A stretch of 57,403 nucleotides of DNA, taken from positions 1-57,403 of the forward strand of contig NKIM01000033.1 in the NCBI GenBank assembly GCA_002255955.1, in the 5' to 3' direction. Source of the DNA: Burkholderiales bacterium PBB2. Lineage in GTDB: Bacteria; Pseudomonadota; Gammaproteobacteria; Burkholderiales; Burkholderiaceae_C. The translations under genes were made by a program, and so were the position numbers. The notes beneath the pieces were generated by a model. The model was not told the DNA's origin, made no database searches, and saw only the letters and a list, made by a program, of their open reading frames with translations. Shown here piece after piece: positions 1 to 57,403 of the stretch; position 1 is the first letter of the stretch, and every line of letters begins with the position of its first letter.

Positions 1-195
1 GAAGACCCGATCAGCCCCGCAACATCAGCCCAAATCCAGCTCTTGAGTCCCGGTTCTTCCCAGAACCTTGTCAGGCAAACTCTTACAAGCGCGTCCAGCG
101 CGAGCGTGCTGCTTCGGGGCGCCGCCCTGTCCCAGGGCCGGCCGGCAGGGCGAGCGTGAACTTTGTCACGCCGCGCGCCCTGTCATCCTCGACGC
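1..195. other. Left edge, no gene recognised
   Basis: This stretch lies downstream of the stop codon of the minus-strand TPR gene. No reading frame in it has convincing codon use or a recognisable product, and I see no clean terminator hairpin with a T-run. It may be intergenic or belong to a gene outside the window. Confidence 0.4.
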
Positions 196-726
196 TCAGT
201 CGCCCAAACCGAGCAGGGAATTCAAACGGGCCAGCTCGGCCTCGGCCACCGGCAGCAGATCCGGGGCTTCGTCCAGCAGGCTGTCCATGGCCAGCGGCTC
301 CAGGCGCAGCAGATGGCGCAGGGTCTTCTGCGCTTGCAGGGTCTTGCCCAGGCCCGAGCAGGCGAAGCCCAGGGTGTAGAGGCTGGGGCCATGGTGCGGG
401 TGCAGTTCCAGCGCACGCTTGGCGTAGGTCGCAGCCTGGGCCAGCTCACCGGCGCTCAGCAGCAAGGCGGCCAGATCGCTCATCAGATCGTGCGACATCG
501 GGGTCTGCTCCAGCGCCTGCTTGAGCATGGACATGCCCAGCCCCAATCGGCCGTGCGCGGCCTCGACAAAAGCGGCATTGCGGGCCTGGGCCAGCAGCAG
601 CGCCGCCTCGGTGCCCATTTCCGTCGGACGGGCAGAAGGTGCCGGCATGGCAGCCGAGGTCGCGCCTTGCGACTCGACCTGGCCTTGTTTGACCGCCTTC
701 TTGCTTGCTTGCGTCGTTGTGTGCAT
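196..726 (-). CDS. Tetratricopeptide-repeat protein next to the flagellin genes
   Basis: 176-residue predicted soluble protein. Its C-terminal two thirds has TPR-like helical pairs, for example LLSAGELAQAATYAKRALEL followed by HPHHGPSLYTLGFACSGLGK and a third pair ending LLRLEP. I chose the ATG at 726 because GGAG sits six bases before it; the in-frame ATG at 753 has no Shine-Dalgarno. The N-terminal ~40 residues are Ala/Ser/Thr-rich and probably disordered. It is transcribed away from the flagellins across a 1-kb gap. TPR proteins mediate protein contacts; a flagellar role (chaperone-like or glycosylation-linked) is only suggested by position. Confidence 0.7.
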   Translation of the reverse strand: MHTTTQASKKAVKQGQVESQGATSAAMPAPSARPTEMGTEAALLLAQARNAAFVEAAHGRLGLGMSMLKQALEQTPMSHDLMSDLAALLLSAGELAQAATYAKRALELHPHHGPSLYTLGFACSGLGKTLQAQKTLRHLLRLEPLAMDSLLDEAPDLLPVAEAELARLNSLLGLGD

Positions 727-1717
727 TTCAATCTCCAAAGGTGTTGATGCCATTCACAGCCAGCGCCTGAGTCCAGCGCACCATCGTTCTCGATCGATCC
801 AAAAAACCACGGACCAGCCACCCGACCCGGGCCACCTAACACGGAGGCAAGTCGGGCTGTGCGTGCTGCGGTCTACAGCTGGTACTGGCTTTGGAAGCGC
901 ACGCGCGGGGCGCGCATTTCGACCGCAATGGAGCGGACTTTAGGCCGGCGTGCGTGCGTGATTCGCCAGAAAAGCACGGGCTTGCCGCCCTTACTCCAAG
1001 CCTGTGGCGCGCCGCAGCCGCCGAAAACAAGTCAGAGCGAGGCCGAATTCGAGATTGCTCCTCTCGACCGGCCGGGATGCCATCCCGCTCTTCCCTGTTT
1101 CAGCTCACCTTGTGAAGTGATGGCATGACGATGAAGTAGACCGAGTTTCAGAAGCAGCCTCTGGCTCACGACGGTTTGATGCACCGTCGTCAAGGCTTCG
1201 CCCACCCGGCCCAGGGCCTGACGGCCCCTGTTCAGCAGTACCACGAAGAAAAGGACTCTCCACCCCACCGCGCACCCGAACCGCCAATCCGCTGCACGAA
1301 TCCCTCGCGAGCCGCTGGCCCTCATTTCTTGTTGTTTGCACCTGTCGCTCTTTTTCTGCCCTTCCCTGCATCCGGCCGTCATGGCCCGCAGGCACGGCGC
1401 CCCAGGTGATCCAAAGAACAAGGCCAAGACCCAGCCGCTTTTCCAGCGATCCAGCCTCTTGACAAACAGCACTCAAGTTCCGACGGGTGCTGTCCGATAC
1501 CACTTCCAACGGGTCTGGAAACAGGCGCGTGGTCCGGTAACAAGGCCGCTGGTTGAGCACTCTCGCAAGGGAATGCAGGGCTTCACAGGCTGACTGGCGC
1601 CGGGCGGGGTGGATGGAAGAGTCACAAGGCTTTCGTCCACGTCACAAATGCCGCAAGGCATTTGCCAACACGTCGGCGCTGAGCCGGGAATCTTCGTAGC
1701 TGAAACAGGAGCGCATC
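727..1717. other. Long non-coding gap upstream of the first flagellin
   Basis: About 1 kb between the divergent TPR and flagellin genes. Several short open frames exist on both strands, but none resembles a known protein. The only element I can support is a sigma-28-like promoter at 1473-1499, which gives the first flagellin an untranslated leader of about 210 bases. The segment around 1130-1420 is GC-rich and open on the minus strand without recognisable domains. Confidence 0.5.
1473..1499 (+). promoter_or_regulatory. Sigma-28 (FliA)-type promoter of flagellin gene 1
   Basis: -35 octamer TCAAGTTC at 1473-1480, an 11-base spacer, and -10 octamer GTCCGATA at 1492-1499. This matches the enterobacterial FliA consensus TAAAGTTT-N11-GCCGATAA at most positions and has exactly the right spacing. 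Transcription would start near 1506, so the fliC1 mRNA would carry a ~210-base leader. Confidence 0.7.
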
Positions 1718-2557
1718 ATGCCCGCAATCATCAATAGCAATATTGCTTCTCTGAACGCGCAACGCAACGTTGCCACGTCACAGTCTTCTCTCTCCATCTC
1801 CATGCAGCGCTTGTCTTCGGGCATGCGTGTCAACTCTGCCAAGGACGACGCCGCCGGCCTGGCCATCGCGGAACGCATGAGCGCCCAGGTGCGCGGCATG
1901 AACGTCGCGGTGCGCAACGCCAACGACGGCATCTCTCTGGCGCAGACCGCTGAAGGCGCGCTGGGCAAGGTGGCCGACTCTCTGCAGCGTATGCGTGAGC
2001 TGGGCGTCCAGGCCCGTAACGCCACCAACACCACCACCGACTTGGACTCGATCGGCAAGGAATTCGCCGAACTGGGCAAGGAAATCCAGCGCGTGCTGGG
2101 CGGCACCACCTTCAACGGCACCGCCATCTTGGGCGGCGGCGCGGGCGGCAAAGACTTCCAGATTGGCGCCAACACCACGACCAATGACGTGGTCACGGTG
2201 ACCACCACCAACATGACCGGCAATGCCGACATCACCGCCGTCACCAGCGATGTGATCGACAACACCAAGACGGCCGGTGACCTGAAGACCACGATCGACC
2301 AGATCGACACGGCCATCAACACGGTCAGCTCCGAGCGCGCCACGCTGGGTGCGGCACAAAACCGCTTTGAAGCCGTGATCTCCAACCTGATGGTCTCGGT
2401 GGAAAACCAGAGCGCCTCGCGAAGCCGCATCTTGGATGCCGACTACGCGACGGAAACCGCCAACCTGAGCCGTTCGCAGATCCTGCAACAGGCGGGCACG
2501 GCCATGATTGCGCAAGCCAATCAGATGCCGCAGCAAGTCCTGTCGCTTCTTCGATGA
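1718..2557 (+). CDS. fliC: Flagellin, copy 1
   Basis: 279-residue flagellin, the filament subunit exported by the flagellar type III apparatus. It has the conserved D0/D1 N-terminus (INSNIASLNAQRN, SGMRVNSAKDDAAGLAIAER) and C-terminal D1/D0 (RSRILDADYATETANLSRSQ ... QQVLSLLR). At under 300 residues it lacks the large surface D2/D3 domains of enteric flagellins. CAGGAG six bases before the ATG sets the start. It has its own sigma-28-like promoter and a strong terminator at 2638, so it is probably monocistronic. It is very similar to copy 2; the centre (residues ~130-190, Thr/Asn-rich) differs most. Confidence 0.97.
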   Translation: MPAIINSNIASLNAQRNVATSQSSLSISMQRLSSGMRVNSAKDDAAGLAIAERMSAQVRGMNVAVRNANDGISLAQTAEGALGKVADSLQRMRELGVQARNATNTTTDLDSIGKEFAELGKEIQRVLGGTTFNGTAILGGGAGGKDFQIGANTTTNDVVTVTTTNMTGNADITAVTSDVIDNTKTAGDLKTTIDQIDTAINTVSSERATLGAAQNRFEAVISNLMVSVENQSASRSRILDADYATETANLSRSQILQQAGTAMIAQANQMPQQVLSLLR

Positions 2558-2637
2558 TCCCGGGCCAGCCTCGCTGGCCCTGAGTACACCCGTCGTCGCA
2601 GGAACGGAGAACCTCACCCCTCCAGCACAAGCCCCTT

Positions 2638-2671
2638 GACGCTGCCCACTCGGCTGGGCAGCGTCTTTTTT
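2638..2671 (+). terminator. Rho-independent terminator of flagellin gene 1
   Basis: Perfect 11-bp stem GACGCTGCCCA/TGGGCAGCGTC with loop CTCGGC, followed by six Ts. It lies 80 bases after the flagellin stop codon. Confidence 0.92.
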
Positions 2672-2892
2672 AAGGGCTGTTTTTCAAAAGAAGGCAAGAA
2701 AAATTCTTCAAGTGATTCAAGGCATCGCTCGATAACAAACCCAACGGGCCCGAGGAAACAAGGGACACCGTGGTCCGGTCAGCCGGCCCTGCGCCATACC
2801 CTCATGCGAGGTGGTGCGCGAGGCAGGACGCGGACGGTGCTGATCAGGCGGCCTCAGCCGCCTGGCTGCTGGCAAAGCCGCTCTTGCAGCGG

Positions 2893-2919
2893 CCAAGTTA
2901 TCGACCGCATAGACCGGGT
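2893..2919 (+). promoter_or_regulatory. Weak sigma-28-like promoter of flagellin gene 2
   Basis: CCAAGTTA (2893-2900), an 11-base spacer, then GACCGGGT (2912-2919). The -35 element and spacing agree with FliA promoters, but the -10 is a poor match to GCCGATAA. The start site would be ~28 bases before the flagellin ATG. Confidence 0.35.
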
Positions 2920-2953
2920 TTCCGGAATGTCTTGATCACCGAAAGGATTGAAA

Positions 2954-3799
2954 ATGCCCTCCATCATCAACACCAACGTTGCCTCGCTGAACGCACAACG
3001 TAACGCCTCAAACACACAGCTCTCGCTCGCCACGTCCATGCAGCGCCTGTCCTCGGGCATGCGCGTCAATTCCTCCAAGGATGATGCCGCCGGCCTGGCA
3101 ATCGCCGAACGCATGCAAGCCCAGGTGCGCGGCATGAACGTCGCCGTGCGCAATGCCAACGACGGCATTTCGCTGGCGCAAACCGCTGAAGGCGCGCTGT
3201 CCAAAGTGGGCGACTCGCTGCAGCGCATGCGTGAGCTGGGTGTGCAGGCCCGCAACGCCACCAACACCACCACCGACCTGGATTCCATCGGCAAGGAGTT
3301 CGCTGAGCTCGGCGCTGAAATCCAGCGCGTGCTGGCTGGCACCACCTTCAACGGCACGGCCATCTTGGGCGCTGGCGCCAAGGCCAATGACTTCCAGATC
3401 GGCGCCAACACCACGGTGAACGACATCGTCACGGTGACCACCACCAACCTGACGGCCGACGCCGACATCACCGCCGTCACCAGCGACACCATCGACAACA
3501 CCAAAACGGTGGCCGATCTGAAAACCACCATCGATCAGATCGACACCGCCATCAACACGGTCAGCTCGACGCGCGCCACCTTGGGCGCGGCGCAGAACCG
3601 ATTCGAAGCGGTGATCTCCAACCTGATGGTGTCGGTGGAAAACCAGAGCGCCTCGCGCAGCCGCATCATGGATGCCGACTACGCCTCGGAAACCGCCAAC
3701 CTCAGCCGCGCGCAGATCCTGCAGCAGGCCGGCACGGCGATGGTCTCGCAGGCCAACCAGATGCCGCAGCAAGTGCTGTCGCTGCTGCGTGGCGGCTGA
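2954..3799 (+). CDS. fliC: Flagellin, copy 2
   Basis: 281-residue flagellin with the same D0/D1 architecture as copy 1 and long stretches of identical sequence, including SGMRVNSSKDDAAGLAIAER and MDADYASETANLSRAQ. AAAGGA six bases upstream fixes the ATG at 2954 rather than the in-frame TTG at 2948. The gene is bounded by terminators on both sides. Differences from copy 1 cluster in the central exposed region (e.g. GAGAKANDFQIGANTTVND). It is a recent tandem duplicate; mixed filaments or alternative use are possible. Confidence 0.97.
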   Translation: MPSIINTNVASLNAQRNASNTQLSLATSMQRLSSGMRVNSSKDDAAGLAIAERMQAQVRGMNVAVRNANDGISLAQTAEGALSKVGDSLQRMRELGVQARNATNTTTDLDSIGKEFAELGAEIQRVLAGTTFNGTAILGAGAKANDFQIGANTTVNDIVTVTTTNLTADADITAVTSDTIDNTKTVADLKTTIDQIDTAINTVSSTRATLGAAQNRFEAVISNLMVSVENQSASRSRIMDADYASETANLSRAQILQQAGTAMVSQANQMPQQVLSLLRGG

Positions 3800-4149
3800 G
3801 TTAGCGCGCGGCTGAAACGCCGCCGAAAGCCGCGCCGCCGGCACCCAAAATCAGTCTCCGCTCGCTCCGCCACCCTGGCTTGCTCCAGGGCGCGGAGCTT
3901 TTTTATGGCCGTGGTTTCACGGCCTTTTCCTGCTTTCGAGGCACGACAGACTGCTCAAGAATTTGGCCATCGGGTTGAAACATGGAAAGCATCACCCGAC
4001 GTCCGGACCCAAGCCCCCGGCCCCACCAGGCCCAAGCTTGAACAGACCGGGCGAGTTGACAAGCGAAGGCGCCGGCCCGGCCGGTTCCCCACACTTGGAT
4101 TGACGCGCCGGCCTGGCCGGGAGTTACCGGATTCTGTAGGAGTGCTCAA
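3800..4149. other. Intergenic region between flagellin genes 2 and 3
   Basis: Holds the terminator of flagellin 2 (3864-3904). Unlike the other flagellar leaders here, I find no convincing sigma-28 element in the remaining 245 bases: TCAAGAAT at ~3955 has no matching -10 at 11 bases. A TTGACA hexamer near 4057 also lacks a good -10. Confidence 0.45.
3864..3904 (+). terminator. Rho-independent terminator of flagellin gene 2
   Basis: Outer stem GCTCCGC/GCGGAGC (3864-3870 with 3892-3898), inner stem CCCTGG/CCAGGG, then six Ts. It lies 64 bases after the stop codon. Confidence 0.9.
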
Positions 4150-4995
4150 ATGCCGCAAACCATCAATACCAACATTGCCTCGCTGAACGCGCAGCGCAAT
4201 CTGAACATGTCGCAGGGCTCCCTCGGGGTGTCCATGCAGCGTCTGTCCTCGGGTATGCGAGTCAATTCCGCCAAGGACGATGCGGCGGGGCTGGCCATTG
4301 CCGAGCGCATGCATGCGCAGGTCCGAGGCATGAACGTCGCCATCCGCAATGCCAACGACGGCATCTCGCTGGCGCAGACCGCTGAAGGCGCCTTATCCAA
4401 AGTGGGCGACACGCTGCAACGCATGCGTGAGCTGTCGGTGCAGTCCCGCAACGCCACCAACACCACCACCGACCTGGATTCCATCGGCAAGGAATTCGGT
4501 GAGCTGGCCCTGGAAATCGGCCGCGTTCTGGCGGGCACCACCTTCAACGGCAAGAAAATCCTCGGCGCCGACGCCGTGGTGCCGCAGGAGTTCCAGGTCG
4601 GCCCCAACACCGGCGCGGAAGACACCATCACGGTGACCACCTCGGACATGACGGTGGACCCCACCATCACCGCGGTCACCACCGCCACCATCGGCAATGC
4701 CTCGACCACGGCCGACATCAAGACCATCATCGACAACATCGATATCGCCTTGAACACGGTCAGCAGCCAGCGCGCCACGCTGGGTGCCTCGCAAAACCGC
4801 TTTGAAGCGGTGATCTCGAACCTGCAGGTCTCGGTGGAAAACCAAAGCGCCGCACGCAGCCGCATCATGGATGCCGACTACGCGGCGGAAACCTCCAACC
4901 TCAGCCGCACCCAAATCCTGCAACAGGCCGGCAATGCCATGGTGGCCCAGGCCAACCAGCTGCCGCAGCAGGTGCTGAGTCTGCTGAAGGGCTGA
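4150..4995 (+). CDS. fliC: Flagellin, copy 3
   Basis: 281-residue flagellin and the most divergent of the three. The N- and C-terminal D0/D1 segments are retained (NTNIASLNAQRNLNMSQGSL; SRTQILQQAGNAMVAQANQL), while the middle differs (e.g. ADAVVPQEFQVGPNTGAEDT). GTAGGAG seven bases before the ATG is a good ribosome-binding site. It is followed by the terminator that also carries the fliD promoter. With no clear FliA promoter of its own, it may be expressed at a different level or time from copies 1 and 2. Confidence 0.97.
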   Translation: MPQTINTNIASLNAQRNLNMSQGSLGVSMQRLSSGMRVNSAKDDAAGLAIAERMHAQVRGMNVAIRNANDGISLAQTAEGALSKVGDTLQRMRELSVQSRNATNTTTDLDSIGKEFGELALEIGRVLAGTTFNGKKILGADAVVPQEFQVGPNTGAEDTITVTTSDMTVDPTITAVTTATIGNASTTADIKTIIDNIDIALNTVSSQRATLGASQNRFEAVISNLQVSVENQSAARSRIMDADYAAETSNLSRTQILQQAGNAMVAQANQLPQQVLSLLKG

Positions 4996-5046
4996 TTGCG
5001 CCCGCCCCTGCCGGCCTGGCGCCGGCGGGCGCGCGCACGGTTCCTC

Positions 5047-5073
5047 TCAAGTTTTGAGCACCTTCGGCCGATA
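5047..5073 (+). promoter_or_regulatory. Sigma-28 (FliA)-type promoter of fliD
   Basis: TCAAGTTT at 5047-5054, an 11-base spacer, and GGCCGATA at 5066-5073: the best FliA match in the window. The -10 octamer is also the 5' arm of the terminator at 5066-5098. Transcription starting near 5080 would begin in the hairpin loop and so escape termination. Confidence 0.75.
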
Positions 5074-5098
5074 CCGCCTTTGCGTATCGGCCTTTTTT
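5066..5098 (+). terminator. Rho-independent terminator of flagellin gene 3
   Basis: Perfect 9-bp stem GGCCGATAC/GTATCGGCC (5066-5074 with 5084-5092), a 9-base loop and six Ts (5093-5098). Its 5' arm contains the -10 element of the fliD promoter. Confidence 0.88.
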
Positions 5099-5177
5099 GT
5101 CTCGACCCCGCGATCCGTCGCCGTTTGGGCCACAAGACTCGGACGCAGTTCTATCGCACGCCACAGGGAGTCCCATC

Positions 5178-6608
5178 ATGGCAAGCATCACCTCCGCAGG
5201 CATTGGCAGCGGCCTCGACATCGAGTCGCTGATCACCAAACTGGTTTCGGTTGAACGCCAACCGATCACCACCTTGAAGACCGCCACCGATGGACTGAAA
5301 ACCCAGCTCTCCGCCTACGGCAAGGTGCAAAGCAGCCTCTCGGCCCTGCGCGATGCTGCATCCAAGCTGACCAACCCGGACACCTGGGGCGCCGGCCTGG
5401 GCACCTCCAGCGATGCCACCAGCGTCAGCGTCACGCCCGGCCCCGGTGCGGCCGCAGGCAATGTGGCGGTCTCGGTCAGCCGCCTCGCCACGGCGCAGTC
5501 GGTGTCCACCAGCTACCAGCCCGCCACCGGCCCGGTCGGCCAGGGCAGCATCACCATCGAGCTGGGCAAATGGAATGCCGACCAAAGCAGTTTTGACCCC
5601 AAGGCCGGCAGCACTGCGGTGACCATCGACATCAGCGATGGCAGCAACACCCTCGCGCAGATTCGCGACAAGATCAATGCCGCCAAGGCCGGCGTGACGG
5701 CCTCCATCGTCACCGACCAGGGCGGCGCCCGCCTGGTCATGCGTTCCACCGAAACCGGAGTCAGCAACGGCTTCCGCATCGGCGTGGTCGACGGCGATGG
5801 CCTGCTCGACGGCCAGGGCCTGGATGCCCTGTCCTTCGATCCGCGCACGCCCGACTCCTCCAAGGCGGTCCAGAACCAAGCTGCCGGCAATGCCCTGGCC
5901 AAGCTGAACGGCCTGGACATCGAGTCGGAGACCAACACGCTCAAGGAATCGATCGACGGCCTGACCATCAACTTGCTCAAGCCCACCACCGCCGATGTCA
6001 ACCTGACCATCTCGGCGGACAAGGAGGCGATCAAGAAAGCGATCAACGATTTCGCCACCGCCTACAGCAGCCTGTCGGCCCTGGTGAAAGACCAGACCAA
6101 GTACGACCAGAGCAACAAGACTGCCGGCACCTTGCAGGGCGAAGGCTCGGTCTTGAGCATCCAATCCGCCATGCGCGGGGTCAGTGGTGGCACCACCACC
6201 CTGGGCGGCAAGTTCAGCCGCCTGGCCGACATCGGCCTGGACCCGGTCGCCGATGGCAGCCTCAAGGTCACCGCAACCAAGCTGGACAAATCCATGGCCG
6301 ACCTGGACAGCCTCAAGCAGCTCTTCATGTCGGTAGACAGCGCCAATCCCGAGAACAGCGGCATCGCCCAGCGCATGCGCAAGTTTGCCGACCAGGCCCT
6401 GGGCATCGACGGCAGCCTGAGCACGCGACAGAAGGGCCTGCAAGACCGCATCAATGGCAACAATCTGCAAAGCACCAAGCTCGAAGAAAAGGCCTCGCTG
6501 ACCGAAACCCGGCTGCGCGCGCGCTACACCGCGCTCGATGTGCAGATGGGCAAGCTCAACAACCTGTCCAGCTATGTGAGCCAGCAGATGGCCATGTTGA
6601 ACAAGTAA
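5178..6608 (+). CDS. fliD: Flagellar filament cap protein FliD (HAP2)
   Basis: 476-residue filament cap protein that sits at the filament tip and helps flagellin fold and insert. The typical N-terminus is ITSAGIGSGLDIESLITKLV, and the C-terminal ~100 residues have the heptad-rich D0/D1 coiled-coil helices (TRQKGLQDRINGNNLQSTKL ... YVSQQMAMLN). The ATG at 5178 follows CAGGGAG; an upstream extension to 5097 would place the start in the terminator tail and is rejected. It is transcribed from the sigma-28-like promoter at 5047. Confidence 0.96.
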   Translation: MASITSAGIGSGLDIESLITKLVSVERQPITTLKTATDGLKTQLSAYGKVQSSLSALRDAASKLTNPDTWGAGLGTSSDATSVSVTPGPGAAAGNVAVSVSRLATAQSVSTSYQPATGPVGQGSITIELGKWNADQSSFDPKAGSTAVTIDISDGSNTLAQIRDKINAAKAGVTASIVTDQGGARLVMRSTETGVSNGFRIGVVDGDGLLDGQGLDALSFDPRTPDSSKAVQNQAAGNALAKLNGLDIESETNTLKESIDGLTINLLKPTTADVNLTISADKEAIKKAINDFATAYSSLSALVKDQTKYDQSNKTAGTLQGEGSVLSIQSAMRGVSGGTTTLGGKFSRLADIGLDPVADGSLKVTATKLDKSMADLDSLKQLFMSVDSANPENSGIAQRMRKFADQALGIDGSLSTRQKGLQDRINGNNLQSTKLEEKASLTETRLRARYTALDVQMGKLNNLSSYVSQQMAMLNK

Positions 6609-6660
6609 GGCCGGCAGCGCCGCAGCCTGCTGCCTCAGCGCCTGCCCGTCCAGGCCCCAC

Positions 6661-6700
6661 CGATCAAGCGGTGGCTTCGCAAGAGGCCACCGCTTGATTG
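6661..6700 (+). terminator. Strong hairpin after fliD
   Basis: Perfect 13-bp stem ATCAAGCGGTGGC/GCCACCGCTTGAT (6663-6675 with 6686-6698) and a 10-base loop. Only TTGCTTT follows, so termination may be partial, or the hairpin may stabilise the fliD mRNA 3' end. Confidence 0.55.
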
Positions 6701-6815
6701 CTTTGGGCGCCAGCGATACCCACACCCGCTCTTCAGGCTGCAGCGCGAGCCAGCGGCACAAATTCGCACTTTTCTCAAGCCCGCATCTGCAGGCGAAGAC
6801 CGCGCCTTCGAGCAC

Positions 6816-6842
6816 TCAAGTTCAGCGCCCCGGGGTCGAAAA
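6816..6842 (+). promoter_or_regulatory. Sigma-28-like promoter of fliS-fliT
   Basis: TCAAGTTC (6816-6823), an 11-base spacer, and GTCGAAAA (6835-6842). The -10 matches GCCGATAA at six of eight positions. The start site would fall about 30 bases before the fliS ATG. Confidence 0.55.
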
Positions 6843-6878
6843 CAATTCAACACGAGCTTCCCCGGAAAGAATCCCACC

Positions 6879-7310
6879 ATGTACGGCAACACAGCCTCTC
6901 CGTTCGCATCCAGGACCCAGCGCGCCTCGATGTACCGCAAGGTCGGACTGGAGACCGATGTTCAAAGCGCCAGCCCGCATCGCCTGGTCGCCATGCTGTT
7001 CGACGGCATCTTTGCCGCCATGAACCAGGCACTGGTGGCCATCGAGGCCAACAACACCGAGCTGAAGAACAACTCGCTGTGCCGCGCCGTGCGGATTCTC
7101 GACGAGGGCCTGAAGGCCACGCTGAACCTGGAAGCCGGCCCTCTGGCCCAGGATCTGGGTGACCTCTATGCCTATCTGTGCATGCGCCTGACCCAGGCCA
7201 ATCTGCGCAGCGACCCTTCCCTGATCGAAGAGTGCCAACGCCTGCTCACCCCGGTGCGAGACGCCTGGACCGCCATCGGCCAGTCGCCGGAAGTGCAGCG
7301 CGCGGCCTGA
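6879..7310 (+). CDS. fliS: Flagellin export chaperone FliS
   Basis: 143 residues. Cytoplasmic chaperone that binds the flagellin C-terminal helix, preventing premature polymerisation and delivering it to the export gate. Family hallmarks are the N-terminal MYRKVGLETDVQSASPHRLV and the helix LVAMLFDGIFAAMNQALVAI. GGAAAG lies nine bases upstream of the ATG. fliT follows after 33 bases, so the two form a chaperone operon. Confidence 0.95.
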   Translation: MYGNTASPFASRTQRASMYRKVGLETDVQSASPHRLVAMLFDGIFAAMNQALVAIEANNTELKNNSLCRAVRILDEGLKATLNLEAGPLAQDLGDLYAYLCMRLTQANLRSDPSLIEECQRLLTPVRDAWTAIGQSPEVQRAA

Positions 7311-7343
7311 TCCACCTAACACTTGTTTCTTGCGGAAATTGTG

Positions 7344-7643
7344 ATGAACACCCAACTTCTGAGCTACTACGAAGCCATTGAGCAAGCCAGCGCCGACATG
7401 CTGTCCGCCGCGCGCACCGGCAACTGGGACGAGGTCGTCAAGCTCGAAGGCGCCTGCGTGCTGCTGATCTCCCAGCTCAAGCATGCGGCCGCCGGCGAGA
7501 AACTGGCGCCCGAAGAGAACAAGCTGAAGACGCGCATCATGCAGCGCATCCTGCTCAACGACGCCGAGATCCGCCACCTGGCCGAACCTTGGCTCGACGA
7601 TCTGGATCAGGTGCTGTCCGGCAAGAGCAAGACCTTGCACTGA
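7344..7643 (+). CDS. fliT: Flagellar chaperone FliT
   Basis: 99-residue all-helical FliT-like protein. It is expected to chaperone FliD for export; in enterics it also inhibits FlhDC. Recognised by size, position after fliS and a FliT-type helical pattern (YEAIEQASADMLSAARTGNW, MQRILLNDAEIRHLAEPWLD). The start is the ATG at 7344; a GTG directly before it is possible. Sequence conservation in this family is weak, so the call leans on context. Confidence 0.82.
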   Translation: MNTQLLSYYEAIEQASADMLSAARTGNWDEVVKLEGACVLLISQLKHAAAGEKLAPEENKLKTRIMQRILLNDAEIRHLAEPWLDDLDQVLSGKSKTLH

Positions 7644-7711
7644 GCGCCGCCCCGCCGGTTTTCAACGCGTCGCCCGGGCGCACCCGCCCCGGGCGAAACA
7701 GCCCCTCCCGC

Positions 7712-8497
7712 ATGAGCTCAACTTCGCCCTCCACGCCCTCGCCCGACTCGGCATCTGCTGCCGACTCGGGCGATTTTCGTATCCAGGCCCCGGTCGAAAT
7801 CCTCGGCCTGCTGCAGCGCTTGCAGCAGGAACGCACGCCGCTGATCCTCAGCAGCCCGGACGGCCTCAGCCTCAGCACCCGCATCTGTGAGCTTGATGCC
7901 GACGCCGGCCGCATGCTGCTGGACAGCCCCGCACCCGGCAGCCCGCTGCCGGCCCTGCTCGGCGCGCAGGAGCTGACGGCCGTGGCCTATCTCGACCAGA
8001 TCCGCCTGCAGTTCGATCTGGACGGGCTGATGCTGCTTCAAGCCAATCCAAGCGCCGGCCCCGATGACCTGCTGCGCGCCGATATGCCCGTGCAGCTCTA
8101 CCGATTCCAGCGCCGCCAGGCCTTTCGCGTGCGCCCGACCAGCCGCACGCCGCAAGCCCATGTCTGTGTGCCCGGCGCCGGCGAGGCCGCGCCCGTCACC
8201 CTCAGCTTGCGCGTGCTTGACCTGAGCCTGGGCGGCCTGGCCCTGCTGCTGCCGCCCGAGCAGCCAGCACCCGCCACCGGACAGCTGCTGCAGGCCGTGC
8301 GGGTGGAACTGGACCGCCACACCCGGCTCATGGTCGACCTGCGCCTGCAGCATGTGCGCGCCCAAGCCGACGGCAGCCGCCAGCTGGGCTTGACCTTCGA
8401 AAACCTCGACCCCCTGGCTGAGCGGGATCTGCAGCACTACGTGGACCAGGCCCAGAAAATGGCCCGCCTGCTGCGCCAGCCCAAGGCCCAGGCATGA
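7712..8497 (+). CDS. ycgR: YcgR-type flagellar brake protein with PilZ domain
   Basis: 261-residue two-domain protein. The N-terminal YcgR domain (residues ~20-125) contains a split-barrel-like pattern. The C-terminal PilZ domain (~130-250) has the c-di-GMP-binding motif RRQAFRV (RxxxR) and DLSLGG (D/NxSxxG). By family knowledge, c-di-GMP-bound YcgR contacts the motor (MotA, FliG/FliM) and slows rotation. It lies 68 bases after fliT, in the same direction, and its stop overlaps the next ATG by four bases. I chose the ATG at 7712; earlier in-frame codons overlap fliT and lack family similarity. Confidence 0.9.
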   Translation: MSSTSPSTPSPDSASAADSGDFRIQAPVEILGLLQRLQQERTPLILSSPDGLSLSTRICELDADAGRMLLDSPAPGSPLPALLGAQELTAVAYLDQIRLQFDLDGLMLLQANPSAGPDDLLRADMPVQLYRFQRRQAFRVRPTSRTPQAHVCVPGAGEAAPVTLSLRVLDLSLGGLALLLPPEQPAPATGQLLQAVRVELDRHTRLMVDLRLQHVRAQADGSRQLGLTFENLDPLAERDLQHYVDQAQKMARLLRQPKAQA

Positions 8498-9039
8498 ATC
8501 GCCGCCGCCTGCTTGCGCCGCGAGGCTTCACCTTGCTCGAAGTGGCCGTGGTGATGGCCGTGCTGGCTGTGGTGATGACCGTGGCCGTGCCCAGCTACCG
8601 CAGCTTCATCCAGCGCCAGCAACTGCGCGACGCGGCCAACAGCTTGCTGATGGACCTGCGCAATGCCCGCGAAATGAGCGTGACCCAGCGCAGCCCGGTG
8701 TTCGTGAGCTTCCGGACCGGGCCGGACTGGTGCTGGGGCATCAGCCGCGACCACCCCTGCGACTGCGGGCCGACGGTGGCCGGCAGCAGCAAATCCTTCG
8801 ACTCAGCCACGGGCCAAGCCACGGCCTGCATGCTGACGCGCAACAAGGGTCGCGACTATCCCGATGTGCGCATGGACACGGCCGTCGACGCCGAGTTCGA
8901 ACCGGCCCTGGGCCAAGCGCCGCGCCATGGCGCCACGGCTTTCAGCGCCGGCAAAGGCCAGGCGCTGCGGGTGGAGCTCAACGGCATGGGGCGGGTGCAG
9001 ATTTGCGGGCCGGCGGCGCAGACGGCCACGCCCTGCTGA
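8494..9039 (+). CDS. GspH/FimT-type pseudopilin
   Basis: 181 residues with a class III signal peptide: short basic leader RRRLLAPR, then G-FTLLEVAVVMAVLAVVMTV, in which prepilin peptidase would cut after the Gly and methylate Phe. The following ~140 residues resemble the minor pilin/GspH beta domain. A Cys cluster (WCWGISRDHPCDCGP) and a C-terminal ICGP..TPC suggest disulfides. The ATG overlaps the ycgR stop (ATGA), implying translational coupling. A pseudopilin inside a flagellar cluster is unusual; its type IV pilus or type II secretion partners are not in this window. Confidence 0.88.
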   Translation: MNRRRLLAPRGFTLLEVAVVMAVLAVVMTVAVPSYRSFIQRQQLRDAANSLLMDLRNAREMSVTQRSPVFVSFRTGPDWCWGISRDHPCDCGPTVAGSSKSFDSATGQATACMLTRNKGRDYPDVRMDTAVDAEFEPALGQAPRHGATAFSAGKGQALRVELNGMGRVQICGPAAQTATPC

Positions 9040-9153
9040 GGGCCTTGGCGCCGGATGGACACGCAAGGCGGGAGGCCTTGCGATCTGAGCTGAAGCAGGA
9101 CGAAGGGAGCGACGCGCGAGCGATGGCCGCGGCGGCCACGCTTCAGCCACTCA

Positions 9154-9477
9154 TCACACCTGCATGTTCATGATTTCCGAGTAGGCGGACACCAAGCGGT
9201 TGCGCACCTGCAAGGTGGCCTGGAAGCCGATCTGGGCCTTCTGCATGGCCACCATGGTTTCTTCCAGGCTGACGGTCGGGTTGTCCAGCTGCACCTCGCG
9301 CTGCAAGCGGGAGGCCTCGTTTTGCGAGCGGCTGACGCCTTGCATGGCCTGGGCCATCGCGTCGCCGAAGCTGGCGCCACCGGTGGCCTTGGCCTTGGAC
9401 AGCGGCTCGCCATTGATGTTCAGGCCAGCGCGCGCGGTGGCCTGGGCGAAATCAAAGGGTTTGAGCTTCAGTTCCAT
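9154..9477 (-). CDS. fliE: Flagellar hook-basal body complex protein FliE
   Basis: 107 residues. FliE joins the MS ring to the proximal rod. It ends with the conserved QKAQIGFQATLQVRNRLVSA and YSEIMNMQV. GGAG nine bases before the ATG at 9477 sets the start; another in-frame ATG 15 bases upstream has no ribosome-binding site. It is transcribed divergently from fliF, as in enterics. A sigma-54-like promoter (9505-9519) lies directly upstream. Confidence 0.95.
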   Translation of the reverse strand: MELKLKPFDFAQATARAGLNINGEPLSKAKATGGASFGDAMAQAMQGVSRSQNEASRLQREVQLDNPTVSLEETMVAMQKAQIGFQATLQVRNRLVSAYSEIMNMQV

Positions 9478-9504
9478 GACAAGGGACTCCATCCACGCCC
9501 GCTC

Positions 9505-9519
9505 GCCATGGCGGTGCCA
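9505..9519 (-). promoter_or_regulatory. Sigma-54 (RpoN)-like promoter of fliE
   Basis: On the minus strand the sequence is TGGCACCGCCATGGC. It has GG at -24 and GC at -12 with the required ten bases between them, and differs from TGGCAC-N5-TTGC at one core base. The start site would be ~9494, about 17 bases before the fliE ATG. No matching element was found for fliF. Confidence 0.4.
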
Positions 9520-9759
9520 GGGCGGGAGCGATAGACCGAACTGTAGGCCGGGATGCGCCGCCTGAAGGAAGGAACTGCGCTCGGTTCTTCGGCCTGTTCC
9601 AAGCTTTCTTGAGGGGGCAAATCCGAATAATTCAATGCATCGGCAATGCCTGCCGTCCGCCGTGAAAAGCATCACGGTTTCATACCTCACCCCCCATTTC
9701 GCCTCGTTTCGTCTCGTTTCTCCGCCCTCCAGCACCGACCTCTCAGACCGGCCCGACTC

Positions 9760-11442
9760 ATGGACAACGCCCTCAGCCCCGCCGCCAACACCCTGCCCCT
9801 GGTGACACCCGAGCCTGCCAGCTTCGGTGCCCGCCTGGCAGCCCTGCCGGCGCGCAACAAGCTGATGATGGGCGGCGGCCTGGCCATGCTGGCAGCTGCC
9901 GTGCTGGCCATCACCCTGTGGTCCAACCAGGGCGACTACCGGCCGGTGTTCACCGGCTTGTCTGACAAGGACGGCGGCGCCGTCATCGCCCAACTGGCCC
10001 AGCTCAATGTGCCCTACCGCCACGAGCCCGGCGGCACCATCCTGGTGCCGGCCGCCCAGGTTTACGACGTGCGCATGAAGCTGGCCTCGGCCGGCCTGCC
10101 CAAGGGCAGCAGCGTCGGTTTCGAGCTGATGGACAAGAGCTCCATCGGCCAGACCCAGTTCAACGAACGTCTGAACTTCCAGCGCGGCCTGGAAGGCGAG
10201 CTGACCCGCACCATCACCGCCCTGGCCGATGTGGCCGATGCCCGCGTGCACCTGGCCATGCCGGAGCAGAACGGCTTCTTCCGCGAACAGCAAAAGCCCA
10301 GCGCCTCGGTCATGCTGACCCTGCGCGGCGGCCGCTCGCTGGACCGCGCCCAGATCGCCGGCATCGTCCACCTGGTCTCGGCCAGCGTGCCGGGCCTGTC
10401 GGCCAAGGCCGTCAGCGTGCTCGACCAGACCGGCGCCCTGCTGTCCACAAGCCCTGAGGCCAGCAACGGTCTGGACAGCCAGCAGCTCCAGTACAAGCAG
10501 CAGATCGAAACGAACTTCAACAAGCGCATTTACGAACTGCTGGAGCCGGTGGTGGGCCGCGGCAATCTGCGCGCCACCGTGACGGCCGATGTCGATTTCG
10601 CACAGGTGGAAAGCACCGCCGAAGAGTACAAACCCAACCGTGGCCAGGGCGCCACCGCCGCCGTGCGCAGCGCCCAGACCAACGAGTCGATCAACGGCAC
10701 GCCCGCACCGCCGACCGGCGTGCCAGGTGCCGCCGCCAACCAGCCGCAAGCCCCGGCCACCGCCCCGATCGAAGGCGAGGCCGCCCCGCTGCAAGCCGCC
10801 GGCGGCTCGCCCAGCAACAGCACCAAGCGCGACTCCGTCACCAACTACGAGCTGGACAAGACCGTGCGTGTGGTGCGCAACGCCACCGGCAATGTGCGCC
10901 GCCTGAATGCCGCCGTGGTCATCAACCACCGCCCCAACACCGACCCCAAGTCCAAGGTCGCCAACATCCCGGTGCCGCAGGAAGAGCTGGACAAGCTGAC
11001 CGCCCTGGTCAAGGAAACCATGGGTTTCAACGCCGAGCGCGGCGACTCGCTCAAGATCATCAGCGCCCCCTTCCTGCAGGACAAGCATGAGGACGTGGAA
11101 CTGCCGCTGTGGAAGCAGCCCTTCGTGCTGGACCTGCTGCGCAGCGCGGCCGTGCCCCTGGCCTTGGTGCTGGTGGCCCTGATCGCCGTGTTCGGCATGG
11201 TGCGCCCGGCCATCAAGGCCGCCAACCCGCCGCCGCCGGAAGCCAGCGAGACCGCCTCGCAGCTGGACGCCGTGGTCGACGACGAGAACGAACTGCCCGC
11301 CCTGGGCGCCGACGGCGGCCTGCCCGCCCTGAGCGGCCCGGTGGCTAACGAAAAACTTGAGCGTGCCCGCACCCTGGCCCGCGAGAACCCGATTGCCGTG
11401 GCCAACATCATGCGCAACTGGATCAACGGCGAGGTCGCCTAA
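9760..11442 (+). CDS. fliF: Flagellar MS-ring protein FliF
   Basis: 560 residues. FliF forms the membrane MS ring on which the C-ring and export apparatus assemble. It has an N-terminal transmembrane helix (~28-50, GGGLAMLAAAVLAITLWS), ring-building domains with the YscJ/FliF motif (GSSVGFELMDKSSIGQTQFN), a long Pro/Ala/Ser-rich central linker (~300-350), a second transmembrane helix (~460-485) and a C-terminal FliG-binding helix ending NPIAVANIMRNWINGEV. The ATG at 9760 gives the usual family N-terminus. It is first in the fliFGHIJK run. Confidence 0.96.
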   Translation: MDNALSPAANTLPLVTPEPASFGARLAALPARNKLMMGGGLAMLAAAVLAITLWSNQGDYRPVFTGLSDKDGGAVIAQLAQLNVPYRHEPGGTILVPAAQVYDVRMKLASAGLPKGSSVGFELMDKSSIGQTQFNERLNFQRGLEGELTRTITALADVADARVHLAMPEQNGFFREQQKPSASVMLTLRGGRSLDRAQIAGIVHLVSASVPGLSAKAVSVLDQTGALLSTSPEASNGLDSQQLQYKQQIETNFNKRIYELLEPVVGRGNLRATVTADVDFAQVESTAEEYKPNRGQGATAAVRSAQTNESINGTPAPPTGVPGAAANQPQAPATAPIEGEAAPLQAAGGSPSNSTKRDSVTNYELDKTVRVVRNATGNVRRLNAAVVINHRPNTDPKSKVANIPVPQEELDKLTALVKETMGFNAERGDSLKIISAPFLQDKHEDVELPLWKQPFVLDLLRSAAVPLALVLVALIAVFGMVRPAIKAANPPPPEASETASQLDAVVDDENELPALGADGGLPALSGPVANEKLERARTLARENPIAVANIMRNWINGEVA

Positions 11443-11496
11443 GCCGCGCCGCCTGCCCCCGAGTCTTCCCACCCACACTGACCATCGAGCCCGACC

Positions 11497-12492
11497 ATGG
11501 ATGACAAAGGAGTAGAGGACGCCGCCATCTTGCTGATGTCCCTCGGCGAGGAGGAAGCGTCTGAAGTCTTCAAGCATCTGGCCCCGAAAGAGGTGCAGAA
11601 GCTGGGAGAAACCATTGCCAAGCTCAAGGTCGTGGGCCGGGACAAGGTCGAGCAGGTGCTGACCCGCTTCGACGCCGTGGCAGAAACCCAGAGCACCCTG
11701 GTCTCCGACACCGATGAATACGTGCGTCAGGTGCTGCGCAAGGCCCTGGGTGAAGACAAGGCCAATCTGCTGCTCGACCGCATCCTGCAAGGCAGCGATG
11801 TGTCCTCGATCGAAAGCCTGAAGTGGATGGACGCCGCCTCGGTGGCCGAGCTGCTGCGCAACGAACACCCGCAGATCATTGCCGCCATCCTGGCCCATCT
11901 GGACTTTGACCAGACCAGCTCGGTGCTCAAGGTCTTCACCGAGCGCCAGCGCAACGAGGTGCTGGTGCGCATCGCCACCCTGGACGGCATCCAGCCCATG
12001 GCGCTGAAGGACCTGAACGAGGTCATGAGCCAGGTGCTGGCCGGCGGCGAGCGCATGAAGAAATCCAACCTCGGCGGCGTCAAGACCGCGGCTGAAATCA
12101 TCAACATGCTGGGCTCCAGCGTGGAGGCCTCGGTGCTGGACTACATCCGCGAAGCCGATGCCGACCTGGCCCAGAAGATCATGGACAACATGTTCACCTT
12201 CGACGATCTGGACAAGATCGACGACAAGGGCATCCAGGCCGTGCTCAAGGAAGTGCAGAGCGAATCCCTGGTGGTGGCCCTCAAGGGCGCGAGCGCCGAG
12301 CTGCGCGAGAAGATCCTGCGCAATATGTCGAGCCGTGCGGCCGAAACCCTGCGCGAAGACCTGGAATCGCGCGGCCCCGTGCGCCTGTCCGAGGTGGAAG
12401 CCGAGCAGAAGGAAATGCTCAAGATCGTGCGCCGTCTGGTGGACGAAGGCACCATCGTGCTGGCGGGCGGCGGCGACGATCAGTTCGTTTGA
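11497..12492 (+). CDS. fliG: Flagellar motor switch protein FliG
   Basis: 331 residues, the usual family length. C-ring subunit that binds FliF through its N-domain and interacts with MotA through charged C-terminal residues. Visible motifs are the N-domain LLMSLGEEEASEVFKHL, the EHPQ motif in NEHPQIIAAILAHLD, and the C-domain LREKILRNMSSRAAETLRED with torque-associated charges. It lies 54 bases after fliF and is probably co-transcribed. Confidence 0.97.
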   Translation: MDDKGVEDAAILLMSLGEEEASEVFKHLAPKEVQKLGETIAKLKVVGRDKVEQVLTRFDAVAETQSTLVSDTDEYVRQVLRKALGEDKANLLLDRILQGSDVSSIESLKWMDAASVAELLRNEHPQIIAAILAHLDFDQTSSVLKVFTERQRNEVLVRIATLDGIQPMALKDLNEVMSQVLAGGERMKKSNLGGVKTAAEIINMLGSSVEASVLDYIREADADLAQKIMDNMFTFDDLDKIDDKGIQAVLKEVQSESLVVALKGASAELREKILRNMSSRAAETLREDLESRGPVRLSEVEAEQKEMLKIVRRLVDEGTIVLAGGGDDQFV

Positions 12493-12544
12493 GGTACGCC
12501 GCCATGCCTAACCATATCCAGAGTTCGGGCCCGGCGCCGGGCCG

Positions 12545-12593
12545 CCCCAAGCGGGCCCGTATCCCCTTGGGGGATCGGTCGGCGTACTCGCCG
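12545..12593 (+). repeat. Double hairpin, possible dispersed palindromic repeat
   Basis: In the 115-base fliG-fliH gap, CCCCAAG (12545-12551) pairs with CTTGGGG (12566-12572), and CGGCG (12580-12584) pairs with CGCCG (12589-12593). It is GC-rich, has no T-run and lies inside an operon, which suits a REP-type element or an mRNA-stability hairpin rather than a terminator. Confidence 0.45.
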
Positions 12594-12607
12594 AACGAGG
12601 GGCAAGC

Positions 12608-13414
12608 ATGACCCCTCGCCCGCCCCGCCAAGTGCCGCCGCCGCCGCGTGACCCGTCGGCGCCCCAGCGCACCAGCAGCTACAGCCGCTTCATTCCGCGC
12701 GAAGAAGTGCAGAGCTTTGCCGCCTGGAACCCGGATGCCTTTCACGGCGCCGTCAACACCCAGCGCGCACCGATCAGCGCCCCGGCACCGGCCAACGCCC
12801 AGCCTGAGGTGGCCGAGCCCGCACCCCCGCCAGAACCCGATCTGCAGGAGCTGCTGCACGCCGCCCGCCAAGCCGGCTACCAGGACGGCTACCGCGACGG
12901 CATGGCCGCGCTCGATGCCTTCAAGAAGAGCTTTGCCCAGCAGATGAGCGCCCAGATCGGCCAGCTGGTGAGCAGCTTCGACGCCGACTTCCGCGCCCTG
13001 GAAGACGAGATGGCCCGCAGCCTGGCGCGCTGCGCCGTGGAGCTGGCCCGCCAGGTGGTGCGCAGCGAGATCACCCAGCGCCCGGAGCACATCGCCAAGG
13101 TGGCCCACGATGCCGTGGAGGCGCTGCAACTCTCGGCCCGCCATGTGCGTGTGCGCGTCAACCCCAGCGACTACCCGCTGGTGCAGGAAGGCGCCGGCGA
13201 AGAGCTGCGCGCCCGCGATGCCCAGCTGCTGCCCGACGCCGATGTGCCGCGCGGGGGCTGCCGGGTCGATTCCGACATCAGCAGCGTCGATGCCAGCCTG
13301 GCCGCCCGTTGGCAGCAAGCCGCGGCCGCCATGGGCCAGGCCTCGCTGTGGGAGGACCGCCGCAGCGGCCGCGCCGATGCCGAACCCATCCCGCCCGCAG
13401 CGGAGGCCCTGTGA
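12608..13414 (+). CDS. fliH: Flagellar export ATPase regulator FliH
   Basis: 268 residues. FliH binds FliI and links the ATPase to the C-ring. The N-terminus is Pro-rich and probably disordered, with the RFIPREEV motif often seen in this family. The Gly-containing helix follows ([20 protein letters not shown]), then the C-terminal FliI-binding/V-type stalk-like domain ([11 protein letters not shown] ... [11 protein letters not shown]). Its stop shares one base with the fliI start (TGATG). Confidence 0.93.
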
Positions 13415-14916
13415 TGGAGCAGCACTTCAGCACCCTGGCCGACGAGATGGCGGCCGAGGACCTGGGCGACGAAGCCCTGGACGACAGCCCGGCCGCCGGC
13501 CGCCAAGGCCGCTGGCTGCAGTACCTGAGCAATCTGCAAGAGTTCGCCAGCAACAGCACGCCGCTGGAATCGCAGGGCAAGCTGGTGCGCGTGGCCGGGC
13601 TGGTGCTGGAAGCCACGGGCGTGAAGGTGCCGGTGGGCTCGGTCTGCGAGATCCACATGCCCAGCTCCAGCGCCAACCCGCAGCGCGGCCAACGCCCGGT
13701 CAATGCCGAGGTGGTGGGCTTCTCGGGCGACCGTGCCTACCTGATGCCCACCGATGAAATCCAGGGCCTGTCCAGCGGTGCCATGGTCGTGCCGCGCGCC
13801 CTGCCCCTGATGGGCCCGCAGCTGGGCAAGCCCATGCACCCCTGGCGCCGCAACGAAGACCGCGGCCTGCACCTGCCCATGGGTCAGGGCCTGCTGGGCC
13901 GCGTGGTCGATTCGCACGGCCATCCGCTGGACCGCCGCGGCCCCCTGCAGATGACCCATGCCGAGCCCATGGTGCGCCGCCCCATCAATGCCATGGACCG
14001 CGACCCGGTGCGCAGCGCCCTGGACACCGGCGTGCGCGCCATCAACACCATGCTGACCGTGGGCCGGGGCCAGCGCCTGGGCCTGTTCGCCGGCACCGGC
14101 GTCGGCAAATCGGTGCTGCTGGGCATGATGGCCCGCTACACGCAGGCCGATGTCATCGTCGTCGGTCTGATCGGCGAACGCGGCCGGGAAGTGAAGGAAT
14201 TCATCGAGGACATCCTCGGCGAGGAAGGCCTGCAGCGCTCGGTCGTGGTGGCCGCGCCGGCCGATGCCCCGCCTCTGGTGCGCATGCAAGGTGCGCACTA
14301 CGCCACGGCGATCGCCGAAAACTTCCGCGACCAAGGGCTGCACGTGCTGCTGCTGATGGACTCGCTGACCCGCTATGCCATGGCCCAGCGCGAGATCGCC
14401 CTGGCCATCGGCGAGCCGCCGGCCACCAAGGGCTACCCGCCGAGCTGCTTCGCCAAGCTGCCCCAGCTGGTGGAGCGCAGCGGCAACGGCTTGCCGGGCG
14501 AAGGCTCGATCACGGCCTTCTACACCGTGCTCAGCGAGGGCGACGACCAGCAAGACCCGATCGCCGATGCGGCACGCGGGATTCTGGACGGCCACATCGT
14601 GCTGAGCCGAGAGCTGGCCGAGGCCGGCCACTACCCGGCCATCGACATCGAACGTTCGATCTCGCGGGTGATGACCAATGTGGCGCCGCAAAGCCATATC
14701 GACGCCGCCCGCCGCTGCCGCCAGCTGCTCGCCAAATACAACAAGGCCCGCGACCTGATCCAGCTGGGCGCCTACGCGCCCGGACATGACCACGAACTGG
14801 ATCTGGCCGTGCGCCTGCACCCCGACATCAGCCGCCTGCTGCAGCAGGACATGCACAGCCCAGCCTTGCTGACTGACAGCGTTCGCCAGCTGTCGGCCGT
14901 CATCAAGGACGCCTGA
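13414..14916 (+). CDS. fliI: Flagellum-specific export ATPase FliI
   Basis: 500 residues. Hexameric ATPase that unfolds and delivers substrates to the flagellar type III gate. Walker A is FAGTGVGKS and Walker B is [14 protein letters not shown]; the F1-beta-like fold continues through [12 protein letters not shown] and [14 protein letters not shown]. The ATG at 13414 overlaps the fliH stop by one base, indicating coupling; a longer upstream frame overlaps fliH and is rejected. The N-terminus is longer than in enteric FliI by roughly 40 residues. Confidence 0.96.
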
Positions 14917-14975
14917 ATTCTGCCGATACACCAGGGGTCCGCATCGGACCTCGCCGCTTTACCGAGGATCGCTAC

Positions 14976-15449
14976 ATGAGCAGTTCCAGCAATCTCCAGG
15001 TCCTGAGCATCCTGCTCGAACGGGCCGAGGCCGAACGTGACGAAGGCCTGCGCCAGCTGCAAGACGCCCAAGCCCGCGCCGAACGCGCCCGCGCCCAGCA
15101 CGGCGATCTGGCCCAGTACCGCAACGACTACCAGCTGCGCTGGAGTCAGCAGTTCGCACGCCAGGGCACGATGGACATCGTCGGCTGCTACCAGAACTTC
15201 GGCATGCGTCTGAACGACGCCATCACCAGCCAGAGCCATATTGCCGAGTTCGCCGACCAGCGCGTGCAAAACGCACGCGAACAGCTGCAAGCGCTGGAGA
15301 TGCGCGTGGCTTCGGTGCGCAAGCTGCTGGAGCGCCGCCGTCTGGAAATCAGCCGCAGCGCGCAGCGCCAGGAACAAAAGGCCACCGACGAGCAGGCCTC
15401 GCGCGCCGCCTACGCCAGCGCCAACCCCTTTGTGCGCCTGAGCGCCTGA
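14976..15449 (+). CDS. fliJ: Flagellar export protein FliJ
   Basis: 157 residues, almost entirely alpha-helical coiled coil with high Gln/Glu/Arg/Ala. FliJ inserts into the FliI hexamer and recycles export chaperones. Recognised by position and by the antiparallel coiled-coil pattern (ERAEAERDEGLRQLQDAQAR ... QRVQNAREQLQALEMRVASV). Gap of 59 bases after fliI. Confidence 0.9.
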   Translation: MSSSSNLQVLSILLERAEAERDEGLRQLQDAQARAERARAQHGDLAQYRNDYQLRWSQQFARQGTMDIVGCYQNFGMRLNDAITSQSHIAEFADQRVQNAREQLQALEMRVASVRKLLERRRLEISRSAQRQEQKATDEQASRAAYASANPFVRLSA

Positions 15450-15477
15450 GCCAGCTGCGCAAGCCAGGAGTGCCCTC

Positions 15478-16983
15478 ATGTCCAGCCCTTTGAATGCCCA
15501 GCTGCTGGCCGCCCAGGACAGCGCCCGCGCGGCCGCCCTGCGCCAGTCTGGCGCCACGGCGCCTCGTTTCACGCCCAGCGCCAGCAGCGAAGAAACCGCT
15601 CTGCAGTTCAAGCAGATGTTGAACAAGCTGGATGTGGCCGCCGCAGCGCCCAAGCCCACGGTCGCGGCTGCAGCAGCGCCCACACCCTCAAGCCCGGCCC
15701 CGGCCAATCTGCGCCCGGCCACGCCCGACCGCAGCGCCGAGCGATTGGCTGAGCGCCGCATCGAAACGCAAAGCCAGGATCAGAAACTGGCCGCCCGCCG
15801 CGCCCAGAATCAGGCCGGCGCCAAAGCCGCTGGCGCGGCTGAGCGCCAGGTCTTGAACGCACAAACGCCCAGCAAAGCGGGCGGCAGCGACAGCGGTGCC
15901 GAGTTCGATCGCAGCAGCGCCAGCACCCGCAAGCCCGCAGCCGATGAGCGCAGTAGCGACACCGCTGCCGCCGCCAAAGCCCCAGCCACGGCCGAGCCCA
16001 GCACACCGCGCAGCGACACGCAGGCCTGGAACGGCCAAAGCCGCGAGCAGGCCCAGCCTGAGGACGAGGCAGAAGACAGCGATTCCGACGCACTCGCCAT
16101 CGAGGCCGCTCGCGGCGGCCGGCCCAGCGAGATGGGTGAACTCGACGCCACCACGGCCCCCACAGCAGCCCGCCCGGACGGCAGCCGCAGCCTGCGGCGC
16201 GACAGCATCCCCGGTGCCAGCGATCTCGGCAGCCGGCGCGCCAGCACCGTGGACCGCGCCCAGGCTCAGGTGTTCGGCAAGGACCTGAATGCCACGGGCG
16301 CCAACCCAGCGGCCACAGGCGCGGCCGGCACGCCGCCCTTGGCCAGCAGCGAAGGCAGCAACTTCGCCCGCATGCTGCAAGGCGCTGGCGCCAATCCGGA
16401 GGCAAGCAGCCCCGCCCCCGCCGCCTTGACCGCAGCCCAGGCGGCCACAGGCCTGGATGCCCTGAGCCGCAGCCAGGCCACCGACGCCACCGCCCCCGCA
16501 TCGGCCAACAGCAGCAGCGCCGAGAGCGCCCAGCTGCATCTGCAGTCGCCTCTGCATGCCCCGGCCTTCGCTCCCGAACTGGGCGCGAGGCTCAGTGTGC
16601 TGGCCGCCGACGGCGTGCAAGAAGCCCAGCTCCACCTGAACCCGGCCGAGATGGGCCCGGTGCAGGTGCAGATCGTGTTGGAGGGCCAGCAGGCGCAGAT
16701 TTCCTTCCATGCCGAACATGCCGAGACGCGCCGGGTGCTGGAACAAAGCCTGCCCGATCTGGCGGCCGCCCTGCGTGACAGCGGCCTGACGCTGAGCGGC
16801 GGCGGCGTGTTCCAGCAAGCCCGAGACTCGTCGGGCCAGACCGAGTCACGCGGCGACGAGGGCCGCAGGGCCGACGGACGCGGCAGCCGCCGCGAGATGC
16901 GCGTGGACGGCGCGGGATCAGACTTGGCGGCCAGCCCCGGCCCGATGCGACGCAGCCAGGGCGTGGTCGATTTGTACGCCTAG
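15478..16983 (+). CDS. fliK: Flagellar hook-length control protein FliK
   Basis: 501 residues. FliK measures hook length and switches export from rod/hook to filament substrates. The N-terminal ~340 residues are low-complexity Ala/Ser/Pro/Gln, as expected of the ruler region. The C-terminal Flg_hook domain (~360-440) has the diagnostic LHLNPAEMGPVQVQIVLEGQ and VLEQSLPDLAAALRDSGLTL. A charged tail rich in Arg/Gly/Asp follows. It lies 28 bases after fliJ, with CAGGAG before the ATG. Confidence 0.93.
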   Translation: MSSPLNAQLLAAQDSARAAALRQSGATAPRFTPSASSEETALQFKQMLNKLDVAAAAPKPTVAAAAAPTPSSPAPANLRPATPDRSAERLAERRIETQSQDQKLAARRAQNQAGAKAAGAAERQVLNAQTPSKAGGSDSGAEFDRSSASTRKPAADERSSDTAAAAKAPATAEPSTPRSDTQAWNGQSREQAQPEDEAEDSDSDALAIEAARGGRPSEMGELDATTAPTAARPDGSRSLRRDSIPGASDLGSRRASTVDRAQAQVFGKDLNATGANPAATGAAGTPPLASSEGSNFARMLQGAGANPEASSPAPAALTAAQAATGLDALSRSQATDATAPASANSSSAESAQLHLQSPLHAPAFAPELGARLSVLAADGVQEAQLHLNPAEMGPVQVQIVLEGQQAQISFHAEHAETRRVLEQSLPDLAAALRDSGLTLSGGGVFQQARDSSGQTESRGDEGRRADGRGSRREMRVDGAGSDLAASPGPMRRSQGVVDLYA

Positions 16984-17158
16984 GAACAGGCGGCCGAGGC
17001 AGCACCGAAATGACGAGCACCGGTCGGCCTTTTCTCCCCTTGGGACAGGATGGCAGCATCAATAATCAGCTCCAACCCGACCCATGGCCGCAGCGCCCCG
17101 GCACCCATGTGCCAGCGTCGCAGCGGACTTGTTGAAGAAAAGAAGCACAGGAGTCCCC

Positions 17159-17758
17159 ATGTCTACACCGGCCGCTGCGCCCGCCGAAGCCCCCAAAGGT
17201 GGAGGCAACAAGAAGCTGATCATCATCATTGCGGCCGTGCTCGTGCTGGTCTTGGGCGGCGGCGGCGCTGCCCTGCTCTTGATGAAGAAAAAGGCCCCGG
17301 CCGATGACGAAGAGGGCGGCGAAGCCGCGTCTTCACACCAGGAAGCGCCGGCCCACGCCGCGCCCAAGCCAGGCACACCGCCGGTGTTCGTGCCCCTGGA
17401 CCCCTTCACCGTCAATCTGTCCGACAAGGATGTGGATCGCTTTGCCCAGGTCGGCATCACGCTGGAGGTGATCGACGCCAAGACCGCCGATCAGATCAAG
17501 GCCTACCTGCCCGCCATCCGCAGCAATGTGCTGATGGTGCTGTCACACAAAACATCGGCCGAGCTGCTGAGCCGCGAGGGCAAGGAAAAGCTGGCCCGCG
17601 AGGTCTTGCGTGAATCGGTGCGCCCCATGGGCATCGAGCTCGACGATGAAGACGAGCACGAGGACGAGGCCGCGCCGAAAAAGAAAAAGAAGAAGAAAAA
17701 GCCAGCCGTGGTCAGCCCGGTCACCCAGGTTTTGTTCTCCACCTTCATCGTCCAGTGA
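17159..17758 (+). CDS. fliL: Flagellar basal-body protein FliL
   Basis: 199 residues. Single-pass inner-membrane protein that associates with the stator and affects motor torque. A cytoplasmic tail precedes one transmembrane helix (~residues 20-41, KLIIIIAAVLVLVLGGGGAA), followed by an acidic linker and the periplasmic FliL domain (FVPLDPFTVNLSD...). CAGGAG six bases upstream sets the ATG at 17159. Oddity: the periplasmic domain carries an acidic run followed by eight consecutive Lys (residues ~160-183) before the C-terminal PVTQVLFSTFIVQ. Confidence 0.93.
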   Translation: MSTPAAAPAEAPKGGGNKKLIIIIAAVLVLVLGGGGAALLLMKKKAPADDEEGGEAASSHQEAPAHAAPKPGTPPVFVPLDPFTVNLSDKDVDRFAQVGITLEVIDAKTADQIKAYLPAIRSNVLMVLSHKTSAELLSREGKEKLAREVLRESVRPMGIELDDEDEHEDEAAPKKKKKKKKPAVVSPVTQVLFSTFIVQ

Positions 17759-17789
17759 GCCCGCTGTTGAAGCAGATCGGTGATTCGCC

Positions 17790-18794
17790 ATGAATCAGCA
17801 AATCCTCTCCCAAGACGAAGTTGATGCGCTACTGCAGGGCATCACCGGCGAGAGCCAGAAGCTCGACGCCGAGGAGGAGCAGGTTGGTGGCATACGCGAC
17901 TACAACCTGGCCAGCCAGGAACGGATCGTCCGTGGGCGCATGCCCACGATGGAAATCATCAACGAACGTTTCGCGCGCAACATCCGCGTCGGCCTGTTCA
18001 ACTTCATCCGCAAGAGCCCGGAAGTGGCCATCGGCGGCATCAAGGTGCAGAAGTACAGCGCATTCCTGCGCGAGATCGTGGTGCCGACCAACTTCAACAT
18101 CGTCTCGGTCAAGCCGCTGCGCGGCTCGGGTCTGATCGTCTGCGACCCGACCTTGGTGTTCGCCGTCATCGACTCGCTGTTCGGCGGCATCGGCAAGTTC
18201 CACGCCCGCATCGAAGGCCGCGACTTCTCGGCCACCGAGCAGCGCGTGATCCTGCGCCTGGTCGAGGTCATCACGGCCGAGTACCACAAGGCCTGGAAAG
18301 GCATCTATCCGCTCGAACTGGAATACCAGCGCTCGGAAATGCAGCCCCAGTTCGCCAACATTGCCACCCCCAGCGAGATCGTGGTGTCGACCTCGTTCAC
18401 GCTTGAAATCGGGGAGACCAGCGGCACGGTCTACTTCTGCATCCCCTACGCGACGCTGGAGCCGATCCGCGACGTGCTGTACTCGACCACGGTGGGCGAT
18501 TCCACCGAGCCCGACCGCCGCTGGGTCAATCTGCTCAAGCACCAGATCCAGGCCGCGCAGGTCGAACTGGTGGCCGAGCTGGGCACGGCACCGGCCACGG
18601 TGGAGCAGTTGCTGGCCTTCAAGCCGGGTGACTTCATCGAGCTGGACCTGGAAACCATGATCAAGGCCAAGATCGACGGCGTGCCGATTTACGACTGCCA
18701 CTACGGCACCTCGAATGGCAAGTACGCGATCAAAGTGGAACAAATGCTGACCAGCCCTGACCAGGGTTGGCTGGGAGCACGCAATGTCACCTGA
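17790..18794 (+). CDS. fliM: Flagellar motor switch protein FliM
   Basis: 334 residues. C-ring subunit that binds CheY-P via its N-terminal LSQDEVDALLQGI peptide, FliG through the middle domain (GGIGKFHARIEGRDFSATEQ) and FliN through the C-terminal SpoA domain (LGTAPATVEQLLAFKPGDFI). Length and all three segments are standard. Its 3' end overlaps fliN by 11 bases. Confidence 0.97.
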   Translation: MNQQILSQDEVDALLQGITGESQKLDAEEEQVGGIRDYNLASQERIVRGRMPTMEIINERFARNIRVGLFNFIRKSPEVAIGGIKVQKYSAFLREIVVPTNFNIVSVKPLRGSGLIVCDPTLVFAVIDSLFGGIGKFHARIEGRDFSATEQRVILRLVEVITAEYHKAWKGIYPLELEYQRSEMQPQFANIATPSEIVVSTSFTLEIGETSGTVYFCIPYATLEPIRDVLYSTTVGDSTEPDRRWVNLLKHQIQAAQVELVAELGTAPATVEQLLAFKPGDFIELDLETMIKAKIDGVPIYDCHYGTSNGKYAIKVEQMLTSPDQGWLGARNVT

Positions 18795-19221
18795 TACCCC
18801 CTCCGCCGAAGAACAAGACGCCATGGCCGCCGAATGGGCGGCGGCCCTGGCGGAATCCAAACCGGCCGAAGTGGCCGAAGAAGTGTCCCAGCCCAGCGAA
18901 CAGGTCGCGCCGGCCAGCTTCGCCAATTTCTCGCCCTCGCCCAACAACCTGCCCAGCGGCGACATCAACATGATCCTGGACATCCCGGTCCAGCTGACCG
19001 TGGAGCTGGGCCGCACCCGCATTCCAATCAAGAACATCCTGCAGCTAGCGCAAGGCTCGGTGGTGGAACTGGACGCCCTGGCGGGTGAGCCCATGGACGT
19101 GCTGGTGAACGGTTACCTGATCGCACAGGGCGAGGTGGTGGTGGTGAACGACAAGTTCGGGATTCGCCTGACCGACATCGTCACCCCCTCGGAGCGCATG
19201 CGCCGTCTCTCCAAGGCCTGA
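18784..19221 (+). CDS. fliN: Flagellar motor switch protein FliN
   Basis: 145 residues. Forms the base of the C-ring and docks FliH. The acidic/Pro-rich N-terminal ~55 residues are variable; the SpoA domain covers ~60-140 (LDIPVQLTVELGRTRIPIKN, QGEVVVVNDKFGIRLTDIV). It overlaps the end of fliM by 11 bases, implying translational coupling. A 155-base gap with a 13-bp tandem repeat separates it from fliO. Confidence 0.97.
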   Translation: MSPDTPSAEEQDAMAAEWAAALAESKPAEVAEEVSQPSEQVAPASFANFSPSPNNLPSGDINMILDIPVQLTVELGRTRIPIKNILQLAQGSVVELDALAGEPMDVLVNGYLIAQGEVVVVNDKFGIRLTDIVTPSERMRRLSKA

Positions 19222-19229
19222 TCGCGAGG

Positions 19230-19268
19230 TCCTTTCTCCAGGCCCTTTCTCCAGGCCCTTTCTCCAGG
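19230..19268 (+). repeat. Three 13-bp tandem repeats between fliN and fliO
   Basis: Units at 19230-19242, 19243-19255 and 19256-19268 read (T/C)CCTTTCTCCAGG and are identical except for the first base. They lie between the fliN stop and the fliO start, so they can vary in number without affecting a reading frame. No hairpin is evident. Confidence 0.9.
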
Positions 19269-19376
19269 TCCATTCACAAGGCCCGAGCGCCCCCACACGC
19301 AAAAGCCTGAGTTCCTGGGGCAAGACCCGGCACTTCAGGGCGCAGCGCCGCCATGGCTTGGCCCACAATCGGGCCC

Positions 19377-19775
19377 ATGAACTCCTCACCCCTGCTGCCC
19401 CTGCTCTGGTTTCTGGCCATTCTGTGCCTGATTCCCCTGGCCCTGTGGCTGCTCAAGCGCACGCCTCTGGGCGGCGCTGGCAGCCAGACTCACGGCGCCA
19501 TGCGCCTGGTCGCGCAACTGCCTATCGCCCCCAATCAACGCCTGCTGACGGTGGAAGTCGGCCAAGGCGACGACCGCCGCTGGCTGGTGCTGGGCGTGAC
19601 GGGCCAGCAGATCAACACCTTGCATGTGATGCCGCCTCAGGCCGAAGCCCCGAGTGCCGCAGGCCTGGCGCCCTTTGCTAACGGCAGTTTCGCGCAGCAG
19701 CTGGGCGCGCGCCTGCGCGGCCAGACGCCAGCCCATGTCGAGGACAAATCTGCCGGAGGCCGTGATGCGAGCTGA
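19377..19775 (+). CDS. fliO: Flagellar biosynthetic protein FliO
   Basis: 132 residues. Membrane protein that assists FliP assembly in the export gate. One N-terminal transmembrane helix (LLPLLWFLAILCLIPLALWL), then the small FliO domain (MRLVAQLPIAPNQRLLTVEV ... RRWLVLGVTGQQINTLHVM). The ATG at 19377 puts the helix at the N-terminus as usual. Overlaps fliP by 11 bases. FliO is poorly conserved; context is strong. Confidence 0.88.
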   Translation: MNSSPLLPLLWFLAILCLIPLALWLLKRTPLGGAGSQTHGAMRLVAQLPIAPNQRLLTVEVGQGDDRRWLVLGVTGQQINTLHVMPPQAEAPSAAGLAPFANGSFAQQLGARLRGQTPAHVEDKSAGGRDAS

Positions 19776-20529
19776 AGCCTGGCTGGGCCGTGCCGCCTTG
19801 CTGAGTGCCGGTCTGCTGCTGTCTGCTGGCGCCTGGGCACAGAGCAGCACCCCGCCGGCCACAATCCCTTTGCTGCTGGGCCAGGGCGCCAATGGCGGCA
19901 GCTTCTCGGTGCCCATCCAGACCCTGCTGTTCTTCACGGCGCTCGGCTTTCTGCCCGCGGTGCTCTTGATGATGACGGGCTTCACCCGCATCGTCATCGT
20001 GCTCTCGCTGATGCGTCAGGCCCTGGGCACCCAGGCTGCGCCGCCGAATCAGGTGATCGTCGGCCTGTCGCTGTTCCTGACCTTCTTCGTCATGAGCCCG
20101 ACCCTGGACAAGGTCTACGCCGAGGCCTGGCAACCGTACAGCACCGGTGCCCTGCCGTTCGAAGAGGCCATCAAGCGAGCCGAGCCGCCGATGCGCAGCT
20201 TCATGCTCAAACAGACCCGCCAGGCCGATGTCTCGCTGTTTGCCCGCCTGGCCAAGCTCGATGACAGCGTCAAGGCCGAGGATGTGCCCTTCAAGGTGCT
20301 GGTGCCGGCCTTTGTGACCAGCGAGCTCAAGAGTGCCTTCCAGATCGCCTTCCTGATCTTCATTCCCTTCCTGGTGATCGACATGATCGTCAGCAGCGTG
20401 CTGATGAGCCTGGGCATGATGATGTTGTCACCGGTGCTGGTGGCACTGCCCTTCAAGCTCATGCTCTTCGTTCTGGCCGATGGCTGGAACCTCTTGCTCG
20501 GTTCGCTGGCCGCATCGTTCGTCACCTGA
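19765..20529 (+). CDS. fliP: Flagellar export gate protein FliP
   Basis: 254 residues. Core subunit of the export gate pore with FliQ and FliR. It has a cleavable N-terminal signal peptide (ALLSAGLLLSAGAWA), the signature LGTQAAPPNQVIVGLSLFLT, four membrane segments, and VSSVLMSLGMMMLSPVLVAL near the end. GGAGG six bases before the ATG at 19765 supports the start, which lies inside the fliO end. It begins the fliPQR run. Confidence 0.96.
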   Translation: MRAEAWLGRAALLSAGLLLSAGAWAQSSTPPATIPLLLGQGANGGSFSVPIQTLLFFTALGFLPAVLLMMTGFTRIVIVLSLMRQALGTQAAPPNQVIVGLSLFLTFFVMSPTLDKVYAEAWQPYSTGALPFEEAIKRAEPPMRSFMLKQTRQADVSLFARLAKLDDSVKAEDVPFKVLVPAFVTSELKSAFQIAFLIFIPFLVIDMIVSSVLMSLGMMMLSPVLVALPFKLMLFVLADGWNLLLGSLAASFVT

Positions 20530-20549
20530 AGCCCCGGAGCCCTCAACTC

Positions 20550-20819
20550 ATGGACGCACAACAAGTCTTCACCTTCGGCCAGCAAGGCCTCTATGTCCTG
20601 ATGCTGGTGTCGGCGCCGGTGCTACTGACCGTGCTCGCCGTCGGGGTGCTGGTCAGCGTGTTCCAGGCCGCCACGCAGATCAATGAATCGACCTTGAGCT
20701 TTGTGCCCAAGGTGCTGGCGGCCGTGCTGGTACTGTCCATCACCGGGCCCTGGATGGTGACCACCCTGGTCGAATACATCCAGCGCACACTGAAAACCAT
20801 TCCGCAAGTGGTCAGCTGA
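20550..20819 (+). CDS. fliQ: Flagellar export gate protein FliQ
   Basis: 89 residues with two transmembrane hairpin helices (LYVLMLVSAPVLLTVLAVGV; LAAVLVLSITGPWMVTTLVE) and the conserved VSVFQAATQINESTLSFVPK. Gate subunit that winds around the FliP/FliR core. Its stop shares one base with the fliR start (TGATG). Confidence 0.97.
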   Translation: MDAQQVFTFGQQGLYVLMLVSAPVLLTVLAVGVLVSVFQAATQINESTLSFVPKVLAAVLVLSITGPWMVTTLVEYIQRTLKTIPQVVS

Positions 20820-21583
20820 TGTTTTCCGTCACGGAGGCGCAGCTGCTGGCGTGGTTGAACCCGCTGCTGTGGCCCTTCGTCCGCACCCTGGCGCTGTTTG
20901 CCGGCATGCCGGTGTTCAGCCAGCGCAATGTGCCGGCGCGGGTCAAGGTCGGCCTGGCGCTCTTCATCTCGCTGGCGGCCCAGCCCTCGCTGCCGGTCAT
21001 GCCACTGGCGCCGCTGGACTCCTTGCCCATGCTCTTGCTGCTGCTGGCTCAGCAGATGCTGATCGGCCTGTCCATGGGGTTTGCGGTTCGCTTGGTGTTC
21101 GCCTCGCTGGAGTTCGCGGGCGAATTGATCGGCCTGCAGATGGGCCTGAACTACGCTGGCTTCTTCGATCCCGCCACGGGCAGCCAGGGCACGGCCAGCG
21201 CGCGTTTTTTCGGCAGCATGGTGGCCTTTCTGTTCATCGCCATCAACGGCCATCTGCTGCTGATCAATGCCTTGATCCAGAGCTTTCAGGTTTTCCCGAT
21301 CGGTGATGAGCCCTTCCACTTCTTGCGCGTGGCCAAGCCTCAGGTCTGGGGCGCCGAGATCTTCCGCATCGGCCTGTGGATCGCCTTGCCGCTGATCACC
21401 ATGCTGATGTTTGTGAACCTGGTGCTGGGTGTGATCTCACGCGTGGCGCCGCAGATCGGCGTGTTCTCGGTCGGCTTCCCGCTGACGGTGAGCATCGGCC
21501 TGATCGGCATGGTCGCCACCCTGCCGCTGATGCAAACGCCATTCACCGTGGCGCTGGAGCGCTTGTTGGCGGCCTTCACCTGA
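20819..21583 (+). CDS. fliR: Flagellar export gate protein FliR
   Basis: 254 residues with multiple membrane helices, the single-copy subunit that closes the gate core. Conserved parts include VFSQRNVPARVKVGLALFIS and LEFAGELIGLQMGLNYAGFF. Coupled to fliQ by a one-base overlap. It is the last gene of the flagellar run and converges on a tRNA-Leu gene 16 bases beyond its stop. Confidence 0.96.
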   Translation: MFSVTEAQLLAWLNPLLWPFVRTLALFAGMPVFSQRNVPARVKVGLALFISLAAQPSLPVMPLAPLDSLPMLLLLLAQQMLIGLSMGFAVRLVFASLEFAGELIGLQMGLNYAGFFDPATGSQGTASARFFGSMVAFLFIAINGHLLLINALIQSFQVFPIGDEPFHFLRVAKPQVWGAEIFRIGLWIALPLITMLMFVNLVLGVISRVAPQIGVFSVGFPLTVSIGLIGMVATLPLMQTPFTVALERLLAAFT

Positions 21584-21599
21584 TACGCATCTGCGTTGC

Positions 21600-21686
21600 T
21601 GGTGCCCAGGACGGGACTTGAACCCGTACGACCGTGAGGTCGGCGGATTTTAAGTCCGCTGCGTCTACCAATTTCACCACCCGGGC
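21600..21686 (-). tRNA. tRNA-Leu (anticodon UAA)
   Basis: 87 bases including an encoded CCA. Acceptor GCCCGGG pairs with CCTGGGC with one G-T wobble. The anticodon stem-loop GCGGA-CTTAAAA-TCCGC gives UAA. The long variable arm typical of leucine tRNAs is present, and the T-arm has GGTTCAAGTCC. Confidence 0.95.
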
Positions 21687-21749
21687 GGCGGTCAGGTCGC
21701 GATTATCGCTGCGTCTTCTGACGCGAATGCACGGGGCCTGTGCAATGTA

Positions 21750-21777
21750 AAAAGGGAAGCCTGACGGCTTCCCTTTT
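21750..21777 (-). terminator. Terminator of tRNA-Gly
   Basis: Perfect 12-bp stem AAAAGGGAAGCC/GGCTTCCCTTTT with a 4-base loop. On the minus strand it is followed by a T-run, eight bases beyond the tRNA-Gly 3' end, so tRNA-Leu(UAA) is likely transcribed separately. Confidence 0.82.
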
Positions 21778-21784
21778 GCAGATC

Positions 21785-21860
21785 TGGAGCGGGTAACGAG
21801 GCTCGAACTCGTGACCTCAACCTTGGCAAGGTTGCGCTCTACCAACTGAGCTACACCCGC
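21785..21860 (-). tRNA. tRNA-Gly (anticodon GCC)
   Basis: 76 bases including CCA. Acceptor GCGGGTG/TACCCGC, D-arm GTAGCTCAGTTGGTAGAGC, anticodon loop TTGCCAA giving GCC, and T-arm GAGTTCGAGCCTC. It lies downstream of lon on the same strand. Confidence 0.96.
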
Positions 21861-22008
21861 ATCGCTTGCTAATTCAACATCTTGCTGATTTTGCTGTTTC
21901 CAGCTGCTTCTGCAACATGTCGAAGCGCAGATTCTAAACCAGAATTTTGCTGTTCTGCAAGCCCCCTGCCCGATCCGGAGGAACGAGCGGGGAGACGACT
22001 TCGCAGCG

Positions 22009-24417
22009 TCAGTGCGTGGCCGCAGGCGCGGCCACCACCGGCTCGGTCTTGGCCGCAGCCGCCGGTTCATCATCGGGCAGCGGCACGGGCATGGATTCCA
22101 GCGCCACTTCCAGCACCCGATCGATCCAACGCACCGGCACGATTTCGAGCTGGTTCTTGACGTTCTCGGGGATGTCTTGCAAGTCCTTGACGTTCTCTTC
22201 CGGGATCATCACGGTCTTGATGCCGCCACGATGAGCCGCCAGCAGCTTCTCTTTCAAGCCGCCAATGGCCGTGACTTCACCGCGCAAGGTGATCTCACCC
22301 GTCATCGCCACATCGGCACGCACGGGGATGCCCGTCAGGGCCGAGACAAAGGCCGTGGTCATGGCTGCACCCGCGCTCGGGCCGTCCTTGGGCGTGGCGC
22401 CGTCGGGCACGTGGACGTGCACATCGCGTTTCTCGAACAGCTCGTCCTTGATGCCCAGCAGGCGAGCGCGTGAGCGCACCACCGTACGCGCTGCCTCGAC
22501 GGATTCCTTCATCACATCGCCCAGCGAACCGGTGCGGATGATGTTGCCCTTGCCCGGCATGGCCGTGGCTTCGATGGTCAGCAGATCGCCGCCCACCTCG
22601 GTCCAGGCCAGTCCGACCACCTGGCCAACCTGGTTCTTCTTCTCGGCGCGGCCGAAGTCGTACTTGCGCACGCCCAGGAAGTCGTGGAGGTTGTCCTCGG
22701 TCACCACCGCCTTGCCCTCGATGGTCTTGAGCGTCAGGCCCTTCACCACCTTGCGGCAAATCTTGGAGACTTCGCGTTCCAGCGAGCGCACGCCGGCTTC
22801 ACGGGTGTAGTAGCGGATGATGCCGCGAATGGCGGACTCGGTGACTTCCATCTCCTCGTCCTTGACGCCATTGTTCTTGCTCTGCTTGGGCAGCAGATAG
22901 CGCTGGGCGATGTTGACCTTCTCGTCCTCGGTGTAACCCGAGAGGCGGATCACTTCCATCCGGTCCAGCAGGGCCGGCGGGATGTTCATCGAATTGGAGG
23001 TGGCAATGAACATCACATCGGACAGGTCGAAATCGACCTCGACGTAGTGGTCACCAAAGGTGTGGTTCTGCTCCGGGTCCAGCACTTCGAGCAGGGCCGA
23101 AGACGGATCACCGCGGAAATCCATGCCCAGCTTGTCGATCTCGTCGAGCAAGAACAGCGGGTTGCGCGTGCCGACCTTGGACAGGCTCTGCAGTACCTTG
23201 CCCGGCATGGAGCCGATGTAGGTGCGGCGGTGGCCGCGGATTTCGGCTTCATCCCGTACGCCACCCAGTGCCATGCGCACGAACTTGCGGCCGGTGGCAC
23301 GCGCCACCGATTGACCCAGCGAGGTCTTGCCGACACCCGGAGGGCCGACCAGGCACAGGATGGGCGCCTTGACCTTGTCCACGCGCTGTTGCACGGCGAG
23401 GTACTCGACGATGCGGTCCTTGACCTTGTCCAGGCCGTAATGGTCTTCGTTCAGCACGTCGACGGCATTGGACAGATCGAACTTGATCTTGGTCTTCTTG
23501 CTCCAGGGCAGGTTGACCAGGGTCTCGATGTAGTTGCGCACCACCGTGGCTTCGGCCGACATGGGCGACATCAGCTTGAGCTTCTTCAGCTCGGCGTCGG
23601 CCTTCTTGCGCGCTTCCTTGGGCATGCGGGCGGCCTGGATCTTCTTGTCCAGCTCCTCCAGATCGGCACCCTCTTCGCCGTCGCCGAGTTCCTTCTGAAT
23701 GGCCTTGACCTGCTCGTTCAGGTAGTACTCACGCTGGCTCTTCTCCATCTGGCGCTTGACGCGGCCACGGATGCGCTTTTCCACCTGCAGGATGTCGACC
23801 TCATGCTCGAGCAGATCGAGCAGGGTTTCCAGGCGCTTGCTGACCTCAGCCAGGTCCAGCACCGACTGCTTGGCGTCGAGCTTGAGCGGCAGATGGGCGG
23901 CGATGGTGTCGGCCAGGCGGCCGGCGTCATCGATGCCACCGATCGAGGTCAGGATCTCGGGCGGGATCTTCTTGTTCAGCTTGACGTACTGGTCGAACTG
24001 CTGCGTCACCGCGCGGCGCAAGGCCTCGACCTCGGGCTTGGGGTCGGTCTCGGGCGGGATGGGCAGCACCTCGGCCACGAAATGCTCTTCACCGTCGGTG
24101 ATCGAGGTCGTGGTGGCGCGCTGCAGGCCTTCGACCAACACCTTCACCGTGCCGTCGGGCAGCTTGAGCATTTGCAGGATGCTGGAGACGCAACCGACTT
24201 CGAACATATCGTCCGACTTGGGCTCGTCCTTGCCGGCAGCCTTCTGGGCCACCAGCATGATCTGGCGACCTGCTTCCATCGCGGCCTCGAGGGCTTTGAT
24301 GGACTTGGGGCGACCCACGAAGAGCGGGATCACCATATGCGGGAACACGACCACATCGCGCAGCGGCAGCAGCGGCAGGGTGATGGGTTCCGCAGGCAAA
24401 ACAGGATGACCGGACAT
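22009..24417 (-). CDS. lon: ATP-dependent protease Lon
   Basis: 802 residues, typical for LonA. N-terminal substrate-binding domain ([20 protein letters not shown]), AAA+ domain with Walker [10 protein letters not shown] at ~350, and a C-terminal Ser-Lys protease with the catalytic Ser in DGPSAGAA (~681) and Lys in GGLKEKLL (~722). It degrades misfolded and regulatory proteins in the cytoplasm. It ends with an Ala/Pro-rich tail. It lies downstream of clpX with a 111-base gap containing a sigma-32-like promoter, so it can be induced on its own. Confidence 0.98.
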
Positions 24418-24440
24418 GAAAACCTCTCTTTCTCAAACCC

Positions 24441-24468
24441 AGATGCGGTCTGAGGGCTGTATTGCAAG
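24441..24468 (-). promoter_or_regulatory. Sigma-32-like heat-shock promoter of lon
   Basis: On the minus strand, CTTGCA (-35, 24463-24468), a 14-base spacer, and CCGCATCT (-10, 24441-24448). Consensus is CTTGAA-N13-15-CCCCATNT. The start site would be ~18 bases before the lon ATG. Confidence 0.55.
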
Positions 24469-24528
24469 ATGCCCGGGGGCATGGAACTGGCGGCAAATCA
24501 CCGCCAGTTCATATGTCTTCACTCGACC

Positions 24529-25797
24529 TCAGGCGCTGGCCTTGGCCTGCTCGCGATACACCAGCAAGGGTTTGGCGGCTTCGTCAATGTTGTGCTCGTC
24601 CAGCACCACCTTGGCCACGCCGTCCAGGGCTGGCAGCTCGAACATGGTGTCGATCAGCGAGAGCTCCATGATGGAGCGCAGACCGCGGGCACCGATCTTG
24701 CGCGCCAGCGCCTTGCGGGCGATGGCCGTCAGGGCCGAGGGGCGAACTTCCAGCTCCACGCCATCCATGGCGAACAGCTGCTGATATTGCTTGACCAGCG
24801 CGTTCTTGGGCTCGGTCAAAATCTGCACCAGGGCGTCCTCAGTCAGCTCGCCCAAGGTGGCCACCACCGGCAGACGACCGACCAGCTCGGGGATGATGCC
24901 GAACTTGATCAGATCCTCAGGCTCCACCTCGCGGAACAGCTCGGCCGCGCGGCGGTCCGTCTTGCTCTGCACCGAAGCGCCGAAACCGATGCCGGACTTT
25001 TCTGAGCGGTTCTGGATGACCTTCTCCAGGCCATCGAAAGCACCGCCGCAGATGAACAGAATGTTGGTCGTGTCGATCTGCAGGAAGTCCTGGTTCGGGT
25101 GCTTGCGGCCGCCCTGCGGAGGCACGGAAGCCATGGTGCCCTCGACCAGCTTCAGCAAAGCCTGCTGCACGCCTTCGCCCGACACATCGCGGGTGATGGA
25201 GGGGTTGTCGGCCTTGCGGCTGATCTTGTCGATTTCGTCGATGTAGACGATGCCGCGCTGGGCGCGTTCGACGTCGTAATTGCAGTTCTGCAGCAGCTTC
25301 TGGATGATGTTCTCGACATCCTCGCCCACATAACCGGCTTCGGTCAGCGTGGTGGCGTCGGCAATGACGAAGGGCACATTCAGCAAGCGAGCCAGGGTCT
25401 GGGCCAGCAGGGTCTTGCCGGAACCGGTGGGGCCGATCAAGAGGATGTTGCTCTTGGACAGCTCGACCGTGTCCTTGGTGCCGGCCATATGGCGCAGGCG
25501 CTTGTAGTGGTTGTAAACCGCGACCGACAAGGTGCGCTTGGCGACATCCTGGCCGATCACGTACTGATCGAGGCTGGCCTTGATCTCGCTGGGCACCGGC
25601 AGATCAGACTTGCTGGCGCGCGCCTGCGGCGTGTCGGCCGGCACTTCGTCGCGGACGATGTCATTGCAGAGCTCGATGCACTCGTCGCAAATGAACACCG
25701 ATGGGCCAGCGATCAGCTTCTTCACCTCATGCTGGCTTTTGCCGCAGAAGGAGCAGTACAGGACTTTTTCGCTGGAATTGCCTTTTTTCTCGGCCAT
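24529..25797 (-). CDS. clpX: ATP-dependent Clp protease ATP-binding subunit ClpX
   Basis: 422 residues. AAA+ unfoldase that feeds ClpP. An N-terminal zinc-binding domain (CSFCGK ... ICDECIELC, four Cys) is followed by Walker A GPTGSGKT (~120), and the ClpP-docking loop IGFGASV is present. It lies 131 bases after clpP, with a hairpin in the gap that may attenuate read-through. Confidence 0.98.
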
Positions 25798-25854
25798 GGA
25801 TCTGCTTGTCTTTCAGGCGTGAATGCCTGCAGTGATGATAGTTCAAACGGACAA

Positions 25855-25880
25855 GGGGCCCTTTTCTGGATAAGGGCCCC
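25855..25880 (-). terminator. Hairpin between clpP and clpX
   Basis: Perfect 9-bp stem GGGGCCCTT/AAGGGCCCC with an 8-base loop. On the minus strand only TTGT follows, so it is likely a partial terminator or processing site that sets the clpP:clpX ratio. Confidence 0.45.
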
Positions 25881-25928
25881 CTCCTGCCGTCAATTGGGCC
25901 TGCTTTCAGGCCGCCAGCGAGCGGATGC

Positions 25929-26537
25929 TCAGGCGCGCTTCTCCACCACCTGGTCGATCAGGCCATAGGCCTGCGCTTCAGCGGCGGACATGTAGTAGTC
26001 GCGCTCGGTGTCGTTCTGGATCTTCTCCAGGCTCTGGCCCGAACGCTCAGCCAGGATGCGGTTCAGCTGCTCGCGGGTCTTGAGGATCTCGCGGGCGTGG
26101 ATTTCGATGTCGGTGGCCTGACCCTGCGTGCCGCCCAACGGCTGATGGATCATGACTTTGGCGTTGGGCAAGGCCATGCGCTTGCCCTTGGCACCTGCAG
26201 CCAGCAGGAAGGCGCCCATGCTCGCAGCCATGCCCATGCACAGGGTGGACACCTGGGGCTTGATGAACTGCATGGTGTCGTAGATCGACATGCCGGCCGA
26301 GACGCTACCGCCGGGCGAGTTGATGTAGAGGAAGATGTCCTTGTCGGGGTTCTCGCTCTCCAGGAACAGCATCTGCGCGACTACCAAGTTGGCCACGGCA
26401 TCGTTCACCGGTCCGACCAGGAAAATGATGCGCTCGCGCAGCAGGCGGCTGTAGATGTCATAGGCGCGCTCACCGCGACCCGATTGTTCGATGACGATGG
26501 GCACCATGCCCAGGTTGTTGATTTCCAGCGCGCTCAT
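25929..26537 (-). CDS. clpP: ATP-dependent Clp protease proteolytic subunit ClpP
   Basis: 202 residues. Serine protease forming a double heptamer with ClpX or ClpA. The catalytic triad is visible as Ser in GMAASMGAF, His in MIHQPLGG and Asp in QNDTERD. It is preceded by a sigma-32-like promoter and the tig terminator, so it heads its own unit. Confidence 0.98.
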
Positions 26538-26596
26538 GGATGTTCTTCCTCAGAAAAATGGGCTTGATGACCGAACGACTTGCTTGCACCGACTAG

Positions 26597-26624
26597 GTAT
26601 GGGGACTGATTATGTGGCCGCAAG
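26597..26624 (-). promoter_or_regulatory. Sigma-32-like heat-shock promoter of clpP
   Basis: On the minus strand, CTTGCG (26619-26624), a 14-base spacer, and CCCCATAC (26597-26604), close to CTTGAA-N13-15-CCCCATNT. The start site would be ~50 bases before clpP. A CATAAT hexamer inside the spacer could be a sigma-70 -10 element. Confidence 0.55.
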
Positions 26625-26642
26625 AGAAAGCCTGAAAAAATG

Positions 26643-26676
26643 AAAAAAGGCGCCGGCCTTGCGGTACGGCGCCTTT
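26643..26676 (-). terminator. Rho-independent terminator of tig
   Basis: Perfect 9-bp stem AAAGGCGCC/GGCGCCTTT (26646-26654 with 26668-26676). On the minus strand it is followed by TTTTTTCATTTTTT. It lies 24 bases after the tig stop codon. Confidence 0.9.
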
Positions 26677-26699
26677 CAGGCTGTCAGCAGCCGACGAGA

Positions 26700-28016
26700 T
26701 CAGTTGCCGGCAGTGGCCATCAGTTCGTCGAAGGGCAGCGTCTTGTCGCTGACCTTGGCCTTGGCCAGCACGAAGTCGGTGACGTTGTTCTCAACGACCA
26801 CGGCTTCCACTTCGGCCAGACGGTTGCGGTCGCTCAGGTACCAACGCACCACTTCAGCGGGCTTTTCGTAGCTCTGGGCCAGCTCTTCGATGTGCGCTTG
26901 CAGCTGCTCGGGCTTGGCTTGCAAGTTGTTGGCACGCACCAGCTCGGCCACCACCAGGCCCAGGCGCACGCGGCGCTCGGCTTGGGGCTTGAAGATTTCT
27001 TCGGGGATCGGCGCCTTGTCGGCATCCTTCACGCCACGCTTCTTCAGGTCTTCGCGAGCTGCGGCCACCAGGCGCTCGGCTTCGCCGGCCACCAGGGCGT
27101 TGGGCACGTCGAGTTCAGCGCTGGCCACCAGAGCTTCCATCACGGCGCCCTTGTTGCGAGCCAGCACGCGGAACTTGACTTCGCGCTCGAGGTTCTTCTT
27201 GATGTCGGCGCGCAGGCCGTCAACCGAGGCTTCACCAATGCCCAGGGACTTGGCGAAGGCTTCGTTCACTTCCGGCAGGTGCTGGGTTTCGATCTTCTTG
27301 ACCGTCACCAGGAAGTCGGCTTCTTTGCCAGCCACGTCCTTGCCGTGATAGTCCTCGGGGAAGGCCAAGGGGAAGGTCTTGGACTCGCCCACCTTCATGC
27401 CGCGCACGGCCTTCTCGAAAGCTTCCAGCATCTGGCCTTCGCCGATGATGAATTGGAAACCGTCGGCCTTGCCGCCAGCGAAAGGCTCGCCGTCCAGCTT
27501 GCCTTCGAAATCGATGGTGACGCGGTCGCCATCGGCTGCGGCTTCAGCGGCGGCGCGCTGAGCGAAGGTGCGGCGCTGCTTGCGCAGGATGTCGACGGTC
27601 TTGTCGATCGCTTCTTCGGTCACTTCGCTGGCGACGCGCTCGACGTCGGCGGTGGACAGATCACCCAGCTTGACTTCCGGGTAGACCTCGAAGGTGGCGT
27701 CGAAAGCCATCTGGCCTTCGGGCGACTCTTCCTTCTGAGCGATCTTCGGAGCGCCGGCGACGCGCAGCTGCGCTTCGTTGGCGGCGGCCGAGAAAGCCTC
27801 GCCCAGCTTGTCGTTCATGACTTCGTACTGGACGGAGTAGCCATAACGCTGAGCGACCACGCTCATCGGCACCTTGCCGGGGCGGAAGCCATCGGCCTTG
27901 ACGGTGCGGGCCAGTTTCTTGAGACGGTTCTCGACTTCGCTGTTGATGTCAGCGGCCGCCAGCGTGAGCGTGATGCGGCGTTCGAGCTTTTCGAGGGTTT
28001 CGACGGTGACAGCCAT
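26700..28016 (-). CDS. tig: Trigger factor
   Basis: 438 residues. Ribosome-bound chaperone and peptidyl-prolyl isomerase. The N-terminal ribosome-binding domain carries the signature region [12 protein letters not shown] at ~45 (usual GFRxGKxP). A FKBP-type domain follows (~155-240, [20 protein letters not shown]), then a long helical C-domain. The start is the ATG at 28016 ([14 protein letters not shown]); an in-frame extension would run through the tRNA-Leu gene and is rejected. Confidence 0.97.
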
Positions 28017-28043
28017 TTTTGACTCAGTACAAACAAAGTTATC

Positions 28044-28130
28044 TGGTGCGCGGGGCCGGACTCGAACCGGCACGCCGGTGAAGGCGTCAGGACCTAAACC
28101 TGGTGCGTCTACCAATTTCGCCACCCGCGC
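28044..28130 (-). tRNA. tRNA-Leu (anticodon UAG)
   Basis: 87 bases with encoded CCA. Acceptor GCGCGGG/CCCGCGC, anticodon loop TTTAGGT giving UAG, a long variable arm, and T-arm CGGTTCGAGTCCG. It ends 27 bases before the tig start codon on the same strand, so it may share a transcript with tig. Confidence 0.95.
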
Positions 28131-28239
28131 TAAGTGGATTCAAGCCTGCTTGGCTCGGCCCCCTCTCAGGAACCCTGCCTTGCAAGCCCGTGGCATTTCG
28201 GCAAACCGTGGATTGTAGCCAATTGGAGAGCCAAAAATT

Positions 28240-28282
28240 GAGCCCAAGGAAAACCCCCGGTCGGGGGCCATTCCTGGGGCTC
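28240..28282 (-). terminator. Terminator-like hairpin after the RND pump gene
   Basis: Inner stem CCCCC/GGGGG with a 4-base loop (28254-28267) followed on the minus strand by TTTT. It is nested in a longer imperfect stem, AGGAA/TTCCT and GAGCCC/GGGCTC. It lies ~50 bases after the pump stop codon and before tRNA-Leu(UAG). Confidence 0.6.
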
Positions 28283-28331
28283 AATCAGGAGCAGCAGCGA
28301 GGCCCGATGTGGCGCCGCAACTGCGAGACAT

Positions 28332-31300
28332 TCAGAGCCCGGACGGGCTCAGCTGCGAGGGATTGAGCTGCGAGGGCGGCAGCTGCGAGTGCCCCTCTTC
28401 CGGCCGGCGCACACGGAACCAGGCCGCGTACATGGCTGGCAGCGCCAGCAGCGTCAGGGCGGTGGCGACGATCAAGCCGCCCATGATGGCCACGGCCATC
28501 GGCCCCCAGAACACGCTGCGCGACAACGGCACCATGGCCAGCACGGCGGCCGCCGCGGTCAGCACGATGGGCCGGAAACGCCGCACCGCCGACTCGACGA
28601 TGGCGTTCCAGGCCGGCACACCACGGGCCCGGTCCTGCTCGATCTGATCGATCAAGATGACCGAGTTGCGCATGATCATGCCCATCAGCGCGATCACACC
28701 GAGCAGGGCCACGAAGCCAAACGGCTTGTCCAAGATCAGCAGTGCCGCCGCCACGCCCGCAATGCCCAGCGGCCCGGTCAGGAACACCAGCATGGAGCGC
28801 GAGAAACTCTGCAACTGCAGCATCAGCAGGGTGAAGGTGATGAAGAGCATCACCGGAACGCCGGCCGCGATCGAGCCCTGGCCCTTGCTGCTTTCCTCCA
28901 CGGCCCCGGCCACTGAGATGCTGTAGCCCGGCGGCATCTTGGCCTGCAGCGCCTGCAGTTGCGGCCAGATCTGGGCGCTGACGGTGGCGCCCTGCATACC
29001 CTCGGTCACATCGCCCTGCACGGTCACCGCATAGCTGCGACCCTGGCGAGCCAGCACGCCGGGCTCCCAGGCAAAGCCGACCTTGGCGATCTGCGTCAGC
29101 GGCACCGAGCGGCCGGTGCCGGTCATGACATAAGCATTGGCGATGTCGGTGATGGCATTGCGCTCTTCCTGCGGCGGGCGCAGCACGATATCCACCAACT
29201 TGTCGCCCTCCCGGTACTGGCCGATGGTGGTGCCGGAGAACATGGTGCGCGAAGCCTGCGCCAAGCTCTGGCTGGTGACGCCCAGCGCGCGTGCCTTGTC
29301 TTGGTCGACATCGAGCTTGAGCACCTTGATGGACTCGCGCCAGTTGTCGTTGACGCCGCGCATATGCGGGTTGGCGCGAACAATCTCCTTGGCCTGATCG
29401 GCCCAGTAGCGCACCTGCTCGACCTTCTCGCCCGAGACACGGAACTGCACCGGATACGCCACCGGCGGCCCGTTGGGCAGCAGCTTGACGCGGGCGCGCA
29501 CCTCCGGGAACTCCGCCGCCAGCAGCTCGGGCAGGCGCTTGCGCAAGGCCTCGCGCTCCTTCATGCCCTTGGGCAGGACGATGGCCTGGCTGACCGCCGG
29601 ATCGGGGAAGACCACGTCCATGGGCAAGTAGAAGCGCGGCACGCCCGAACCGATCCAGGTGCTGACCGTCGAGACCCCCTCCTCCTTCAGCATGCGCGCC
29701 TCGAAGCGCTCCGCCACGGCGCGGCTTTGCTGGATGGTCGAGCCCTCGGGCAAGGTCATGTCGACCAGGATTTCGGGCCGGCTGGAATCCGGGAAGAACT
29801 GCTGCTGCACCCGGGTCATGCCCAGCAGGCCGAGTGCAAACACCAGCACGGTGGCGCCAATCGTCAGCCAGCGGTGCTGCACGCACCAACCCACGGCCGT
29901 GCGGAAGCGGCTGTAGAAGGGCGTGTCGAACATCTCGTGCGCCTGCCCCTCCTTGGCCGGGTGGGTGTGCAGGAGCAGCGCACCCAGGTAGGGCACGAAG
30001 TAGACCGACACAAACCAGGAAATCATCAACGCCGCCGCGGTGACGGCGAAGATGGCAAAGGTGTACTCGCCGGTCACCGACTTGGCCAGGCCGATCGGCA
30101 AAAAGCCCACCGCCGTGATCAGCGTGCCGGTCAGCATGGGCATGGCCGTCGCGTCGTAGGCGAAGGTGGCGGCGTACATCTTGTCGTAGCCTTCCTCCAG
30201 CTTGCGCACCATCATCTCGACGGCAATGATGGCGTCGTCCACCAGCAGGCCCAGGGCGATGATGAGCGAGCCCAGCGAAATCTTGTGCAGGCCCACGCTC
30301 CAATAAAACATGGTCACAAAAGTGATGGCCAGCACCAGCGGGATGGTGATCGCCACCACCAGGCCCGGCCAGATGTCCACACGCAGCGGCCGTGTGTGCA
30401 GGCCCAGGGCGATGAAGCTGACGGCCAGCACGATCACCACCGCCTCCAGCAGCACCTGCACGAACTCGTTGACCGAGCGGGTCACCGCCTGCGGCTGGTC
30501 CTGCACCTGCACCAGCTCGATGCCGGCCGGCAGGGTTTTGCGGATGGCGGCCGTGGCCTTCTGCAAGGCCTTGCCCATGGCGATGATGTCGCCGCCCTTG
30601 CCCATGGACACGCCCAGGGCGATCACATCCTTGCCCTGATGGCGCACCATCACGGCCGGTGGGTCGGCATAGCCGCGGCGCACCTCGGCGATGTCCGAGA
30701 GGCGCAAATTGCTGGCCTGGCCGGTCACCGGATTGATGGCGCGGATGGCGAAGTCCTTGAGCGCTTCCACCGAATTGAACTGGCCGCCGATGCGGATCTG
30801 CAAATTGCCGGCACCGGCATTGAGCACGCCGCCGCCCTCGACCGCGTTCTGCGCGCCGAGCTGGTTGATCACCTGACCGAAGTCCAGGCCCAGATTGGCC
30901 AGTCGCTTCTGCGAGACCTCGATGAAGACCTTCTCGGGCTGTGCGCCAAAGGTCTCGACCTTGGTCACATCGGGCACACGCAGCAGCTGCGAACGCACGC
31001 GCTCGGCATGCTCGCGCAGTTCCTCCGGCGAAAAGCCATCGGCCGAGAGCGCGAAGATGGAGCCGTAGACATCGCCGAACTCGTCGTTGAAGAAAGGCCC
31101 GTACACGCCTTGCGGCAGGGTGCCCTTCATATCGCCCAGGCGCTTGCGCACCTGGTACCAGACCTCGGGCACATCTTTGGCGGCCGAATCGTCCTTGAGC
31201 TGGAACACCGTCAACGATTCACCGGGCTTGGTGCTGCTGAGGATCTTGTCGCCCAGCGGCACTTCCTGCAGGGTCTTCTCGATCTTGTCGGTCACCTGCT

Positions 31301-31529
31301 CGGCCATCTGCTGGGCGGTGGCGCCCGGCCAGAAGGCCTGCACCACCATCACCCGGAAGGTGAAGGGCGGGTCCTCATCCTGGCCCAGCTGGAAATAGGC
31401 GGCAAAGCCCATGACCATGAGCACGATCATCAGGTAGCGGGTCAGCGCCGGGTGCTCCAGCGCCCAGCGTGACATATTGAAAGAATGGCGGCTGGCAGCC
31501 GCGGGCGCGTGGGGCTCGTGAAGGCTCAT
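28332..31529 (-). CDS. RND family efflux transporter permease (AcrB/MexF-like)
   Basis: 1065 residues. Inner-membrane proton-driven pump of the resistance-nodulation-division family. Typical features are the N-terminal helix, two large periplasmic loops, twelve predicted membrane segments and TM4 with proton-relay acidic residues (GLLVDDAIIAVEMMV). The N-terminal GQDEDPPFTFRVMVVQAFWP places it in the heavy-chain hydrophobe-exporter group rather than AcrB proper. It follows its adaptor gene by 15 bases, with GGAG eight bases before the ATG. No outer-membrane channel gene is linked; a shared TolC-type channel is expected. Confidence 0.95.
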   Translation of the reverse strand: MSLHEPHAPAAASRHSFNMSRWALEHPALTRYLMIVLMVMGFAAYFQLGQDEDPPFTFRVMVVQAFWPGATAQQMAEQVTDKIEKTLQEVPLGDKILSSTKPGESLTVFQLKDDSAAKDVPEVWYQVRKRLGDMKGTLPQGVYGPFFNDEFGDVYGSIFALSADGFSPEELREHAERVRSQLLRVPDVTKVETFGAQPEKVFIEVSQKRLANLGLDFGQVINQLGAQNAVEGGGVLNAGAGNLQIRIGGQFNSVEALKDFAIRAINPVTGQASNLRLSDIAEVRRGYADPPAVMVRHQGKDVIALGVSMGKGGDIIAMGKALQKATAAIRKTLPAGIELVQVQDQPQAVTRSVNEFVQVLLEAVVIVLAVSFIALGLHTRPLRVDIWPGLVVAITIPLVLAITFVTMFYWSVGLHKISLGSLIIALGLLVDDAIIAVEMMVRKLEEGYDKMYAATFAYDATAMPMLTGTLITAVGFLPIGLAKSVTGEYTFAIFAVTAAALMISWFVSVYFVPYLGALLLHTHPAKEGQAHEMFDTPFYSRFRTAVGWCVQHRWLTIGATVLVFALGLLGMTRVQQQFFPDSSRPEILVDMTLPEGSTIQQSRAVAERFEARMLKEEGVSTVSTWIGSGVPRFYLPMDVVFPDPAVSQAIVLPKGMKEREALRKRLPELLAAEFPEVRARVKLLPNGPPVAYPVQFRVSGEKVEQVRYWADQAKEIVRANPHMRGVNDNWRESIKVLKLDVDQDKARALGVTSQSLAQASRTMFSGTTIGQYREGDKLVDIVLRPPQEERNAITDIANAYVMTGTGRSVPLTQIAKVGFAWEPGVLARQGRSYAVTVQGDVTEGMQGATVSAQIWPQLQALQAKMPPGYSISVAGAVEESSKGQGSIAAGVPVMLFITFTLLMLQLQSFSRSMLVFLTGPLGIAGVAAALLILDKPFGFVALLGVIALMGMIMRNSVILIDQIEQDRARGVPAWNAIVESAVRRFRPIVLTAAAAVLAMVPLSRSVFWGPMAVAIMGGLIVATALTLLALPAMYAAWFRVRRPEEGHSQLPPSQLNPSQLSPSGL

Positions 31530-31544
31530 GCAGCGTGCTCCGGA

Positions 31545-32705
31545 TCAGCGCGAAGCCGCGGCAGATGCTGCGGCAGGCAGCGCCTGCTCGTAGCGTTTGA
31601 CCTTCTGGCCGCCCTTGAGCACATGCACGCCGGCCACCACCACCTCCTGGCCCGGTTTCAGGCCCGCAGCCACCACCACCTCGTTGCCGTCGGCGCCGCC
31701 GACCTGCACCGGCTGCTGCTTGACCGTCATCGAGCCCGGCTCCAGCACCCAGACCGAGGTCTGGCCCTGGGTCTGCAAGACCGCCGACAGCGGCAGCTTG
31801 ATCACCTCGGCCACCCGCGGCGAGCTGAGCAGCACGGCCGCGGTCTGGCCGATGCGCGCATCGAGCTTGCCGGCATCGGCCTTGATCTGGAAGGTGCGCG
31901 TCACCGGATCGGTGGCGGCCGATACCTCGCGCAGACTCAGGGCATGGCTGGGTGCGGCGTCCGCGGCACCGGGCTTGATCTCGCTCCACAGCCGCACCGT
32001 CAAGCCGCCGGGCAGACCGGCCGCCTCACGCAGGCGGCCGAGCTGGTCCTCGGGCACCGAGAACACCACATCGCGCGGCCCGTCATGCGCCAGCTGCAGC
32101 ACCGGCGTGCCGGCGCCGACCACCATGCCGGGCTCGGCAAACACGGCCGTCACCACGCCAGCCGCATCGGCGGTCAGCTGGGCATAGGCCACCTGGTTGT
32201 TCTGGGCCTCGAACTGGGTGCGGGCCTGCTCGAGCTGGGCTTGCGCGGCCTTGAAGGCCAGGTCGCGGCGCTCCAGCTCGGCAGCGCTGATGAAGCCCTG
32301 CTGCTGCAGCTCGATGAAGCGCTTGAGCTCGGCGCCCAATTGATCGCGGTTGGCGCGGGCGGCTTGCAAGCCGGCCTTGGCTGCCTGCTGGCCCAGCACC
32401 AGGTCCTGCGGGTCGATCACCGCCAGCACCTGGCCGGCCTGCACCCGATCGCCGACATTGACCTTGCGGCTGAGCACCTTGCCACCGACACGGAAGGACA
32501 GACGGGACTCCACCCGGGCGCGAACTTCGGCCGCGTACTCGTGAACCTGGCCGCTCGAGGCCGATTGCAGGGTCAGGGTGCGCACGGCCCGCTCGGGCTC
32601 GGGGGCGGCCTCCTGCTTGCCACAAGCACCCAGCAAGGCCACGAGCGGAAAAACAAGCGCGAGAGCAGAAAGCTGGCGGGCACGGCGGGTGACGGTGTGG
32701 GGCAT
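31545..32705 (-). CDS. RND efflux periplasmic adaptor lipoprotein (MFP)
   Basis: 386 residues. Membrane fusion protein linking the RND pump to an outer-membrane channel. It has a lipoprotein signal peptide with lipobox LLGAC (Cys ~28). The lipoyl/hairpin region begins LSFRVGGKVLSRKVNVGDRV, and a coiled-coil hairpin covers ~95-160 (LKRFIELQQQGFISAAELER). I take the ATG at 32705; a much longer open frame upstream runs antisense through hpnC and is not real. The upstream palindrome at 32818 suggests TetR-type control. Confidence 0.93.
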   Translation of the reverse strand: MPHTVTRRARQLSALALVFPLVALLGACGKQEAAPEPERAVRTLTLQSASSGQVHEYAAEVRARVESRLSFRVGGKVLSRKVNVGDRVQAGQVLAVIDPQDLVLGQQAAKAGLQAARANRDQLGAELKRFIELQQQGFISAAELERRDLAFKAAQAQLEQARTQFEAQNNQVAYAQLTADAAGVVTAVFAEPGMVVGAGTPVLQLAHDGPRDVVFSVPEDQLGRLREAAGLPGGLTVRLWSEIKPGAADAAPSHALSLREVSAATDPVTRTFQIKADAGKLDARIGQTAAVLLSSPRVAEVIKLPLSAVLQTQGQTSVWVLEPGSMTVKQQPVQVGGADGNEVVVAAGLKPGQEVVVAGVHVLKGGQKVKRYEQALPAAASAAASR

Positions 32706-32817
32706 GAATGACCTCGAATCGTGCTTCACCGCCGCGCGGTCGCTGGAGTCAGCGCCGCGGCTTGCCGGTGAGCGTGGAGCAGAAAAACCTGGGCCTGACC
32801 GGCCAGAATCGCCGTTA

Positions 32818-32833
32818 CTGACCAACCGGTCAG
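32818..32833. promoter_or_regulatory. TetR/AcrR-type operator candidate upstream of the efflux operon
   Basis: Perfect inverted repeat CTGACC-AACC-GGTCAG, 113 bases before the adaptor ATG and 101 bases before hpnC. A related imperfect palindrome, CTGACCGGCCAG, lies at 32795-32806. The size and dyad are typical of TetR-family operators in front of RND operons, but no regulator gene is adjacent. Confidence 0.5.
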
Positions 32834-32933
32834 CAATGTATTCAAGCGATTCGGCACTGTCAAACCAGTGAAAACGGCGCATTGCAGGCTTGTCTTGCCG
32901 CCGACAAGCCTGAACGCACCCACAATCCTGGCC

Positions 32934-33830
32934 GTGAGCATAGAACACTACGAAAACTTTCCTGTTGCTTCCTGGCTGTGCCCGCCGCATTTGCGGCCGG
33001 CTGTGGCCGCGATCTATCACTTCGCCCGCTGCGCCGACGATCTGGCCGATGAGGGTCAGGTCAGCACCGAGCAGCGCCAGCAGGACCTGCAGGCCTACCG
33101 TGCCGACCTGAACGCCGTGCTGGCCGGCCGGCCCGATTCCGGCCGCTGGCACGCCGCCGTGTTCGCCGGCCTGGCCCGGGTCCTGCCCCAATATCGGCTG
33201 CCCGCGCCCTTGCTGAATGATTTGATCTCGGCCTTCGAGCAGGATCTGGTCAAGACCTCCTACCTCGACCGCGCCGAGTTGCTGGACTACTGCCGCCGCT
33301 CGGCCAATCCGGTCGGCCGCTTGCTGCTGCATCTCTACGGCATCGACGATGCCGTGGCCTTGCAGCGCTCGGACGCCATCTGCAGCAGCCTGCAGCTGAT
33401 CAACTTCTGGCAGGACTTCAGCCGCGACGGCCCACGCGGCCGGCTCTACGTGCCCGAGAGCGATTTGCAGCGCCACGGGCTCAGCGGCGACGACATCCTG
33501 GCCTGCCGGGACAGCGCCTCGGCGCGGCGCCTGATTGCCGAGCTGTGCGACTGGGCTGAAGCCTTGATGCAGCAGGGCGCACCCCTGGTGCACCAGATTC
33601 CCGGGCGGGCCGGCTGGGAGTTGCGGGCGGTGGTACAAGGCGGCCTGCGCATTCTTGCGAAAATCCGCGCCATGCATCACGCCAGTCTTCTTCACCGCCC
33701 GGCCATTGCGCCATTTGACGCCCCGGCCCTGCTCTGGGCCTGCCTGCGCATGGGTCGCAGCCGCACGCTGCAACAAGCCGCCACGGCCGACCTGCGGCTG
33801 AGCGCCGCACAAGCCGAGGGCCGTCTGTGA
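32934..33830 (+). CDS. hpnC: Squalene synthase HpnC (hydroxysqualene-forming)
   Basis: 298 residues of the squalene/phytoene synthase fold. HpnC converts presqualene diphosphate to hydroxysqualene. The first Asp motif is CADDLADE (~35-42) and the second region NFWQDFSRDGPRGRLYVP. The N-terminal HYENFPVASWLCP is a hallmark of HpnC. The GTG at 32934 gives the usual N-terminus, although an in-frame GTG at 32868 is also possible and neither has a strong ribosome-binding site. Its stop overlaps the hpnD GTG by four bases. Confidence 0.92.
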   Translation: MSIEHYENFPVASWLCPPHLRPAVAAIYHFARCADDLADEGQVSTEQRQQDLQAYRADLNAVLAGRPDSGRWHAAVFAGLARVLPQYRLPAPLLNDLISAFEQDLVKTSYLDRAELLDYCRRSANPVGRLLLHLYGIDDAVALQRSDAICSSLQLINFWQDFSRDGPRGRLYVPESDLQRHGLSGDDILACRDSASARRLIAELCDWAEALMQQGAPLVHQIPGRAGWELRAVVQGGLRILAKIRAMHHASLLHRPAIAPFDAPALLWACLRMGRSRTLQQAATADLRLSAAQAEGRL

Positions 33831-34675
33831 GCCCGGAACAGTATGTGCAGGACAAGGCCGCCAAGAGCGGCTCGAGTTTCTATTACGCCTTTCTCTTTCT
33901 GCCGCCCGAGCGGCGTGCGGCCATCACGGCCTTCTATGCCTTCTGCCGCGAGGTGGACGATGTGGTGGACGAGATCGAGGACCTGGGCGTGGCCTCGACC
34001 AAGCTGGCCTGGTGGCGCAAGGAGGCGAGCCAGGCCTTCGCCGGCCAGCCCCAGCATCCGGTGATGAAAGCCTTGATGCCGCATTGCGCGGCCTTCGACA
34101 TCCGGCTCGAGCACCTGAACGCCGTCATCGAGGGCTGCCAGATGGATCTGGAGCAAACCCGTTACCTCGACTACCCCGGCCTGCAGCGCTACTGCCATCT
34201 GGTGGCCGGCGTGGTGGGTGAGGTGGCGTCCGGTATCTTCGGTCGCAGCCAGCCCGAAACCATTGCCTACGCCCACAAGCTGGGCCAGGCCATGCAGCTG
34301 ACCAACATCATCCGCGACGTCGGCGATGACGCGCGCCGCGGCCGCATCTACCTGCCCATCTCGGAGCTTCAGCAGTTCGATGTCAAGGCGCATGAGATCC
34401 TGCTGCGCAAAAAGCCCTGGGGCTACAGCGAGCGCTTCAGCGCCTTGATGAAGTTCCAGGCGGCACGCGCCCACCAGCTCTACGACGAGGCCTTTGCCCT
34501 GCTGCCCGAGGCCGACCGCAAGGCGCAGAAGCCCGGCCTGATGATGGCCAATATCTACCGCGCCCTGCTGCGCGAGATCGAGGCCGAGAGCTTCCGCGTG
34601 CTGGAGCAGCGCATCTCGCTGACGCCGCTGCGCAAGCTCTGGCTGGCCATGCGCACCAACTGGCTGGGCCGCTGA
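33827..34675 (+). CDS. hpnD: Presqualene diphosphate synthase HpnD
   Basis: 282 residues of the squalene/phytoene synthase family. HpnD condenses two farnesyl diphosphates to presqualene diphosphate. Both Asp-rich motifs are intact: REVDDVVDEIED (~42-53) and NIIRDVGDDARRGRIYLP (~155-172). The GTG start (GTGAGC) lies inside the hpnC stop, and its own stop overlaps the hpnE ATG by one base, so the three genes are translationally coupled. Confidence 0.93.
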   Translation: MSPEQYVQDKAAKSGSSFYYAFLFLPPERRAAITAFYAFCREVDDVVDEIEDLGVASTKLAWWRKEASQAFAGQPQHPVMKALMPHCAAFDIRLEHLNAVIEGCQMDLEQTRYLDYPGLQRYCHLVAGVVGEVASGIFGRSQPETIAYAHKLGQAMQLTNIIRDVGDDARRGRIYLPISELQQFDVKAHEILLRKKPWGYSERFSALMKFQAARAHQLYDEAFALLPEADRKAQKPGLMMANIYRALLREIEAESFRVLEQRISLTPLRKLWLAMRTNWLGR

Positions 34676-35961
34676 TGCCCGCAAAAGCGCGCGGCCTGCG
34701 CGTGGCCGTGGTCGGCGGCGGCTGGGCCGGTCTCGCTGCAGCGGTGCGCGCCTGCGAGGCCGGCCACCAGCTTGAGCTGTTCGACATGGCCGGCCAGCTT
34801 GGCGGCCGCGCGCGCAGCCTGCCGCCTGACGAAGCCGGCCTGCGTCTGGACAATGGCCAGCACATCCTGATCGGCGCCTACCGGCGCAGCCTGGCGCTGA
34901 TGCGCCACCTGGGCCTCTCTCCCGAGGCCGCCCTGCTGCGCCAGCCGCTGCGTCTGCGCTATCCCGGGCATGAAGGCCTGCGCCTGCCGCCCGGCGCGGC
35001 CCTGCCCGCCTTTGTGCGCGGCGTGCTGGCCTGCAGACGCTGGCCCTGGTCGGCGCGGCTGGGCCTGCTGCTCGGCGCGACCGGCTGGCTGCTGCGCGGC
35101 TTTCGCTGCGCGCCCTTGCTCAGCGTGGCCGAGCTCTGCCAAGGCCTGCCGCGGCCCGTCAAGGACGAGCTGATCGATCCGCTCTGCGTCGCGGCGCTCA
35201 ACACACCGGCCGCGCAGGCCAGCGCCAGCGTGTTCCTGCGCGTGCTGCACGACGCCCTTTTCAACGGCCCCGGCAGCTCGGACCTGCTGCTGCCGCGCCG
35301 GCCGCTGAGCGAGCTGCTGGCCGAGCCGGCGCAGGCGTGGCTGCTGGGCCAGGGCGCCGTGCTGCGGCTCAGCCAGCGGGTGCAATCGCTGACCGCCAGC
35401 GCCGAAGGCGGTTGGCAGGTCGACGGCCAAGCCTTTGACCGCGTCATCCTCGCCTGCAGCGCCGCCGAGGCTGCCCGTTTGAGCTCCCCGTTGGCACCGG
35501 CCTGGAGCGCCCAGGCCGCCGCCCTGCACTATCAGCCCATCATCACGGTCTATCTGCAACACCCCGGCCCCGCCTGGCCCGCCCCCATGCTGGCATTGCA
35601 GGAAGGGCCGCAGGCGCCGGCCCAGTTTGCCTTCGATCTGGGGCAGCTCAGCGCCGAGGCCGCCGGCCGCTCGGCCTGGGTGATCAGCGGGGCCGCGCCC
35701 TGGGTCGAGCGAGGGCTGGACGCCGCCGCGGAAGCCGTGCGACAGCAGGCCCAACAAGAGCTGGGCTGGACCGAAGCGCCGACCGTGATCCGCGTGCTGG
35801 CCGAGAAACGCGCGACCTTTGCCTGCACCCCAGGGCTGCAGCGCCCGCCCGCTGCCATCGCTCCCGGCTTGTGGGCGGCGGGAGACTACGTCGCCGGGCC
35901 CTACCCGGCCACGCTCGAGGGGGCGGTGTTGGCGGGGGAGTTTGCGGCGGCGAATCTATAG
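34675..35961 (+). CDS. hpnE: Hydroxysqualene dehydroxylase HpnE
   Basis: 428 residues. FAD-dependent amine-oxidase/phytoene-desaturase-like protein that reduces hydroxysqualene to squalene, completing the HpnC-D-E route from farnesyl diphosphate. The N-terminal FAD-binding motif is VAVVGGGWAGLAAAVRACEA, followed by the acidic LELFD and the second motif GGRARS. The C-terminal FAD segment is GLWAAGDYVAGPYPATLEGA. No hopene cyclase gene lies nearby. Confidence 0.92.
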   Translation: MPAKARGLRVAVVGGGWAGLAAAVRACEAGHQLELFDMAGQLGGRARSLPPDEAGLRLDNGQHILIGAYRRSLALMRHLGLSPEAALLRQPLRLRYPGHEGLRLPPGAALPAFVRGVLACRRWPWSARLGLLLGATGWLLRGFRCAPLLSVAELCQGLPRPVKDELIDPLCVAALNTPAAQASASVFLRVLHDALFNGPGSSDLLLPRRPLSELLAEPAQAWLLGQGAVLRLSQRVQSLTASAEGGWQVDGQAFDRVILACSAAEAARLSSPLAPAWSAQAAALHYQPIITVYLQHPGPAWPAPMLALQEGPQAPAQFAFDLGQLSAEAAGRSAWVISGAAPWVERGLDAAAEAVRQQAQQELGWTEAPTVIRVLAEKRATFACTPGLQRPPAAIAPGLWAAGDYVAGPYPATLEGAVLAGEFAAANL

Positions 35962-35989
35962 CCCGGTCGCCGCTTCCTTGCCTCAAAAA

Positions 35990-36069
35990 GGCGGTGCAAA
36001 CGGCGCCACAGGACTAGAAGGGCAGCGCAAAAGGCGCCACAGGACTAGAAGGGCGGCGCAAACGGCGCC
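35990..36069. repeat. 31-bp tandem repeat overlapping a gene 3' end
   Basis: Units at 35990-36020 and 36021-36051 plus a partial third at 36052-36069, differing at a few positions (e.g. GGCGGTGCAAAC and GGCAGCGCAAAA). The second and third units contain the last codons and stop of the minus-strand gene ending at 36045, so part of its 3' end is duplicated downstream. Confidence 0.9.
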
Positions 36070-37244
36070 GCCAGAGGCTCACCCACAAACACCCCCTGCC
36101 CCGGCCAGGCCACGCTGTGCCAGTAGGCCTCCAGGGCACTCAAACCCTGGGCATAGCTGAGCAGCAGGATTTGCGGGTGCGGGAACTTCTGCAGGTGGTT
36201 GCAGGGCTCGCTGACGGTGCCGTAGCTGGCCGTGGCACCCGACTCCAACCAGTCGAGTGCGCTCATCTGCTCCTGCGGGCTGTTGCGCTCCAGCAGGCCG
36301 CCGAACGAGGTCAGGTGATCGGCCAGCGCGCCGGGCAGCCAATCGATGCGGTCCAGGCCCTCCACCCGGGCCAAGCCGGTCACCATCAACAAGGCGCGAG
36401 GCAGGCGGGCGGGCAAGGCTTCGCTGGACTCGCGCCGCGCCTCCAGGCCCAGGGCCCGGATGCTGCTGGCCGGCGGGAACAGGACCGAGCGCACACTGCG
36501 CGCCGCATCGGGCGTGCTGACGAAATAGGCCTGTGCCGGCACGAAGGATGGCAGGCTGTGATCGGCGGCGATGCCGCGCTCGATCAAGGCCTGGGCGCTC
36601 TCGACCGATCGGGCGGCCAGCAGCATGGAGGGGCGCAGGCCCAGGTCGCTGAAGGGCTTGCGACCTGGGTAGCTGAAGTACGGCGAAGGCCGGCTCGGCG
36701 CGCAGCTCTGCTTGCAGATCTCAGGCTGGAAACCCAGGGCCAGGGCCGAGGTGATGGAGTTGCATTCCACCGCATAGGGTTGGGTCCAGGCCAGGGCCAG
36801 GCCTTGCACCTGGGGGCCCATGCGCTGGCGCACACTGGCTTGCAAAGCCTCGAACTCGGGCAGGCTCAAGCTCGCACGCACAGGGAGCTGCACGCGCAAG
36901 ATCTGCGCCTCGGGGATGCCGCGCCGGCGCGCGTAGTACTCACCCACCGCCACGGAATAGGGGTCGTTGCTGTTGATCAGGAGGCCCAGCTCGGCCGCGG
37001 TCAGGCGGCCTTGCAGCTTGGGTAGACGCAGCCAACTCGGGGCCGGAGCGGCCCGCGCTGGCGCGCTGGCTGCCGAGTTCGCACTCGAAGACGCGGATGA
37101 GCTGCCCGCCGCGCTGGATGCCGGCTGCTGCGGCCCGGCTGCCGGTGGCGCCTGGGTCAGCGCCGCGGCGGGATCGATGAGCGCTTGAGCCTGCACCGCC
37201 AGCGCCAGCGACATGCCGGCGGCTGCCAAGCCCAGCCATTGCAC
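36045..37244 (-). CDS. Secreted TIGR03790-like protein of unknown function
   Basis: About 399 residues. A hydrophobic signal-like N-terminus (WLGLAAAGMSLALAVQAQA) is followed by a Ser/Ala/Pro-rich linker (~25-75) and a conserved core: LINSNDPYSVAVGEYYARRR, then LALAWTQPYAVECNSITSAL, ending WPGQGVFVGEPLAAPFAPPF. I recall this pattern as TIGR03790, a family without established function. The start is uncertain: GTG at 37244 is given, but ATG at 37211 or TTG at 37319 (with GAGG seven bases before it) are alternatives; the last would overlap the putative IclR operator. It is divergent from the IclR gene. Confidence 0.75.
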   Translation of the reverse strand: MQWLGLAAAGMSLALAVQAQALIDPAAALTQAPPAAGPQQPASSAAGSSSASSSANSAASAPARAAPAPSWLRLPKLQGRLTAAELGLLINSNDPYSVAVGEYYARRRGIPEAQILRVQLPVRASLSLPEFEALQASVRQRMGPQVQGLALAWTQPYAVECNSITSALALGFQPEICKQSCAPSRPSPYFSYPGRKPFSDLGLRPSMLLAARSVESAQALIERGIAADHSLPSFVPAQAYFVSTPDAARSVRSVLFPPASSIRALGLEARRESSEALPARLPRALLMVTGLARVEGLDRIDWLPGALADHLTSFGGLLERNSPQEQMSALDWLESGATASYGTVSEPCNHLQKFPHPQILLLSYAQGLSALEAYWHSVAWPGQGVFVGEPLAAPFAPPF

Positions 37245-37301
37245 GATGCGAACTGCCAGCGCTGTTGCGCGGGCGAAACCATGTCGTGAGCTGAATCTAT
37301 T

Positions 37302-37316
37302 TTTCGCAATGCAAAA
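37302..37316. promoter_or_regulatory. IclR-type operator candidate
   Basis: Near-palindrome TTTCGCA-A-TGCAAAA (one mismatch between the 7-base arms), centred 35 bases before the IclR-family start codon and lying in the divergent intergenic region. Dyads of this shape are common for IclR-family autoregulation. Confidence 0.4.
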
Positions 37317-37343
37317 CAAGCCGAAACCTCGCACAATCTGCGC

Positions 37344-38111
37344 ATGAAGAACAAAGAAGCTCAAACGCCTGCCATCCAGGTGCTGGAGCGCACGTTTGCG
37401 CTGCTCGATGTGCTGGCCAGCCACCAGGACCCGGTCTCGCTGAAAGAAATCGCCGAGACCACCGGCCTGCACCCCTCGACCGCGCACCGCATTCTCAACG
37501 ACCTGGCCATCGGCCGCTTCGTCGATCGGCCCGAAGCCGGCAGCTACCGCCTGGGCATGCGCATGCTGGAGCTGGGCAATCTGGTCAAGGCGCGGCTCGA
37601 TGTCCGCGACGCCGCCCTGGGCCCCATGCGCGAGCTGCACAAATTCACCCACCAGCCGGTCAATCTGTCAGTGCGCCAGGGCGATGAGATTGTCTACATC
37701 GAGCGCACCTACAGCGAACGCTCGGGCATGCAGGTGGTGCGCGCCGTCGGCGGCCGTGCCCCGCTGCACCTGACTTCGGTGGGCAAGCTCTTTCTGGCCA
37801 GCGACGACCCGACACGAGTGCGCGCCTACGCCACCCGCACCGGCCTGGCCGGCCACACCCGCAACAGCCTGACCGAGATTGGCGCCCTGGAGCGCGAACT
37901 GGCCATCATCCGCCAGCGCGGCCTGTCGCGCGACGACGAAGAACTGGAACTGGGCGTGCGCTGCATGGCCGCCGGCATCTACGACGACCAAGCCAAGCTG
38001 GTGGCCGGCCTGTCCATCTCGGCCCCGGCCGACCGGCTGGAAGAAAGCTGGCTGGCGCGGCTCAAGGAAACTGCCGCGCAGATTTCGGCCTCTTTGGGCT
38101 ACCGCGGCTGA
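37344..38111 (+). CDS. IclR-family transcriptional regulator
   Basis: 255 residues. The N-terminal winged helix-turn-helix (residues ~12-75: SLKEIAETTGLHPSTAHRIL) is followed by the IclR effector-binding domain with VGRAPLHLTSVGKLFLA-type core residues and CMAAGIYDDQAKLVAGLSIS at ~210-230. The ligand cannot be told from sequence. A near-palindrome upstream suggests autoregulation. It shares a bidirectional terminator with the convergent endopeptidase gene. Confidence 0.92.
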   Translation: MKNKEAQTPAIQVLERTFALLDVLASHQDPVSLKEIAETTGLHPSTAHRILNDLAIGRFVDRPEAGSYRLGMRMLELGNLVKARLDVRDAALGPMRELHKFTHQPVNLSVRQGDEIVYIERTYSERSGMQVVRAVGGRAPLHLTSVGKLFLASDDPTRVRAYATRTGLAGHTRNSLTEIGALERELAIIRQRGLSRDDEELELGVRCMAAGIYDDQAKLVAGLSISAPADRLEESWLARLKETAAQISASLGYRG

Positions 38112-38150
38112 AGCCTCAGGCTTGCTTGCATCAGGTCGACAGGCAATAAA

Positions 38151-38176
38151 AAAACGCGCTCGAGGAGCGCGTTTTT
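38151..38176. terminator. Bidirectional terminator between iclR-family gene and pbpG
   Basis: Perfect 11-bp stem AAAACGCGCTC/GAGCGCGTTTT with loop GAG. T-runs flank it on both strands (TTTTT forward, TTTTTT reverse), and it sits between two convergent stop codons. Confidence 0.93.
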
Positions 38177-38197
38177 CATGGCTGAATCGGAGCCCGC

Positions 38198-39310
38198 TCA
38201 GATCGTCGGCTTGGCGTGCACCGCCGCAGTGGCGCTGGGGTTGCTGCTGATCCATTTGCGCACGCGCTCGGCGTCGGCAATTCGGGTGTATTTACCGGTC
38301 GAATCCAGGAAGACCATGATCAGCTTGCGGCCGGCCATGCGGGCCTGCATGACCAGGCAACGGCCCGCTTCATTGATGAAGCCGGTCTTCTGCAGGCCGA
38401 TGTCCCAGGCGGGGTTGCTGACCAGGGCATTGGTGCTGTGGAATTGCAGCTGGCGGCGGCCCAGAGCAACTTGGTATTCCTTGGAGGTGGACAGCTCGCG
38501 CAGCAGGGGCACCTCGTGCGCCACTTTCACCAGTGCAGCCAGATCCTTGGCGCTGGACTGGTTGCGGCTGGACAGGCCAGTGGGCTCGACATAGTGCGTG
38601 TCCGTCATGCCCAGGGACTGGGCCTTGTGGTTCATGGCCGCCACAAAAGTGGCCAGGCCGCCGGGGTAGTTGCGACCCAGCGCATTGGCGGCGCGGTTTT
38701 CCGAGGACATCAGGGCCAGATGCATCATCTCGCCACGGGTCAGCGTGGCGCCGACGGTCAGGCGCGAGCGGGTGTACTTTTCCGAGTCGACATCTTCCTC
38801 GGTGATGGTCAGCTTCTCGTCCATGGACTGGCCGGCTTCCACCACCACCAAGGCCGTCATCAGCTTGGTGATCGAGGCGATGGGTAGCACGGCCTGCGAG
38901 TTCTTGGCGAACAGGACTTCGTTGGTGTCTTGGTCGAGCACCAGCGCCACGCTGGACTTGAGCTTGAGCGAATCTTCAACCGCGTGCAGGCCGTAGAGCT
39001 GACCGAAAGTCGGCTTGGCCGCCGCCTCAACTGCTGCCGCTGCGCCAAGCGCCACTGCGGTCTTGCCGGCCTTGGACTTCACCGAAGTCCGGCCACTCGC
39101 CTTGACCGTCGATTTGGCTTGCGCGGCGCGGGCCGCTTTGCTCAAGTGCGTGCTGCGCGCGGCAGGCTTAGCGGCGCGGGCATTCTTGGCCACCAGGGCC
39201 TTGTTCGAGCTGGCGGCCTCGGCCACCGGTGCGGCGCCGAGAAAACCGGCCATGACCAGCGCCAGGCTGGCAGACAGGTGCGTCAACTGCTTCGAGAAAT
39301 TGTTCTTCAA
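38198..39310 (-). CDS. pbpG: D-alanyl-D-alanine endopeptidase (PBP7-like, S11 family)
   Basis: 370 residues. Periplasmic low-molecular-weight penicillin-binding protein that cleaves peptidoglycan cross-links. A signal peptide (LSASLALVMAGFLGAAPVAE) is followed by a long basic, Ala/Lys-rich linker (~35-95). The S11 catalytic motifs are all present: SITK (SxxK, ~144), SEN (~203) and KTG (~314). It lacks the C-terminal domain and anchor helix of PBP5, matching PbpG/DacD-like endopeptidases. The basic linker is longer than in E. coli PBP7. Confidence 0.92.
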   Translation of the reverse strand: MKNNFSKQLTHLSASLALVMAGFLGAAPVAEAASSNKALVAKNARAAKPAARSTHLSKAARAAQAKSTVKASGRTSVKSKAGKTAVALGAAAAVEAAAKPTFGQLYGLHAVEDSLKLKSSVALVLDQDTNEVLFAKNSQAVLPIASITKLMTALVVVEAGQSMDEKLTITEEDVDSEKYTRSRLTVGATLTRGEMMHLALMSSENRAANALGRNYPGGLATFVAAMNHKAQSLGMTDTHYVEPTGLSSRNQSSAKDLAALVKVAHEVPLLRELSTSKEYQVALGRRQLQFHSTNALVSNPAWDIGLQKTGFINEAGRCLVMQARMAGRKLIMVFLDSTGKYTRIADAERVRKWISSNPSATAAVHAKPTI

Positions 39311-39473
39311 ACTGGGCCCCCAACAACTGTCGGCAGTGTAGGTGAAAGGAAAAATACAGGCAAGATCAATCGCTTAGCGCAGACTCTTAAAGCTGGAGAA
39401 AGCCGTCAAAACAGCCTTCTCCAGCCCGCTGGCGCGCCGCAGAAGGCCCGGGGCCGCGGGCCTCAACGCCCGA

Positions 39474-41015
39474 TCAGCCCTGCGCCGCAACCCGCTCGGT
39501 CTTGCTTTGCAGCTTGTTCAGCGCGCTCAAATATGCCTTGGCCGAGGCGACCACGATATCGGGATCGGCCCCCACGCCATTGACCACGCGACCGGCATGC
39601 TGCAAACGCACCGTCACCTCGCCTTGCGATTCTGTGCTGCCGCTGGTGATGGCATTGACCGAATAGAGCAGCATCTCAGCGCCACTTTGGACGGTGGATT
39701 CGATGGCGCGTAGAACCGCATCCACCGGCCCGTTGCCGCTGCTCTCGGCCCGGTGTTCTTGCGCGCCGACCGCAAACACCACACTGGCGTGCGGCTGCTC
39801 GCCCATCTCGGAGCGCTGCGACAGCGCGACCAGGCGGTAGTGCTCCTGGTCCGAGCTGACCGACTCGTCCATCACCAGGGCGATGATGTCCTCGTCGAAG
39901 ATCTCGTTCTTGCGGTCGGCCAGATCCTTGAAGCGCACGAAAGCAGCATTGACCTCGGCCTCCGACTCGAGCGCGATGCCCAACTCTTGCAGGCGCTGCT
40001 TGAAAGCATTGCGGCCACTGAGCTTGCCGAGCACGATCTTGTTGGCGCTCCAACCCACATCTTCGGCGCGCATGATCTCGTAGGTGTCACGGGCCTTGAG
40101 CACGCCGTCCTGGTGGATGCCGGAGGCATGGGCAAAAGCATTGGCGCCCACCACCGCCTTGTTGGGCTGCACCACAAAGCCGGTGGTCTGCGAGACCAGG
40201 CGCGAGGCGGCGACGATGTGCGACGCGTCGATATTGCAATCGAGGCCGAAGTAGTCGCGACGGGTCTTGACGGCCATCACCACTTCTTCCAGCGAACAGT
40301 TGCCCGCACGCTCGCCCAGTCCGTTGATGGTGCATTCGATCTGACGCGCTCCGCCGATCTTCACGCCGGCCAGGGAATTGGCCACGGCCATGCCCAGGTC
40401 GTTGTGGCAGTGCACGGACCAGATCGCCTGATCCGAGTTGGGCACGCGCTCGCGCAGGGTCTTGATGAAGTTGCCGTAGAGCTCCGGGATGGCATAGCCC
40501 ACGGTGTCCGGGATGTTGATGGTGCGGGCGCCTTCCTTGATCACCGCTTCGATCACGCGGGCCAGGAAATCCGGATCGGAGCGGTAACCGTCTTCCGGCG
40601 AGAACTCCACATCGCCGGTCACATTGCGGGCAAAGCGCACGGCCTGGATCGCCTGCTCCAGCACCTGCTCACGTGTCATGCGCAGCTTCTTCTCCATATG
40701 GAGCTCGCTGGTGGCGATGAAGGTGTGGATGCGCGAGCGCGCCGCGCCCTTGAGCGCCTCGGCCGCACGGGCGATGTCGCGATCGTTGGCGCGGGCCAGC
40801 GAGCAGATGGTGCTTTCGCGCACAGCGTCGGCAATCGCCTTGACCGCCTCGAAATCACCGTTCGAGGAAGCTGCAAAGCCCGCCTCGATCACATCGACCT
40901 TGAGCCGCTCGAGCTGACGCGCAATGCGTAGCTTTTCGTCCTTCGTCATCGAGGCGCCGGGCGATTGCTCGCCGTCGCGCAAGGTGGTGTCGAAGATGAT
41001 CAGCTGGTCAGCCAT
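39474..41015 (-). CDS. leuA: 2-isopropylmalate synthase
   Basis: 513 residues. First committed step of leucine synthesis: acetyl-CoA plus 2-ketoisovalerate to 2-isopropylmalate. N-terminal HMGL-like TIM barrel with [10 protein letters not shown] and the metal-binding [10 protein letters not shown]-terminal LeuA allosteric domain (~380-510), the site of leucine feedback in the family. GGAG seven bases before the ATG at 41015 fixes the start. Transcription is probably attenuated by the leader peptide and terminator at 41044-41187. Confidence 0.97.
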
Positions 41016-41043
41016 GAGGGTCTCCAAGTGGCTCGGGTTGAGG

Positions 41044-41088
41044 GACAGAAAAACAAAACGGCCCGCGAAGCAGATGCTTGGCGGGCCG
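41044..41088 (-). terminator. Transcription attenuator (terminator) upstream of leuA
   Basis: On the minus strand CGGCCCGC and GCGGGCCG (41081-41088 and 41059-41066) enclose a second stem AAGC/GCTT, followed by TTTTGTTTTT. It lies 40 bases after the leader peptide stop and 44 before leuA. GGCCCG of its 5' arm is complementary to CGGGCC inside the leader ORF (41134-41139), which allows an antiterminator. Confidence 0.8.
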
Positions 41089-41127
41089 GTGATGTGCGAG
41101 GAAACTGGTGTGTAACGACGTGCGCGA

Positions 41128-41187
41128 TCAGCGGGCCCGGGGCTCGATGGCTAGTAGCAGCAGTGCGGATGCGGTAGTCGACGACAT
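41128..41187 (-). CDS. leuL: leuA leader peptide (attenuation)
   Basis: 19-codon ORF encoding [19 protein letters not shown]. Four consecutive leucine codons (CTG CTG CTA CTA, 41152-41163) include two CTA codons, rare in GC-rich genomes. It is followed by a terminator hairpin and then leuA on the same strand. This is the classic layout of leucine attenuation: ribosome stalling at Leu codons when charged tRNA-Leu is scarce would free the downstream CGGGCC to pair with the terminator 5' arm. No clear Shine-Dalgarno is seen; a TATATT hexamer seven bases before the ATG suggests the mRNA may start at or near the ATG. Confidence 0.78.
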
Positions 41188-41194
41188 GGGCTTG

Positions 41195-41223
41195 AATATA
41201 GCACGCGAAATACACGCCAAAGC
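41195..41223 (-). promoter_or_regulatory. Possible promoter of the leuL-leuA unit
   Basis: On the minus strand, a TATATT -10 hexamer at 41195-41200, with only a weak -35 (GCTTTG) 17 bases upstream. It lies directly after the pssA stop codon. If used, transcription would start within a few bases of the leader ATG. Confidence 0.4.
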
Positions 41224-41232
41224 GCGGGCGCC

Positions 41233-42081
41233 TCAGTCGTGCAAGCCCTTTTCATCGGGCTCGTCGGTCGATGTGGCGATCACGCTGACCGGCTTGCCCT
41301 TCATGCGCTTGTAGCCGTAAACCACATAGCCCGAAAGGCCGTAGGCACAGAACAAGCCAAAGAGCACGCGCGGCGGGTCGATGTTGATAACGGCAATCCC
41401 CAGCGCAATCGCCACGATCACGATGAAGGGGACCGAACGCTTGAAGCTCACATCCTTGAAGCTGTAGAACGGCGCATTGGTGACCATGGTCAGGCCCGCG
41501 TACAGCGTGAAGCCAAACGCCACCCAGGCCAGCGAAGGCGTGCTGTGGATGGCCTTGAAGCCGGCGTCATCCACCACCCAGACCAGGCCCATCACCAGGG
41601 CCGCGGCGGCCGGGCTGGGCACACCCTGGAAGAAGCGCTTGTCCACCACCGCGATATTGGTGTTGAAGCGCGCCAGACGCAGGGCGGCACCGGCGATGTA
41701 AACGAAAGCCGCGAACCAGCCCCACTTGCCCAAGCCAGACAAGGCCCAGATGTACATGATCAGCGCCGGCGCGGCGCCGAAGGAGACCATGTCAGAGAGG
41801 CTGTCCATTTGCTCGCCGAAGGTGCTCTGCGTGTTGGTCATGCGCGCCACACGGCCGTCCAGGCTGTCCAGCACCATGGCCGCAAAAATGCCGTAGGCCG
41901 ATTGTTCGAAGCGGCCATTCATTGCCATCACGATGGCGTAAAACCCGCTGAACAGGGCCGCCAAGGTGAAGAGATTGGGCAGGATGTAGATGCCCTTGCG
42001 GCGCCGGCGCACCGGCTCGTGCGCCTCGATGTCCTCATCGTCAGGCAGGGCTGCGGGCAGTGGATTCTTGGGATCGGTCAT
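41233..42081 (-). CDS. pssA: CDP-diacylglycerol-serine O-phosphatidyltransferase
   Basis: 282 residues. Integral membrane enzyme making phosphatidylserine, the precursor of phosphatidylethanolamine. The CDP-alcohol phosphatidyltransferase motif is intact: DSLDGRVARMTNTQSTFGEQ followed by MDSLSD. About eight membrane helices follow a basic, cytoplasmic N-terminus (EPVRRRRKGIYILPNLFTLA). The start is the ATG at 42081. It lies between ilvC and leuA, the common betaproteobacterial arrangement, but terminators on both sides suggest independent expression. Confidence 0.94.
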   Translation of the reverse strand: MTDPKNPLPAALPDDEDIEAHEPVRRRRKGIYILPNLFTLAALFSGFYAIVMAMNGRFEQSAYGIFAAMVLDSLDGRVARMTNTQSTFGEQMDSLSDMVSFGAAPALIMYIWALSGLGKWGWFAAFVYIAGAALRLARFNTNIAVVDKRFFQGVPSPAAAALVMGLVWVVDDAGFKAIHSTPSLAWVAFGFTLYAGLTMVTNAPFYSFKDVSFKRSVPFIVIVAIALGIAVINIDPPRVLFGLFCAYGLSGYVVYGYKRMKGKPVSVIATSTDEPDEKGLHD

Positions 42082-42110
42082 GGGGCGCAAGGATACAACA
42101 GGGGCTCCAA

Positions 42111-42138
42111 AGAAAAAGCCGCGAACAGGTCGCGGCTT
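42111..42138 (-). terminator. Rho-independent terminator downstream of ilvC
   Basis: Perfect 9-bp stem AAGCCGCGA/TCGCGGCTT with a 5-base loop, followed on the minus strand by TTTTTCTTT. It lies ~90 bases after the ilvC stop and 30 before pssA. Confidence 0.88.
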
Positions 42139-42158
42139 TGCTGCTTGGAGCACTCAGC

Positions 42159-42219
42159 CAGTCCACACGAGATGTGGACTGACCTTCGGATGGCGTCGGA
42201 CAGCGCTCAAGCGCTGTCC
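42159..42219. repeat. Two perfect inverted repeats after ilvC
   Basis: CAGTCCACA/TGTGGACTG (42159-42181) and GGACAGCGCT/AGCGCTGTCC (42198-42219), loops of 5 and 2 bases. With the terminator at 42111 they make three consecutive hairpins in the ilvC 3' untranslated region, perhaps protecting the message. Confidence 0.7.
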
Positions 42220-42230
42220 TCGGTCCCTCC

Positions 42231-43265
<1,035 letters not shown>

Positions 43266-43331
43266 TCAGTGAATTGGTCGAAAAAGAAGGGGTGGGTACT
43301 GCCAGAAGGGTCAGATGAAATCGGGCGTCAT

Positions 43332-43823
43332 CTACAGGCGCAGAATGCGCTCGCCGCGGCCGATGCCGCTGGTGCCGGTGCGCACCGTTTCCAGGATGGA
43401 GGCGCGGTCGATCGCACCGATGAAGGCATCGAGCTTGCTGGCATCGCCGGTCAGCTCGATGGTGTAGGTCTTCTCGGTCACATCGATGATGCGGCCGCGG
43501 AAGATGTCGGCGGTGCGTTTCATCTCTTCGCGCTCCTTGCCGACCGCGCGCACCTTGATGAGCATGAGCTCGCGCTCGGTGTAGTTGCCTTCGGTCAGGT
43601 CCACGACCTTGACCACTTCGATCAGGCGGTTCAGGTGTTTGGTGATCTGCTCGATCACCTCGTCCGAACCGGTGGTGACGATGGTCATGCGCGACAGCGA
43701 GGCATCCTCGGTCGGCGCCACGGTCAGGCTCTCGATGTTGTAGCCACGGGCGGAGAACAGGGCAACGACGCGGGACAGCGCGCCCGGCTCGTTCTCGATG
43801 AGCAGTGCAATGATGTGTTTCAT
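43332..43823 (-). CDS. ilvH: Acetolactate synthase small (regulatory) subunit
   Basis: 163 residues. ACT-domain subunit that activates IlvB/IlvI and confers valine feedback inhibition. The N-terminal ACT domain is MKHIIALLIENEPGALSRVV with ARGYNIESLTVAPTED; the second domain contains ERELMLIKVRA and RGRIIDVTEKTYTIELTG. The start at 43823 matches the family; the longer frame does not. A 168-base gap separates it from ilvB. Confidence 0.96.
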   Translation of the reverse strand: MKHIIALLIENEPGALSRVVALFSARGYNIESLTVAPTEDASLSRMTIVTTGSDEVIEQITKHLNRLIEVVKVVDLTEGNYTERELMLIKVRAVGKEREEMKRTADIFRGRIIDVTEKTYTIELTGDASKLDAFIGAIDRASILETVRTGTSGIGRGERILRL

Positions 43824-43991
43824 GGGTGTGGTCTCGTCCTTCGCGCTCTTCAAACCGGCGGCGGTAACCGACGGCTCTTGGCCACGCTCTTCGATGGAGG
43901 GAAACGGGTGCGAGGCTTGGGCGAAGTGCTGCGGGCTGGACCTCTGACATCAGCGCGGTAACGCTGGCGCCCAGGCCCTGCCCTCAGGCAC

Positions 43992-45797
43992 TCACAGGTC
44001 CTCGGACCCCAGGCGCATTTCCGAAATGCCCTTGCCCGCCTGGACCATGGGCCAGACGTTCTCGGTCGGATCGGTGCGGATGTCGAGAAAGACCGTGCGG
44101 TCCTTCAGGCGCATGGCTTCACGCAGCGCGCCTTCGACATCACCGGGCTTTTCGACCAGCAGGCCGACATGGCCGTAGGCCTCGGCCAGCTTGACGAAAT
44201 CGGGCAGCGCTTCCATATAGCTGTGGGAGTAGCGCTTGCCGTAGTCCAGCTCCTGCCACTGGCGCACCATGCCGAGGTAGCGGTTGTTCAAGGCGACGAT
44301 CTTGACCGGCGTCTTGTACTGCTGGCAGGTGGACAGTTCCTGGATGCACATCTGGATGCTGCCCTCGCCGGTGACGCAGAACACGTCCGATTCCGGCTTG
44401 GCGAGCTTGATGCCCATGGCGTAGGGCAGGCCCACACCCATGGTGCCGAGGCCGCCGGAGTTGATCCAGCGGCGCGGTTCTTCGAAGCGGTAGAACTGGG
44501 CCGCCCACATCTGGTGCTGACCCACATCGGAGGTGATGTAGGCGTCGCGGTCCTTGGTCAAGTTCCACAAGGTCTCAACCACCATCTGCGGCTTGATCAC
44601 CTCAGTGGAGGGCTTGTAGGCCAGACACTCGCGGCGGCGCCACTCGTTGATCTGGCTCCACCAAGCGTTGATGGAGGCCGAATCGGGCTTGGCCTGTGCT
44701 TCCTTGATCTGGAAGATCAGCTCTTGCAGCACGTCCTTGACGTCACCGACGATGGGGATGTCCACGCGCACACGCTTGGAGATCGAGGACGGGTCGATGT
44801 CCACATGGATGATCTTGCGCTCGACCTGGGCGAAGTGCTTGGGGTTGCCGATCACGCGGTCATCGAAACGAGCGCCCACGGCCAGCAGCACATCGCAGTG
44901 CTGCATGGTCATATTCGCTTCGTAGGTGCCGTGCATGCCCAGCATGCCCAGGAACTTGGGGTCACTCGCGGGAATGGCGCCCAGGCCCATCAAGGTATTG
45001 GTGCAGGGGTAGCCCAGCAGATTGACCAGCTCACGCAGCTCGGCTGAGGACTCACCCAAGATGACGCCGCCACCCGAGTAGATGTAGGGGCGTTTGGCCT
45101 GTAGCAAGAGCTGCACGGCCTTGCGGATCTGGCCCGAGTGGCCCTTGCGCGCCGGGTTGTAGGAGCGCATCTCCACATGCTTGGGGTACTCGAAGGCAGC
45201 GCCCAGCTTGGCCATGGAGACATCCTTGGGGATGTCCACCACCACCGGACCGGGCCGGCCGGTGCGGGCGATGTGGAAGGCCTTCTTCATCGTCATGGCC
45301 AAATCGCGCACATCCTTGACCAGGAAGTTGTGCTTGACGATGGGCCGGGTGATGCCGACGGTGTCACATTCCTGGAAGGCATCCAGACCGATCGCCGGCG
45401 TCGGCACCTGGCCGGTCACGATCACCATGGGGATCGAGTCCATATAGGCCGTGGCGATGCCGGTGATGGCATTGGTCACGCCCGGACCCGAGGTCACCAG
45501 GGCGACGCCGACGTCGCCGGTGGCGCGGGCATAGCCGTCAGCCGCATGCACGGCAGCCTGCTCATGGCGAACCAGAACGTGTTGGATGGTTTCCTGTTTG
45601 TACAGTGCGTCGTAGATGTACAGCACCGCGCCGCCGGGATAGCCCCAAAGGAATTGAACACCTTCGGCCTGCAGGCAGCGAACCAGAATCTCGGAACCGT
45701 TGAGGTCCGACGAGGAAGGAGAGGAATTTGAGGAGTGAGGCTGCGCACGACCATCCGAGGCCGCAACGCGCTTGACTTCCGCGCTAGACATGTCCAT
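43992..45797 (-). CDS. ilvB: Acetolactate synthase large (catalytic) subunit
   Basis: 601 residues. TPP- and FAD-dependent enzyme making acetolactate and acetohydroxybutyrate. The catalytic Glu is in VLVRHEQAAVHAADGYARAT. FAD-binding central domain, then the TPP/Mg motif, which reads VTGEGSIQM ... ALNNRYLGMV. Glu replaces the usual Asp of GDG, but a carboxylate is kept. The N-terminal ~33 residues are Ser/Ala-rich and extend beyond the conserved start (LNGSEILVRCLQAEGV). AAGG seven bases before the ATG supports the start. Confidence 0.96.
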   Translation of the reverse strand: MDMSSAEVKRVAASDGRAQPHSSNSSPSSSDLNGSEILVRCLQAEGVQFLWGYPGGAVLYIYDALYKQETIQHVLVRHEQAAVHAADGYARATGDVGVALVTSGPGVTNAITGIATAYMDSIPMVIVTGQVPTPAIGLDAFQECDTVGITRPIVKHNFLVKDVRDLAMTMKKAFHIARTGRPGPVVVDIPKDVSMAKLGAAFEYPKHVEMRSYNPARKGHSGQIRKAVQLLLQAKRPYIYSGGGVILGESSAELRELVNLLGYPCTNTLMGLGAIPASDPKFLGMLGMHGTYEANMTMQHCDVLLAVGARFDDRVIGNPKHFAQVERKIIHVDIDPSSISKRVRVDIPIVGDVKDVLQELIFQIKEAQAKPDSASINAWWSQINEWRRRECLAYKPSTEVIKPQMVVETLWNLTKDRDAYITSDVGQHQMWAAQFYRFEEPRRWINSGGLGTMGVGLPYAMGIKLAKPESDVFCVTGEGSIQMCIQELSTCQQYKTPVKIVALNNRYLGMVRQWQELDYGKRYSHSYMEALPDFVKLAEAYGHVGLLVEKPGDVEGALREAMRLKDRTVFLDIRTDPTENVWPMVQAGKGISEMRLGSEDL

Positions 45798-45881
45798 TTC
45801 GAACCTTTGTGAATTTCTCTAACGAAAAACCATCGGTGTCCCTTCTCGCACCCTTGTGAGGTGGACTCGGAACCTGCGCGA

Positions 45882-45950
45882 TCAAAAAACTTGGCACCCG
45901 GGTCGGGCAAGCCAGTCTGAGACCAGTGACTTCATTGTGCGAAGCAGCAT
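45882..45950 (-). CDS. Possible ilv leader ORF
   Basis: 22-codon ORF, MLLRTMKSLVSDWLARPGCQ then VF, 84 bases upstream of ilvB on the same strand. Six of 22 codons are Leu or Val (no Ile), a mild enrichment. Its last codons run through a terminator-like hairpin (45884-45911). An internal ATG (MKSLVSDWL) is an alternative start. It might be an attenuation leader, but the amino-acid signal is far weaker than in the leuA leader. Confidence 0.3.
   Translation of the reverse strand: MLLRTMKSLVSDWLARPGCQVF
45884..45911 (-). terminator. Terminator-like hairpin in the ilvB leader
   Basis: On the minus strand CTTG-CCCG-ACC-CGGG-TGC-CAAG followed by six Ts: an 8-bp stem with a 3-base bulge. Located 87 bases before the ilvB ATG, it could attenuate the operon. 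Confidence 0.5.
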
Positions 45951-46067
45951 TATGCACCGACTCGGGTGCGCCTCCCTCGACTTGCTCGCCTAGAACGGCG
46001 CTCTGGCGCCACGCAATGCGATACTTCGCGCTGTTTTGCCAGTCCGGGCTTGCCGCCCTCCTCCTCC

Positions 46068-46634
46068 TTGGCCACCGACAAAGAACTCAACGATTTCCTG
46101 CGCAGCGTCGACCAACGCGCGTTCAAACGCACCGCTTACATGGTGCGTGACGACGATGCCGCGCTGGACATCGTGCAAGACGCCATGATCCGCCTGGCCG
46201 AAAAGTACTTCGACCGCCCGGCGGCCGAACTGCCCATGCTGTTCCAGCGCATCCTGTCCAACGCGACCATGGATTACTTCCGGCGCAAGAAGGTGCGCAA
46301 CGGGGTGATGCAGAACATGTCGGACTTCGAAGGCAGCGACGAGGACGGCGATTTCGACCTGCTCGAAATGCTGGAAGGCCAGGAGGGCGCGCTGGGCGCC
46401 TTGAGTGCGGCCGACGAGGTATCTCGGGCCCAGATCTTGCAGGTCATTGATGCGGAAGTGGCGGAGCTGCCGGCGCGTCAACGGGAAGCTTTCCTGCTGC
46501 GTTACTGGGAGGAACTGGATGTCGCGGAGACCGCCAGCGTCATGGGCTGCTCGGAAGGCAGTGTTAAAACTCACTGCTCCCGTGCCACGCATGCATTGGC
46601 AAAATCGCTGAAGGCCAAGGGAATCACACTATGA
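46068..46634 (+). CDS. ECF-like RNA polymerase sigma factor
   Basis: 188 residues. Sigma-70 family with region 2 (RTAYMVRDDDAALDIVQDAM ... LFQRILSNATMDYFRRKKVR) and region 4 (LPARQREAFLLRYWEELDVA ... SVMGCSEGSVKTHCSRATHA). I chose the TTG at 46068 because it gives the MATDKELNDFL N-terminus I associate with Burkholderiales homologues; no Shine-Dalgarno is apparent, and an upstream ATG at 45966 is in frame. An acidic linker (DFEGSDEDGDFD) separates regions 2 and 4. The stop overlaps the next ATG by four bases (46631). Confidence 0.88.
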   Translation: MATDKELNDFLRSVDQRAFKRTAYMVRDDDAALDIVQDAMIRLAEKYFDRPAAELPMLFQRILSNATMDYFRRKKVRNGVMQNMSDFEGSDEDGDFDLLEMLEGQEGALGALSAADEVSRAQILQVIDAEVAELPARQREAFLLRYWEELDVAETASVMGCSEGSVKTHCSRATHALAKSLKAKGITL

Positions 46635-47083
46635 ACACGTCGAAGCACTCACAGTTTGCGCAAGAGCTGGACGCCCGCGTGGCACGTTTCGGCCTGCGCG
46701 TGGCCGCTGGCTTGAGCGAACGCAGCCAGGCCTTGCCGGCCGACGTCAACGAACGTCTGCGCTTCGCCCGCGAGCAAGCCATGCTCAAGGCCCGCGAGGC
46801 GCGTGCCGCGCAAGCGGAGCTGGCCCCCAGCACCCGCGTGGTGCGCGCGGGCGCCGCCCTGGCCCTGTTTGGGGGCGCGAGTTCGCCGCGCTGGCTGAAA
46901 TTCGCCTCGCTGATGCCGCTGTGCATGCTGGTGCTGGGCCTGGCGCTGATCCAGCATGGCCAGTTCTACGAACAGATCCTGGCTGCCGCCGAGGTGGACA
47001 CCGCCTTGCTGGCCGACAACCTGCCGCCCTCAGCCTACAGCGACCCGGGCTTCTCTGAATTCCTGAGCGATGAGCAAGACTGA
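46631..47083 (+). CDS. DUF3619-family single-pass membrane protein
   Basis: 150 residues. A cytoplasmic, helical, Arg/Ala-rich N-terminal part (1-87) is followed by one transmembrane helix (~89-108, LKFASLMPLCMLVLGLALIQ) and a short acidic exterior tail with the conserved-looking DTALLADNLPPSAYSDPGF. It overlaps the sigma factor by four bases. Function is unknown; topology and coupling to a sigma gene fit an anti-sigma factor, but no ZAS-type zinc motif is seen. Confidence 0.85.
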   Translation: MNTSKHSQFAQELDARVARFGLRVAAGLSERSQALPADVNERLRFAREQAMLKAREARAAQAELAPSTRVVRAGAALALFGGASSPRWLKFASLMPLCMLVLGLALIQHGQFYEQILAAAEVDTALLADNLPPSAYSDPGFSEFLSDEQD

Positions 47084-47086
47084 CGG

Positions 47087-47995
47087 ATGCGCACCTTGGT
47101 TTCTCTGAAAGGCGCGTCCATTCGACCTGAACTCGCCCTCCTCTGCCGCGGCATTGCCGCGGCTGTCTTATTGAGCTTTGGTGCATCGGCCGTGCTCGCG
47201 CAAGCGCTGCCCGCCGACGCTGCCAGCGCAGCTCTGCCGCCCCCTGCCGCTCTGCCTGCTGCGAGCGCCGTGCCCGCCGCCAAAGCCCTGCCCCCAGCGC
47301 AAGCCGCCTCAGCCGCCAAGCGCGCTGCCGCCCCCATCCTGGGCGCCGGCACCGCGTTGCTTCCGCCGGCCTGGCAAGGCCTGAGCGCCACGCAGAAGAA
47401 AATCCTCGCCCCGCTCGAACGCGACTGGGACGGCCTGGACGCCGGGCGCAAGAGCAAGTGGCTGGAAGTCGCCCAGCGCTTCCCAGCCTTGCCGGCTGAC
47501 GAGCAAGCGCGCATGCAAGAGCGCATGCGTGACTGGACCCGCCTCAGCGCAGCCGAGCGCCAGCTAGCACGGGCCGGCTTTCAGGCCGCCGCCCAGCAGC
47601 TGAACCCCGGTGACCGCCAGGCCAAGTGGGAGGCCTACCAGGCCCTGCCGCCCGAAAAGCGCCAGCAACTGGCCGACAAGGCCGCCAAGAAACAGGCCCC
47701 GAAAAAAGTCGGCGTGCCGACGGCTGCGGCGATCGAGAGCCAGAGCAAGTCCAATCTGGTGCCGGCTCTGCCCAAGAACCTGCCGGTCAAGCCGGTGGCG
47801 CCGTCCCTGCTGCAAGCCAAGCCGGGCGTCAGCACCGTGCTGATCACCCAAACGGCGTTGCGCCCGAGCCACCAGCGAGCGGGCCAGACCAAGGTCTGGG
47901 CTGACCCCAATCTGGTCGACAGCAAGACTTTGCTGCCCAAACGACCAGCGGCCACCAGCACGCCCGCCCCGACTCCAGCCGCCTCAGCCTCCTGA
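47087..47995 (+). CDS. Exported DUF3106-domain protein
   Basis: 302 residues. A signal-like N-terminal helix (AAAVLLSFGASAVLAQA) is followed by an Ala/Pro linker and a charged helical DUF3106 region (~100-170: WQGLSATQKKILAPLERDWD, then ARMQERMRDWTRLSAAERQL). The repeated W...L...(R/K)...W spacing is typical of this family. The C-terminal half is Pro/Ala-rich and probably disordered. It starts three bases after the DUF3619 stop. Function unknown; predicted periplasmic. Confidence 0.85.
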   Translation: MRTLVSLKGASIRPELALLCRGIAAAVLLSFGASAVLAQALPADAASAALPPPAALPAASAVPAAKALPPAQAASAAKRAAAPILGAGTALLPPAWQGLSATQKKILAPLERDWDGLDAGRKSKWLEVAQRFPALPADEQARMQERMRDWTRLSAAERQLARAGFQAAAQQLNPGDRQAKWEAYQALPPEKRQQLADKAAKKQAPKKVGVPTAAAIESQSKSNLVPALPKNLPVKPVAPSLLQAKPGVSTVLITQTALRPSHQRAGQTKVWADPNLVDSKTLLPKRPAATSTPAPTPAASAS

Positions 47996-47998
47996 TTC

Positions 47999-48532
47999 AT
48001 GAGCGACTCTGATTCCTCGACGCCCGCGCTGCCGCGGGCGCCTGGCTTGGCGCGACGCCTGGCCGCCTTCATGTACGAGGGCATTCTGCTGTTCGCCGTG
48101 GCCATGGCCACCGGCCTGGTCTATTCACCGCTGGCCCAGCAGCGCCACGCACTCGAGCACCGAAGCGGCTTGATGCTGGCCCTGGCCTGCAGCTTCGGCG
48201 CTTACTTTGTCTACTTCTGGAGCCGCAGCGGCCAGACCCTGCCGATGAAGACCTGGCACATCCGCGTGCTGCGCCTCGATGGACATCCCCTGAGCGTGGG
48301 CCAGGCCTTGCTGCGCTATGTCTTGAGCTTTGCTTGGTGGCTGCTGCCCGTGATGGCCGCGCTGCAGATGCGCCAGCATGGCCTGGGCTTTGGTGCCATC
48401 CGCGTGGTGGGCCTGCTCGGCTTGTTGGGCTATGCCGCGCTGAGCCGGGTGCTGCCCGGCGGGCAGTTCCTGCATGATGTGATCGGCCGCACGCAGCTGG
48501 TCACCCAGGTACCGACGAAAAAATCCAAGTGA
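47999..48532 (+). CDS. RDD-family membrane protein
   Basis: 177 residues with about four transmembrane helices. The family motif appears as RRLAAFMYEGILLFAVAMAT (Arg present, the usual Asp replaced) and later GQTLPMKTWHIRVLRLDG. Starts three bases after the DUF3106 stop, so it is part of the sigma-factor operon. RDD proteins have been linked to ion transport in some bacteria; no function can be assigned here. Confidence 0.88.
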   Translation: MSDSDSSTPALPRAPGLARRLAAFMYEGILLFAVAMATGLVYSPLAQQRHALEHRSGLMLALACSFGAYFVYFWSRSGQTLPMKTWHIRVLRLDGHPLSVGQALLRYVLSFAWWLLPVMAALQMRQHGLGFGAIRVVGLLGLLGYAALSRVLPGGQFLHDVIGRTQLVTQVPTKKSK

Positions 48533-48542
48533 GCACCCCGAG

Positions 48543-48923
48543 ATGAGCAACCCGCACAAGGGCCGTACCGGCATCGACCGCATCATCCATGCGGCCGGCT
48601 ATTCCATGTCCGGCCTGAAGGCGGCCTACACCGAGGAAAGTGCGTTTCGCCAGGAGGTCTGGCTGCTGATCCTGGCCACGCCGGCCGCCTTCTGGTTGGG
48701 CGAGGGCTGGGTGCAGGTGTCGCTGCTGCTGGGCTCGCTGCTGCTGGTACTGATCGTCGAGTTGCTGAACTCGGGCATCGAGGCCGCGATCGACCGCGTG
48801 TCCTTCGAGATCCACGATCTGTCCAAGCGGGCCAAGGATCTGGCCAGTGCTGCTGTGCTGCTGGCCCTGCTGCTGTGCGTCGGCGTCTGGGGCGCGGCCT
48901 TTTGGCACCGCTTCGTCGTTTGA
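48543..48923 (+). CDS. dgkA: Diacylglycerol kinase
   Basis: 126 residues, three transmembrane helices. Phosphorylates diacylglycerol to phosphatidic acid, recycling lipid from membrane-derived oligosaccharide or lipopolysaccharide modification. The active-site signatures are present: AAYTEESAFRQEVW and VELLNSGIEAAIDRVSFE. It lies 10 bases after the RDD gene and converges on glnB. Confidence 0.95.
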   Translation: MSNPHKGRTGIDRIIHAAGYSMSGLKAAYTEESAFRQEVWLLILATPAAFWLGEGWVQVSLLLGSLLLVLIVELLNSGIEAAIDRVSFEIHDLSKRAKDLASAAVLLALLLCVGVWGAAFWHRFVV

Positions 48924-48972
48924 CCCAGCGCTGCCTCACGGCGGACGCGGCGCGGATCGCTGACGAGACAAC

Positions 48973-49347
<375 letters not shown>

Positions 49348-51036
49348 TTAAGCACGGAACTTCGAGGTAATCGGATAGCGCCAATCCCGCCCGAAAGCGC
49401 GATGGGTGATGCGAATGCCGATGGGCGCCTGACGTCGCTTGTATTCGTTGATCTTGATCAGCCGGGTCACACGCTCGACATCGGCCGGATCAAAGCCCGC
49501 CGCGACGATCTCGGCCAGGGACTGATCCTCTTCCATATAGCGGGCGAGGATGGCGTCCAGCACCTCGTAGGGCGGCAGGCTGTCCTGGTCCTTCTGATCG
49601 GGGCGCAGCTCGGCCGAGGGCGGCCGGGTGATGATGCGTTCGGGGATGATGGGGCCAACCGTGCCGTCGGCACGCCGCGTGGGCTGCTCGTTACGCCAGC
49701 GCGCCAGGCGGAAGACCAAGGTCTTGGCAACATCCTTGATGACGGCAAAGCCACCGGCCATATCGCCGTACAGCGTGCAGTAGCCGGTCGCCATTTCGCT
49801 CTTGTTGCCGGTGGTCAGCACGATGGAGCCAAACTTGTTGGACAGCGCCATCAGCAAGGTGCCGCGGATACGGGCCTGGATGTTTTCTTCGGTCGCGTCC
49901 AGCGGCAAGCCCTGGAACTCCTCAGCCAGGCTGGCGTTGAAGGCCTCGAACATGGGCACGATGGATTTTTCGTCGTAGCGCACACCCAGGCGCTCCGCCA
50001 TGTCGCGGGCGTCGATCCAGGAAATATCCGCCGTGTAGGGCGAAGGCATCATCACCGTACGCACCTTGTCGGCGCCCAGTGCATCGACCGCAATGGCCAA
50101 CACCAGCGCCGAATCGATGCCGCCGGACAGGCCGATCAAAGCCCCCGGGAACCCGTTCTTGCCGATGTAATCCCGCACGCCGGTGACCAAAGCGCCCCAG
50201 GCTTGAGCTTCCAGCTCCGGCAGGGGCAAGACCTGACCCTGGACGCGCCCCTGGGCATCCAGCTCGATCAGCAGCAGATCCTCTTCGAACATGGCTGCCC
50301 GAGCAGCGAGCTGGCCCTGGGCGTCAAGCGCGAACGACGCACCATCAAACACCACCTCGTCCTGTCCACCCACCAGATGGGCGTAGAGCAAGGGCAAGCC
50401 CACATCGGCCACCCGCTCGGCCATGCGCGCCTCGCGCTCGGCCACCTTGCCCAGGTGGAAGGGCGAGGCATTGAGCACGCACAGCACCTGGGCGCCGGCC
50501 GCCTTGGCGGCGCGGGCGGGTTCGTCGAACCAGGCGTCTTCGCAGATGTTCAAACCAAAACGCAGACCGCCGACCTCAAAGACCAGAGGCGCCTCGCCCG
50601 CATCACGACCCGAGACGAAATAGCGCCGTTCGTCAAAGACTTGGTAATTGGGCAGCTCACGCTTGGCATAGCTGCGCAAGACCTGTCCCCCTGCCAGCAC
50701 TGAGGCTGCATTGAAGCGCGCCGGCACGGCCCAGCTCTTGGACCTAAGATCCGTGTCACCTTCGCGTTGCAGTGGATGGCCGACGACGACATGCAAGCCC
50801 GGGCAATCGGCCAGTTCGCTGGCGATCCAGTGCAGTTGGTCTTCGCAGGCCTGCATGAACGCCGGCCGCAGCAAGAGATCTTCGGGCGGATAGCCGCACA
50901 GGCTCAATTCGGGGGTCAGCAAGAGCTGGGCGCCGGCCGCGTGGGCACGACGTGCGAACTCGACAATCTTTTTGGCGTTGCCCGCGAGATCACCGACGGT
51001 GACATTGATTTGCGCAAGCGCGACTTTCACGGACAT
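49348..51036 (-). CDS. nadE: Glutamine-dependent NAD+ synthetase
   Basis: 562 residues. Final step of NAD synthesis, amidating nicotinate adenine dinucleotide. The N-terminal nitrilase-type glutaminase has Glu (LTPELSLCGYPPED), Lys (SYAKRELPNY) and Cys (GLNICEDAWF). The C-terminal synthetase has the PPi loop IGLSGGIDSALVL and TTGNKSEMATGYCTLYGDMA. The ATG at 51036 follows GAGG closely; a GTG nine bases upstream is in frame. Only 13 bases separate it from the divergent GNAT-like gene. Confidence 0.96.
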   Translation of the reverse strand: MSVKVALAQINVTVGDLAGNAKKIVEFARRAHAAGAQLLLTPELSLCGYPPEDLLLRPAFMQACEDQLHWIASELADCPGLHVVVGHPLQREGDTDLRSKSWAVPARFNAASVLAGGQVLRSYAKRELPNYQVFDERRYFVSGRDAGEAPLVFEVGGLRFGLNICEDAWFDEPARAAKAAGAQVLCVLNASPFHLGKVAEREARMAERVADVGLPLLYAHLVGGQDEVVFDGASFALDAQGQLAARAAMFEEDLLLIELDAQGRVQGQVLPLPELEAQAWGALVTGVRDYIGKNGFPGALIGLSGGIDSALVLAIAVDALGADKVRTVMMPSPYTADISWIDARDMAERLGVRYDEKSIVPMFEAFNASLAEEFQGLPLDATEENIQARIRGTLLMALSNKFGSIVLTTGNKSEMATGYCTLYGDMAGGFAVIKDVAKTLVFRLARWRNEQPTRRADGTVGPIIPERIITRPPSAELRPDQKDQDSLPPYEVLDAILARYMEEDQSLAEIVAAGFDPADVERVTRLIKINEYKRRQAPIGIRITHRAFGRDWRYPITSKFRA

Positions 51037-51049
51037 GGGCCTCACACAG

Positions 51050-52216
51050 ATGAAAACTAGCTCGGCCGATTATGTCATCCGGGTCCATTCCGACCTGCAG
51101 GAGCTGCCTCTCGACGCCTGGAATGCCTTGCTGGCCGGGCAGGCCCAAGCCACGCCTTTCATGCGCCTGGAATACCTGCAAGCGCTGCAGCAATCGGGCA
51201 GCGCCATGGCCGCCACCGGTTGGCAGGCGCAGTTCCTGAGTGTCTGGCAGGGCGAGCGCTTGATCGCGGCCTGCCCGGCCTATTTGAAAAGCCACTCCTA
51301 CGGCGAATACGTGTTCGACTGGGCCTGGGCCGATGCCTACCAACGCCACGGCCTGGACTACTACCCCAAGCTGCTGGTGGCCGTGCCCTTCACCCCGGTG
51401 CCCGGCGCTCGGCTTCTGGCCGCAGACGAGTCCGCGCGGCAACTGCTCCTGGATGCGCTGCTGACTCTGGCGCGCCAACAATCGCTGTCCTCTGCGCACA
51501 TCCTGTTCGCGAACGAAGCGGAACAGACGGCGGCAAGCGCGGGCGGCTGGATGGCGCGCAGCGGCGTGCAGTTCCATTGGAGCAATCGCTCAGATACACC
51601 TTACCGAGACTTCGAGGACTTCCTCGCCTCGCTGCAGCGCGAGAAGCGCAAGAAGATCCAGCAAGAGGAGCGCAAGGTGCGCGAAGCCGGCGTGAGCTTC
51701 GAGGCACGCCAGGGCACGGAGATCCAAGAGGCGGATTGGGATTTCTTCTACCGCTGCTACCAGCTGACCTACCGCGCCCATCACAGCCAGCCCTATCTGA
51801 CGCGAGACTTCTTTCGACTCATGGCCCAGCGCATGCCCGAGCATTGGCTGCTATTCATCGCCCGGCGCGAGGGGCAGGCGGTGGCCGCTTCACTGATCGC
51901 ACTGGACCCCAAGCAGCACGTGGCGTTTGGACGTTACTGGGGTGCGACCGAATCCATCTCCTGCCTGCACTTCGAAGCCTGCTACTACCAGCCCTTGCGC
52001 TGGTGCATCGCCCAGGGCTACCAACGCTTCGAAGGAGGCGCGCAGGGCGAGCACAAGATGGCGCGGGGCCTGATGCCGGTCAGCACCGGCTCCAGCCACT
52101 GGCTGGCGCACCCGGATTTCAGCCAGGCGGTGGCGGAATTCCTTGGGCGCGAGGGGCAAGCCATGCATGCCTATGTCAACGAGCTGGAATCGCACCAGCC
52201 TTTCAAGCCCAGCTGA
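51050..52216 (+). CDS. GNAT-fold protein (DUF482/PF04339 type)
   Basis: 388 residues. Resembles the peptidogalycan biosynthesis/FemAB-like GNAT family, with the paired N-acyltransferase folds (AWNALLAGQAQATPFMRLEY ... SLQREKRKKIQQEERKVREA ... AFGRYWGATESISCLHFEAC). The end region FEGGAQGEHKMARGLMPV is strongly family-like. Substrate unknown. The ATG at 51050 has no good ribosome-binding site, and longer frames overlap nadE, so the start is uncertain. Confidence 0.88.
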   Translation: MKTSSADYVIRVHSDLQELPLDAWNALLAGQAQATPFMRLEYLQALQQSGSAMAATGWQAQFLSVWQGERLIAACPAYLKSHSYGEYVFDWAWADAYQRHGLDYYPKLLVAVPFTPVPGARLLAADESARQLLLDALLTLARQQSLSSAHILFANEAEQTAASAGGWMARSGVQFHWSNRSDTPYRDFEDFLASLQREKRKKIQQEERKVREAGVSFEARQGTEIQEADWDFFYRCYQLTYRAHHSQPYLTRDFFRLMAQRMPEHWLLFIARREGQAVAASLIALDPKQHVAFGRYWGATESISCLHFEACYYQPLRWCIAQGYQRFEGGAQGEHKMARGLMPVSTGSSHWLAHPDFSQAVAEFLGREGQAMHAYVNELESHQPFKPS

Positions 52217-52251
52217 ACCCTGCCTGGCGCTTGCCGCGCTCAAGGACCAAG

Positions 52252-52285
52252 AAAAAAGCGCCGGCACAGGGCTGTGCGGGCGCTT
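52252..52285 (-). terminator. Rho-independent terminator of ppa
   Basis: AAGCGCC/GGCGCTT and GCACA/TGTGC stems separated by one mismatch, loop GGGC; on the minus strand followed by TTTTTTCTT. It lies ~57 bases after the ppa stop and may also slow the convergent GNAT-gene transcript. Confidence 0.88.
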
Positions 52286-52342
52286 CTTCGGCGGTAGTCT
52301 GAACGCACCAGTGCTGAGGACCTGGCCTCAGCGTGAAGGAAC

Positions 52343-52885
52343 TCAGGCCTTGGCTTGAGCCTTGGCGAAGTTCTCGATGCCGGCGGTGATCTCTGCCTTG
52401 GCAGCTTCCGGGCCTTCCCAGCCTTGCACCTTGACCCACTTGCCGGGCTCCAGGTCCTTGTAGTGCTCGAAGAAATGCTGGATGGCGTTCAGGCGCATCT
52501 TGTTCACGTCTTCGGGCTTTTGCCAGTGGGTGTACATCGGCAGGATTTTTTCGATGGGCACGGCCAGCAGCTTGGCGTCACCGCCTGCTTCGTCTTCCAT
52601 CTTGAGCACGCCAACCGCGCGGCAGGTGACCACCACGCCCGGAGTCAGCGGGTACGGCGTCACCACCAGCACATCCACTGGATCGCCGTCATCCGACAGG
52701 GTCTGCGGGATGTAGCCGTAGTTGCAGGGATAGTGCATGGCCGTGGTCATGAAACGGTCCACGAACATGGCGCCGGTTTCCTTGTCGACCTCGTACTTGA
52801 TCGGGTCGGCGTTCATCGGGATCTCGATGATGACGTTGAACTGTTCGGGCGCCTTGGCGCCGGGTGTGACGTTGTGCAGGCTCAT
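52343..52885 (-). CDS. ppa: Inorganic pyrophosphatase (soluble, family I)
   Basis: 180 residues. Hydrolyses pyrophosphate to drive biosynthesis. The family I signature appears as [15 protein letters not shown], with metal ligands also in [20 protein letters not shown] and [20 protein letters not shown]. It is followed, about 300 bases away and divergently, by the membrane pyrophosphatase hppA, so the two pyrophosphate-consuming enzymes are neighbours. Confidence 0.97.
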
Positions 52886-53014
52886 GATTCTCTTGGTCTA
52901 ACGCGAGGGGAAACCCGGATTCTAAGGGCTGTGCTTACACCGCCGTGACAGCGGTGGCGCAAGCTGCAACACCAGCGCCTGAGGCACACCGCTGGGTCTG
53001 GGCGTCAGCGCATC

Positions 53015-53039
53015 GTTTACCCGCAAACACTGGGTAAAC
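53015..53039. promoter_or_regulatory. Inverted repeat between ppa and hppA
   Basis: Perfect 8-bp arms GTTTACCC/GGGTAAAC with a 9-base loop, in the 294-base divergent intergenic region, 141 bases before hppA. It could be an operator dyad; no regulator is recognisable. Confidence 0.4.
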
Positions 53040-53179
53040 ACCCAGAGCGCTCGATTGCTTTACGCAAAGCCCATCCCGTAGCATCAAATGCAGCGACCTG
53101 AGCCGCCACCGTGCAGGTCTGGCGTAGGGGCATCGAGGCGCATTCCGATTTGGCAGTTACACCAACAGGAGACCCGTTC

Positions 53180-55363
53180 ATGACGACCCAATTGGCGCTG
53201 TACTTCGCGCTGGCCTGCGGTATCGCCGCAGTCTTGTATGGTTTCATCCAGAGAAGCTGGATCTTGAGTCAGGACGCGGGCAATCCCCGCATGCAGGAAA
53301 TCGCCTCGGCTATTCAACAAGGGGCCGCCGCCTACCTCGCACGGCAGTACAAGACGATTGCCGTGGTTGGCGTCGTGCTGACCCTCTTGATTGCCTTCTT
53401 CCTGGACCTGCGCACCGCCATTGGCTTTGTCTTGGGCGCGGTGCTCTCGGGCGCCTGCGGTTTCATCGGCATGAATGTCTCGGTGCGCGCCAATGTGCGC
53501 ACCGCCCAGGCCGCCACCAAGGGCATCGGCCCGGCGCTGGATGTCGCGTTCAAGGGCGGCGCCATCACCGGCATGCTGGTCGTGGGCCTGGGCCTTCTGG
53601 GCGTGAGTCTGTTCTTCTGGTACCTCAGCGGTGGAGAGAAGGTGGATTCCGCCACGCTCAAGCCCTTGCTGGGCTTTGCCTTCGGCTCTTCGCTGATCTC
53701 CATCTTCGCTCGCCTGGGTGGCGGCATCTTCACCAAGGGCGCCGATGTGGGCGCCGACCTGGTGGGCAAGGTCGAAGCCGGCATCCCTGAGGATGACCCG
53801 CGCAACCCGGCCGTGATCGCCGACAACGTGGGCGACAACGTCGGCGACTGCGCCGGCATGGCCGCTGACCTGTTCGAAACCTATGCGGTCACCTTGATCG
53901 CCACCATGGCGCTGGGCGCTCTGGTGGTCACTACCGCACCGATGGCCGCCATCCTCTACCCGCTGATGCTGGGCGGCGTGTCCATCATCGCGTCCATCAT
54001 CGGCTGCTACTTCGTCAAAGCCTCACCTGGCATGAAGAATGTGATGCCGGCGCTTTACAAAGGCCTCGCAGTGGCCGGCGTGCTGTCCCTGATCGCGTTC
54101 TACTTCGTCACCAATGCAGTCGTACCCGAAGACGCCCTGGGTGCCGGCACCCGCATGCGCTTGTTCGGCGCTTGCGCCGTCGGCCTGGTGCTGACCGCGG
54201 CCCTGGTCTGGATCACCGAGTTCTACACCGGCACCCAGTACTCACCCGTCAAACACATCGCACAAGCCTCCACCACCGGGCACGGCACCAACATCATCGC
54301 GGGCCTGGGCGTGTCGATGCGCTCGACGGCATGGCCCGTGCTGTTTGTCTGCGCCGCCATTCTCGTGACTTACAACTTGGGCGGCTTGTATGCGATCGCC
54401 ATCGCCGCCACCTCCATGCTGAGCATGGCGGGCATCGTCGTCGCCCTGGACGCCTATGGCCCCATCACCGACAACGCAGGCGGCATTGCTGAAATGGCCG
54501 AACTGCCCGCCAGCGTGCGCGATGTGACCGACCCGCTGGATGCGGTGGGCAACACCACCAAGGCCGTGACCAAGGGCTATGCGATCGGCTCGGCCGGCTT
54601 GGCCGCGCTGGTGCTGTTCGCGGACTACACCCACTCGCTGGAAAGCCGCGGCCTGAGCGTAAGCTTCGATCTCAGCGACCCCAAGGTCATCGTCGGCCTG
54701 TTCATCGGCGGCCTGATCCCCTACCTGTTCGGCGCCATGGCCATGGAAGCGGTTGGTCGTGCTGCGGGCGCGGTCGTCGTAGAAGTCCGCCGCCAGTTCC
54801 GCGACATCAAGGGCATCATGGATGGCAGCGGCAAACCGGAATACGGCACCGCCGTCGACATGCTGACCACCGCGGCGATCAAGGAAATGATCGTGCCCTC
54901 GCTGCTGCCCGTGGTGGTGCCGGTCTTGGTCGGCCTGCTGCTCGGCCCCGCCGCATTGGGCGGCCTGCTGATGGGCACCATCGTCACCGGCCTGTTTGTC
55001 GCCATTTCCATGTGCACCGGCGGAGGCGCTTGGGACAACGCCAAGAAATACATCGAAGACGGCCACCACGGCGGCAAGGGCTCTGAAGCACACAAAGCCG
55101 CGGTGACGGGCGATACGGTCGGTGATCCATACAAGGACACCGCCGGCCCTGCCGTCAACCCGCTGATCAAGATCATCAACATCGTGGCCTTGCTGATCGT
55201 GCCCCTGCTGCCGCTGCCTACGAGCAGTGCAAGCTCGACGCACATGCCCACGCCCGCGGCGGCTTCGGCGCCGCTTGAAACGTCGGCCACACCCTCAGCT
55301 GCCGTCGCGACTGAAGCACCCGCTGCGATGACCAATTCGGCCAGTGCGGCTTCTGCCCCTTGA
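53180..55363 (+). CDS. hppA: Membrane-bound proton-translocating pyrophosphatase
   Basis: 727 residues with ~16 membrane helices. Couples pyrophosphate hydrolysis to ion pumping. The catalytic cluster [20 protein letters not shown] and [18 protein letters not shown] are present, and [17 protein letters not shown] carries Lys at the position that marks K+-independent, H+-pumping enzymes. CAGGAG eight bases before the ATG at 53180. Oddity: after the normal end ([15 protein letters not shown]) comes a ~48-residue Ala/Ser/Thr/Pro-rich tail. A strong terminator follows. Confidence 0.95.
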
Positions 55364-55428
55364 AGCCCGCAGACTGCAGCCAGACGCCTCAACGAACTGA
55401 AAAGCCAAGCTCGGGTTAGCCCGGAGAT

Positions 55429-55460
55429 AAAACAGCCCCAGTCGGGGCTGTTTTGTTTTT
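55429..55460 (+). terminator. Rho-independent terminator of hppA
   Basis: Perfect 11-bp stem AAAACAGCCCC/GGGGCTGTTTT, loop AGTC, followed by GTTTTT. It lies 66 bases after the hppA stop. Confidence 0.93.
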
Positions 55461-55526
55461 CAGGTGGGGCGACAGGAGCCACAATAGATTCAATTGACAG
55501 CCCGACCCCTTCACACTCTTGGTGCC

Positions 55527-56387
55527 ATGAACAACTCAGCGCTTTCAAGGCATGGTCTGGACCGCCGCAAGGCGCAATTGCAGGATCTGCAACGTTACTT
55601 GCAAAGCCAAGAAAACGAGTTTCGCGAGCTCCACACCAATCTTCGCACCTTTGTCGAGCGGTATGTCGACACCCTGGGGTGCGCCTACCTGGAACTGGAC
55701 GCACTCGAATCCCAACTGCACACCGCGACGCAATACCTGGCAGAGGCCCTGCGCCGCAATGGTATTTCCGCAAGGACACCGCGGGCGCCGCAGGCCACGG
55801 CCCTCCCCACCATTCCCTTTCTACCGGCAGCCGCACCACTGCCACCAGAGCCAGCGGATGGGTTGATCGACCTGCCTCCACCCAGCCTGAAGACTTTGTA
55901 CCGTCGCGCAGCCATGCGCCTTCATCCCGACTTCGCTGACACTGAACGTGAACGCCAACGCCGCGAGCAAGCGATGATGCTGGTGAACGAGGCCTATGCC
56001 GCCGAACGACGACACCAATTGGAAGCTCTGCTTCTGGCCGCCGGCGAAGACCCCGTGAAAGTCACGGGTGGCAATGCAGATGCCCTACGCAGCTGGCTGT
56101 CCCGCTGCGAGGCAGCAGTTCAAGGACGCCTGCGCGTGGTTCAAGCCCACCGAGTTGCCTTGGAGGCTCACCCCATGCATCAGCTCTGGCAGGCGATCCG
56201 GCGAGCCGAAGCCATGGGCCTCGACCCGTTCAGCGTCATGGTCAAACGCCTGCATAGCCAAATCGCAGAACGACGCCAAGAGCTGTATATCGGCCAACGC
56301 CTCCAGCCCGAGCCCGGGCTGGCCGAAGACTTCCTGCGCCGGCGCATTGAACGCATGGGCGTGCATCTGAGCACGGACAGTGTCTGA
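55527..56387 (+). CDS. J-domain protein of unknown role
   Basis: 286 residues. The N-terminal ~85 residues form a predicted coiled coil (RRKAQLQDLQRYLQSQENEF). A Pro/Ala linker follows, then a short J-domain-like segment (~130-165: LKTLYRRAAMRLHPDFADTE with the HPD tripeptide and MMLVNEAYAAE), then a helical C-terminal part. It lacks the Gly/Phe and zinc-finger regions of DnaJ, so it is a specialised Hsp70 partner. The ATG at 55527 is preferred; a frame from 55494 exists. Confidence 0.78.
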   Translation: MNNSALSRHGLDRRKAQLQDLQRYLQSQENEFRELHTNLRTFVERYVDTLGCAYLELDALESQLHTATQYLAEALRRNGISARTPRAPQATALPTIPFLPAAAPLPPEPADGLIDLPPPSLKTLYRRAAMRLHPDFADTERERQRREQAMMLVNEAYAAERRHQLEALLLAAGEDPVKVTGGNADALRSWLSRCEAAVQGRLRVVQAHRVALEAHPMHQLWQAIRRAEAMGLDPFSVMVKRLHSQIAERRQELYIGQRLQPEPGLAEDFLRRRIERMGVHLSTDSV

Positions 56388-56734
56388 GTGAATCAACTCA
56401 CTCAAGACCGCACTGACCTCAGCAGCACCCGTAGAGCATATCCAACGGCCCTAATCGCACCGCCCTGCCCGGCCAGAATTTAGAGCCTAAGCCCGATCGA
56501 GTCAGCGTCTCCGCAACACTGCGTTTCATGTCGGTCATCGAACGCAAAGGCGCACTTAGACATTTCCCGATAGGCGCTGTCGAGACCGCGGCTCAACAAC
56601 GCTTCGAAAACGAATTCCGCCAATACCCAAACTAGTTCTGAACTTCTTTTGGATTTCTTAAGGCTTCAGATTTCGGCTGCACAAAGCAAAACGCCCCCAA
56701 TTCTTTCGAACCGGGGGCGCTGCTTAAATATTAG
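56388..56734. other. Gap between J-domain gene and 5S rRNA
   Basis: Holds the rRNA operon terminator (56692-56719). I see no gene or clear remnant in the preceding 300 bases. Confidence 0.5.
56683..56720 (-). terminator. Terminator of the rRNA operon
   Basis: Stem CGCCCCC/GGGGGCG (56692-56698 with 56713-56719), loop of 14 bases; on the minus strand followed by TTTTGCTTTG. It lies 15 bases after the 5S 3' end. Confidence 0.88.
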
Positions 56735-56847
56735 CCTGACGATGACCTACTTTCACACGGGAACCCGCACTATCATCGGCGCTGAGGCATTTCACTGTCC
56801 TGTTCGGGATGGGAAGGAGTGGGACCGCCTCGCTATGGTCATCAGGC
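56735..56847 (-). rRNA. rrf: 5S ribosomal RNA
   Basis: 113 bases on the minus strand, beginning GCCTGATGACCATAGCGAGG and ending GTAGGTCATCGTCAGG, with the conserved CCGAACTC-like segment CCCATCCCGAACAGG. The 5' and 3' ends pair as helix I. Ends are set by pairing to within a base or two. Confidence 0.96.
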
Positions 56848-57085
56848 TTAACTGGCTGGCTTGCTGAAGTCTCGCTTGAGAGTTTCAACAGGCCCAATTT
56901 GTAGAGCTACGCAGTATACATGAGTTTTTCATGTATTGCACTTCGAATCAGCTGGTTTTGATTGCGTTCACACGTTGGATCATTGCGTTGAATGATCTGA
57001 CTTCTGAAGAACGGTATAACTTGTGTCCTCAATAATCCTCGATCAGATCTGGTGATGTTTCCATCGCCTGAACTGTCAAAGTTAT

Positions 57086-57403
57086 AGGGTCAAGCCTCAC
57101 GGGCAATTAGTACTGGTTAGCTTAACGCATTACTGCGCTTCCACACCCAGCCTATCAACGTCCTGGTCTCGAACGACCCTTCAGGGGGCTCAAGGCCCCG
57201 GCAAGACTCATCTTGAGACGAGTTTCCCGCTTAGATGCTTTCAGCGGTTATCTCTTCCGCACTTAGCTACTCGGCGATGCCACTGGCGTGACAACCGATA
57301 CACCAGAGGTGCGTCCACTCCGGTCCTCTCGTACTAGGAGCAGGCTCTCTCAATCTTGCAGCGCCCACGGAAGATAGGGACCAAACTGTCTCACGACGTT
57401 TTA
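57086..57403 (-). rRNA. rrl: 23S ribosomal RNA, 3' end (partial)
   Basis: The last ~318 bases of 23S rRNA on the minus strand, cut by the window edge. It includes the sarcin-ricin loop AGTACGAGAGGACCGG and the conserved 3' terminus GTACTAATTGCCCGTGAGGC. The 238 bases between it and the 5S gene are spacer with no tRNA. Confidence 0.96.

Follow-up and report, generated by a model that had tools for sequence, protein, structure and literature searches.

The leu leader of Escherichia coli encodes a 28-residue peptide with four leucines and attenuates leuABCD, and putative leaders before branched-chain amino acid genes have been reported across various Gram-negative bacteria (PMC6123439). In Sinorhizobium meliloti, the 5' end of the trpL leader RNA (rnTrpL) coincides with the ATG of the leader ORF (PMC7298713), and in Streptomyces lividans the Leu-rich leuL1 and leuL2, located before leuA and leuS respectively, are transcribed leaderless (PMC8079986). 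For actinobacterial leuA, whose element lacks obvious attenuator parts, a pseudoknot has been proposed (PMC1262725).

Here, we describe a leader preceding leuA in a 57,403-nt stretch of DNA from Burkholderiales bacterium PBB2 (the window), and assign a probability of roughly 0.88 to the reading that it is a ribosome-mediated transcription attenuator, which senses leucine through Leu-tRNA (chiefly the reader of CTA) and controls 2-isopropylmalate synthase (IPMS). The leader would very probably let the cell switch leuA on when leucine is short. No leuA attenuator in betaproteobacteria is named in the titles and abstract beginnings covered by our literature searches.

All parts of the locus lie on the minus strand. 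The regulated gene, leuA (39474..41015, ATG at 41015; NCBIfam NF002087, 895 bits against a cut-off of 729), has its own GGAG in front and lies downstream of pssA (41233..42078; TIGR00473, 111.5 bits against a cut-off of 107), which is read in the same direction, with the NCBIfam-confirmed ilvB, ilvH and ilvC further upstream. Between pssA and leuA, 45 nt past pssA, begins a leader ORF of 19 codons plus TGA (41128..41187, ATG at 41187), whose start is predicted to lie about 1–2 nt or less from the 5' end of the transcript. The ORF contains the putative regulatory codons CTG CTG CTA CTA (41152..41163), recognized by inspection and by their CTA bias, and its tail carries segment A, CGGGCC (41134..41139), the predicted 5' half of an antiterminator as judged from motif conservation and RNAalifold. 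Its partner, segment B (GGCCCG, 41082..41087), of which GCCCG is invariant in the aligned leaders, is common to the predicted antiterminator and to the 5' arm of an intrinsic terminator (41049..41088). The terminator stem joins CGGCCCGC (41088-41081) to GCGGGCCG (41066-41059) with inner AAGC/GCTT pairing, shows compensatory changes among relatives, and is directly followed on its 3' side by the T-run TTTTGTTTTT (41058-41049). ARAGORN places a tRNA-Leu(UAG), the expected reader of CTA, at 28044..28130. A reading made from the letters of the window (the sequence-only reading) had noted the 19-codon ORF with its four Leu codons on the leuA strand and the complementarity of CGGGCC to the terminator arm, and both are present as claimed; the hairpin and T-run before leuA were likewise confirmed, but not their distance of 44 bases, as the T-run lies 43 nt (start) to 34 nt (end) upstream of the leuA ATG.

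Elsewhere in the window, upstream of ilvB (45882-45950), we noted by eye a short ORF, MLLRTMKSLVSDWLARPGCQVF, that overlaps a GC hairpin followed by TTTTTT, and the gene preceding this ORF is apparently on the opposite strand. This arrangement is possibly a second attenuator.

The predicted fold of the leader as a whole was no more stable than that of shuffles (z −0.89, with 30 of 200 shuffles equally good), and a two-hexamer sigma-70 scan of 40800-41500 returned no promoter site, which led us to put forward an extended −10 element instead (TGC-TATATT, 41195..41203, 7 nt before the leader ATG). Because the single-sequence test could not settle whether the leader is real, we built the case on comparison with relatives. 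Upstream regions of leuA were gathered from 99 genomes (96 with a match) and from 80 loci of named organisms, including Roseateles, Acidovorax, Limnohabitans, Polaromonas, Variovorax and Hydrogenophaga; the nearest named locus belongs to a Roseateles metagenome-assembled genome with 94% LeuA identity. A filter demanding a Leu-rich ORF, a TA...T box 5–9 nt before its ATG and a terminator was passed by 102 of 145 upstream sets (96 once identical copies were removed), among them 67 of the 80 named loci.

To these we added a covariance model made from 74 of the 96 leaders, all from the window's family. It matched 9 of the 13 named loci that had failed the filter (7 at full length, 2 partial or cut by a contig end), including all four Variovorax loci, and left four (L090, L096, L099, L138) with no leader by either filter or model. 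Six further genomes (G004, G015, G027, G029, G039, G043) had failed because the filter covered only 1.5 kb of flank, and here the model found the leader 134–167 nt before an adjacent second IPMS-like gene; not all of the 43 failures among the 145 sets are true absences. Within the window's family, the source of its training rows, the model matched 366 of 399 genomes and 131 of 141 genera. Across a sample of 300 genomes of the order, 31 matched at E ≤ 0.01 and 11 at E ≤ 1e-10, with 8 of the latter from the window's family and 3 from one other family. In its own genome the leuA leader scored 79.8 bits and the next-best place 26.6 bits; a third match (L176) was rejected as a leader, being a terminator without one. 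Judged by this comparison of the pssA–leuA gap, which the sequence-only reading had proposed and in which the Leu-rich ORF and hairpin are indeed kept, the conserved leader and terminator before leuA are not a product of chance. Leaders are present at Roseateles, Acidovorax, Limnohabitans, Polaromonas and Variovorax loci, and leucine control of IPMS is likely in this large environmental family.

Other families of the order presented a different picture. A distinct Leu-rich leader, often ending in ..LLLRPAR or similar, precedes leuA at several of their loci (L058, L060, L062, L063, L065, L066, L068, L070, L214, L217 and L219, and also L067, where no box was found), and downstream of these leaders we saw by eye C-rich sequence and no U-tract terminator. 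A box 6–10 nt before the ATG of a Leu-rich ORF was found in 17 of 36 other-family loci, in 31 of which the leuA start was located. It is conceivable that these leaders represent a Rho-dependent version.

CTA makes up 223 of 443 Leu codons in the leaders against 13 of 3038 in 80 leuA genes, an enrichment of about 100-fold, and 3 of 153 in the window's leuA, pssA, ilvC, ilvB and ilvH. A bias of this size suggests that the rare codon is the sensor, and would most simply be explained by decoding. By inspection, no part of the run CTGCTGCTACTAG can be paired with the GGAG in front of leuA.

We also asked which genes the leader accompanies. In 17 sets it lies 1.83–2.10 kb before leuA, ahead of an intervening gene for a second type of IPMS, and all six second-type genes scored (L105, L122, L171, L172, L173, L177) pass TIGR00970 with 751.7–786.8 bits against a cut-off of 697.4. 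Citramalate synthase was rejected as an identity for the gene between pssA and leuA, since these six genes, of which L105 and L122 come from loci of this kind, reached 63–78 bits with the citramalate synthase model, whose cut-off is 450. In three genomes (G036, G067, G549) the leader is placed before the second-type gene; G036 and G067 have the second type only, with no first-type LeuA match (best E about 1e-36 and 1e-40), and a further genome, G100, has two IPMS genes with one leader before each. As judged from these loci, the leader goes with IPMS genes of both types. The second type itself is carried by many relatives, often just ahead of leuA.

The distance between the box and the leader ATG is 6, 7, 8 or 9 nt in 38, 47, 9 and 2 of the 96 leaders, and thus 6–8 nt in 94 of them, and TGn, which was no selection criterion, precedes the box in 93. 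Scanning 0–29 nt upstream with a stricter box, TA[TC]A[TG]T, recovered offsets of 6–9 nt only (32, 41, 8 and 2 leaders), and none ahead of leuA's own start. A Shine-Dalgarno-like motif was found before 0 of 96 leader ATGs, a count that follows partly by construction from requiring a box 5–9 nt before the ATG, as opposed to 90 of 96 leuA starts. The box at this distance and the lack of a Shine-Dalgarno sequence indicate that the leader mRNA is probably leaderless, and support the earlier suggestion of a nearly leaderless mRNA with TATATT (41200-41195) just before the leader ATG. The pattern TGNTAYANT-N7-ATG occurs once in the window, where shuffles give an expectation of 0.01, and TGCTAYATT-N6-8-ATG twice in the 5.48-Mb genome against 0 in the backward control. 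A looser pattern with spacing 6 or 7 was not enriched genome-wide (6 places against 5 in the backward control), two of its six places being the leaders and the other four the beginnings of open frames 185 codons or longer. These four long open frames (L180-L183, on G000 contigs C35, C14, C55 and C87) start 6–7 nt after an extended −10-like box and are possibly leaderless genes, by a pattern that does not exceed its backward control.

The second place where the strict pattern occurs in this genome lies before aroG, the gene for DAHP synthase (L175, G000:C73:229280-229447, minus strand), where a leader rich in Phe, Tyr and Trp, MHSPKTYFFSFFWFSDRTGGREVSA, starts in the arrangement TGCTACATT-N7-ATG and is accompanied by a separate hairpin and T-run. 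Of 30 loci from relatives, counting the own genome and near-identical ones, 26 have a leader of this aromatic-rich kind with a box, and L200, L201, L202 and L213 lack it; these counts cover leader and box, the terminator being noted in the own genome. In 23 distinct aroG leaders, box and ATG are separated by 6 nt (6 leaders), 7 nt (14) or 8 nt (3), and 22 have TGn.

To examine the switch itself we turned to the 74 aligned leaders. All 74 share the terminator core GCCCG/CGGGC without variation, and outer stem pairs are altered on both sides in 30 and 14 sequences. Within the ORF tails, CGGG[CT] occurs in 86 of 96 leaders and is missing from 10; it is kept in three reading frames (frames 2, 0 and 1 in 57, 26 and 3 leaders), indicating that it is kept as RNA and that its letters are not conserved as amino acids. 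Its position is equally regular, as in 75 of the 86 the motif begins 16 nt (49) or 12 nt (26) ahead of the stop codon's end, within the stretch that a ribosome halted at that codon would mask. When the 3' arm of the terminator was cut from the alignment, RNAalifold yielded the A:B helix in both of the clades into which we had divided the leaders (28 and 46 rows). Immediately after the leader stop, alignment columns 116–122 show a conserved motif GCGCACG, which is TCGCACACGTC-like in the genomes that resemble Roseateles; one C of it is invariant in the 74 leaders, and it has no proven pairing partner.

We then modelled the window's RNA. Before segment C, which pairs with B in the terminator, is made, the probability of A:B is about 0.89 if the ribosome is absent or stalls at either CTA, and drops to 0 when it occupies UGA. 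In these models the antiterminator is exclusive of the terminator and can be blocked by a translating ribosome. In the full-length RNA the terminator prevails in every ribosome state (P about 0.9996), so the decision must fall during transcription, kinetically, and the predicted switch requires A:B to hold throughout the synthesis of C. The A:B helix comprises only about 5–7 pairs, and segments A complement their own B slightly better than swapped ones (17.1 against 16.2), with 17% of shuffled A segments pairing as well with B as the real one. Since A:B also forms without a ribosome (0.89), the prediction for untranslated RNA is read-through, except where A is sequestered in some other hairpin. 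Comparing the codons before or in the Leu run with the stop-codon region, we found signs of such a protector (1:2) hairpin in one clade (z −4.9 against −1.2 for the control). In the window's clade it did not exceed the control (−2.3 against −2.4), and we dropped it for the window.

Computation shows the parts, how far they are conserved and that they exclude one another; from this we infer a start site, stalling, a leucine response and a kinetic outcome that would follow each other in this way. RNA polymerase would start at the leader ATG, or a base or two from it, as the extended −10 spacing suggests, and a ribosome would load on the leaderless mRNA without a Shine-Dalgarno sequence, with hardly any delay after the first codon has emerged from the polymerase. 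When leucine is plentiful, the ribosome would pass CTG CTG CTA CTA, reach TGA and cover segment A, leaving segment B free to form the B:C terminator and stop transcription near 41049. Under a shortage of Leu-tRNA, it would instead stall on the Leu codons, A would stay open and pair with B once B emerges, and polymerase would read into leuA before C can displace A. The leader lends itself to studying how a ribosome that translates leaderless mRNA stays in step with the polymerase. Several findings strongly support leucine attenuation of leuA, as the sequence-only reading had proposed it: the Leu/CTA run, the terminator and the antiterminator segment are all conserved, and the leader accompanies IPMS genes.

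Several of these observations bear on other explanations. The hairpin might merely terminate pssA and the Leu-rich ORF be a chance frame: a terminator after pssA would be ordinary, and a loose motif for the pssA C-terminus precedes the leader in 93 of the 96 sets. This is scarcely credible, given that the Leu run and its CTA bias are conserved and that nothing in the termination of pssA would require CGGGC in the tail of an ORF. The leader is also found away from pssA. In G067, which belongs to another family, its upstream neighbour is ahpC, read in the opposite direction; in G549 the recognizable upstream ORFs are by eye on the opposite strand as well; and the second IPMS locus of G100 has no pssA motif within the 546 nt examined.

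Could leuA be controlled by an RNA-binding protein or ligand, or at the level of translation, with translation of the ORF incidental, as has been argued for the actinobacterial LEU element? Leader mutations of Streptomyces coelicolor leuA had effects reported as inconsistent with classical attenuation (PMC1262725), and the conserved GCGCACG past the stop codon has no proven pairing partner. We consider this very unlikely, since the leader carries a U-tract terminator (one that the 96 sets were selected for, and that the model also finds in 366 of 399 genomes of the family), the CTA bias speaks most simply for decoding, and the Leu run shows on inspection no match to the leuA Shine-Dalgarno sequence. 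Somewhat less remote, and still rather improbable, is that the terminated leader RNA of about 135 nt or its peptide also acts in trans, adding to attenuation in cis. The leaderless attenuator RNA rnTrpL of S. meliloti and its peptide peTrpL both do so (PMC7298713), and the invariant GGCCCG/CGGGCC and the conserved GCGCACG could be seeds. On the other side, the frame of CGGG[CT], and with it the peptide tail, differs among leaders, and three segments that must pair in two ways would be expected to be invariant in any case.

Returning to leucine attenuation in cis, we tentatively extend it, at somewhat short of even odds, to the view that leaderless leaders are a family-wide device for amino-acid attenuation, serving both IPMS types and aroG, in which leucine sensing is private to the internal promoter. 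The latter would follow from a leader that is translatable only from RNA starting at its ATG. If true, transcripts running in from ilv–pssA would contain this sequence too, with no leader that can be translated, and leucine would not control them.

How, then, does this leader relate to those already described? With enteric leuL and the Rfam Leu_leader it shares a Leu-containing leader peptide and, by prediction, attenuation of leuA, and to this extent the enteric architecture invoked by the sequence-only reading applies. In other respects they differ: the window's leader has no Shine-Dalgarno sequence and an ATG at the predicted start site, its antiterminator segment lies inside the ORF tail, no protector hairpin is established, and Rfam Leu_leader gave no match at E ≤ 5 in 40900-41400 or at gathering score in the whole window. 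No Rfam family exceeded its gathering score at the leader, where four weak matches fell far below theirs. S. meliloti trpL has the leaderless start and the ribosome-dependent choice between terminator and antiterminator that are predicted here, but it responds to Trp, controls trpE(G) in an alphaproteobacterium, and has demonstrated trans functions (PMC7298713). S. lividans leuL1 is a Leu-rich leaderless leader before leuA and lacks a typical terminator (PMC8079986). In the actinobacterial LEU element the Leu run is proposed to pair with the leuA Shine-Dalgarno sequence, whereas the window's leader combines a U-tract terminator with a simple predicted A:B helix and a Leu run without such pairing. 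Leaderless leaders are thus already known in Sinorhizobium and Streptomyces, and each feature has a precedent; the combination in the window's family is an RNA element that matches no Rfam family, and its distinctive trait would be its leaderless, family-wide use at two pathways.
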